Positions 1 to 35,650 of a DNA stretch of 35,650 nt are shown here, in pieces. The DNA comes from Marinitenerispora sediminis (GTDB taxonomy: Bacteria > Actinomycetota > Actinomycetes > Streptosporangiales > Streptosporangiaceae). Made by a program: the position numbers and the translations under genes. The notes below the pieces were generated by a model, which saw only the letters and a list, made by a program, of their open reading frames with translations, ran no database searches and was not told where the DNA came from. Within the stretch, counting starts at the first letter, position 1. Each line of letters begins with the position of its first letter. The DNA lies in contig NZ_QEIO01000048.1 of NCBI RefSeq assembly GCF_003336425.1, forward strand, positions 1 to 35,650. Reading direction: 5' to 3'.

Positions 1-280
1 GGGCGCCGGGGGCGGTGGCGGCCCGCACGAGCAGCGGCAGCGCGGCGGACACCGGCAGCCAGCGCGCCGGGACGGTCCGCGGCCGGACACCGTCGGCACC
101 GTCCGGGAGCACGACGGTGAGGTCGCCGGGCTCGCCGAGCCCGGTGGGCGGTGCGCCGCCCGCCGGGTCCCAGAACGCGATCCGCGCCGCGCGGGGCGGA
201 TCGGCGGGCCGGACCACGGCGGCGCAGCCGATCGGGTCGCCGTGGTCCGGGGAGGATAGGGCAGGGGGTGCGGGGTGCAG
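1..280 (-). CDS. Unidentified protein, 5' part only (runs off the window)
   Basis: The minus strand keeps an open, codon-biased frame from about 280 to the left edge. It contains stretches such as AARIAFWDPAGG and GDLTVVLPDG, followed by a helical, leucine/alanine-rich part. No ATG, GTG or TTG in this frame fits the start. A good AGGAGGA lies at 284-290 (minus sense) and the first plausible in-frame codon after it is CTG at 280; the start is therefore unsure. The gene follows the epoxide-hydrolase gene on the same strand with about a 55-bp gap. The pattern faintly recalls the N-terminus of large actinobacterial SNF2-type helicases, but this is from memory and is not a firm identification. Confidence 0.4.
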   Translation of the reverse strand, partial: MHPAPPALSSPDHGDPIGCAAVVRPADPPRAARIAFWDPAGGAPPTGLGEPGDLTVVLPDGADGVRPRTVPARWLPVSAALPLLVRAATAPGA

Positions 281-336
281 CGGTCCTCCTCGGTGGGATC
301 GCGGGCGGGACGGGTGCTCGTACGCGGGGTGCGAGG

Positions 337-1524
337 TCAGCGCACCCGGTCGAAGAACGCACGCACGTCCTGGACGAACAGGTCGGGCTCCTCCAGGGCG
401 GCGAACGTACCGCCGCGGTCGAACTCCGTCCAGTGCACGATATTGGTGTCGCGTTCGGCGAACCGGCGGATCGGCCGGAGGATGCCGCGCGGGAAGACGG
501 CCACCCCGGTCGGCACGTCCGATCTCGGCACGTCCGTCGCCAGCTCCGCCTCCTCGGCGGTGTCCGGGGTCTCCACGAACGACCGTGCCGCGGAGCCCGC
601 GGTGTTGGTGAGCCAGTACAGCATCACGTTGGTGAGCAGCCGGTCGCGGTCGACCGCCTCCTCGGGGCTGTCGGCGCAGTCGGTCCACTCCTTGAACACG
701 CCGGCGATCCACGCCAGGTGGCCGACCGGGGAGTCGGCGAGGGCGTAGGCGAGCGACTGCGGCCGGTCGGACTGGATCTTCTTGTAGCCGTAGAGCTCGC
801 GCATGTAGTACTCCCCGAACGCCAGCCGCTCCTGGTCGGCCTCGCTGAGCCCGTCCATCTCACCGGGCGCCCCGACGGGGAAGGTGATCATCCCGTTCGT
901 GTGCACGCCGACCACGCGGTCGGGCTCCAGCAGTCCGAGCTCGCGGGAGATCCAGGTGCCCCAGTCGCTGCCCTGCGCGCCGTAGCGGGAGTAGCCGAGC
1001 CGCCGCATCAGCTCGGCCCAGGCGCGGGCGATGCGGCGCGACCCCCATCCGAGTTCGCGGGTCGGGCCGGACGGTCCGTAACCCGGGAGCGAGGGGACCA
1101 CCAGGTGGAAGGCGTGCCCGGGGTCTCCGCCGTGCGCGCGCGGGTCGGTGAGCGGTCCCACGACGTCGAGGTACTCCACGACCGAGCTCGGCCACCCGTG
1201 GGTGAGGACGAGCGGCAGCGCGTCCGGTTCGGGGGAGCGGACGTGCAGGAAGTGCACGTTCTGGCCGTCGATCTCGGTGGTGAACTGGGGGAACGAGTTG
1301 AGGTGCGCCTCCTGGGCGCGCCAGTCGTAGCCGGTCCGCCAGTACTCGGCGAGGTCCTTCAGGTAGCCGAGCGGGGCGCCGTGCGCCCAGCCGATGCCGG
1401 GGACCTCGTCGGGCCACCGGGTGCGGGCGAGCCGGTCGCGGAGGTCACGCAGGTCGTGGTCGCCGGCGTGGAACCGGAACGGCCGGATCTCGTGGTCGTC
1501 GGTCTCGAAGGTGCTGGGATGCAT
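337..1524 (-). CDS. Epoxide hydrolase-like alpha/beta hydrolase (EHN family), catalytic His position changed
   Basis: A 395-aa protein of the microsomal/juvenile-hormone-type epoxide hydrolase group. Enzymes of this group open epoxides by forming an ester on an Asp and hydrolysing it with a His-activated water. The N-terminal EHN region covers about residues 10-115, followed by the alpha/beta-hydrolase core. Visible motifs are the oxyanion-hole HGW (109-111) and the nucleophile loop GSDWG with Asp187. The C-terminal loop that normally reads GGHFAA here reads GGTFAA, so Thr373 (codon 406-408) replaces the expected catalytic His. No signal peptide is seen. ATG 1524 was chosen because GAGGA sits 7 nt upstream and homology starts there; the frame stays open further upstream into the divergent regulator but is not protein-like. 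It is divergent from a TetR gene, which probably controls it. Activity is uncertain given the His change. Confidence 0.85.
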
Positions 1525-1630
1525 ACGCCCGTCCTCGATGGGATACCGCCGGATGGTGGAACGTACAGCGTACCGTACGGCATACCGTTGGGTGTACGGA
1601 CCACGGAGGCCGGGGCGGAGGGGCGTTAGG
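1525..1630. promoter_or_regulatory. Divergent promoter region with repeated GTAC-containing half-sites
   Basis: The 106 bp between the two start codons contain four GTAC cores, at 1563-1566, 1570-1573, 1575-1578 and 1594-1597. One of them lies in the perfect 8-bp palindrome CCGTACGG. This is relatively A/T-rich for the window. TetR proteins with this C-terminal type usually bind the shared promoter between themselves and a divergent target, so these repeats are the best operator candidates. The exact site is inferred. Confidence 0.45.
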
Positions 1631-2413
1631 ATGAGCCGCACCATGGCGACGGAGTACAACGGCACCGCGGACCCCGCACGCAGCCTGGCGCTGCTGTGGC
1701 GGACCCATGAGCGGTCGAGCCGGAAGGGCAAGCCCGACCTCAGCGTGGACCGGATCGCGGCCGCGGCGATCGACATCGCCGACGCGGAGGGGCTGGCGGC
1801 GCTATCCATGCGGCGCGTCGCCGAACGGCTCGGCGTGGGGACCATGTCCCTCTACACCTACGTCCCGGCCAAGGCGGAGCTCGTCGACGTCATGCTGGAC
1901 ACCGTCTACGGCGAGACCGCCCGGCCCGAGGACGTCCCCGGGGGGTGGCGGGCGCGGCTGGCGCTGATCGCGCGGGAGAACCGGGACCTGCACCGCCGGC
2001 ACCCGTGGATGCTGCAGGTCGCCGCGGTGAACCGCCCGGTGCTCGGCCCGAACCTCATGGCCAAGTACGAGTACGAACTGCGGGCGGTCGCCGGTATCGG
2101 CCTCACGGAGATCGAGATGGACTTCGTGGTCAACCTCGTCGCCAGCTACGTCCAGGGCGCCGCCCGTGGCGCGGTGGACGCCGCGCAGTCCGAGAGCCGC
2201 AGCGGGGTCACCGACGAGCAGTGGTGGCGGGCGCACGCCCCGCTGCTGGGCAGGCTCTTCGACCCGGAGCGCTACCCCACCGCGGCGGCGGTGGGGTCGG
2301 CGGTCGGCGAGAGCCACGGCAGTGCCTACGACCCGGACGCCAACTTCGAGTTCGGACTCGAACGGGTGCTCGACGGCATCGAGGCCTTCCTCGCCGCGCG
2401 CCCGCGCCCCTGA
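1631..2413 (+). CDS. TetR family transcriptional regulator (TetR_C_1 type)
   Basis: A 260-aa regulator. The N-terminal helix-turn-helix lies around residues 35-85 ([16 protein letters not shown], then [19 protein letters not shown]). It is followed by a long ligand-binding domain of the class found in the tetracycline repressor and relatives (HPWMLQV, then ...[12 protein letters not shown]). It probably represses itself and the divergent epoxide-hydrolase-like gene in response to a small hydrophobic ligand. ATG 1631 is preferred: a GGAGGGG stretch lies about 10 nt upstream and the residues before it are not protein-like. ATG 1643 is a second possibility. A GC-rich hairpin follows about 55 nt after the stop. 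The ligand is unknown. Confidence 0.9.
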
Positions 2414-2467
2414 CCGTCCGCCCGCCTTCCCCGGCCGCCCGGCGCGGCCGCCCGCGCCCACCCGCAC

Positions 2468-2488
2468 GCGCGGCGACAACCGCCGCGC
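2468..2488 (+). terminator. Possible terminator hairpin after tetR
   Basis: Perfect 8-bp stem (GCGCGGCG / CGCCGCGC) with the 5-nt loop ACAAC, 55 nt after the stop of the TetR gene. There is no T-run; many actinobacterial terminators lack one. The prediction rests on position and stem only. Confidence 0.4.
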
Positions 2489-2645
2489 ACCCTTGGCCGC
2501 ACCTCCTCGCCCCGAGTACTCCGCCGCGCGCCGTCAGTGCGCGCCCGACGCCGGAGCACCTCCCGCGACCCGTCCACCAGCCCGAAATCACCCACGAACG
2601 TGACGGCGGCCACTAAAGTACGTGATCCGCACCATGCGTCGCAGG

Positions 2646-2848
2646 GTGTGTCATGTCCGACACACGGGACTAGTCTTTCCGCTGGCCCTTACGCCACTCC
2701 GGCGTAAGTTTCCGTTCTTCTGCGGTACACGTTGTCCTAGTTGTCACAAATCTTGGCATCGGGCGCTCGTGGCACCGCTGAGACCGCCGAATCCCGTGTG
2801 CGGAACGAGCGCGACACGCGCGTGGTCGTCCCGTGCGTGGGACCGACC
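2646..2848 (+). promoter_or_regulatory. Long structured leader of the amino-acid permease gene
   Basis: The 460 bp before the permease contain no credible gene but hold four inverted repeats in order. (1) GTGTGTC/GACACAC, 2646-2652 and 2659-2665, 6-nt gap. (2) CTTACGCC/GGCGTAAG, 2688-2695 and 2701-2708, 5-nt loop, followed by a T-rich stretch. (3) A distant 8-bp pair GCGCTCGT/ACGAGCGC, 2763-2770 and 2805-2812. (4) A hairpin GGTCGTCCC with GGGACCGACC, 2824-2832 and 2839-2848, one bulged base, ending 12 nt before the AGGA ribosome-binding site. A direct repeat GTTGTC-cta-GTTGTC lies at 2731-2745. The first two may be operators or a terminator; the last two look more like RNA structure near the start. 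I compared it mentally with known amino-acid and c-di-AMP riboswitches and found no match. Confidence 0.45.
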
Positions 2849-2873
2849 CCCCTTGATGTGAGGAAATAGCCAG

Positions 2874-4322
2874 ATGAGTGAGGACATCCTGAGCCCGAGG
2901 GGCCAGGACCGGCATGTCGATGCGGGAGACAGCGGCTACAGCAAGTCGCTGACCGCGCGCCACGTGAACATGATCGCGATCGGCGGCGCCATCGGCACCG
3001 GCCTCTTCCTGGGCGCCGGCGGGCGCCTGGCCACGGCGGGCCCCGCCCTCGCGGTCGCCTACGCAGTCTGCGGGCTGTTCGCGTTCTTCGTCGTGCGCGC
3101 CCTCGGCGAGCTGATCCTGCACCGCCCCTCCTCGGGCTCCTTCGTGTCCTACTCGCGGGAGTTCATGGGGGAGAAGGGCGCCTACGTGAGCGGCTGGCTG
3201 TACTTCCTCAACTGGTCCACGACCGGAATCGCCGACATCACGGCGATCGCCCTGTACGTCCATTACTGGAGCATGTTCTCCGACATCCCGCAGTGGGTGC
3301 TGGCGATGATCGCACTGGCCGTGGTCCTCGCCTTCAACCTCATCTCCGTGAAGATCTTCGGTGAGATGGAGTTCTGGTTCGCGATCATCAAGGTGGCGGC
3401 TCTGGTCGCCTTCATGGTGATCGGGATCTTCCTGCTCGTCACCGGCCAGGAGGTGGGCGGCCACGACAGCGGCGTGCACCTGCTGACCAGCGAGGGCGGC
3501 TTCTTCCCCGCGGGCGTACTGCCGGTGGTCCTCGTCATGCAGGGCGTCATCTTCGCCTACTCCGCCGTCGAGATGGTCGGTGTGACCGCCGGCGAGACCG
3601 CCGAGCCCGAGAAGATCATGCCGAGGGCGATCAACTCGATCATGTGGCGCATCGCCGTCTTCTACATCGGTTCGGTGCTGCTGCTCGCGATGCTGCTGCC
3701 CTACACCGAGTTCCAGCAGGGCGAGAGCCCCTTCGTCACCGTCCTCACCCAGCTCGGCGTGCCGGCGGCCGGCGATGTGATGAACCTGGTCGTCCTCACC
3801 GCCGCCATGTCGAGCCTGAACTCCGGGCTCTACACCACCGGCCGGATCCTGCGCTCCATGGCCATGGCCGGCTCCGCGCCGAAGTTCACCAGCGTGATGA
3901 GCCGCAGCCGGGTGCCCTACGGCGGCATCCTGCTCACCTGCGCCGTCTGCGTGCTGGGCGTGGGCCTGAACTACGCACTGCCCGCCGAGGCGTTCGAGAT
4001 CGTTATCAACTTCGCGGCGATCGGCGTGATCGGCACGTGGAGCATGATCATGCTCTCCCACCTGATGTTCTACCGGCGCGCCAGGGCCGGCCTCGTCACC
4101 CGGCCGTCCTACCAGCTCCCCGGCTCCCCCTACACCGAGATCATCACGCTGCTGTTCTTCGCCAGCATCGTGGTCATGATGTGGTTCGAGGAGGTCGGGC
4201 GCTACACGATCATGTCGCTGCCCGTCATCATCGCGGCGCTGGTCCTCGGCTGGTTCGTCGTCCGCGGCCGGGTCAGCGAGATCGCGGCCGAGCGGGCCCG
4301 GACGGAGCCCGTGGACAAGTAG
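2874..4322 (+). CDS. ansP: Amino-acid permease, AnsP (L-asparagine permease)-like
   Basis: A 482-aa inner-membrane transporter of the amino-acid transporter (AAT) group of the APC superfamily, with about 12 hydrophobic segments. The first segment carries the family signature (MIAIGGAIGTGLFLGAG, about residues 33-49). It is followed by GELILHRPSSGSFVSY, EFMGEKGAYVSGWLYFLNW and the conserved SSLNSGLYTTGRILRSMA loop. Overall resemblance is closest to AnsP-type asparagine permeases of mycobacteria and enterobacteria, which import substrate with protons; asparagine as substrate is inferred from family resemblance. ATG 2874 has AGGA 9 nt upstream. It is monocistronic apart from a truncated TetR fragment downstream, and the long structured leader suggests regulated expression. 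Confidence 0.88.
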   Translation: MSEDILSPRGQDRHVDAGDSGYSKSLTARHVNMIAIGGAIGTGLFLGAGGRLATAGPALAVAYAVCGLFAFFVVRALGELILHRPSSGSFVSYSREFMGEKGAYVSGWLYFLNWSTTGIADITAIALYVHYWSMFSDIPQWVLAMIALAVVLAFNLISVKIFGEMEFWFAIIKVAALVAFMVIGIFLLVTGQEVGGHDSGVHLLTSEGGFFPAGVLPVVLVMQGVIFAYSAVEMVGVTAGETAEPEKIMPRAINSIMWRIAVFYIGSVLLLAMLLPYTEFQQGESPFVTVLTQLGVPAAGDVMNLVVLTAAMSSLNSGLYTTGRILRSMAMAGSAPKFTSVMSRSRVPYGGILLTCAVCVLGVGLNYALPAEAFEIVINFAAIGVIGTWSMIMLSHLMFYRRARAGLVTRPSYQLPGSPYTEIITLLFFASIVVMMWFEEVGRYTIMSLPVIIAALVLGWFVVRGRVSEIAAERARTEPVDK

Positions 4323-4401
4323 GCAGGCGGCGTCCAAAGGCGGGGCCACCGCCCGACGCGCGGGGCGCGGCGTTCGACGCCGCGCATCGGCGAGACGGGG
4401 G

Positions 4402-4758
4402 GTGGCCTACCTGGGCCCGAACACGCTGCGGATGTCCGAGGCCATGCTCGCCGTGTTCGAGGATGCCGGCTTCCCGCTGGAGGCGGCTGACCGCGCCGTG
4501 AACACGCTGGTCGCCTACGTCATCGGGATGTCGACCAGCGAGGCGGCGTGGCTGACGTCGCTCGGCCGGAGCGGTCAGGGCGAGCGCGAGTGGGCGGAGC
4601 GCCTGTGGCCCGCCGCGGAGCAGGCCGTCCAGGCGTATCCGCGGATGCGCGCGCTGTACGCCGCGCAGCGGGACGGCGACCCGGGCCGCACCCGCGACGA
4701 CGCTTTCGACGACGGGCTCGACTGCGTCCTCGGCGGCCTGGCGGCCCGCCTGGCCTGA
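4402..4758 (+). pseudogene. C-terminal half of a TetR-type regulator (DNA-binding domain lost)
   Basis: 118 aa from GTG 4402. The sequence AYLGPNTLRMSEAMLAVFEDAG, then ADRAVNTLVAYVIGMSTSEAAW, matches the ligand-binding C-terminal domain of TetR_C_1-type repressors. In such proteins about 90-100 residues with the helix-turn-helix precede it. Here only 79 bp separate it from the permease stop, and that stretch encodes no helix-turn-helix in any frame. It is most likely a remnant left by a deletion that fused the region to the permease gene. No ribosome-binding site beyond a G-run is seen. If translated it would make a protein unable to bind DNA. Confidence 0.65.
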
Positions 4759-4847
4759 GCCGGGCCGGGCCGCGGTCTCCAGCGGATGGGCGGTCGGCGC
4801 CTGCTCGGTGCCGCCGTCAGCCCGATCGACGCGGCCGCGTCACCGCG

Positions 4848-5297
4848 TCACCGCCAGCCGTACCTGCTGCGCAGCACCGCGCCGATCCGCCAGAAGCGCT
4901 CCTCGTCCACGACGGCGCCCTCGCGCCGGATGTCGTCCTCCTCGAGCTCGAACAGCCGGTCCAGCCGGATGTAGGACACCCGCCCCGCGCGGTCTCACGG
5001 ACCGCTGCCCAGCTCCAGCCAGTCGGGCTCCTCGTGGTCCTGCGGCTCCTGGGTGGACAGCATCAGCGCGTGCAGCAGGCGGCCTCTGCGGCCCACGACG
5101 AGCAGCGGGCGGTCCTTGCCCTGGAGGGGGTCATCCTCGTAGGGCACCCACGTCCACACGATCTCACCGGCGTCCGCCATGCCGTCGCGGTCGGGGGCAT
5201 AGGCAAGGGTGGTCGCGTTGCGGCCGGTCGGTACCTCGCGGATCGCGCCGCGGTGGGGGTGGAGGGGCCGGTCGGAGGTTGATTCTCGATCTCGCAC
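4848..5297 (-). pseudogene. PemK/MazF-like gene interrupted by a single in-frame TGA
   Basis: One reading frame of 150 codons from GTG 5297 to the stop at 4848-4850, with one internal TGA (4995-4997, minus sense). The part before it (100 aa) has the PemK/MazF-like fold signature: GEIVWTWVPYEDD, then GKDRPLLVVGRRG, then ALMLSTQE and DWLELGSGP. The part after it, DRAGRVSYIRLDRLFELEED and DIRREGAVVDEERFWRIGAV, is exactly what closes intact family members. Intact relatives usually have Trp at the TGA position (from memory: GPWD), so TGG to TGA is the simplest cause. There is no antitoxin gene beside it. The promoter looks intact: a TAGGCT box lies 6 nt before the GTG, suggesting a leaderless mRNA. 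It is either a young pseudogene or a read-through gene. Confidence 0.75.
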
Positions 5298-5481
5298 GCG
5301 CGCAGCCTAGCGCCGACCGCGGCGGCCGCCGAACGCCGGAACGGGCGGCCGCGCGCCGCCCGGACTCCCCCGCGCGGTCCGGAGCCGCGGTCGGCGGCCG
5401 TCGCTTCGATGACGCCCGGGGCGCGCAGGGCCTCGGCCCGCCAGGCGCAGAGGCCCGGAACGGCGCACTCGCCTTGAGCCG

Positions 5482-5670
5482 TCCCGGATGTCCGGAGCAG
5501 GTCTCGCGCAGGTAGTCGCGGACAGCGGTGCGAAATCCCGGGCCCCACACCAGGGCGGCCAACTCGATCGAGGCCTCGACTTGGCCGGCGGCGGGGTCCT
5601 CGGGCAGGACCGGCCGCGTCGTCGGCGTCCGGTCGACGAAGCCGTCCACCGTTCCGCGCTGCTTGACCAG
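5482..5670 (-). pseudogene. Possible remnant of an unidentified gene
   Basis: Within the 570-bp stretch 5298-5867 the only protein-like segment is about 63 residues on the minus strand, including TVDGFVDRTPTTRPVLPEDP, then VEASIELAALVWGPGFRTAV, then RDYLRETC. Sequence on both sides in the same frame has the Arg/Pro-rich composition of non-coding high-GC DNA, and no start or ribosome-binding site fits. I do not recognise the family. The rest of the stretch holds nothing I can name except the promoter candidate in front of the methyltransferase gene. Confidence 0.3.
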
Positions 5671-5836
5671 CGCACCCGCCGGGGAGGCCGCCCGCCACGG
5701 GCCCGGACGCCCCCGGGGAGGCGGCCCGGGTACGCCCGGACGGGTGCACCGGCCGTGCGGTCGAGGGCGCCGCCCTCCGGAAGCCCCGATCGGCCGCCCC
5801 ACCTGAGAGTTCCCATGATCCGAGACAGCTATTCCG

Positions 5837-5842
5837 TAAAAT
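5837..5842 (+). promoter_or_regulatory. Candidate -10 box for the methyltransferase gene
   Basis: TAAAAT is an unusually A/T-rich hexamer for this window and lies 25 nt before the ATG at 5868. A start of transcription near 5849 would leave a short leader containing the AGGG ribosome-binding site. No good -35 box is visible 16-18 bp upstream. Confidence 0.4.
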
Positions 5843-5867
5843 GAGACGCGGGATTAGGGTCGCCGGT

Positions 5868-6623
5868 ATGAGCACGCACCGCTGGAACGCCGAACTGTAC
5901 GACACCCGCCACGCCTTCGTCGCCGACCTCGGTGCCGACCTACTGGAACTCCTCGACGCCCGGCCCGGCGAACGCGTCCTGGACGCGGGCTGCGGGACCG
6001 GGGTCCACGTCAGCGCCCTGCACGCCGCCGGGGTGGACGTCGTCGGCGTCGACGCCAGCCCCGAGATGGTCGAGCGCGCCCGCGCCCGGTTCCCCGGCAT
6101 CGACGTCCGGGTCGCCGACCTGCGCACACTCGGCCTCCCGGGCGGCTTCGACGCGGTCCTCAGCAACGCCGTGCTGCACTGGATCCCCGAGGCGGACCGC
6201 GCCGCGGCCGCGATCGCGGCGGCCCTGCGGCCCGGCGGCCGGCTGGTCGCCGAGCTCGGCGGGGCCGGCAACATCTCCGCCATCGACACCGGCGCCCGGC
6301 GGCTGCGCGCCGAGCTCGGCCTGCCCGAGCCCGTCTCCCCCTGGTACTTCCCGGGCATCGCCGACTACGCCCAGGTGCTCGCCGCGGCCGGCCTGGAGCT
6401 GACCGGCGCCTGGCTGTTCGACCGGCCCACCCGCCTGGCGGGCCAGGACGGCCTCGCCGACTGGGTCCGGATGTTCGGCGCCCACCTCCTCGACGGCGTC
6501 GCGGACACCGACGCGTTCCTGGCCGCGCTCGCGGACCGGCTGCGCCCGACGTGCTTCCAGGACGGCGCCTGGTGGGCCGACTACCGGCGGCTGCGCGTCA
6601 CCGCCACCCGGGTCGCACGGTGA
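5868..6623 (+). CDS. Class I SAM-dependent methyltransferase (trans-aconitate methyltransferase-like)
   Basis: A 251-aa soluble enzyme with the Rossmann SAM-binding fold. Motif I is VLDAGCGTG (37-45), the acidic end of strand 2 is VVGVDASPEMVERA, and strand 4 with the following loop is FDAVLSNAVLHWIPEADRA. The N-terminus WNAELYDTRHAFVADLG and the LHW motif match the Tam/UbiE-like group often annotated as trans-aconitate 2-methyltransferase; the acceptor cannot be told from sequence. The start at ATG 5868 is preferred over the in-frame ATG at 5841, because the latter coincides with a likely -10 box and AGGG precedes 5868 at a suitable distance. It converges on the nucleoside hydrolase gene across 92 bp. 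Confidence 0.85.
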   Translation: MSTHRWNAELYDTRHAFVADLGADLLELLDARPGERVLDAGCGTGVHVSALHAAGVDVVGVDASPEMVERARARFPGIDVRVADLRTLGLPGGFDAVLSNAVLHWIPEADRAAAAIAAALRPGGRLVAELGGAGNISAIDTGARRLRAELGLPEPVSPWYFPGIADYAQVLAAAGLELTGAWLFDRPTRLAGQDGLADWVRMFGAHLLDGVADTDAFLAALADRLRPTCFQDGAWWADYRRLRVTATRVAR

Positions 6624-6715
6624 CCGGTCCGCACGCCCCGGCCCCGAACCCGCCTGCCGTACCGGCGGCGCCAGCGCCCCCGGCGGCCCGCGTGTGGTGC
6701 TCCGGGCGCACTCGC

Positions 6716-7669
6716 TCAGGCGTCGGTTCCGAAGACCTGCGTGAGGAGCTCGATGAGCAGCGCCGCGTCGGCGTCGAAGGCGACGTGCGCGTTGCGCGTC
6801 GCCGTACTGCCGGGACGCGTGTCCATCACCGTGCGGCCGATCGTCAGCGGACTCGCCGTCTCGACGGTGAGAGCCAGATGGCGGGTGGTGATGACGTCGG
6901 GCCGCACGAGGTAGGCGGTGCACAGCACGTCGTGGACCGGGGCCGCCTCCTCGCCTGCGGCCGACGCGCCGTAGGCGTCGATGCGGCGTCCGATGAACCG
7001 TGCGGCCGCGATACCGGCCGGTGTCGCGAGGCCCTCCAGAACCCGGCAGGCCGACCGGGTCACCAGCGCGCGGTGGGTGGCATCGAGAGGCACGAGGGTG
7101 AGGCGGCGGAAACCGGCTGAGAAGACCACGTTCGCGGCCTCGGGGTCGGCCCAGATGTTGAACTCCGCCGAGGCGGTCACGTTCGTCGTGGCATGCCCGC
7201 CTCCCATGACGACCACTTCCTCGACGGCCTCGGTCAGCGACGGGTCGATCGTCAGCACGGTGGCGATGTTGCTCAGCGGGCCCACCGGTACGAGGGTGAG
7301 CGGCTCGGTGGTCGACCGGAGCGTTTCGACGAGGTACTCGACGGCGCCGACGTCCTGGGCGGTGCCGCGCGGAGGCGGAATCGGCAGGGCGCTGCCGTGC
7401 GGATCGTTGCCGGAATCGCGGTCGAAATGCCGGGCGCCGGGGAATCCCGAGCGGGCGATCGGCCGCGACAGGCCCGCGAAGACGGGGATCTCAGGCCGTT
7501 CGATCCAGTCCAGGACGCGCAGCGTGTTGTCCGTGGTGTCGGCGAGCGGCACGTTGCCGTTGACCGTGGTCACCGCGAGGAGCTCGATCTCCGGGTGCAG
7601 GGCGGCGAACATGATGGCCACGGCGTCGTCCGTGCCGGTGTCCACGTCCAGGATGATGCTGCGCCCCAT
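6716..7669 (-). CDS. Inosine/uridine-preferring nucleoside hydrolase family protein
   Basis: 317 aa. Family members split the N-glycosidic bond of ribonucleosides, releasing a base and ribose for salvage. The Ca-binding N-terminal motif DVDTGTDDA (8-16) is complete. Other family blocks are VGPLSNIATVL, VVMGGG, EFNIWADPEAANVV (substrate ribose pocket) and the late HDVLCTAYL with the active-site His-Asp. There is no signal peptide, so it is cytoplasmic. ATG 7669 has GGAGG about 9 nt upstream, which decides against an upstream in-frame ATG (7705). It lies downstream of the O-methyltransferase gene on the same strand, 170 bp away, so it is probably transcribed separately. Base preference is unknown. 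Confidence 0.9.
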   Translation of the reverse strand: MGRSIILDVDTGTDDAVAIMFAALHPEIELLAVTTVNGNVPLADTTDNTLRVLDWIERPEIPVFAGLSRPIARSGFPGARHFDRDSGNDPHGSALPIPPPRGTAQDVGAVEYLVETLRSTTEPLTLVPVGPLSNIATVLTIDPSLTEAVEEVVVMGGGHATTNVTASAEFNIWADPEAANVVFSAGFRRLTLVPLDATHRALVTRSACRVLEGLATPAGIAAARFIGRRIDAYGASAAGEEAAPVHDVLCTAYLVRPDVITTRHLALTVETASPLTIGRTVMDTRPGSTATRNAHVAFDADAALLIELLTQVFGTDA

Positions 7670-7839
7670 GGGATCCTGCCTCCGTGTCGCGTCCTCGCCC
7701 ATCAAGGGCGAGCCTCCGCGACTCTAACGCCCCCCGGCCGGCGGAGCGATCCCCTGGAGGACCGGGCGTTCGATCGGCCGGGTGGCCGCACGGAGGTCAC
7801 GGGGCGAGGTGTCCCGCCGCCTGCTCGACCGCGCGGCGG

Positions 7840-8511
7840 CTACTCGTCCGTGACCAGCGCCAGCAGGAAACCGTCGTACCCCTTCTCCCCGACCGTCTGC
7901 AGCGCGGTGGCGGTGAGCCGGGGATGCGCGGCCACCAGTTCGGTGAACCGGCGGACGCCCCGTACCCGCGGATCGGCGCTGCCGGGGTCGGCCACCGCGC
8001 CATCGCGGACCACGTTGTCGGCGATGATGAGGGCGCCCGGCCGGGTGAGCCGCAGCGCCCACTCCAGGTAGGCCGGATTGTTCGGCTTGTCGGCGTCGAT
8101 GAAGACCAGGTCGACTCCGGTGAGCCCCTCCGCCTCCAGGCGCGGCAGGCTCTCCAGCGCGGGGCCGGTGCGGATCTCGACCCGGTCGGCCAGGCCGGCG
8201 CGCTCGATGTTGGCGCGCGCGGTTCCGGCCCACCGCGCGTCGGCCTCCAGGGAGATCAGCCGCCCGCCCTCGGGCAGCGCCCGCGCCAGCCAGATGGTGC
8301 TGTAACCGCCCAGGGCGCCGATCTCCAGGACGGTGCGCGCACCGCGCACCCGTGCCAGCAGGTGCAGGAGTTTTCCCTGGTTGGGGGCGACCTGGTGCGG
8401 TGGCAGACCGGCCGCGGCGCTCGCCGCCAGGGCCGCCTCCAGCGCCGGGTCCGCCGCCACCAGGAGCCCGTTGAAGTATCCGTCCACCTCGGTCCAGCGC
8501 CGCGTGTCCAT
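7840..8511 (-). CDS. O-methyltransferase (methyltransferase_3, catechol/caffeoyl-CoA type)
   Basis: A 223-aa member of the metal-dependent small-molecule O-methyltransferase family. SAM-binding motif I is TVLEIGALGGYSTIWLA (about 60-76). The acidic ribose-binding region is ISLEADARWAGTARANI, and the metal-ligand region is DLVFIDADKPNN (about 129-140), followed by ADNVVRDG. The length is typical. Substrates in the family are catechols, flavonoids or polyketides; nothing here shows which. ATG 8511 begins where homology begins. It is divergent from the secreted lipase-like gene across 151 bp. Confidence 0.9.
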   Translation of the reverse strand: MDTRRWTEVDGYFNGLLVAADPALEAALAASAAAGLPPHQVAPNQGKLLHLLARVRGARTVLEIGALGGYSTIWLARALPEGGRLISLEADARWAGTARANIERAGLADRVEIRTGPALESLPRLEAEGLTGVDLVFIDADKPNNPAYLEWALRLTRPGALIIADNVVRDGAVADPGSADPRVRGVRRFTELVAAHPRLTATALQTVGEKGYDGFLLALVTDE

Positions 8512-8662
8512 ACCCGTCCGCCCTCCGGTGCCTCCAGATCGCCGCTGGGAATCTACCGGGCCGGGGTGTGATCCGCCTCAGGAGGCGGCGGGGGTTCGCC
8601 GGACCCCCAACGGGTGGCCGGCACCATGGGCGGCCGGCTTTCCGCTCACTACCGTCGTCGTC

Positions 8663-9919
8663 ATGCCCAAGACCCATCGCGCCGCGGCGCTGGCCGCCGG
8701 CCTCGCGTTCGCGCTCCCGCTCGCCGCTCCGGCCGCCGCGGACGTCGTCCCCGCCGAGCCCGCCGGTTTCCGGTTCACCCTGCCTCAGCCCACCGGCCGC
8801 TACCAGGTGGGCACCACCGAACTCCGGCTCGTCGACGCCGACCGCGCCGACCAGTGGGGCCAGGACGGCCCGCGCGAGTTCATGGTCAGCATCTGGTATC
8901 CGGCCCGTGCGACGGGCGGGACCGAGCGCGCCGGGTACATGCCGCAGGAGGTCGGCGAGATCTTCGGGGCATCGCTCCGGCTCGGCCCCGGAGCGGTCGA
9001 CTACGCGGGGTCGCCCACCTCGGCCGTACCGGACGCCCCCGCCCTCCAGCGCGGGAAGCGGCCGATCGTGCTCTACTCCCCCGGCGGCGGCTCCCCGCGC
9101 GCCACCGGCACCACGCTGGTGGAGGAACTGGCGAGCCGCGGCTACGTGGTGGTGACGATGGACCACACCGGCGAGGCGCCGGTCCGTTTCCCCGACGGGC
9201 GGATCGAGGAGCCCTACTACGACGGCGAGGCCCCCGACCTCTACAGCAGGCTGATGACCGACCGCGTCGCCGACAGCAGGTTCGTCCTGGACCACCTGGA
9301 GGAGGTGCGGGAGGAGAACGCGCGCGACGCCGACGGCCGGCGGGTGCCGCGCGGGCTCGGCGCCATCCTCGACCTCTCCCGGGTCGGCATGTTCGGGCAC
9401 TCGATGGGCGGATCCGCCGCCGCGCACACCATGTACGAGGACGAGCGGGTCGACGCCGGCGCCGACCTGGACGGCTCCATCACCTTCACCGAGGACGGGG
9501 GCGCGTTCGAGGAGCGGTTCCCGGTCGCACGCGAGGGCCTGGACCGCCCCTTCCTTCTGATGGGCGGCAGCGGCGTCGGCGACTCCGGCGAGATCGAGCC
9601 GCACACGCACCGGTCCTGGGACGACTGGCGCCGGTTCTGGGACAACTCGACCGGCTGGCGGCTGGACGTGAACTTCCCGGAAGCGCGGCACTTCTCCTTC
9701 GCCGACCACCAGGTCCTCCTGCCGCAGCTCGCGGAGGAGTTCGACATGCCGGACGAGGCGGTGGCCGGCACGATTGGGACCGCCGACGACCCCGGCCGCC
9801 TGCACGCCTCCGAGCGCGCGTACGTGGTGGCGTTCTTCGACGAGATGCTGCTCGGCAGGCCGCAGCCCCTCCTCGACGCGGAGTCCCCCGATCACCCGGA
9901 CGCCCGCTTCGTGGACTGA
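8663..9919 (+). CDS. Secreted alpha/beta hydrolase, PAF-acetylhydrolase/lipase-like
   Basis: 418 aa with a clear Sec signal peptide: a basic start KTHR, a hydrophobic core, and an AxA-type site near residue 27. The mature domain resembles plasma-type platelet-activating-factor acetylhydrolases and actinobacterial lipases: REFMVSIWYPA, then PIVLYSPGGG (oxyanion region), then GYVVVTMDHTGEAP. The nucleophile elbow is GHSMGG with Ser247. Probable partners are Asp at the ADLDG loop (about 269) and His343 in EARHFSFAD. It likely hydrolyses short-chain or lipid esters outside the cell. There is no Shine-Dalgarno site before ATG 8663; a TACCGT box ends 7 nt before it, so the mRNA may be leaderless. 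Confidence 0.85.
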   Translation: MPKTHRAAALAAGLAFALPLAAPAAADVVPAEPAGFRFTLPQPTGRYQVGTTELRLVDADRADQWGQDGPREFMVSIWYPARATGGTERAGYMPQEVGEIFGASLRLGPGAVDYAGSPTSAVPDAPALQRGKRPIVLYSPGGGSPRATGTTLVEELASRGYVVVTMDHTGEAPVRFPDGRIEEPYYDGEAPDLYSRLMTDRVADSRFVLDHLEEVREENARDADGRRVPRGLGAILDLSRVGMFGHSMGGSAAAHTMYEDERVDAGADLDGSITFTEDGGAFEERFPVAREGLDRPFLLMGGSGVGDSGEIEPHTHRSWDDWRRFWDNSTGWRLDVNFPEARHFSFADHQVLLPQLAEEFDMPDEAVAGTIGTADDPGRLHASERAYVVAFFDEMLLGRPQPLLDAESPDHPDARFVD

Positions 9920-10480
9920 GCGCCGGTCCCGGCCGACACCGGGGGCGTCCGTGAGGGGCGGCTCTGCCCATTCCCGCGCGTTCACCCAGGTGGCAGGGGC
10001 TCTGGGTGTCGCGGCTCGCTGCCCGCGGCCCGGAGCCCCTCCCGCTCCCCGGAACCGCCGGCATCGCCGCCTACGGGAGGACGCGGTGGAGAAGCTGGCC
10101 GGGCGCGCCGCCGCACCGGGGGGCGGAGTGAACGAGTCCGCCTCCCGCACGGGCCGCGACGGGGTCGATCGCGATCCCGCGAAGCGACGCGGGCCGGGCT
10201 CGTGCTCTCCCAGAGCTCTGGAGCCGCGCGGGGGCACGGAACCGCTCACGATGCTCCGGCCGCGGGGGTACGGGACGGCCGGGGCCCTGCTCCCGGACGG
10301 CATCCCCCTAGCTGATGACCTGCCGCGCCGGGTGGAACCCGGCACAGCACAAGCCGGAATCCGTGCTCATCGCCCGAGCCGGCCGCCCGGACGGTGGCCG
10401 GCGATCGTGGTGGTATTGACCCGTCGGGGCCGTGGCCGATCCGGCGCCCGTGCGCCCCGTGGCGGCTCGGGAGGTGTGCG
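9920..10480. other. 561-bp stretch without a recognisable gene
   Basis: No frame on either strand is protein-like over a useful length. The stretch contains a perfect 12-bp palindrome CCAGAGCTCTGG (10210-10221) and a short hairpin GCCGGGT-gga-ACCCGGC (10327-10343). A long open minus-strand frame crosses it but is a high-GC shadow. The upstream part may hold the terminator of the lipase-like gene, and the last 60 bp the promoter of the kinase gene. Confidence 0.5.
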
Positions 10481-11092
10481 ATGGCCGGACGGCCGATTAC
10501 GCTGCTGGCGCTCGCCGGCGGCGCGGGATCGGGCACGTCCACGATCGGCCGCGCGCTCGCCGAGCGCATGCCCGGCACGGCCGTCGTGCATCTGGACGAC
10601 TGCTACCACACCGACATCCGGCTGGCACCGACCGTGCCCGCCTTCGACGGCGGTGGGCGGATCGTCGACGCGAGCGACCCGCGATCACTCGACCCGGCCC
10701 GCATCACCGCAGCGATCGGGCGGCACGCCGCTGCCAGGCTGATCGTCGTCGAAGGCGTCTTCGCGCTCGCCCTGGAGCAGGTCCGGCTCCGGGCCGGATG
10801 GCGCGCCTACGTCGAGGCGCCCGCCGACATCCGGCTCGCCCGAGCGGCCCTGCGCAAGATCGAGGCGGGCCGCAACGCCCGCCACGTCCTGCGCGGGTAC
10901 CTCGAACGCGGTCGTACGGCTCACGAGCGGCATGTCGCTCCCAGCCGCGCACACGCCGACATCGTCCTGGACGGGACCTGCCCCGTTCCCGAGCTGGTCG
11001 AACGGCTCCGCCGTCTCACCGCCGGGCGCCGGCCGGCGGGCCCGGCCCGCTCGGCGGGCCGGGCGGGAGCGGCGCCGTCAGCGGACCGCTAG
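10481..11092 (+). CDS. Uridine kinase-like P-loop protein with altered Walker A
   Basis: 203 aa resembling the uridine kinase/phosphoribulokinase group. It shows a P-loop, an HLDDCYHTD block (nucleoside-site region), VVEGVFAL (Walker B-like) and a lid-like Arg-rich segment with ARAALRKIEAGRN. The P-loop reads GGAGSGTST (13-21): Thr19, codon 10535-10537 (acg), stands where the ATP-binding Lys (aag/aaa) is nearly always found. One base change separates acg from aag. Either the protein is a poor or inactive kinase or it binds nucleotide differently. GGAGG lies 6 nt before ATG 10481, a strong start. Its 3' end overlaps the 3' end of the opposing oxidoreductase gene by 15 bp. Confidence 0.75.
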   Translation: MAGRPITLLALAGGAGSGTSTIGRALAERMPGTAVVHLDDCYHTDIRLAPTVPAFDGGGRIVDASDPRSLDPARITAAIGRHAAARLIVVEGVFALALEQVRLRAGWRAYVEAPADIRLARAALRKIEAGRNARHVLRGYLERGRTAHERHVAPSRAHADIVLDGTCPVPELVERLRRLTAGRRPAGPARSAGRAGAAPSADR

Positions 11093-12034
11093 CAGCGTCT
11101 TGCCGATGGTCGCCCGCGCCTCGATGGCGGCGTGCGCCTCCCACGCGCGGTCCAACGGGAAGCGCTGCCCGATCAGCGGACGCAGCCGGCCGGCGGCGGC
11201 CTCGGCCAGGGCGGTCTCGGCGTAGGCGCGGAGCCGCGCCGGGGGCGCCGACGCCTGGACGAGTACCACCCCGCGGGACCCGGCGTCGGCCTCCGACACG
11301 TTCGCCCACTCTCCGCTGGCGAGCCCGTAGCTGGCCATCCGCCCGCCGCGCCCGAGCAGCCCGAACGCCGTCCGGCCGACGGCACCGCCGACCCCGTCGA
11401 AGACCACGTCCACCTCCGCCACGGACGCCCGGACGCGGTCCGCCCAGTCGGGTTCCCGGTAGTCGGCCACGACGTCGGCGCCGAGACCGCGTGCCACCAC
11501 CGCCTTACGGGGACCACCGACCGCCGCGACCACGGTCGCGCCCGCGCCCCGGGCGAGCTGGACCAGCAGCGACCCGACGCCGCCCGCGGCCGCCTCGACG
11601 AGCACCCGGTCCCCGTGCCGCAGGTCCACCGCGCGGGTCAGCATGATCGCCGTGCGGCCGTCGGCGAGCAGGGCCACCGCGTCGTCCAGCGCCAGGCCGC
11701 CCGGGACGTCGATGACGCCGGCGGCGTCCACCGCGACGCGCTCGGCGTAGCCGCCGGACCCGCCGGTGGAGGTGACCACCCGCCGGCCCACCATGTCCGC
11801 GGCGACCCCGGGCCCCACCGCGGCGACCACTCCGCCGACGCCGTTGCCGGGAACCAGGGGAGGCCGGCCGCGGAACGGACCGAACCCGTTCGCGCGGAAC
11901 TGGGTCTCCACGAACGTGATGTTCGCGAACTCCACGTCGATTAGCACCTGCCCGGGGCCGGGCTCCGGGTCCGGTGCGTCCCCTGCGACGAGCACCTCGG
12001 GCCCGCCGAACTCCGTCAACCACACCGCGCGCAT
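11078..12034 (-). CDS. Zinc-free medium-chain dehydrogenase/quinone oxidoreductase
   Basis: 318 aa of the MDR superfamily, quinone oxidoreductase branch. The N-terminal GroES-like domain contains EFGGPEVL, PGQVLIDVEFANI and PGNGVGGVVAAVGPGV. The NADPH-binding Rossmann domain has the signature VEAAAGGVGSLLVQLARGAGATVVA. The Cys/His set that binds catalytic zinc in alcohol dehydrogenases is absent, as expected for this branch. It probably reduces quinones or enones with NADPH. ATG 12034 has AAGAGGA about 7 nt upstream. It is divergent from the AAC(2')-like gene and convergent, with a 15-bp overlap, with the uridine-kinase-like gene. Confidence 0.9.
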   Translation of the reverse strand: MRAVWLTEFGGPEVLVAGDAPDPEPGPGQVLIDVEFANITFVETQFRANGFGPFRGRPPLVPGNGVGGVVAAVGPGVAADMVGRRVVTSTGGSGGYAERVAVDAAGVIDVPGGLALDDAVALLADGRTAIMLTRAVDLRHGDRVLVEAAAGGVGSLLVQLARGAGATVVAAVGGPRKAVVARGLGADVVADYREPDWADRVRASVAEVDVVFDGVGGAVGRTAFGLLGRGGRMASYGLASGEWANVSEADAGSRGVVLVQASAPPARLRAYAETALAEAAAGRLRPLIGQRFPLDRAWEAHAAIEARATIGKTLLAVR

Positions 12035-12165
12035 GGGCGGTCCTCTTTTCCAGGCGTGTCGTCCGTCCCGCTCCAGCCTGCAACCTCGACCAAAGTGGAG
12101 GTCAACCGCCGGCGGCGCGGCGAAATCCGGTGGCGGGCGGCCGGTTCCGCCGCGAGAATGCGGCC

Positions 12166-12705
12166 ATGACCATCACCCGCCTCGTCCTCTCCCGCACCGC
12201 CGACCTCGACACCGCCACGCTGACGAGGGCGCGCGACCTCCTCGACACGGTCTTCGACGGCGACTTCTCCGAGCATGACTGGGAGCACACGATCGGCGGC
12301 GTGCACGCGATCGTGTGGGAGGGGGACGACCTCGTCGGGCACGCCTCAGTGGTCCCGCGCCAGCTCACGCACCAGGGCCTGGTGCTGCGGACCGGCTACG
12401 TCGAGGGGGTCGGGGTACGTGCCGACCGGCGCGGGTGGGGCCACGGCGCGACCCTGATGGCGGCGGCCGAGCGGGTGGTGCGCGAGCAGTACGAGCTGGG
12501 GGCGCTGAGCTCCTCCGACGAGGCCCTCGACTTCTACGCGGCACGCGGCTGGCAGCGGTGGTGCGGCCCCACGTCGGTGCTCACCCCGACCGGGACCGTG
12601 CGCACTGAGGAGGACGACGGCGGCGTGTACGTCCTGCCGGTGACGCGTCCGCTCGACGTGACCGGCGATCTGGTGTGCGACTGGCGCGAGGGGGACGTCT
12701 GGTAG
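12166..12705 (+). CDS. aac(2'): Aminoglycoside 2'-N-acetyltransferase, AAC(2')-I family
   Basis: A 179-aa GNAT enzyme that resembles mycobacterial AAC(2')-Ic along its whole length. Shared blocks are GDFSEHDWEHTIGGVHAIVW, then GYVEGVGVRADRRGWGHG (acetyl-CoA pyrophosphate loop), then YELGALSSSDEALDFYAARG, GPTSVLTPTGTVRTEEDDGG and the C-terminal CDWREGDVW. Such enzymes acetylate the 2'-amino group of gentamicin-type aminoglycosides, and chromosomal copies in actinomycetes may have other natural roles. ATG 12166 has no Shine-Dalgarno site; GAGAAT ends 7 nt before it, hinting at a leaderless mRNA. The context (divergent oxidoreductase, downstream exporter) does not show that resistance is its main job. 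Confidence 0.92.
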   Translation: MTITRLVLSRTADLDTATLTRARDLLDTVFDGDFSEHDWEHTIGGVHAIVWEGDDLVGHASVVPRQLTHQGLVLRTGYVEGVGVRADRRGWGHGATLMAAAERVVREQYELGALSSSDEALDFYAARGWQRWCGPTSVLTPTGTVRTEEDDGGVYVLPVTRPLDVTGDLVCDWREGDVW

Positions 12706-12807
12706 GGGGGTCCCATTAGCGGCGGAGCGGAATCGACGGACCTGTACCGCCACGGAACCTCCCAGCCACCCAGCAAGGGATCAGCTGCCGAGGAGGTCCT
12801 GCGGGGC

Positions 12808-12826
12808 CCGCACCTGCGAGGTGCGG
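12808..12826 (+). terminator. Hairpin between aac(2')-like and MFS genes
   Basis: Perfect 8-bp stem CCGCACCT/AGGTGCGG with the 3-nt loop GCG, about 100 nt after the stop of the acetyltransferase gene. It could end that transcript or be an operator for the exporter gene, whose ATG is 128 nt further on. The remaining 249-bp gap holds no gene I can support. Confidence 0.35.
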
Positions 12827-12954
12827 CACCTCTCTACAACCGTCGGGTCCGGACGGCGGGCGGGCCGGAAGCGCCGTCGCGAACCGCGGCCGCCCCGGGT
12901 TCGAGCACGGCCGAATCCGTTGCGGCCGGACGGGCCGCCCGCCAGAGTGGCCGC

Positions 12955-14232
12955 ATGACCACGCACCTCCCCCTCCCCGAGGACCGCGCCGGCGACCCAG
13001 CGCCGTGGACCTACCGGCGGGTGCTCGCCGTCGGTGAGTTCCGCGTGCTGCTGGCCGCCGAGATCCTGGCGGTGCTCGGCCTGGTGGCCGCGCAGGTCAC
13101 GCTGTCAGTGCTGATCTACCAGCGCACCGGCTCTCCCCTGCTCTCGGCACTCACCTTCACTCTGGGGTTCGTTCCCCACCTGCTGGGTGCCGTGCTGCTC
13201 TCCTCCGTCACGGACCGGTTCCCGGCACGCGGGCTGCTCGTGGTGACGCAGGGGGTGAGCGCGGGCCTCATGGCGGCCATGGCGCTGCCCGGCGCGCCGA
13301 TCCCCGTCCTGCTCGGACTCCTGGCCATCAGCGGGGCCATCGCCCCCGTCTACCAGGGCGCCCGCGCGGCCAGCCTCCCTGACATCCTCGCGCCGGCCGG
13401 GTTCGCGCTCGGCCGCTCCCTGCTGCGCATGGCCGGCCAGACCGCGCAGATCACCGGCTTCGCCTTCGGGGGCGCGCTGCTGCTGGCGGTACCGCCGGGC
13501 ATCGCGCTGCTCACCGGGGCGGGAGCGCTGGCGCTGTCCGCGCTGCTGCTGGGGGCGGGGATGCGGGGCCGGCCGGCCCGGCTGGCGGCGGAGCGGAGTG
13601 CCGCCGCGGCGCCGGCCGCGGTCCTGCGCGACTCGCTCGCCGGTGTCCGCGACGCGATGGCGGCCCCGTTGCTGCGGACCCTCCTCCTGCTCGGCTGGCT
13701 GCCGCCGGCGTTCGCGGTCGCCGCCGAGGCGTTGGCCGCACCACTGGCCGACCGGCTCGGCGGCGGTTCCCTGACGGTCGGGCTGCTGCTCGCGGCGGCG
13801 CCGGTCGGCATCGTCGCGGGTGAACTCGCCGTCGGGTCGCTGCTTCCCCCGGAGCGCCGGCAGCGGTGGACGGTCGGCCTCGCGGTGCTGGTGTTCGCGC
13901 CGCTGCCGCTGTTCGCCCTGGCGCCGGCGCCCGCCGCCGCGGTGGCGCTGCTGGTGGTCAGCGGGCTGGGCTACGGCTACACACTCGGCCTGGACCAGCG
14001 CCTGCTCGACGCCGTTCCCGAAGAGGCGCGCGGGCGGGTGCTCTCGCTGGCGTCGGCCGGCCTCATGGTGGTGCAGGGCCTGGGCTTCGCGGCGGCCGGC
14101 GCGGTGGCCGAGGCGGTCGCCCCGCAGCTGGTCGTGGCCTCAGCCGGGGCGGCGGGCCTCGCCGTGGTGGGGTGGCTCGGCGCCGCACTGCGGCGCAGCG
14201 GCCGGAGCGCGCCGCCCGGGGGCGCGAGCTGA
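12955..14232 (+). CDS. MFS transporter (DHA3/EntS-like exporter)
   Basis: A 425-aa inner-membrane protein with about 12 hydrophobic helices separated by a long central loop (about residues 200-225). Helix 1-2 has EFRVLLAAEILAVLGLVAAQ and the conserved loop SSVTDRFPARGLLVVTQG. The second half begins at LLRTLLLLGWLPPAFAV. The pattern fits the DHA3 group that includes the enterobactin exporter EntS and macrolide exporters; it likely expels drugs or small metabolites using the proton gradient. ATG 12955 follows a GC-rich leader with no strong Shine-Dalgarno site. It faces the rocD gene tail to tail. Confidence 0.85.
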   Translation: MTTHLPLPEDRAGDPAPWTYRRVLAVGEFRVLLAAEILAVLGLVAAQVTLSVLIYQRTGSPLLSALTFTLGFVPHLLGAVLLSSVTDRFPARGLLVVTQGVSAGLMAAMALPGAPIPVLLGLLAISGAIAPVYQGARAASLPDILAPAGFALGRSLLRMAGQTAQITGFAFGGALLLAVPPGIALLTGAGALALSALLLGAGMRGRPARLAAERSAAAAPAAVLRDSLAGVRDAMAAPLLRTLLLLGWLPPAFAVAAEALAAPLADRLGGGSLTVGLLLAAAPVGIVAGELAVGSLLPPERRQRWTVGLAVLVFAPLPLFALAPAPAAAVALLVVSGLGYGYTLGLDQRLLDAVPEEARGRVLSLASAGLMVVQGLGFAAAGAVAEAVAPQLVVASAGAAGLAVVGWLGAALRRSGRSAPPGGAS

Positions 14233-14233
14233 C

Positions 14234-14296
14234 GGGCGCGGCTGGGGCCCGGCCGCGCCCGCGCGGGGCACCGGGCCGTGGACCGGCGCCCCGCGC
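14234..14296. terminator. Bidirectional terminator region between MFS and rocD genes
   Basis: Two perfect inverted repeats fill the 70-bp convergent gap: GGGCGCGG/CCGCGCCC (14234-14241 and 14253-14260), and GCGCGGGGC/GCCCCGCGC (14261-14269 and 14288-14296). Their position between converging stops makes transcription termination in both directions the likely role. Confidence 0.6.
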
Positions 14297-14302
14297 ACGT
14301 GT

Positions 14303-15541
14303 TCAGCGTCCGGCCGCGCGGCGCTCCAAGACGCGGCCCAGCGCCGCCACGGCCTCCTTGACCTCCTGCTCGGTCACCACCAGTGGCGGTGCCAGCCGGA
14401 TGGTGGATCCGTGGGTGTCCTTCACGAGGATCCCCTCCGCCATCAGGTCCTCGCAGACCTGCCGGCCCGTGGCCAGCCCGGGGTCGATGTCGACGCCGGC
14501 CCACAGCCCCCGGCCGCGGACCGCGATCACGCCGCGGCCGACCAGGGCGGCCAGCTCGCCGTGCAGCACCTCGCCGAGTTCGGCGGCCCGGCGCTGGGGC
14601 TCGCCGGTTGCCAGCAGCTCCACCACGGCGCGGCCGACCGCCGCGGCCAGCGGGTTGCCGCCGAACGTACTGCCGTGCTGGCCGGGCTGGAGCACCCCCA
14701 GGACGTCGCGGTCGGCGACCACCGCCGAGACCGGCACCACGCCGCCGCCCAGCGCCTTGCCGAGCAGGTACACGTCCGGTACGACACCGCTGTGCTCGGC
14801 CGCGAACGTGCGGCCGGTGCGGCCGAGACCGGACTGGATCTCGTCCAGTACGAGGAGGACGCGGTGCTCGCTGCACAGCCGCCGCAGCTCGGGCAGGTAG
14901 TCGTCCGGCGGGACCAGCACACCGGCCTCGCCCTGGATCGGCTCCACCAGCACCGCCACCGTCGTCGCGTCGATGGCGGCGGCCACCGCCGCGGCGTCGC
15001 CGTAGGGGACGCGGCGGAAGCCCGGCGCGAACGGACCGAACCCGTCGCGGGCGTCGGGGTCGTCGGAGAAGCCGACGATGGTGGTGGTGCGGCCGTGGAA
15101 GTTGCCGGAGGCGACGATGACGGTGGCGGCGCCGGCCGGGACGCCCTTGACCTCGTACCCCCACTTGCGGGCGACCTTGATGCCGCTCTCCACCGCCTCG
15201 GCGCCGGTGTTCATGGGCAGCACCTGCTCCTTGCCGGCCAGCCGCGCGAGGCCGGCGCAGAACGGCCCGAACTGGTCGTGGTGGAAGGCGCGGCTGGTCA
15301 GCGTCACGCGGTCGAGCTGCCGGCGGGCGGCCTCGATGAGCGCCGGATGGCGGTGCCCGAAGTTCAGCGCCGAGTAGCCCGCGAGGAAGTCCAGGTAGCC
15401 GCGGCCCTCGACGTCGGTGACGTGCGCGCCGAGCCCCTCCCGGATGACGACCGGCAGCGGGTGGTAGTTGTGCGCTCCGTACTCCTCGGCCAGCGCGATC
15501 TGCCGGTCGCCGGCGCCCGCCGCGGTGTCGATGGTGGTCAT
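14303..15541 (-). CDS. rocD: Ornithine aminotransferase
   Basis: A 412-aa PLP-dependent class III aminotransferase that moves the delta-amino group of ornithine to 2-oxoglutarate, giving glutamate semialdehyde. Motifs are EEYGAHNYHPLPVVI (substrate-site start typical of ornithine aminotransferase), NTGAEAVESGIKVARKW, VEPIQGEAGV, VLDEIQSGLGRTG (Asp233 contacts the PLP ring nitrogen), LLGKALGGG (Lys262 forms the Schiff base) and STFGGNPLAAAV. GGGAG precedes ATG 15541; a longer frame to 15595 overlaps the upstream gene and is less likely. It follows the ddaH-like gene by 26 bp in the same direction, so the two are probably co-transcribed: arginine-type substrate to ornithine or citrulline, then ornithine to glutamate. 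Confidence 0.93.
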   Translation of the reverse strand: MTTIDTAAGAGDRQIALAEEYGAHNYHPLPVVIREGLGAHVTDVEGRGYLDFLAGYSALNFGHRHPALIEAARRQLDRVTLTSRAFHHDQFGPFCAGLARLAGKEQVLPMNTGAEAVESGIKVARKWGYEVKGVPAGAATVIVASGNFHGRTTTIVGFSDDPDARDGFGPFAPGFRRVPYGDAAAVAAAIDATTVAVLVEPIQGEAGVLVPPDDYLPELRRLCSEHRVLLVLDEIQSGLGRTGRTFAAEHSGVVPDVYLLGKALGGGVVPVSAVVADRDVLGVLQPGQHGSTFGGNPLAAAVGRAVVELLATGEPQRRAAELGEVLHGELAALVGRGVIAVRGRGLWAGVDIDPGLATGRQVCEDLMAEGILVKDTHGSTIRLAPPLVVTEQEVKEAVAALGRVLERRAAGR

Positions 15542-15567
15542 GTCTCTCCCGTCGGTCGAATCGTGCG

Positions 15568-16428
15568 CTACGCGCGGATCTCCTGGGTGCAGCACTTGGG
15601 GCCGCCACCGGACTTGGCCAGTTCGCTCATGTCGACGCCGATCGGGCGGTACCCGCGTTCGGCGAGCCGGGCGGCGAGGCCGCGCGCCTGTTCCGGCAGC
15701 ACCACGTTGCGGCCGTCGCTGACGGCGTTCAGGCCGAGTACGGCCGCGTCGGCCTCGGCCACCCGCAGCGCGTCGGGGAACAGTCGGCCGAGGACCTGCC
15801 GCGCGGCGCCGGAGAACGCACCGGGGTAGTAGGCGATGTCCGCCCGGCCGGAGTGCACGCCGTCATCCAGGACGGTGAGCGCGGTGTCGAGGTGGTAGAA
15901 GCGCGGATCGACGAGCCGCAGGCTGACCACGGGCAGCCCGAAGACCTCCTGGGCCTCCAGGTGGGCGGCCTGCTCGGTGCGGAACCCGGTGCCGGCCAGG
16001 ACGCAGTCGCGGGTCACCGCGAAGTCGCCCTCCCCCTCGTTGACGTGCTCGGGCGCGGCGAACCGCCCGCCGTGCGCGGTCAGCCACTCCCGGTGCGCGG
16101 CCTCCTCGGGAGAGCGCTGCGGGTGCCGGAAGCGGGCGCCATAGGCGGTGCCGCCGATGACGAGGGCCCCGTTCGCGGTGAACACCATGTCGGGCAGGCC
16201 GGGTACCGGGTCGAGCAGGCTCACCCGGTGGCCGAGTTCGAGGTAGACGGCGCGCAGCCGTTCCCACTGCGCCACGGCGCGGTCGCGGTCGACCGGGGCC
16301 GCGGGGTCCATCCAGGCGTTGATCGTGTAACTGACCGTGAAATGGGTCGGTGGGCACATCAGGAAGTGCCGGGTGGTCGACACGCGTGCGGGGGCGTCGA
16401 CCTCGCGCAGGACAGGTGTTGCTCTCAC
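15568..16428 (-). CDS. ddaH: Dimethylargininase / arginine-hydrolysing DDAH-family enzyme
   Basis: 286 aa of the amidinotransferase-like pentein fold. Recognisable blocks are HFLMCPPTHFTVSYTINAWM (21-40), VFTANGALVIGG, EGEGDFAV (substrate carboxylates), GTGFRTEQAAH, FYHLDTALTVL with catalytic His179, and the C-terminal GGGPKCCTQEIR with the nucleophile Cys279 or Cys280. DDAH enzymes hydrolyse methylated arginines to citrulline; close relatives (arginine dihydrolase type) turn arginine into ornithine. The neighbour rocD, which uses ornithine, makes an ornithine-yielding reaction attractive, but that is inference. The start is GTG 16428. A TAATGT box lies 6 nt upstream and no Shine-Dalgarno site is present, so the mRNA is probably leaderless. 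The lrp/asnC gene upstream is the likely regulator. Confidence 0.88.
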   Translation of the reverse strand: MRATPVLREVDAPARVSTTRHFLMCPPTHFTVSYTINAWMDPAAPVDRDRAVAQWERLRAVYLELGHRVSLLDPVPGLPDMVFTANGALVIGGTAYGARFRHPQRSPEEAAHREWLTAHGGRFAAPEHVNEGEGDFAVTRDCVLAGTGFRTEQAAHLEAQEVFGLPVVSLRLVDPRFYHLDTALTVLDDGVHSGRADIAYYPGAFSGAARQVLGRLFPDALRVAEADAAVLGLNAVSDGRNVVLPEQARGLAARLAERGYRPIGVDMSELAKSGGGPKCCTQEIRA

Positions 16429-16482
16429 GATGGAACATTACGACCGGTGATCACGCTCGACCAAGACGCAAACGCTGCGTCT
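16426..16482 (-). promoter_or_regulatory. Leaderless promoter and candidate Lrp operator for ddaH-rocD
   Basis: Reading the minus strand: -10 box TAATGT (16440-16435), -35-like TTGGTC (16464-16459) with an 18-bp spacer, and transcription expected at or next to the GTG start (16428). Overlapping the -35 box and lying upstream of it is an inverted repeat AGACGC/GCGTCT (16464-16469 and 16477-16482, 7-nt gap). This sits where Lrp/AsnC activators often bind. The arrangement is seen directly; the function is inferred from the adjacent lrp/asnC gene. Confidence 0.55.
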
Positions 16483-16558
16483 GGCCAGCGGTTCGTTGCG
16501 TCCTTCCGGCCTTTCGCGGCCGAATCGTGCGCGCGTCGACCAGCTCTCTCCGCCCAGC

Positions 16559-17020
16559 TCACTCCGCCCGGCTCGCGTCGGCCCGGGTCCTCTCGAACAG
16601 GGGGGACAGGACGAGCGTGGTCTTGGTGTGCGTCACGTACTCCAGTTCGGTCAGCCGCTGCAGCACCTGCTCGAAGTGCCGCACCCCGGCCGCGCGGATC
16701 CGCAGCAGCGCGTCGGCGTTGCCGGTGACCGTGCAGGCGGAGACCACCTCGGGCAGCCGCTCCAGGTCCTTGGCGAGCAGCGAGGGCCGGGGCTGGCCCG
16801 AGCAGTACAGCTCCACGTAGGCCTCGGTGCTCCAGCCGAGCGCGGCCGGGTCGACCACGGCGGTGAACCCGGTGACGGCGCCGGCCGCCACCAGCCGGTC
16901 GACCCGCCGCTTCACCGCGGGCGCGGACAGGCCCACCTCGGCGCCGACCGCGGCGAAACTGCGGCGGCCGTCGCGGGTGAGGATCCGGATGATCTTCTCG
17001 TCGAGTGGGTCCAGGCTCAT
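16559..17020 (-). CDS. Lrp/AsnC family transcriptional regulator
   Basis: A 153-aa feast/famine regulator. An N-terminal winged helix-turn-helix (LDPLDEKIIRILTRDGRRSF, then VGLSAPAVKRRVDRLVAAGAV, about 3-48) precedes an AsnC ligand-binding RAM domain: VELYCSGQPR, VVSACTVTGNADALLRI, LTELEYVTHTKTTLVLS. ATG 17020 is chosen because the conserved region begins there; no strong ribosome-binding site is present. Upstream in-frame residues to 17077 are not homologous. It lies just upstream of ddaH-rocD in the same direction, with 130 bp between. It probably senses arginine, ornithine or another amino acid and controls that pair. Confidence 0.92.
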   Translation of the reverse strand: MSLDPLDEKIIRILTRDGRRSFAAVGAEVGLSAPAVKRRVDRLVAAGAVTGFTAVVDPAALGWSTEAYVELYCSGQPRPSLLAKDLERLPEVVSACTVTGNADALLRIRAAGVRHFEQVLQRLTELEYVTHTKTTLVLSPLFERTRADASRAE

Positions 17021-17340
17021 GAGCCCAGTGTGCGCCAGGGGCGGCCCGTCCGCTCTGGGGAAGCGCGACCCGCCCAACCGCCAGCTCCCCGACGAGCGGC
17101 GGGCGGTCCTGGCGCAGCGGCTCCAGGCCGCGGCGGACGCCGTGCTGAGCGGCCTGCGCGAGGTCGCGGCGGCCAGGCCCCGCCAGACATCACCGACCTG
17201 GTGAGTCCGCGGGCCACCTCCCGGGGAGCGTCATACCGACGCTGCTCCGGTCGCGCGGCCAAAGCGCGGCCGTAAAAAGAGGTGAACGGCCCGCACGGTT
17301 CGACTATGCTCCCGGCGACCAACGACGGAGAGGCCGGACG
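17021..17340. other. Intergenic stretch with a possible coding fragment
   Basis: On the plus strand about 17065-17204 reads as DERRAVLAQRLQAAADAVL then SGLREVAAARP, an amphipathic helical segment that looks like the C-terminal end of a lost gene, but has no start and no identified family. A hairpin with one G-T pair (CGGTCGCG/CGCGGCCG) lies about 17249-17273, followed by TAAAAAG. A promoter candidate for the next gene is GTGAAC (17282-17287), a 17-bp spacer and TATGCT (17305-17310). Confidence 0.3.
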
Positions 17341-17919
17341 ATGCCCGATCGAGCACCCGCCACGCCCGCGACCGGCCGGGGATCGCTCACCTTCCGCCCC
17401 CTCGTCCGCGCGGACTTCCCGCTGCTGCTCACGTGGCTGCGGGCCCCGCACGTGCGCGCCTGGTGGCGAGGCGGGCCCACCACCCTTGACGGCGTGGAGC
17501 GCGAGTACGGGCCGCAGGTGGACGGGACCGACCCCACCCGCTGCTTCGTGCTGCACCTCGACGGCACCCCGATCGGCCTGTTCCAGTGCTACCGGCACGC
17601 CGACAACCCCGACTGGGACCGCGCCGTCGGCGTGCCCGCCGCGGCCGGGCTCGACTACCTCATCGGCGAGCCCGACCGGTGCGGGGCGGGCATCGGATCG
17701 GCGGCGATCACCGCCTTCACCGCCACCATGTTCGGGCTCTACCCCGAGGTCGACGCGATCGTCTCCGTGCCGCAGCGCGACAACCGGCCCTCCTGCCGCG
17801 TGCTGGAGAAGGCGGGCTTCACGCTGCTGGAGGAGCGGCTCGTCGACTCCGACGACCCCTCCGACTCCGGCGTCAGCGCCATCTACGCGCTGCGCCGCAC
17901 CGCCCCGCCCGCCGGCTGA
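17341..17919 (+). CDS. GNAT acetyltransferase, AAC(6')-Ib-like
   Basis: A 192-aa acetyltransferase of the Acetyltransf_8 / AAC(6')-Ib group. FRPLVRADFPLLLTWLRAPH, then VRAWWRGG opens the fold. PIGLFQCYRHADNPDWDRAVG forms the central strands. LDYLIGEPDRCGAGIGSAAI carries the acetyl-CoA loop. PQRDNRPSCRVLEKAGF is the closing motif. AAC(6') enzymes acetylate the 6'-amino group of aminoglycosides; relatives acetylate siderophore precursors, which share this fold. Which applies here cannot be decided. GGAGAGG lies about 8 nt before ATG 17341, and a TATGCT promoter is placed upstream. It stands alone. Confidence 0.82.
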   Translation: MPDRAPATPATGRGSLTFRPLVRADFPLLLTWLRAPHVRAWWRGGPTTLDGVEREYGPQVDGTDPTRCFVLHLDGTPIGLFQCYRHADNPDWDRAVGVPAAAGLDYLIGEPDRCGAGIGSAAITAFTATMFGLYPEVDAIVSVPQRDNRPSCRVLEKAGFTLLEERLVDSDDPSDSGVSAIYALRRTAPPAG

Positions 17920-18026
17920 CGCGCGAGCCCGTCCGACTGCCACGGGATCGGCGGTCGGGAAGGGCCGCTGCGGGCCCCTTGGGGGCGGCGCCGTTGAGGT
18001 GGGCTCCGGCTCTGGTGACACCGCCC

Positions 18027-18323
18027 GGCCCCGGCCTGGCCGCGTTCGTGACCCGTGGCCGTATGGCCGCCCGGTGGGACTACACGGCCCGCGTGCTCGT
18101 TGACGCCCCGGCCGAGACCGTCGCCCGGCGCATACCGAACAGCATGTAGAACGTCGAGCCGGTAGGGCGGCACCGCAGTGTCCTGGAAGCCGGAACGGAG
18201 GGCCCGCGGTCGCTGGCGGCCTACCTCGGCGTGATGGATCTCCATTTCCGGATCGAGGCGCAGAGTCCGCCCGAACTCGCGGCCGAAGTCGCCAAGCCCG
18301 CCGCACGCTACACGGCCGCGGTA
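18027..18323 (+). pseudogene. Decayed C-terminal domain of a WYL/YafY-type regulator with in-frame TAG
   Basis: One plus-strand frame reads GPGLAAFVTRGRMAARWDY, then TARVLVDAPAETVARRIPNS and M, then a TAG stop (18147-18149). It continues NVEPVGRHRSVLEAGTEGPR, then SLAAYLGVMDLHFRIEAQSP and PELAAEVAKPAARYTAAV. This is the typical C-terminal extension of actinobacterial WYL regulators: an Arg-rich linker, VxVxAPAxxVAxRIP, the VEP...VLEAG strand pair, and a final helix ending RY. The HTH and WYL domains are missing upstream. It is a truncated relic with a later nonsense change. Confidence 0.65.
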
Positions 18324-18727
18324 GGCGGCGGCCGGCCGGGGGCGCCAGCGAATCCGTCAGACGCGCCGCGTCCGACGCCGCCGCCTGGCCGGGTGCGTGG
18401 AGCTCCCATGCCGCTCCCCCGCGAGGCGCTGGGGGCCGGGGCGCCAGCGGACGCGGTCCGCCCGCTTCGCGGCCGCCCACCCCACCGGCACGGAGAAGCG
18501 GGCATACCGCTCCACCGGGCTCGCGCCGCCCGTGGCATCGTCCGGCGCGGTCGGCGCGCGGCTCCTTCTGGCCGGGACCAGGAGCGGAGAGGTCCCCGGG
18601 GCTGTCCCGGGCGGTCCGGCGATGGCGGTCGCCGAGTACTCCGATCGGGCTGCATGCGGCGGACGGCGTCGAGCGGCGCGCCGGGGGCCTGTCGGAAAGT
18701 CCCGCTCACCGTCCCCCGCGGCAGCCG
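18324..18727. other. 404-bp stretch without a recognisable gene
   Basis: Several overlapping open frames exist on both strands, as expected at this G+C, but none has a ribosome-binding site, a family motif or a convincing residue composition. A minus-strand segment with ERYARFSVPVGWAAAKRADR is the most protein-like part and might be a relic. Confidence 0.4.
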
Positions 18728-18934
18728 CTAGAGCATCCGCCTCAGTGTCCACAGCAGCCAGTTGCCCGCGCTGGCGCAGGCGGCCACGTCCCAGCCCTGC
18801 TCGCCCAGGCCGCTCAGTACCGCGACGACCTGGTTGTAGCTGCCGGTCGAGGTCCGCTCCTCACCTCCGGGCAGGTTGACCTGAATTGCGGAATCCGTCC
18901 AAATCCACTCGACCGTGGCGAATTCATAGCGCAT
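18728..18934 (-). CDS. Small DUF4177-like protein
   Basis: A 68-aa protein: MRYEFATVEWIWTDS, then a central helix VVAVLSGLGEQGWDVAACAS, then NWLLWTLRRML. The layout of a beta strand starting YEF, a helix ending in LGEQGWD and a final strand with a basic end matches DUF4177-type proteins, whose function is unknown. ATG 18934 lacks a Shine-Dalgarno site; TACGCT ends 7 nt before it, so a leaderless mRNA is likely. It is isolated between two decayed regions and appears intact. Confidence 0.6.
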   Translation of the reverse strand: MRYEFATVEWIWTDSAIQVNLPGGEERTSTGSYNQVVAVLSGLGEQGWDVAACASAGNWLLWTLRRML

Positions 18935-19036
18935 GACCGACAGCGTAAGCCCGCCTCCTGGTCACTCCACCGTGGTCCGCACAGCCCCGTCCACTTCCGG
19001 CCCGCCCGCGCAGAACGGGAGCGCTGGAGCGGGCGG

Positions 19037-19077
19037 ACGGCCGAACCGCTCCCGGGACCCGGGAACGGTTCGGCCGT
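19037..19077. repeat. 41-nt near-perfect palindrome
   Basis: Two 20-nt arms (19037-19056 and 19058-19077) around a single central A pair at 19 of 20 positions; the one mismatch is at 19049. The arms begin ACGGCCGAACCG and meet at CCCGGG-A-CCCGGG. A second inverted repeat CCGGACT/AGTCCGG follows (19089-19095 and 19109-19115). It could be a strong terminator upstream of the IS remnant, an operator, or a mobile-element end. The surrounding 18935-19213 has no gene. Confidence 0.7.
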
Positions 19078-19213
19078 GGGGACGCGCACCGGACTCGGCC
19101 GTCCGCCAAGTCCGGCTACCTCGCGGCCGGCGGAAGCGCCCTCCGGGGCCACGTCGCTCCCACGGCAGTCCCTGCCGCCACCCTGGTGCGGATCCGGTAC
19201 CGCTCCACGTCCG

Positions 19214-19762
19214 CTAGATCGTTGATCGGGGATGCTCAGTGGTCGCGAGCCATGCGGGCGCGTGTGACCGCGGGTCCGGCATCCCGTTGTGCCAGATCGC
19301 GGCGCTGAGGGCGAGGAGTCGCTGGCGGGGGCGCGCCTGGTGGCCGTCCAGGTCGAGCTGGTTCTCCGGCGTCGAGGCGGCCGCCTCGATCGGCTGGCGC
19401 AGCCAGCACGGGAGGACACCGCGGCCGTCCTCGTCGCGGCGGGCAGGGAGGGGGCGTGAGTCCGAGGTGGGCCGTGACCTTGGCGGGCCCGGCGAATCCC
19501 TTGCCGCACACGCTCGGGTCGGGCCCCGGCGCGCACTGCCGCATGTCGAGCGGGTGCGGGGCGTGCCCGCGTTCGTCCGGGTTCTCGGAGGGGGCCGGGG
19601 TGAACGATGTGACGGCTCCCCCGGTCGGTGAGGAGCCGGGCGGAGCCAGTTCTCCGGTTCCGCCGGGCCAAAGCAGGACGGGGTCATCGAGATGGAGACG
19701 GTGTGCGGTGGGAAGGCGTCCAGGTTGGTCGTCGTACACCGGACCTCCGCGCCCTTCGCCAT
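19214..19762 (-). mobile_element. Decayed IS982-family transposase remnant
   Basis: On the minus strand, pieces of a transposase are spread over at least two frames. The N-terminal part has TTNLDAFPPHTVS / AHRLHLDDPVLL, resembling the TTNLDxLLTALYVxIDD start of IS982-type transposases. Later GKGFAGPAKVTAHLGLT appears in one frame. After a shift near 19440 the next frame reads RRDEDGRGVLPCWLRQPIEA, then ENQLDLDGHQ, then QRLLALSAAIWHN. This corresponds to the family C-terminus (R-IEAV---K-QL-LE-HG---, QR-LAL-AAIWHN). The catalytic middle is missing. No clear terminal inverted repeats or target duplication were seen. The element is certainly inactive. Confidence 0.65.
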
Positions 19763-19997
19763 GCCCGCGAACAGTTCAGCGGACCCCCGTCAACGGTCTA
19801 GTCTGTGACCTGACCCGTGGCGCTCGCCGCCACCGCTTCCGCCGAGTGGATTCCGCCCCGCGGCATCCCCGCCCTCCCAGGTCCCCAGCGCCCCCTCGGG
19901 TGCTTCCACCGTGCGGCCTCGGCCCGCGCAATCCCTTCCCGGCCGGTACTCCACGCCGGCGGCCTCCGCCGTGCCCGGACGGAAGGGAAACCCGACC

Positions 19998-21218
19998 ATG
20001 GGGACAGCTCCCCCGACCTCCGCCGCGCGCCGCGCCCTCTGGGCGTTCGCGCTCGCGGCCTTCTGCGTCCAGTTGGACGCGTTCGCGCTCACCCTCGCGC
20101 TGCCCAGCATCGCCCGCGACCTCGGCGTCGACGGGCACGCCGTGGCATGGGCCGTCAGCGGCTACCTGCTGACCTGCGGAGCGCTCATGATCGCCGGCGG
20201 CCGGCTCGCCGACCGGTACGGCCGGCGCCCGGTGTTCGCCGTCGGCCTCGCGGTCTTCGGCGCGGCGTCGCTCGTGTGCGGGCTCAGTACCGCCTTCCCC
20301 GCCCTGGTCGCTGGACGGGCCGCCCAGGGGGTGGGCGGCGCGCTGCTCATGCCGGCCGGGCTGGCACTGGTGAGCGAGCGGCATCCGGCCGCCGAACGGG
20401 CCCGCGCCACCGGCCGCGCGCTCGGGATCGCCGGCGCCGGTACGGTTCTGGGGCCGCTGGTCGGAGGGGTCGTCACCGAGGCGGCCGGCTGGCGGTGGGT
20501 GTTCCTTGGCAGCCTCGCGGTGGTCGCGGCGGCCCTGGCCCTCACCGCTGGGCTGGGAGACGGCGCTTCCCGACCGCGTCGGCGGACCGCAGGGGGACGC
20601 GGCCTTATCCTGCTCACGTGCGCCCTCGGGCTCGTCGCACTCTACGTCGAACGCGCCCCGGAGTGGGGGTGGGCGGCACCGCGGTCCGTGCTCGCGGCGG
20701 CCTGCGCGGCCGCGCTGATCGGCGGGTTCGCCGCGGCGGAACGGCGGTCGGGGCGGCCGGTGCTGGACCCGCGGCTGTGGCGCAGCCGCCGCTACCTGCT
20801 CGCCACCGCCCTCGGTGCGGTGGCCAACGCCGCGGCCGTCCACTGGCTCGTCACCGCTCCGATGCTGCTCCAGCACACCTGGGGGATGAGCGCCGGCGCC
20901 GCCGGGGTGGCACTGTCGGTACCGGTGCTCGCGTTCGCCTCGGGCGGACCGCTCGCGGGCCGCCTGGCGACCGGCCGCCCGGCTGTGCCCCCACTCGCAT
21001 TCGCCACCGCGATCGGGGCGGCAGCGGTGCTCCCGCTCCCCCTGCTCCCGGGATGGGGGCTCCTGGCGGTCCTGCTGCCGGTCGGCGGGCTCGCGCTGGG
21101 GACCGCGAACGCGCTCGCCCTGATCGCCGCCCAGCGCGCCGCTCCCGATGACATCACCGGCGAGGCGCTGGGCGTCACGAAGACGGCGGTCACCGTGGCG
21201 GGCGGCCTGGGGGCGTGA
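19998..21218 (+). CDS. MFS drug exporter (EmrB/QacA-like), short C-terminus
   Basis: A 406-aa membrane protein of the DHA2 type. Helix 1 carries FCVQLDAFALTLALPSIARDLG. It is followed by WAVSGYLLTCGALMIAGGRL, then ADRYGRRPVF (motif A), and ALVAGRAAQGVGGALLMPAG (motif C region). It ends TGEALGVTKTAVTVAGGLGA and then TGA. Family members normally go on from this motif into one or two more helices, so about 50-70 residues seem missing, and downstream DNA does not encode them in any frame. It may be non-functional or a 12-helix variant. ATG 19998 is preceded by GGAAGG. It probably exports drugs with protons. It lies downstream of the IS982 remnant. Confidence 0.78.
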   Translation: MGTAPPTSAARRALWAFALAAFCVQLDAFALTLALPSIARDLGVDGHAVAWAVSGYLLTCGALMIAGGRLADRYGRRPVFAVGLAVFGAASLVCGLSTAFPALVAGRAAQGVGGALLMPAGLALVSERHPAAERARATGRALGIAGAGTVLGPLVGGVVTEAAGWRWVFLGSLAVVAAALALTAGLGDGASRPRRRTAGGRGLILLTCALGLVALYVERAPEWGWAAPRSVLAAACAAALIGGFAAAERRSGRPVLDPRLWRSRRYLLATALGAVANAAAVHWLVTAPMLLQHTWGMSAGAAGVALSVPVLAFASGGPLAGRLATGRPAVPPLAFATAIGAAAVLPLPLLPGWGLLAVLLPVGGLALGTANALALIAAQRAAPDDITGEALGVTKTAVTVAGGLGA

Positions 21219-21371
21219 GGGGCACCGGATCGGGACCGTGGGCGAAGCGCCCTTCACGCGGGCCGACGAGCCCTGCTTCCTCGCCGTGCCGGCGCGGCGG
21301 AACCGGGCGGAGCTGATCCGGGGCTCGTCTGCGGTGGTGAGGGAGGCGGGAGGCCGCCGCGGGCGCGGGAA

Positions 21372-21405
21372 CCGCCTCCCCCTGCCCTCGGCCAGGGGGA
21401 GGCGG
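21372..21405. terminator. Strong bidirectional terminator hairpin
   Basis: Perfect 13-bp stem with an 8-nt loop; arms 21372-21384 (CCGCCTCCCCCTG) and 21393-21405. It lies between the converging MFS and sigma-factor genes. There is no T-run. Nothing else is recognisable in the gap 21219-21566. Confidence 0.7.
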
Positions 21406-21566
21406 CCGTTCGCCGCCTCGGCACCGCGCGCCTCCCGCGCCGTTCCGGGCGGGATCGCCGGGTGACACAGCGGCTCGCCGCGTCGCGCTGGGTCCGCCGC
21501 GACGCCGTCGCGCCGTCTCCTCCCTGCGAGCCCCCCTGCGAACACCGGCTGGGGCAGACGCCGCAC

Positions 21567-22712
21567 TCACGGAGGGAGCAGTCCCCGCACCCGTGCGGCC
21601 GCGCGCGTGAGGTGGTCGCGCTCCGGCACGCTGGTGGCGGCGCGCGAGGCCTCGGCGTACAGCTCGGCGGCGTGCTCCAGGTCGCCGGCGCGTTCGTGCA
21701 GGTATGCCGCCACAGCGGTGTAGCGGGGCACACCGGAGTCCACGTCAGCCAGCGCCGCCAGGCCGGCCCGCGGCCCGTCGGCCTCGCCGACCGCCACCGC
21801 GCGGTTGAGCCGCACCACCGGGCTGCCGGTGCGGAGCAGCAGTTCGTCGTACCACTCCACGATCTGCACCCAGTCCGTCTCGGAGGCGCTCCGGGCGTCC
21901 GCGTGCAGGGCGGCGATCGCTGCCTGCGCCTGGTACTCGCCCAGCCGGTCGCGCGCCAGCGCGGCCTGCAGGATCGCCACCCCCTCGGTGATCATGCCGG
22001 TGTCCCAGCGCGACCGGTCCTGCTCACCGAGCGGCACCAGGCGGCCGCCCGGGCCGGTGCGCGACGCGCGGCGCGCATGGTGCAGCAGCATGAGCGCGAG
22101 CAGCCCCGCGACCTCGGGCTCGTCGGTCAGGGCGGCGAGCTGGCGGGTGAGGCGGATCGCCTCGGCCGCGAGGTCGACGTCTCCACCGTATCCCTCGTTG
22201 AAGACGAGGTAGAGCACCCGCAGTACCGTTGCGAGATCGCCGGGCTGGTCGAGCGGCAGCCCCGCGATCCGCCGCTTGGCCCTGCTGATCCGCTGCGCCA
22301 TGGTCGCCTCGGGGACGAGGTAGGCCGCCGCGATCTGCCGCGTGGTCAGGCCGCCGACCGCGCGCAGCGTCAGGGCGACGGCCGAGGCCGGCGGCAGGGT
22401 CGGGTGCGCACACAGGAAGTAGAGCCGCAGCGTGTCGTCCGTGGCGGGCGCCGGACCGGCGGGAGGCTCGGCCTCCACGGCGAGCTCCCGCCCCCGCCGC
22501 GACGTCTCGGCACGGGTGGCGTCGAGGAACTTGCGCCACGCGACCGCGACGAGCCATGCCTTCGGATCGCGCGGTGGATCGTCCGGCCAGGTGTCCAGCG
22601 CCCGGATCAGGGCCTCCTGCACGGCGTCCTCGGCCGACGGGAAGTCGGCTCCGCGTCGGACGAGGACACTGATCACGGCGGGCACGAGTTCCCGCAGCAG
22701 CGGCGGGTTCAC
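21567..22712 (-). CDS. ECF-type RNA polymerase sigma factor with DUF6596 domain (ECF42-like)
   Basis: 381 aa. The N-terminal sigma region 2 includes DFPSAEDAVQEALIRALDTW and DPKAWLVAVAWRKFLDATR. Region 4 includes LTLRAVGGLTTRQIAAAYLV, then EATMAQRISRAKRRI. The long C-terminal DUF6596/TPR-like part includes VLYLVFNEGYGG, then AEAIRLTRQLAALTDEPEVA, LLLHHARRASR and NRAVAVGEADGP. Such sigma factors are usually paired with a YCII-domain (DGPF) protein and lack a classical anti-sigma factor. That partner lies directly upstream, and the genes overlap by ATGA (22709-22712), so translation is probably coupled. The extension is thought to control activity in this group. Target promoters are unknown. 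Confidence 0.93.
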   Translation of the reverse strand: MNPPLLRELVPAVISVLVRRGADFPSAEDAVQEALIRALDTWPDDPPRDPKAWLVAVAWRKFLDATRAETSRRGRELAVEAEPPAGPAPATDDTLRLYFLCAHPTLPPASAVALTLRAVGGLTTRQIAAAYLVPEATMAQRISRAKRRIAGLPLDQPGDLATVLRVLYLVFNEGYGGDVDLAAEAIRLTRQLAALTDEPEVAGLLALMLLHHARRASRTGPGGRLVPLGEQDRSRWDTGMITEGVAILQAALARDRLGEYQAQAAIAALHADARSASETDWVQIVEWYDELLLRTGSPVVRLNRAVAVGEADGPRAGLAALADVDSGVPRYTAVAAYLHERAGDLEHAAELYAEASRAATSVPERDHLTRAAARVRGLLPP

Positions 22713-23116
22713 TCAGTCACCGTGGGCGGCTCGGTGAGGAACGGCCGGACCTCGAGCCACTCGTGGATCGGCTCGCCGCGGGGTCCGGGGGCGGCGGACA
22801 GCTCCCCGGCCAGCTGGACGGCGCGGTCCCACGATTCCACGTCGATGACCATCCAACCGGCGATGAGGTCCTTGGTCTCGGCGAACGGGCCATCGGTCAC
22901 CGGCGGGCGTCCCTCGCCGTCATAGCGCACGAACGCGCCCTCGGGTGCCAGCGCCTGCCCGTCGACGAACTCGCCCCTCTCCTTCAGGCGGGCCGCGAAA
23001 TCGTGCATGAACTGGATATGCGCGTCGACCTCCTCGGGCGTCCACTGGTCCATCGGCGGGTAGTCGACGGCGGGGGTGGGGCCGCCTCGGTAGTGCTTCA
23101 GCAGCAGGTACTTCAT
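22709..23116 (-). CDS. YCII-domain protein (DGPF family), sigma-factor partner
   Basis: A 135-aa ferredoxin-like-fold protein. It starts MKYLLLKHYRGG, continues MDQWTPEEVDAHIQFMHDFA, then GALAPEGAFVR-type sequence, and carries the name-giving DGPFAETKDLIAGWMVIDVE followed by a C-terminal strand. These proteins accompany ECF42-type sigma factors; a sensing or enzymatic role is suspected but not known. GGAG lies about 8 nt before ATG 23116. The stop overlaps the sigma-factor start by 4 nt. An open frame continues far upstream but belongs to a different, decayed TetR gene. Confidence 0.92.
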   Translation of the reverse strand: MKYLLLKHYRGGPTPAVDYPPMDQWTPEEVDAHIQFMHDFAARLKERGEFVDGQALAPEGAFVRYDGEGRPPVTDGPFAETKDLIAGWMVIDVESWDRAVQLAGELSAAPGPRGEPIHEWLEVRPFLTEPPTVTE

Positions 23117-23165
23117 CGTGGTTCTCCTTCTTCGTCGCTTCGTCGCGTGCCTGTGACGGCCGCTT

Positions 23166-23980
23166 CTACCCCTGGGACGGAGCCGGTGCCGTGTTCTCGA
23201 CACCGGAGCGCGCCGAGTTCCAAAGAATTTGTTTCCGGCTGCCGTCCCCGCGGCACCTGGTCCGGTCAGCGGCCGCTGTCGGGGCGGATGCGGAGAGGGG
23301 ACGGCAGCTGAGCAGGGCGACGACCGCCGTGGCCCCGCGCCGTCTCCGTCCCGACCAGCCGCGCCTGCTCCGCTGCTCCGCACGCCCGGTGCACCTGGTC
23401 CAGCCCCTGCCGGGCGGGCCGGTGCGGTCGGCCCGGAAGGACTGGCGGAGGTAGCCGACCAGCCGGTGGGACGCGGCCAGGGAGGCCTGCGGGGACTCCT
23501 GGACGACACCGCTGTTGGCCGGCAGGAGGAGGGGCATGTCGCTGACCTCGAAGTCCGCGCGTAGCTTCCCGGCGTCCTCGGCCCGGCGCCCCAGTTCGGC
23601 GAGCCGCCACTCCGCTCGCGCCCGTTCGCGGGCGTAGTCGGTGTTGTCGGGGAACTGGGCCGGGAACGCGGCCGGGAAACCACGGTCCGTGGCCTGCATC
23701 GCGCACACCTTCTCGACCACCGCGCAGAACCCGGGCCACGGGCCCGGGTCCTCCAGGGCCTCCTCCACGGCCGCGACGCAGCGGGCGAGCTCCTCGGCGA
23801 AGGCCGCGATCGCCAGCGAGTCGCGCTGGGAAACCGCCGGTAGAGCGGGGCGAGCCCGACGCCCGCCCGGTGGGGGATCGCGGTGATGGGCACGTCGATC
23901 CCGTGGGCCGCGAACGCTTCGCGGGCCGCCATGAGGATGCGCTCCCGGTTCTCCCGCGCGTCGGCGCGCAGCCCCTCCAC
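23166..23980 (-). pseudogene. TetR family regulator broken by a one-base frameshift
   Basis: From GTG 23980 the minus strand encodes a normal TetR N-terminus: ENRERILMAAREAFAAHGID, then VPITAIPHRAGVGLAPLYRR and FPS. Immediately after FPS the frame turns to nonsense, while the neighbouring frame reads RDSLAIAAFAEELARCVAAV, then ALEDPGPWPGFCAVVEKVCA and later PLLLPANSGVV, then ASLAASHRLVGYLRQSF. This is the expected C-terminal half. One missing C (minus sense) near 23821-23830 explains it (AGCGCGACTCGC in place of AGC-CGC-GAC-TCG). After about 23430 the sequence is again unlike the family, so the true C-terminus may also be disturbed. It is upstream of, and parallel to, the YCII/sigma pair. Confidence 0.75.
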
Positions 23981-24343
23981 CTCGGCGGCATCCTGGCCGG
24001 CGGGGCGTCCGGAGCGGGTCGAGCGGGCACGCTCCGCACCGTAGCGGACCCGGGCGCCCGGCCCCCGCCGCCGGTGCTGCTGAGACTTCGCACGACGCGG
24101 GGCGCGGCGGCGTCCGCCCGGCTGTCACCGATGCGGTGCCGACCGGGAGCCGTTCCCCGGCGGCCCCGGTCCGGTCGCCCCCGGCCTGCCTCCCCCGCGG
24201 GCCCGTCCTCGGCGGTCGCCCGAGCGGGCGGCCCGGAACGCCGCCGTTCACCGGCATCAGCGTCGGCACCGGGTCGCGTCGACGGCTCCACACCGGCCGG
24301 CACGAGCGGCGGCCGCGAAGCCGCACCTCCTACGCTCCATCCC
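23981..24343. other. 363-bp stretch without a recognisable gene
   Basis: All open frames here are Arg/Pro/Ala-rich shadows without start signals or motifs. It presumably contains the promoters of the frameshifted TetR gene (minus) and the TAG-interrupted gene (plus), but no box could be placed with confidence. Confidence 0.5.
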
Positions 24344-24769
24344 ATGCGCAGCGTCTTCATGTTCCCCGCAGGCGACCGAGCGGAGACCGTCGCCCTCCTC
24401 GACCGGCATCTGCCCCGGCAACGTGAGCCGTGGACTCTGGCCGGCGGTCTCTACATCGGGATCGACGACGTCTAGACCGGTTGCCTTTTCGCCGACTGGG
24501 ACCCCGCCGACGTGGCGGTCCTCGAAGCGGCCCTCGGCTACCGTCCCACCTGGGCGGTGCAGATCGACGTCTCCTGGCGGATCGACGGCGCTGCGGAGGT
24601 CCGGCACCTGGTGGCGCTCCTCCTCGCAGCCGGAGGGGTGGCGCTCGACGACTGCTCCGCCCACCCCTGGACCCCGCAGGAGATCGCGTCCGGAGCGGTG
24701 AACGACGGCCTGCGCTTCTTCGACTCCCGTACCTACCGCGAACTCAGCGGGGAGTGCGGACACTCCTGA
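24344..24769 (+). pseudogene. Unknown protein gene interrupted by one in-frame TAG
   Basis: A single frame of 142 codons from ATG 24344 to TGA at 24767-24769 with one TAG at 24473-24475. The first 43 residues (MRSVFMFPAGDRAETVALLD, then REPWTLAGGLYIGIDDV) and the following part (LFADWDPADVAVLEAALGYR, then WAVQIDVSWRIDGAAEVRHL, then GLRFFDSRTYRELSGEC) are both well-composed and fit one compact alpha/beta protein. I do not know the family. TAG could derive from a Glu, Gln, Trp, Lys or Tyr codon by one change. No clear ribosome-binding site precedes the ATG. It is either a recent pseudogene or a gene with read-through. Confidence 0.6.
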
Positions 24770-25103
24770 TCCGGCCTCCTCCGGAGGGGCGGCCGGCCCC
24801 TGGCGCACGGTGCGGGCTCAGCCGCGACCTACCCCGCAGGGCCGGGTCGGCCTCGCCGGCCGGAGGCGAGCGCTGCCGCGCGGCGGGAGAGCGGCATGGC
24901 GCCGATGATCCCCGCCGCCGGGGCGCCCGCGTGGCGTCGGGCGTCAGTCGGTGGAGTCGCCGAGCGACTCCAGGAGGTCCCGGAGCGTGTCCGCGAGCTC
25001 GGCGCGCCGGCCCACGGAAGACGCGCTCGGCCGGCGGTCCGGCGGTGCCCGCGGATACGCGACCGCCCGGCCGGGGCGGATCGGGTCGCCGCGTCCGCGC
25101 CGA
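24770..25103. other. 334-bp gap; possible small gene relic on the minus strand
   Basis: The minus strand around 24944-25014 reads VGRRAELADTLRDLLESLGD then STD before a TGA, a neat amphipathic helix that could be the end of a lost gene. No beginning is visible. A CCTCCGGAGG palindrome follows the preceding stop (24777-24786). Nothing else is recognisable. Confidence 0.3.
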
Positions 25104-25121
25104 TGTGTACGATCGTACGCA
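25104..25121. promoter_or_regulatory. Palindromic operator overlapping the maa promoter and start codon
   Basis: The 12-bp core GTACGATCGTAC (25107-25118) is a perfect palindrome. Extended to TGTGTACGA/TCGTACGCA (25104-25121) it pairs at 8 of 9 positions. It contains TACGAT (25108-25113), a -10-like box ending 7 nt before ATG 25121. A TetR-type gene is the second gene of the operon, so autorepression by that protein is the natural inference. Confidence 0.6.
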
Positions 25122-25699
25122 TGGAGGACTACTTCGCGGGCGACCCCCGTACGAACCGGGAGCGGATGCTCGCCGGCGACCTCTACATCGCCGACGACCC
25201 CGAGAGCATCCGGCGCGCACGCCGCGCGGCGCGCCTGGCCGACGCCTACCACCGGGCCGCGCTCGCCGACGAGGACGCCGCCCGGCCGATCCTCGCCGAG
25301 CTGCTCGGGAGCCTGGGCGAGGAGGCGTTCGTCAAGCCGCCGCTGTACGTCGACTACGGCGAGCACATCACCGTCGGCGCCCGCACCTTCGTCAACTACA
25401 ACCTCACCGCGCTGGACGTCGCGCCGATCACCATCGGCGAGGACTGCCAGATCGGTCCGAACGTGCAGCTGCTGACCCCGACGCACCCGCTCGACGCGGA
25501 GCTGCGGCGCGCGAAGCTGGAGGCCGCCGAGCCGATCACGATCGGCGACAACGTCTGGATCGGCGGCGGCGCCATCATCCTGCCGGGTGTGACCATCGGC
25601 GAGAACGCCGTGATCGGCGCGGGCGCCGTCGTCACCAGGGACATCGAGGCGAACGTCCTCGCGGTCGGCAGCCCGGCGCGCGCGATCCGCCGGCTCTGA
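25121..25699 (+). CDS. maa: Maltose/galactoside O-acetyltransferase, hexapeptide-repeat family
   Basis: A 192-aa trimeric left-handed beta-helix acetyltransferase. The N-terminal Mac domain is TNRERMLAGDLYIADDPESI. Hexapeptide repeats run from about residue 75 (VDYGEHITVGARTFVNYNLT) to the end (ITIGDNVWIGGGAIILPGVT, then IGENAVIGAGAVVTRDI). Catalytic His122 is in LTPTHPLD. It transfers acetyl from acetyl-CoA to a sugar hydroxyl; maltose or glucose is typical, but the true acceptor is uncertain. ATG 25121 sits directly behind a leaderless-type promoter with the palindromic operator. Its stop overlaps the tetR start (TGATG), so the two are co-translated. Confidence 0.9.
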   Translation: MEDYFAGDPRTNRERMLAGDLYIADDPESIRRARRAARLADAYHRAALADEDAARPILAELLGSLGEEAFVKPPLYVDYGEHITVGARTFVNYNLTALDVAPITIGEDCQIGPNVQLLTPTHPLDAELRRAKLEAAEPITIGDNVWIGGGAIILPGVTIGENAVIGAGAVVTRDIEANVLAVGSPARAIRRL

Positions 25700-26271
25700 T
25701 GGCCCGCCGGCACGACCCGGAGCGCCGGGACCGCATCATCGACGCCGCGATCTCCTGCATCGCCGAGGACGGGGTCGCCGGCACCTCCCACCGCAGAGTG
25801 GCCGCCCGGGCTGACGTCCCGCTCGGCTCCATGACCTACCACTTCGCGAGCATGGACGACCTGCTCGTCGAGGCGTTCACCCGGTTCGCCACCAGCATCG
25901 CCGACACGTTCGAGCAGCGCCTGGCCGCGTCCCCGGACCAGGACGCGGCGGCCGAGGCCGTCGTCGCGCTGATCCACGGCGACCTGCAGCGTTCCCAACG
26001 CGAGCACGTCCTCACCTACGAGCTGTACACCCTCGCCGCCCGGAGGCCGGCCTTCCGCTCGATCACGCAGACGTGGATGCGGGCGAGCCGCCGGGCCCTG
26101 GAACGGCACTTCGCTCCCGAGACCGTCCGGGCGCTCGACGCCTACATCGAAGGGGCGGCGCTGCACATCGCACTCGATCCGGACCCGCAGCCGCCGGCCG
26201 CGACACGGGCCGCGGTCGACCGCCTCACCCGCGCCCCGGCGCGCGGTGCCGTTGCTAGCGTTCGGCCATGA
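25699..26271 (+). CDS. TetR family transcriptional regulator
   Basis: 190 aa. The HTH domain includes RRDRIIDAAISCIAEDGVAG, then TSHRRVAARADVPLGSMTYH and FASMDDLLVEAF. The C-terminal helical domain has HVLTYELYTLAARRPAFRSI, then YIEGAALHIAL, resembling the group with TetR_C_35/PsrA-like effector domains. It overlaps maa by one base at the start, and its end overlaps the next gene by ATGA (26268-26271), so three genes form one tight operon. The palindrome in front of maa is its probable binding site. Confidence 0.9.
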   Translation: MARRHDPERRDRIIDAAISCIAEDGVAGTSHRRVAARADVPLGSMTYHFASMDDLLVEAFTRFATSIADTFEQRLAASPDQDAAAEAVVALIHGDLQRSQREHVLTYELYTLAARRPAFRSITQTWMRASRRALERHFAPETVRALDAYIEGAALHIALDPDPQPPAATRAAVDRLTRAPARGAVASVRP

Positions 26272-26606
26272 ACCTGACCGACCTCCGCACAGGCTTCCGC
26301 GACGACGACCAGCGGCAGCGGGCCCGCAGCGTGGTCCACGACCGCCTCGCCGACGACCGGGAGCAGCAGGAGTGCCGCTACCTGATGCGGTTCTGGTGGC
26401 AGCTGGGTATGCCGTACGAGGAGGTGACCGTCGAGCAGCTGAGGACGCACGTGGGACGGCCGAAGCTCGACGCCGTCGAAGCGCTGATCAGCGCGATCAG
26501 GACGTCCCCCGAGATGGTCGACGCCTGGATCTCGGCCGCGGAAGAAGCGTTCCCCGTCAGCCGGGACCGCGGCTGCGCGCTCCACTCGGAGGGAACCCAC
26601 GGCTAG
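26268..26606 (+). CDS. Hypothetical protein, third gene of the maa-tetR operon
   Basis: A 112-aa soluble protein with no family I recognise. It is strongly helical and charged: DDDQRQRARSVVHDRLADDR, then QQECRYLMRFWWQLGMPYEE, then LDAVEALISAIRTSPEMVDA. Translation is coupled to the TetR gene by the 4-nt ATGA overlap, which supports that it is real. There is no signal peptide or membrane segment. Composition is normal for the window. A role linked to the regulator or to the acetyltransferase is possible but not shown. Confidence 0.65.
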   Translation: MNLTDLRTGFRDDDQRQRARSVVHDRLADDREQQECRYLMRFWWQLGMPYEEVTVEQLRTHVGRPKLDAVEALISAIRTSPEMVDAWISAAEEAFPVSRDRGCALHSEGTHG

Positions 26607-26822
26607 ACGGCCGAAGGGGCGTGCCGGACCGCGTGCCCGCCCATGGCGGAGATCGGGGGAAGTCGAGAAGGCCCTCGAAGGACTCGGGCGCGCTGAAACC
26701 GTCCAGCGACATCGACACGCTGAGCGCGACCAGGCGGATGCGCGCCGGCGCGCCGCGGGCGGACCCCTCCGCCCACAGCGCAATTCCTCCCAAGATCCCC
26801 CACCCACTGCCACACTCGTGGC

Positions 26823-27566
26823 GTGCAGACCACCGATTACATCTCCACACTGGCCTACGAAGGCCGGCTGTTCGCCGACGTGGCGGCGCAGACCGACCCC
26901 GCGGCGCCCGTGCCCGGGTGTCCGGGCTGGCAGGTGCGCGACCTCATCACGCACCTCGGATCCGTCCACCGATGGGCGACCGGATTCGTGGCGGAGGGGC
27001 GGCAGGAGCCGACCGGCCTCCCCGACGCGCCGGAGCTGGCCGACGACGAACTCGTCCCGTGGTTCCGCGAGGGGCACCAGCGGCTCGTGGCGGCCCTCTC
27101 CGCCGCGCCGGCCGACCTCTCCTGCTGGTCCTTCCTCCCCGCGCCGTCCCCGCTCGCCTTCTGGGCGCGCCGGCAGGCCCTGGAGACGGCTGTGCACCGC
27201 GTGGACGCCGAATCCGCGCTCGGCGGCGACCTGTCTCCGCTGGAGCCGGCCTTCGCGGCCGAGGGCATCGACGAACTACTCACCGGCTTCCACGCCCGCG
27301 GAACCTCCCCGGTGCACACCGACTCCCCGAAGACCCTGTGGATCCGCGCCACCGACGTAGCGGACGCGGCCTGGACCGCGCACATCTCCGACGGCCCGCT
27401 GCGCGCGGAACGCTCCGCGCGGCAGCCGGACGCGGTGGACTGCGGCTACGAGGGCACGGCGGCCGACCTCTACCTCGTGCTGTGGAACCGCCTCCCGCTG
27501 GAGGCGGTGCGGATCACCGGCGACGCCGGGGTCGCCCGGCTGTGGCGGGATCTCACCAGCACCTGA
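26823..27566 (+). CDS. Maleylpyruvate isomerase family (mycothiol-dependent, MDMPI) protein
   Basis: 247 aa. The N-terminal MDMPI/DinB-like four-helix part includes TPWQVRDLI-type sequence: PGCPGWQVRDLITHLGSVHR, then LADDELVPWFREGHQRLVAA, then RRQALETAVHRVDAE with metal-binding His/Glu positions. The C-terminal MDMPI_C domain includes GTAADLYLVLWNRLPLEAVR, then ITGDAGVARLWRDL. True family enzymes isomerise maleylpyruvate using mycothiol; most homologues have unknown thiol-transfer roles. The start is GTG 26823 because homology begins there. There is no Shine-Dalgarno site, and CACACT lies 6 nt upstream. It is followed by a strong terminator hairpin. Confidence 0.85.
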   Translation: MQTTDYISTLAYEGRLFADVAAQTDPAAPVPGCPGWQVRDLITHLGSVHRWATGFVAEGRQEPTGLPDAPELADDELVPWFREGHQRLVAALSAAPADLSCWSFLPAPSPLAFWARRQALETAVHRVDAESALGGDLSPLEPAFAAEGIDELLTGFHARGTSPVHTDSPKTLWIRATDVADAAWTAHISDGPLRAERSARQPDAVDCGYEGTAADLYLVLWNRLPLEAVRITGDAGVARLWRDLTST

Positions 27567-27618
27567 CCGGCCGCCGGCGCGGGCGGCACGCCCGAGCGGC
27601 CTGCCGCCACATGGCGGA

Positions 27619-27647
27619 GTGCCGCACACCGCCGCGGTGTGCGGCAC
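27619..27647 (+). terminator. Terminator hairpin after the MDMPI gene
   Basis: Perfect 12-bp inverted repeat (GTGCCGCACACC at 27619-27630, partner at 27636-27647) with a 5-nt loop, 52 nt after the stop. Its position fits termination. It also covers the GTG that opens the next frame, arguing against that GTG as a start. Confidence 0.65.
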
Positions 27648-27684
27648 CGGCCGGTCCGCCTCCACCGGGCCGGGCGCGGAACCG

Positions 27685-27924
27685 ATGGGCGAGCGGCGGC
27701 TCGTCCAGATCGTCAAGGACCAGTACGACCAGCTGCACGCCGACTCCGAGCACAGCGGGCGGGTCCTGGCGCTGGCCCTGCACCCGTTCGTGATCGGGCA
27801 GCCGTTCCGGCACAGGTACCTGGACGAGGCGCTGGAGTACCTCGCGACGCGGCCCGACGTCTGGCTGACCACCAGCGACGAGATCGCGGACCACTACCGG
27901 CGCTCCCCCGCGGCGCGCGGATAG
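27685..27924 (+). pseudogene. C-terminal remnant of a polysaccharide deacetylase (allantoinase/PuuE-like)
   Basis: From ATG 27685 the 79 codons encode VQIVKDQYDQLHADSEHSGR, then VLALALHPFVIGQPFRHRYL, then DEALEYLATRPDVWLTTSDE and IADHY. This is the last quarter of NodB-type deacetylases of the PuuE/allantoinase-like group, with the conserved ALHPFVIGQPFR and WLTTSDEI blocks. The metal-binding N-terminal part is absent; only 118 bp lie between the previous gene's stop and this frame. A terminator hairpin still follows the stop. It is a deletion relic, though a short peptide could be made. Confidence 0.7.
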
Positions 27925-27930
27925 TCCCGC

Positions 27931-27973
27931 CCGGGGCGGCTGCGGCGCCCTCGCCGGGCCGCAGCCGCCCCGG
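27931..27973 (+). terminator. Strong terminator hairpin after the deacetylase remnant
   Basis: Perfect 15-bp stem with arms at 27931-27945 (CCGGGGCGGCTGCGG) and 27959-27973 and a 13-nt loop. It begins 6 nt after the TAG stop. No T-run. Confidence 0.65.
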
Positions 27974-28117
27974 CCACCCGCGGTACGGGCGCTCGGCTGA
28001 CCGTTCTCCGGTAGCGTGAGGCGTATGCGTTGACGCCTGCCCGGAATCCGGGCACCTCCGCCTCCTCCTTCGTGTCATGCGCTACTGGCCTGGAATCCCA
28101 CGAAGGAGAAGCCTCGA

Positions 28118-29047
28118 ATGAACACGTCGATCACCATCGACGTCCCCGCCGCGCTCGTCGCCTCGCACGGCAAGCCCGGCAACGCGTCCGGCCGCGCGTG
28201 GCTCGCCGCGCTGCCCGCGCTGGTCGCGGACACCCTGGAGCGCTGGGAGCTGCGGGTCGACGGCCCCGCCGGCAACGGCATGGCCGGTCTCGTGCTGCCG
28301 GTCACGCGCGCGGACGGCACCCCCGCCGCGCTCAAGCTGCAGCCGAAGAGCGAGGAGAGCGCCGGGACCCCGCTCGGGCTGCGGACGTGGAACGGCGACG
28401 GAGCGGTGCGCCTGCTCGACCACGACCCGGGCAGCGGCGCCATGCTGCTGGAACGGCTCGACGCCTCCCGGCCGCTCTCGTCGGTGGCCGACGACCGTGC
28501 CGCCACGCGGATCCTCGCCGAGGTGCTGGCGCGCCTGGTCGCGATTCCCGCGCCCGAGGGCCTGCGCCGCCTCTCCGACATCGCGGCGGCGATGCTGGAG
28601 CAGGTACCGCAGGCCGTGCCGATGCTGCGCGATCCGGCAGAACGGCGGCTGGTACGCAGCTGCGCGTCCGCCGTGGCCGACCTGCTCGGCGAACCTGGTG
28701 ACCGGCTGCTGCACTGGGACCTGCACTACGACAACATCCTCGCTGGCGAGCGGGAACCGTGGCTGGCCATCGACCCCGAACCGCTGGCCGGCGACCCGGG
28801 GTTCGACCTGCTTCCGGCGCTGGACAACCGCTGGGACGAGGTGGTGGCGGGCGGTGACGTGCCCGGGGCCGTGCTCCAGCGTTTCGACCTGCTCACCGAG
28901 GCACTCGGCCTCGACCGGCGCCGGGCGACCGGTTGGACGCTCGGCCGGGTGCTGCAGAACGCGCTGTGGGACGTGGAGGACGGCAAGACGGCGCTGGAGC
29001 CGGCCCAGGTCGCCATCGCCACGACACTGATGAGCCGGCGTTCCTGA
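28118..29047 (+). CDS. Aminoglycoside/hydroxyurea phosphotransferase, APH(6) type
   Basis: 309 aa of the streptomycin 6-kinase / hydroxyurea antibiotic resistance kinase family. ATP-binding Lys73 is in TPAALKLQPK. The catalytic loop HWDLHYDNIL has Asp201 (HWDLHYDN, 199-206). The metal-binding IDPEPLAGDPGFDLLPAL follows at 218. A late LGRVLQNALWDVEDG helix is typical. Members inactivate streptomycin (APH(6)-I) or phosphorylate hydroxyurea; actinomycete homologues may have other substrates. AAGGAGAA lies about 8 nt before ATG 28118, one of the best ribosome-binding sites in the window. It is monocistronic and converges on a WYL regulator gene. Confidence 0.88.
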   Translation: MNTSITIDVPAALVASHGKPGNASGRAWLAALPALVADTLERWELRVDGPAGNGMAGLVLPVTRADGTPAALKLQPKSEESAGTPLGLRTWNGDGAVRLLDHDPGSGAMLLERLDASRPLSSVADDRAATRILAEVLARLVAIPAPEGLRRLSDIAAAMLEQVPQAVPMLRDPAERRLVRSCASAVADLLGEPGDRLLHWDLHYDNILAGEREPWLAIDPEPLAGDPGFDLLPALDNRWDEVVAGGDVPGAVLQRFDLLTEALGLDRRRATGWTLGRVLQNALWDVEDGKTALEPAQVAIATTLMSRRS

Positions 29048-29116
29048 TCCGACGCGCGCAGCGGCGCGCGGACGTGCCGCCGCTGGGCGGGACTCCCCGG
29101 CCCAGCGGCGGTCCGG

Positions 29117-29158
29117 CTCCGGCCGCGGCCGGAGGCGGCGCCCCGGGTCCCCGGGGCG
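29117..29158. terminator. Two adjacent GC hairpins between convergent genes
   Basis: A perfect 18-bp palindrome (29117-29134, CTCCGGCCG and its complement) is followed by a 9-bp hairpin CGCCCCGGG-tc-CCCGGGGCG (29139-29158). They lie in the 150-bp gap between the phosphotransferase and WYL regulator stops and likely terminate both. Confidence 0.55.
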
Positions 29159-29197
29159 GCCAGCGCGGCCGGGCGCCGCGGCCGGTCCGCACCCGGC

Positions 29198-30214
29198 TCA
29201 TGGGCTCGGGGGCGTGGCCGGCGCGTCGGCCGCGGCGTTGGCGTAGCGGCGGGCCAGCCGTGCGAAGGCGTCCTTGAGCTCGGCCGGCCCGACCACCTCG
29301 ATGTCGGCGTCGAACCCGCCGATGCTGGCCGCCAGGCCCGGCCATGACCACGACCCCAGGACGAGCCGGCAGCGGTCCGGGCCGAGCTCCTCGACGACTC
29401 CGTCGCGGGCGTAGCGGGACACGGTGGTGGCGGGGAGGTCGAGGATGACCTCACCGCGGCAGAGCCAGCCGCCCGAGGCTCCCGAGCCCCGGAACCGGGC
29501 GGCGACGAAGGCCGCCACGTCGCCCCCGGGCAGCTCGCGCGGGGTGAAGCGCGGGCCGGTGGGGGTGCGCGGTGTGATCCGGTCGGCGCGGAAGGTGCGC
29601 CAGTCCTCGCGGTCGAGGTCCCAGGCGACGAGGTACCAGCGCCCGCCCCAGGTCACGAGGTGGTGGGGCTGCACCCGGCGCGGAGGAGGGGCGTCCGGGC
29701 CCCCGCCGGCGGCGTGCGCCGGGGACGCGGGCGGGTAGTCGAAGCGCAGCACCTCGCGGGCGTGCACGGCGGCGCTGAGCGCCACGAGCACGCCGCCGCC
29801 GACCTGCGGGCCCGGTCGGGCCTCGGGCGGCTCCACGGCGGTGACCTGGAGGGTGTCGACGCGGCGGCGCAGCCGGGCCGGCATCACCTGCCGGACGGTG
29901 TTCAGGGCGCGCGCCGCGGCCTCCTCGATGCCGACGCCGCTGGTGGCGGCGGTCTGGAGCGCGACGGCGAGGGCGACGGCCTGCTCGTCGTCGAACAGCA
30001 GCGGCGGCAGCTCCGTGCCGGCGTCGAGCCGGTACCCGCCGTCGGGCCCCTTGAAGGCCACGATGGGATAGCCGAGCTCGCGGAGGCGGTCGACGTCGCG
30101 GCGCACGGTGCGGGCACTGACCTCCAGCCGCTCGGCCAGGAGCGCCCCCGGCCAGTCGCGGCGGGCCTGGAGCAACGAGAGCAGCGACAGCAGCCGCGCT
30201 GAGGTCTTCGGCAT
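29198..30214 (-). CDS. WYL-domain transcriptional regulator (YafY family)
   Basis: 338 aa. The N-terminal HTH_11 is SARLLSLLSLLQARRDWPGA, then LAERLEVSARTVRRDVDRLR and ELGYPIVAFKGPDGGYRLDAG (to about 66). It is followed by the WYL region: LRFDYPPAS, then VQPHHLVTWGGRWYLVAWDL (the WYL-equivalent motif is WYL), then REDWRTFRADRI. The C-terminal WCX-type extension is ELPGGDVAAFVAARFRG, then GLAASIGGFDADIEVVGPAE. WYL proteins bind nucleic-acid-like or other ligands and act as repressors or activators. ATG 30214 is used because homology starts there; GGAG is close upstream. It is divergent from the DinB gene 62 bp away, its likely target. Confidence 0.92.
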   Translation of the reverse strand: MPKTSARLLSLLSLLQARRDWPGALLAERLEVSARTVRRDVDRLRELGYPIVAFKGPDGGYRLDAGTELPPLLFDDEQAVALAVALQTAATSGVGIEEAAARALNTVRQVMPARLRRRVDTLQVTAVEPPEARPGPQVGGGVLVALSAAVHAREVLRFDYPPASPAHAAGGGPDAPPPRRVQPHHLVTWGGRWYLVAWDLDREDWRTFRADRITPRTPTGPRFTPRELPGGDVAAFVAARFRGSGASGGWLCRGEVILDLPATTVSRYARDGVVEELGPDRCRLVLGSWSWPGLAASIGGFDADIEVVGPAELKDAFARLARRYANAAADAPATPPSP

Positions 30215-30276
30215 GACTCCATGGTGCCGTGCAGAAGAGGCCACACCCTGACCGCTTCCCCTGCGACTGTGGTCGC

Positions 30277-30894
30277 GTGCCAGACAACACCAGCGATTCG
30301 AAGGGCCCCGCCACCGTGACCGCCCCCACCACGTCTGCCTCCACCCCCGACGCCGAGCGGAGCGAGCTGCTCGCCGCGCTCGCGAAGGCGCGCTCCGCCC
30401 TGACCAGCACCGTCCGAGGGCTCGACGACGAGCAGCTCGGCGAGCGCCCGACGGTCAGCGCGCTGTGCCTGGGCGGGCTGGTCAAGCACGTCGCGTCCAT
30501 CGAGGAGGAGTGGATGCGCTTCGTGGTCGAGGGCCCCTCGGCGATGCGCTACGACCTGCCCGACGGCGTCACCTGGGCCGAGTTCGCGGCCGGGACCGCT
30601 CGCGAGTTCCCGCAGTGGGCGATCGACCACCAGAACGAGTTCCGGATGCTGCCCGGCGACACGCTGGCCGGGATCCTCGAACGCTACGAGCGGGTCGCCG
30701 CACGCAGTGCGGAGGTCATCGCCGCCGTCCCCGACCTGTCGGTGGCGCACCCGCTGCCGGAGGCGCCCTGGAACGAGCCGGGAGCGGTGCGCAGCGTGCG
30801 CGGGGTGCTGATGCACCTCATCACCGAAACCGCCCAGCACGCCGGACACGCCGACATCCTGCGCGAGACGATCGACGGCCAGAAGTCCAGCTGA
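30277..30894 (+). CDS. DinB family protein (DUF664)
   Basis: A 205-aa four-helix-bundle protein of the DinB/YfiT superfamily. Its helices are ERSELLAALAKARSALTSTV, then ALCLGGLVKHVASIEEEWMR with the first metal-type His, and SVRGVLMHLITETAQHAGHA then DILRETIDG with the paired His residues. Members often use mycothiol or bacillithiol for thiol transfer; the substrate here is unknown. The start is GTG 30277, with GACTGT 6 nt upstream and no Shine-Dalgarno site; GTG 30316 is an alternative. It is divergent from a WYL regulator. Confidence 0.85.
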   Translation: MPDNTSDSKGPATVTAPTTSASTPDAERSELLAALAKARSALTSTVRGLDDEQLGERPTVSALCLGGLVKHVASIEEEWMRFVVEGPSAMRYDLPDGVTWAEFAAGTAREFPQWAIDHQNEFRMLPGDTLAGILERYERVAARSAEVIAAVPDLSVAHPLPEAPWNEPGAVRSVRGVLMHLITETAQHAGHADILRETIDGQKSS

Positions 30895-30969
30895 GCGCCG
30901 CCGGGGCCCACCTCGGCTGGCCAGCCGGTGGCGGGCATGTCCGCGCGGGCCTCGTGCGGTGGCTGCCCC

Positions 30970-31126
30970 GTGAAGGGGGCGGGCGGCCGAGCGCCGCGCC
31001 GATGCGCCGCACCTGCTCGACCGGCATGAGCGGTTCACGACCGGTGCGGACGTGGACGGCTCCGGCGTGGCCGTCGTCGCGGAGGGCGCGCACCGCGACC
31101 GACGCGATACCGGCCTCGGGGGACCA
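30970..31126 (-). pseudogene. Fragment of an NmrA-type NAD(P)-binding oxidoreductase
   Basis: The minus strand reads EAGIASVAVRALRDDGHAGA, then VHVRTGREPLMPVEQVRRIG and AALGRP. This is the C-terminal core of NmrA/azoreductase-like NAD(P)H-binding proteins, normally DIAxVAVRAL--DGH-GAVY-LTGPE-LT--EQVRxIG--LGRP. Neither the N-terminal Rossmann part nor the C-terminus can be found in nearby frames. The rest of the 480-bp gap (30895-31374) carries no other recognisable gene besides the small frame described next. Confidence 0.55.
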
Positions 31127-31243
31127 GCGCCCGCGACGCCGGCGACTACCGCGCGGCAGCGGAGAGCCCGGCGCGAGCGACGGCCGCCGGCCACCCCGTC
31201 CGGGCCACGACGCCTGCACGCAAGCGAGAGGAAGAGTGTCACC

Positions 31244-31378
31244 GTGAAGACGTACGAACCACGGCAGACCGGTATCCGGGTCCGCCCGCACCACCCGGAC
31301 AGGCCGGTGTCCGGACGGGCCGCCGCCACCCCTCGGCCCCGCTGCCGGCGGCCGGCCGGCGAGCGCGCCGCGGCATGA
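31244..31378 (+). CDS. Possible 44-aa leader ORF coupled to the HTH_42 gene
   Basis: GTG 31244 has a good GAGGAAG about 10 nt upstream and opens a 44-codon frame beginning VKTYEPRQTGIRVRPHHPDR. It ends in TGA overlapping the next gene's ATG (ATGA, 31375-31378). The following gene itself lacks a ribosome-binding site, so translational coupling through this frame would make sense. The C-terminal half is Arg/Pro/Ala-rich and not protein-like, so the call is weak; it could also be chance. Confidence 0.28.
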   Translation: MKTYEPRQTGIRVRPHHPDRPVSGRAAATPRPRCRRPAGERAAA

Positions 31379-32484
31379 CCGCCATGGCCGTTCTCGACAC
31401 CCGGGCGCTCAACCGTGCGACGCTCGCCCGGCAGCTGCTGCTCGACCGCGCCGACGTCGGCGTCCAGGACGCCGTCGCGCACCTGTGCGGCCTGCAGGCC
31501 CAGGAGCCGCAGGAGCCGTTCGTGGGGCTCTGGTCCCGGCTGCGCGCGTTCGACCCGATGGAACTCTCCGACCTGCTGGTGCGGCGCGGTGTGGTGCGGA
31601 CGCACCTCATGCGCCGCACCGTCCACCTCCTCACCGCCGACGACGTCCTGGCCTGGCGGGCCCGGCACGGCGCCATGCTGCGCCAGCGGGTCCTCGGCGT
31701 CTACCGCGACGAGCTCGCGGGGGTGGACCTCGACGAGCTCGCCGCGGCCGGCCGGGCGGTGATGGCCGACGGCCGGCCCCGCTCGATGGCCGAACTCGCG
31801 CGGGCGGTGGCCGATCGCTGGCCGGAGCCCGGACCGCGGGCGCTCGGCGAGATGCTGGTCGCCGCCCTCCTCCCGATGGTGCAGCTGCCCCCGCGCGGCC
31901 TGTGGCGCACGAAGGCGGGGGTGCGCAACGTCCTGCTCGCCTCCTGGGTGGGGCGCGAGATCGACCCGCCGGCGCCCGACGGCTCCGACCCGGTCGGTGC
32001 GGCACTGGTGCGGCGCTATCTGGCCGCGTTCGGCCCCGCCGCGACGGCCGACCTGCGCGCCTGGTGCGGCCTCGCCGGACTGCCGGCCGCGGTCGCCGCC
32101 ATCCGCGGCGAGCTGGTCGCCTTCCGCGACGAGCGGGGCCGGGAGCTGCTGGACCTCCCCGACGCGCCGCGCCCCGACCCCGGCACGCCCGCCCCGGTGC
32201 GGTTCCTGCCGGCGTTCGACAACGCGGTACTCGGCTACCACGACCGCAGCCGGATCATCGACGACGCCCACCGCGGCCTGTCGGTCGCCGGCGCGCGCGT
32301 CGTACTGGTCGACGGCCGGGTCGCCGCTACCTGGAGCGTCGAGGCGGGCACCGTGGCCGTCACTCCGCTGCACCGCTTCTCACGGGCCGACCGCGCCGCC
32401 GTGGCCGAGCAGGGGCGGGAGCTCGCGGCATTCCTGTCCGACGGCGAGAGCCGCCGCGTCGAGGTCGCCGCGTCCCCCAGCTGA
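31375..32484 (+). CDS. Winged-helix DNA-binding domain protein (HTH_42 / YcaQ-like family)
   Basis: 369 aa. It begins LDTRALNRATLARQLLLDRA, then VAHLCGLQAQEPQEPFVGLW, then LVRRGVVRTHLMRRTVHLLT, and later LRAWCGLAGLPAAVAAIRGE and VRFLPAFDNAVLGYHDRSRI. This is the actinobacterial HTH_42 (PF06224) pattern. The family includes DNA glycosylases such as E. coli YcaQ and AlkZ, which remove damaged or crosslinked bases. The glycosylase QxQ-type motif appears as LQAQEP near residue 40, so repair activity is possible but unproven. ATG 31375 and ATG 31384 are both possible; neither has a ribosome-binding site. Confidence 0.85.
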   Translation: MTAMAVLDTRALNRATLARQLLLDRADVGVQDAVAHLCGLQAQEPQEPFVGLWSRLRAFDPMELSDLLVRRGVVRTHLMRRTVHLLTADDVLAWRARHGAMLRQRVLGVYRDELAGVDLDELAAAGRAVMADGRPRSMAELARAVADRWPEPGPRALGEMLVAALLPMVQLPPRGLWRTKAGVRNVLLASWVGREIDPPAPDGSDPVGAALVRRYLAAFGPAATADLRAWCGLAGLPAAVAAIRGELVAFRDERGRELLDLPDAPRPDPGTPAPVRFLPAFDNAVLGYHDRSRIIDDAHRGLSVAGARVVLVDGRVAATWSVEAGTVAVTPLHRFSRADRAAVAEQGRELAAFLSDGESRRVEVAASPS

Positions 32485-32552
32485 GCCGCTGCCCGGAAGG
32501 CGGGACCGCCCGCCGCCGGTGGGGCCGCGGCCTCGGGGCGCGGCGGCCCGGC

Positions 32553-33518
32553 TCAGGCGGGACCGTCGGCGGCGTTGTCGTCGGCGAGTGCGCGGACCCG
32601 GCGCAGCAGCGCCTCCCGCACACTGCGCGGCGCAAGTACCCGCAGCCGGGTGCCCAAGCCGAGGAGGTAGGCGGCGAGCCCGTCCGCGTCAGGGCCTCCG
32701 ATCTCGACCACGGTGGCGTCGGCGCCATCGGGCCGGTGGGCGCCGACCGATGGCGGGATCAGCCGCCGCGCCTCGCTCTCGGGCAGCGGCAGCCGGACGA
32801 CGGCGTAGACCGGGTAGCGGGCGCCGGATCTGGCGTGCGAGACCAGCAGCCCCGGATCAGGCGGATCGGTGAAGTCCACCGGCCGCCCGACCGGATCGAC
32901 GCTGCGCACCCGGTCGCCGCGAAAGGTCCGCCACTCCCCCTTGTCCACGTCCCGGGCGACGAAGTACCAGCGCCGCCCGGTGTGCACGAGGCGGTAGGGA
33001 TCGACGCCGCGTTCGCTCGTCCGCCCCCTCCGGTCCTGGTAGACCAGGCGGGCACGCTCGCCGCGGCGGCACGCCAGCGCCAGCGCCAGGAGCACGTCCG
33101 CGGCGATCTGCGGCTCGGGAGGGCCGGGGAGGTGGACCATGGCCGAGTCCATCTCCCCCAGGCGGTCCGAGACCGACGGCGGAAGGACCTGCCGCAGCTT
33201 CAGCAGGGCCGACACCGCCGCCTGCCCGTCACCGAGGACCCCGCGCAGTGTCGAGTCCCGCAGCGCGACCGCCACCGCCAGCGCTTCCTCGTCGTCGAGG
33301 ACCAGCGGTGGCATCCGGTCGGCGGCACCGAGGTGGTAACCGCCCCACGGTCCCGGATCGGACTCGACCCCGTACCCCAGCTCCCGCAGCCGGGCGACGT
33401 CGCGGCGGACCGTGCGCTCGGAGACGCCCAGGCGCGCGGCCAACTCGCCCGAGGTCCACTGCGGCCGCGAGGCGAGCAGCGCGCAGAGCCGCAGCAGGCG
33501 GATCGTCGTACCGGTCAC
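32553..33518 (-). CDS. WYL-domain transcriptional regulator (YafY family)
   Basis: 321 aa. HTH at residues 1-60: TIRLLRLCALLASRPQWTSG, then ELAARLGVSERTVRRDVARL and RELGYGVESDPG. The WYL domain includes LVYQDRRGR, then VDPYRLVHTGRRWYFVARDV and DKGEWRTFRGDRV (WYF in place of WYL). The C-terminal extension includes PVYAVVRLPLPESEARRLIP, then GLAAYLLGLGTRLRVLAP. The start is GTG 33518; GACACT lies 6 nt upstream and no Shine-Dalgarno site is seen. It is divergent from a VOC gene across 62 bp that contain an inverted repeat, its likely operator. It is a distant paralogue of the WYL regulator at 29198-30214. Confidence 0.92.
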   Translation of the reverse strand: MTGTTIRLLRLCALLASRPQWTSGELAARLGVSERTVRRDVARLRELGYGVESDPGPWGGYHLGAADRMPPLVLDDEEALAVAVALRDSTLRGVLGDGQAAVSALLKLRQVLPPSVSDRLGEMDSAMVHLPGPPEPQIAADVLLALALACRRGERARLVYQDRRGRTSERGVDPYRLVHTGRRWYFVARDVDKGEWRTFRGDRVRSVDPVGRPVDFTDPPDPGLLVSHARSGARYPVYAVVRLPLPESEARRLIPPSVGAHRPDGADATVVEIGGPDADGLAAYLLGLGTRLRVLAPRSVREALLRRVRALADDNAADGPA

Positions 33519-33541
33519 ACCAGGAGTGTCCCCGACGACCA

Positions 33542-33556
33542 GGACAGCACCTGTCC
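33542..33556. promoter_or_regulatory. Inverted repeat between WYL regulator and VOC gene
   Basis: GGACAG-cac-CTGTCC is a perfect 6-3-6 inverted repeat centred between the divergent starts. It is followed by TAGCGT (33568-33573), a -10-like box ending 7 nt before the VOC ATG. This suits binding by the adjacent WYL regulator; the link is inferred. Confidence 0.45.
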
Positions 33557-33580
33557 GGGTCGGCCCGTAGCGTCCCGGAC

Positions 33581-33967
33581 ATGAGCAACGACGTCGTATC
33601 CGCGCCTGTCTTCCGCTATGTGGCCGTCACGTTCGACTGCCCGGATCCGGCCGAGCTGGCCCGGTTCTACGGTGAGGCCCTCGGCCTCCCGGTGGTGTTC
33701 TCCAGCGACCACTTCGTGTTCCTGGGGCGCGAGGGCGAGCCCGGCCTGGGGTTCAACAGGCTTGAGGACTACCGGCGCCCGACCTGGCCGGACGCGGCCC
33801 GGGAGAAGCGGGCCCACCTCGAATTCGGGGTCGACGACCTGGATTCGGCCGAGGCCCGCCTGGCCGCCCTCGGGGCCGTCAAGCCCGCACACCAGCCCGC
33901 CCCCGACCGATGGAGGGTGCTCCTGGACCCGGCCGGCCACCCGTTCTGCGTCTCCCTCCTGGTCTAG
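33581..33967 (+). CDS. VOC (glyoxalase/bleomycin-resistance/dioxygenase fold) protein
   Basis: A 128-aa protein with two beta-alpha-beta-beta-beta modules: FRYVAVTFDCPDPAELARFY, then GEALGLPVVFSSDHFVFLGR, then KRAHLEFGVDDLDSAEARLA, then WRVLLDPAGHPFCVSLL. The glyoxalase_6-like pattern and length match the many actinobacterial VOC proteins of unknown substrate. Metal-site residues are not all obvious. ATG 33581 has no Shine-Dalgarno site; TAGCGT ends 7 nt before it. A very strong hairpin follows the stop. Confidence 0.88.
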   Translation: MSNDVVSAPVFRYVAVTFDCPDPAELARFYGEALGLPVVFSSDHFVFLGREGEPGLGFNRLEDYRRPTWPDAAREKRAHLEFGVDDLDSAEARLAALGAVKPAHQPAPDRWRVLLDPAGHPFCVSLLV

Positions 33968-34022
33968 GCCGAACGTCTGGGCCCAACGCTGCCGAAGCTC
34001 CGCAGTCCGGGAGCACCCCGGC

Positions 34023-34089
34023 AGCGCGGAACGCCCGCCCCCGCCGCCCGTCCTTGCCGGACGAGCGGCGGGGGCGGGCGTTCCGCGCT
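34023..34089. terminator. Exceptionally long bidirectional terminator hairpin
   Basis: Arms of 31 nt (34023-34053 and 34059-34089) pair at all but one position around the 5-nt loop TTGCC. They lie between the converging VOC and TetR genes. The arms start AGCGCGGAACGCCCGCCC. It is far longer than a usual terminator stem, so a second role (repeat element, recombination or replication-related structure) is possible. Confidence 0.7.
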
Positions 34090-34109
34090 CCCCTGGGCGC
34101 CGGCGGCGT

Positions 34110-34718
34110 TCACCCGGCGGTCGCGCTGTCCAGGAGCGCGTCCACGATCCGGTCGGCGTAGGCGGCGTCGATCGGTTCGGCGGTGACGAGCACACGCAGG
34201 AACAGCGGTGCGATGAGCCGCTCGATGAGGAACGCGACGTCGGTGTCCGGAGGAAGCTCGCCGCGCTCGACTCCGCGTCCGACGACGGCGCCGGCCAGGG
34301 CGAACCGCTCACTCCAGAATGTCCGGGCCGCCCCGGCGATCTCCGGGACCCGGCCGGCGTCGGAGACCAGCGTGCGCAGCAGCCCCTGGCCGTCGGGTGA
34401 GGAGATGTTCGCGGCGATCGCGTGCGTGAGCCGGCGCAGGTCCTCGCGCAGCGACCCGGTGTCGGGCATCGGCACCGCGCTGCCGGTGTGCGCGAGCAGC
34501 GCCTCCGCGAGGAGCTCCTCCTTGTTGGCCCACCGCCGGTACAGCGTCGCCTTGTGCACCCCCGCGCGGGCGGCGACTCGTTCGAAGCTCAGCTTCGCGT
34601 AGCCCGACTCGACGATTTCGTCGAGCACCGCGTCGAGAACCGCCTCGTTGACCCGTGCACTGCGGCCGCCGGGGCGCATACGCCGCCGCGGGTCGCCGCG
34701 GCGGGACGGTACTGCCAT
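34110..34718 (-). CDS. TetR family transcriptional regulator
   Basis: 202 aa. HTH: ARVNEAVLDAVLDEIVESGY, then AKLSFERVAARAGVHKATLY and RRWANKEELLAEAL. The C-terminal domain has REDLRRLTHAIAANISSPDG, then GLLRTLVSDAGRVPEIAGAA and FWSERFALAGAVVGRGVERG, resembling TetR_C_11/AcrR-type proteins. GAGGAGG lies about 6 nt before ATG 34718. Two matching 19-bp palindromes lie between it and the divergent membrane-protein gene, almost certainly its operators. It likely represses both genes. Confidence 0.93.
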   Translation of the reverse strand: MAVPSRRGDPRRRMRPGGRSARVNEAVLDAVLDEIVESGYAKLSFERVAARAGVHKATLYRRWANKEELLAEALLAHTGSAVPMPDTGSLREDLRRLTHAIAANISSPDGQGLLRTLVSDAGRVPEIAGAARTFWSERFALAGAVVGRGVERGELPPDTDVAFLIERLIAPLFLRVLVTAEPIDAAYADRIVDALLDSATAG

Positions 34719-34732
34719 GGCCACCTCCTCTA

Positions 34733-34751
34733 TGGCGACAACATGTTGCCA
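34733..34751. promoter_or_regulatory. TetR operator O1
   Basis: TGGCGACA-aca-TGTTGCCA, half-sites matching at 7 of 8 positions, with flanking TA on both sides. It ends 15 nt before the TetR start. It shares its left half exactly with the second site 48 bp away. The consensus is TGGCGACA-N3-TGTCGCCA. Confidence 0.75.
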
Positions 34752-34780
34752 TAAGAGCGGTGGCCGTGGGAAGGTTCTTG

Positions 34781-34799
34781 TGGCGACATCAGGTCGCCA
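34781..34799. promoter_or_regulatory. TetR operator O2, inside a larger perfect inverted repeat
   Basis: TGGCGACA-tca-GGTCGCCA, the same 19-bp pattern as O1. It is embedded in a perfect 13-5-13 inverted repeat (34775-34787, partner 34793-34805) that runs up to the ribosome-binding site (AAGGGGA) of the membrane-protein gene. Repressor bound here would block that gene's transcription; the RNA form could also fold next to the ribosome-binding site. Confidence 0.75.
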
Positions 34800-34815
34800 C
34801 AAGAAGGGGAGTCCC

Positions 34816-35247
34816 ATGTCGGCGATGGCCAATCCAACGTCCTCCGGCCGCGCGACGCACGCGCGCCGCGACCTCATCGGCCGGGCCCTGGTGGGCGTCG
34901 CGGCACTCGCCGCCGCGGCCGCGGCCCTGGACGCCCTGTGGTCGCTGGGCGGCGCGGCCGACGCGATCAAGGTCGTCAGCGCGTGGCGGGCCTACGGCCT
35001 GCTCGTGTTCAGTGCGCTGTTCACGCTGCTGGCGGCGCGTCCGAGGGCCTACCGCGGCGTGTGGGAGGTCGTCATCTTCCACAAGCTCGCGATGACCCTG
35101 ACCGCCGTGGTGTACCAGGTGCGGGGCGGCGTGGCCGACGCGGACACCATCATCGTCGCGGACGGGATCCTCACGGTCGCCCTGGTGTCCGCCTACGTCC
35201 TGTGCCGGGGCTGGAGTCAGCGGCCCGCGCCGCCCGCACGCGGCTGA
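34816..35247 (+). CDS. Small four-helix membrane protein, TetR-controlled
   Basis: A 143-aa integral membrane protein with about four hydrophobic helices: ALVGVAALAAAAAALDALWS, AYGLLVFSALFTLLAARP, WEVVIFHKLAMTLTAVVYQV and VADGILTVALVSAYVLC. The N- and C-termini are polar and basic. I do not recognise a named family; similar small proteins in actinomycetes are annotated as hypothetical or DoxX/DUF-type membrane proteins. AAGGGGA about 6 nt before ATG 34816 decides the start. The divergent TetR regulator and two operators show that expression is switched by a ligand, hinting at a role in stress or efflux, which is inference. Confidence 0.8.
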   Translation: MSAMANPTSSGRATHARRDLIGRALVGVAALAAAAAALDALWSLGGAADAIKVVSAWRAYGLLVFSALFTLLAARPRAYRGVWEVVIFHKLAMTLTAVVYQVRGGVADADTIIVADGILTVALVSAYVLCRGWSQRPAPPARG

Positions 35248-35319
35248 GCACCCCCGGCCACGCCCTTCGCCCGCGAACCGCCCGCACGGCACATCGGGCC
35301 GGACGCCTCGCGTCCCTCG

Positions 35320-35592
35320 CGGTGCGCCCGCACCCTGTGGGCCTCGCACGACGTCCGCGTCCGGCACGAGGGGACCAAGCGGCTCCAGCACCCGGAGGTT
35401 GGCCAGCTCGAACTGACCTACCGGTCCCTCGATCTGCCGGCCTCCCAGCACGCCGTGCACGACCTCTCGCTCTACACCGCCGAACCGGGAACTCCGCACG
35501 AGGAACGGCTCAAGCTCCTCGCGAGCTGGTCCGCTCGCCACCCGGCCAAGCACCCATGGGGGCTCCGCTCCTCCCACCCCCCGTCGCGCTGA
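35320..35592 (+). pseudogene. C-terminal remnant of an MmyB-type helix-turn-helix regulator
   Basis: The plus strand up to TGA 35590-35592 reads RTLWASHDVRVRHEGTKRLQ, then HPEVGQLELTYRSLDLPASQ, then HAVHDLSLYTAEPGTPHEER and LKLLASW. This is the end of the MmyB-like ligand-binding domain (LWARHDVR, K-F-HP-VG-LEL-Y-SL, YTAEPG---E--L-LLASW) that follows an XRE-type HTH in actinobacterial regulators. No start codon or HTH is encoded upstream; the 70 bp after the membrane-protein gene are unrelated. It is a deletion relic. Confidence 0.7.
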
Positions 35593-35650
35593 CCGGGGCG
35601 AGGTCTAGGACCCGGCGCCCACCGCGCCGCCCTCGGCGCTGCGGCAGCCC

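Follow-up and report, generated by a model that had tools for sequence, protein, structure and literature searches.

The window, i.e., the whole stretch of 35,650 nucleotides of Marinitenerispora sediminis DNA that was analysed, very probably carries a conserved TetR switch of a familiar kind, with twin operators, which would control a member of an unnamed membrane-protein family. Specifically, we give a probability of about 0.86 to a classical TetR-type switch acting on DNA, self-regulating and based on a repression that is relieved by a ligand. The architecture, the spacing and the position of the twin sites, as well as their association with this gene pair and with one type of regulator, are established by comparison of related loci.

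Layout of the locus and of its counterparts

In the window, tetR and the membrane-protein gene are divergent and separated by a gap of 97 bp (34719-34815). The regulator matches both TetR_N (PF00440; E 1.1e-12, 48 bits against a cut-off of 24) and TetR_C_11 (PF16859; E 7.1e-34, 117 bits against a cut-off of 32). The features of the region are listed below in window coordinates.

34110-34718, minus strand: tetR, TetR-family regulator gene (202 aa, P0001; TetR_N plus TetR_C_11), from its translation
34724-34729, minus strand: Shine-Dalgarno sequence AGGAGG of tetR, by sequence reading, 5 nt from the ATG
34733-34751, no strand: predicted operator 1 (site A), TGGCGACAACATGTTGCCA, with a counterpart in six of six pairs
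34746-34751, plus strand: putative -35 element TTGCCA of the membrane-protein promoter; TTGC occurs here in six of six control regions
34770-34775, plus strand: putative -10 element GAAGGT of the same promoter, from the scripted geometry of the six regions
34775-34805, no strand: perfect 13-5-13 inverted repeat surrounding operator 2; its length is not kept in the other five pairs
34781-34799, no strand: predicted operator 2 (site B), TGGCGACATCAGGTCGCCA, with a counterpart in six of six pairs
34806-34811, plus strand: Shine-Dalgarno sequence GGGGAG of the membrane-protein gene, not part of the long hairpin; the ATG is at 34816
34816-35247, plus strand: four-helix membrane-protein gene (143 aa, P0002), from its translation, with no named family

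Each site departs by one mismatch from the 19-bp pattern TGGCGACA-N3-TGTCGCCA, and the two centres, at 34742 and 34790, lie 48 bp apart. The mismatch counts and the distance had been given by the sequence-only reading and proved exact when the sequence was read again. The same reading had described a perfect 13-5-13 repeat extending the second site, which was found again at its place abutting GGGGAG, and a position between a TetR gene and a divergent gene for a four-helix membrane protein, which the translations, the Pfam searches and an AlphaFold2 model confirm. Sites A and B are also 24-nt direct repeats, 83% alike, so that their similarity reaches beyond the palindrome. Operator 1 adjoins the Shine-Dalgarno sequence of tetR, and the putative -35 element of the membrane-protein gene overlaps with the right half of this operator; operator 2 would span the predicted transcription start, and the inverted repeat around it ends directly 5′ of GGGGAG.

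As to the surroundings of the pair, the neighbours at 31375-33967 are an AlkZ-like DNA glycosylase, a WYL-domain regulator and a glyoxalase-like protein. Between the convergent glyoxalase-like gene and tetR, at 34020-34092, there is an inverted repeat of 34 nt (94% complementary, loop of 5 nt), which is perhaps a two-way terminator. At 35323-35592, downstream of the membrane-protein gene, the ligand-binding domain of MmyB-like regulators (PF17765) is matched in its C-terminal part, over profile positions 106-168, which suggests a gene remnant.

With up to three mismatches allowed, the window contains two sites against 0.20 expected, a number that 3 of 100 shuffles reached. In the whole genome (6.01 Mb), the same threshold gives 18 places, namely two at one mismatch, one at two and fifteen at three, while a control pattern gives 43 matches; the sites with three mismatches are therefore noise. 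The genome scan for further sites, proposed in the sequence-only reading, thus returned sites A and B as the only one-mismatch matches. The sole site with two mismatches (L008) overlaps the 3′ end of a gene read, without a family search, as that of ribosomal protein S1. A wider regulon in the same genome was rejected, there being no other one-mismatch site and the best other place being this putative S1 gene end.

Homologues of the membrane protein were found at 33 places in 30 of the 297 family genomes searched, and 31 of these places (L021-L050 plus the second place in G177, reached through L073) were examined. A window-like regulator adjoins the membrane-protein gene in six loci, i.e., in the window, in Nonomuraea indica (G121) and in genomes G230, G151, G134, and G177; for the window, L023, and L073, the Pfam searches confirm TetR_C_11. 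In all six pairs, two GCGAC-N5-GTYGC cores precede the membrane-protein gene, at a start-to-start distance of 48 bp in the window and of 50 bp in the other five, with the site positions taken sequence by sequence and not from a DNA alignment. Both palindromes are thus present, not absent, in all six pairs found. The six regulators form two sets of three, about 45% identical between sets, and the six pairs therefore amount to fewer than six independent tests.

The six control regions share a further geometry: TTGC in the right part of site A is followed by a spacer of 17 nt (G151, G134, and G177) or 18 nt (window, G230, and N. indica) and then by TG-N-xAxxxT. The putative -35/-10 hexamers are TTGCCA/GAAGGT in the window and TTGCAT/CATCGT (twice), TTGCGT/CATTCT, TTGCCG/CATGCT, and TTGCCC/CATGCT in the other five. 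The -10 hexamer of the window, with TG-N just 5′ of it and the 18-nt spacer separating it from the -35, is weak, the other five having CATNNT. The core of site B starts 7-10 nt after the -10 hexamer in the six regions. With this geometry, site A would cover the -35 element and site B the probable start. Site A always has GTTGC where site B has GTCGC, a difference most likely due to the -35 element carried by site A. A scan for consensus promoters between 34600 and 34950 found none on either strand, and the putative promoter is therefore placed by comparison of the six regions.

We infer binding, repression, a ligand and a membrane-protein function as follows. Dimers of the TetR_C_11 regulator would bind the two palindromes (core GCGAC-N5-GTYGC) that bracket the membrane-protein promoter, occluding the -35 element from operator 1 and the transcription start from operator 2. 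Since operator 1 precedes the Shine-Dalgarno sequence of tetR, its occupation could also block tetR, resulting in autoregulation. A small ligand would free the repressor and allow the expression of both genes, and the four-helix protein would then work at the membrane on the ligand or on its effect.

Alternative readings of the sites

The sequence-only reading had suggested that control might occur both on DNA and on RNA, with the ribosome-binding site hidden by a hairpin that the 13-5-13 repeat would also form in the mRNA. We consider this addition to the DNA switch highly unlikely. When the RNA is folded from 34770, a 13-bp hairpin of -31.4 kcal/mol is indeed obtained (z -4.05; none of 200 shuffles is as stable), and this long hairpin abuts the Shine-Dalgarno sequence of the membrane-protein gene. 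However, GGGGAG lies outside the long stem in either fold, its first three bases pairing in a 3-bp stem. Furthermore, from the promoter placed by comparison, transcription would begin inside the inverted repeat; a start near 34781 would leave a stem of 7 bp right at the 5′ end, in a fold that is ordinary (z -1.65; 14 of 200 shuffles are as stable). Among the six pairs the long hairpin occurs in the window only, with 13 contiguous arm pairs at site B as compared to 5 or 6 in the other five. Finally, Rfam gave no match at the gathering score over 33960-35300. With a long stem that is not conserved, a Shine-Dalgarno sequence outside it, a predicted start within the repeat and no Rfam match, RNA control at the membrane-protein leader is unsupported. 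On the variable arm length and the position of the Shine-Dalgarno sequence, a conserved leader structure over the ribosome-binding site was rejected as well. Of the control of the pair that had been proposed, what stands is the DNA part, with both sites in six of six pairs and binding presumed from them, while the RNA part is left without support.

The regulator could instead bind both sites for its own sake, the membrane protein being incidental. Such a purely autoregulatory role would agree with operator 1 abutting the tetR Shine-Dalgarno sequence. Gene order bears directly on this point. It is divergent in four of the six pairs and tandem in N. indica and G230, where tetR lies upstream in the same direction. 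Both tandem relatives retain one such site before tetR, again as autoregulation would have it, but two further sites stand before the membrane-protein gene, downstream of tetR. The twin sites are thus kept in front of the membrane-protein gene despite the tandem order, which indicates that they would control this gene and not tetR alone. This conservation across a change of gene order is, as far as sequences can tell, the best single argument for control of the membrane-protein gene, and it leaves a very small probability for autoregulation only.

The specificity of the twin sites was analyzed by running the exact pattern, with a gap of 28-42 bp, on 341 family genomes. It matches eight of them. 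The six pairs account for six of these matches. In the seventh (G223; L197, about 1481-1600), two GCGAC-N5-GTYGC cores spaced by 50 bp occupy the intergenic region that separates an aldehyde-dehydrogenase gene from a divergent TetR_C_11 regulator with 33% identity to that of the window; given this placement, the match is probably a real twin-site region. The eighth (G186; L194), located within a long reading frame, is a likely chance match. Seven of the eight matches therefore adjoin a TetR gene of the window type (TetR_C_11). The reversed control of the pattern matched 31 of the 341 genomes (counted from the listing), so that the twin pattern by itself is not rare and the argument rests on where the matches are located. 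In a class sample of 394 genomes, including that of the window, there were three matches, i.e., the window, L198, and L199, and tblastn (E 1e-3) found no relative of either protein in the latter two loci. A set of TetR homologues was also considered, consisting of 110 rows. Seven of these rows represent the six pairs, one locus being present twice (as L053 and L110), and the G223 regulator is outside the set. Twin sites lie upstream of tetR in the four divergent pairs vs none of the 103 rows outside the pairs, and a single site-like word occurs in 5 of these 103 rows.

Two similar cores are also found in six other loci (L102, L103, L106, L107, L108, and L109; bases 1503-1540), where GCGAC-N5-GTYGC occurs twice, 22-23 bp apart, before an MFS transporter gene (assigned by Pfam in L102), the second core lying across its likely ATG. 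None of these six loci yielded a relative of the window TetR, and a TetR of another type (TetR_C_15) lies at the edge of L102. This specificity thus appears to be common to more than one regulator.

Service to another regulator of like specificity, or membership of the pair in a wider regulon, would be in line with these MFS loci and with the same twin-site layout serving the aldehyde dehydrogenase in L197, but we find either scarcely credible, given that the window's genome has no further one-mismatch site and that a TetR_C_11 gene adjoins the sites in L197 as it does in the pairs.

Relation to known TetR systems

The TetR-type switch acting on DNA, which we prefer, belongs to a kind already well known, and the gain is therefore practical: a defined regulator, two operators and a target make the ligand and the role of the membrane protein directly testable. 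According to excerpts of PMC3511530, TetR regulators of Streptomyces usually act as repressors of a divergent neighbour when the distance is below 200 bp, whatever the neighbour encodes, and about a quarter of the divergent TetR targets are membrane proteins. Two likenesses to the window come from the same excerpts. Two 15-bp palindromes between tetR and tetA repress both promoters, and the divergent Streptomyces regulators ActR, SCO4099, SGR3979, SCO7222, and SCO3367 lie less than 200 bp from their targets. As compared to these systems, as far as the excerpts describe them, the window has another operator sequence and an unnamed four-helix target, which is no recognised pump; in addition, two of its relatives are in tandem order, and for the window we infer the binding and the ligand.

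Two other systems resemble the window in part. In Mycobacterium abscessus, MAB_4384 is a TetR-type regulator divergent to the mmpS5-mmpL5 membrane-protein operon and binds an intergenic palindrome; however, in the available portion of PMC5895659 this is a single operator of 27 bp, its 13-nt arms being separated by a spacer of 1 nt, and the target is an MmpL-class efflux pump. EdcR of Caenibius tardaugens has the same Pfam pair (PF00440 plus TetR_C_11, PF16859) and acts as a repressor, its proposed operator being a palindrome that overlaps the -10 boxes, but the operator that the accessible part of PMC8700777 gives is TnnCnnTACnAnTnGTAnnGnnA and the system controls estrogen degradation. The C-terminal model TetR_C_11 shared by EdcR and the window TetR does not imply a shared ligand. 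Among the matches listed in the open-licence PubMed Central literature, no title dealt with the tetR/membrane-protein pair. Additional interest lies in the membrane-protein family, in its repeated placement beside TetR genes and in the sign that targets have been exchanged.

The membrane-protein family and its regulators

The sequence-only reading had left the membrane protein unnamed, and so it stays: at E ≤0.1 no Pfam model matches the window protein, nor does any NCBIfam model, and none is consistent across 24 members of the family. Neither SMR nor DoxX was among the 11 Pfam families that these 24 members gave at E ≤1, with HMMER filters that drop many weak matches. Alignment A1 comprises the same number of members, six of 29 relatives (L026, L032, L034, L040, L044, and L050) having been omitted for doubtful ends or redundancy, and has eight invariant residues: A36, W57, R58, P76, W83, K90, D116, and R131. 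The AlphaFold2 model of the window protein consists of four helices (pLDDT 87.6). With this model, the best Foldseek match has an E of 1.7 and the best VIA-align match a Z of 10.5, a level common for helical bundles. The fold matches to NACHO/TMEM35A, DsbB, VKOR, and copper-storage proteins are at that common level. Overall, the searches by sequence and by fold give no convincing relative of the family.

In 20 of the 31 loci, a regulator of one of three TetR types lies within 200 bp of the start of the membrane-protein gene, a raw count without a background rate; the distance was measured from the match edge, and the neighbour search finds only relatives of four query TetRs. These loci comprise six of the window type, seven of type T33a and seven of type T33b, with the TetR on the opposite strand in 18 and on the same strand in two. 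In two further loci a TetR lies farther away, at 543 and 589 bp, and nine are without these types. PF00440 plus TetR_C_33 was found in one representative each of T33a and T33b. In the T33a loci (L024, L025, L029, L030, L031, L033, and L034, with TetR_C_33 in L024), the regulator is divergent to the membrane-protein family, and all seven have twin CCTAAC-N3-GTTAGG sites 22 bp apart.

In L037 and L045, the divergent upstream neighbour is a large AAA_16 protein (by Pfam in L045, by similar sequence in L037); the family hence also adjoins genes other than those of TetR regulators.

The regulator and its target seem to have had different histories. With its counterparts in G230 and N. indica, the window TetR shows 80-81% identity (81% for N. 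indica), and the neighbouring membrane proteins are 37-39% identical (37% for N. indica). The regulators of the window, G230, and N. indica form one set (SH-aLRT 99) in the TetR tree, which was built from 55 of the 110 rows. In the membrane-protein tree (31 rows, three of them, L026, L032, and L040, with shortened starts), the two proteins of Nonomuraea type fall together with the G151, G134, and G177 proteins (99/99). A tree joining the Nonomuraea-type proteins with the window's membrane protein was rejected (AU p 0.002), this grouping coming from the TetR tree in a test picked after both trees were known, and a single clade of all six membrane proteins was not rejected (p 0.116). The two trees are thus discordant, in keeping with separate histories of regulator and target. 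The target was apparently exchanged, i.e., replaced by another family member, or else one lineage underwent very fast change.

These observations permit a wider but tentative reading, to which we would give less than even odds: a regulator-operator module with interchangeable targets, among whose favourites an undescribed four-helix membrane-protein family would be. In this reading, the window would combine a regulator and an operator type like those in Nonomuraea with a membrane protein from a different lineage of the family. The same 50-bp twin-site layout, which would drive an aldehyde dehydrogenase through a distant TetR_C_11 relative, supports the interchangeability of targets. If this wider reading is true, the membrane-protein family would stand under several TetR types, at least one of which has different twin operators. 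The swap of a target under a nearly unchanged regulator would argue that the signal calls for the function of the family and not for an individual protein. The recurrence of this unnamed family beside different TetR regulators, if it holds, suggests a shared and useful function: as a common effector, perhaps a small exporter of a new kind or a protein protecting the membrane, the family would answer several chemical signals.
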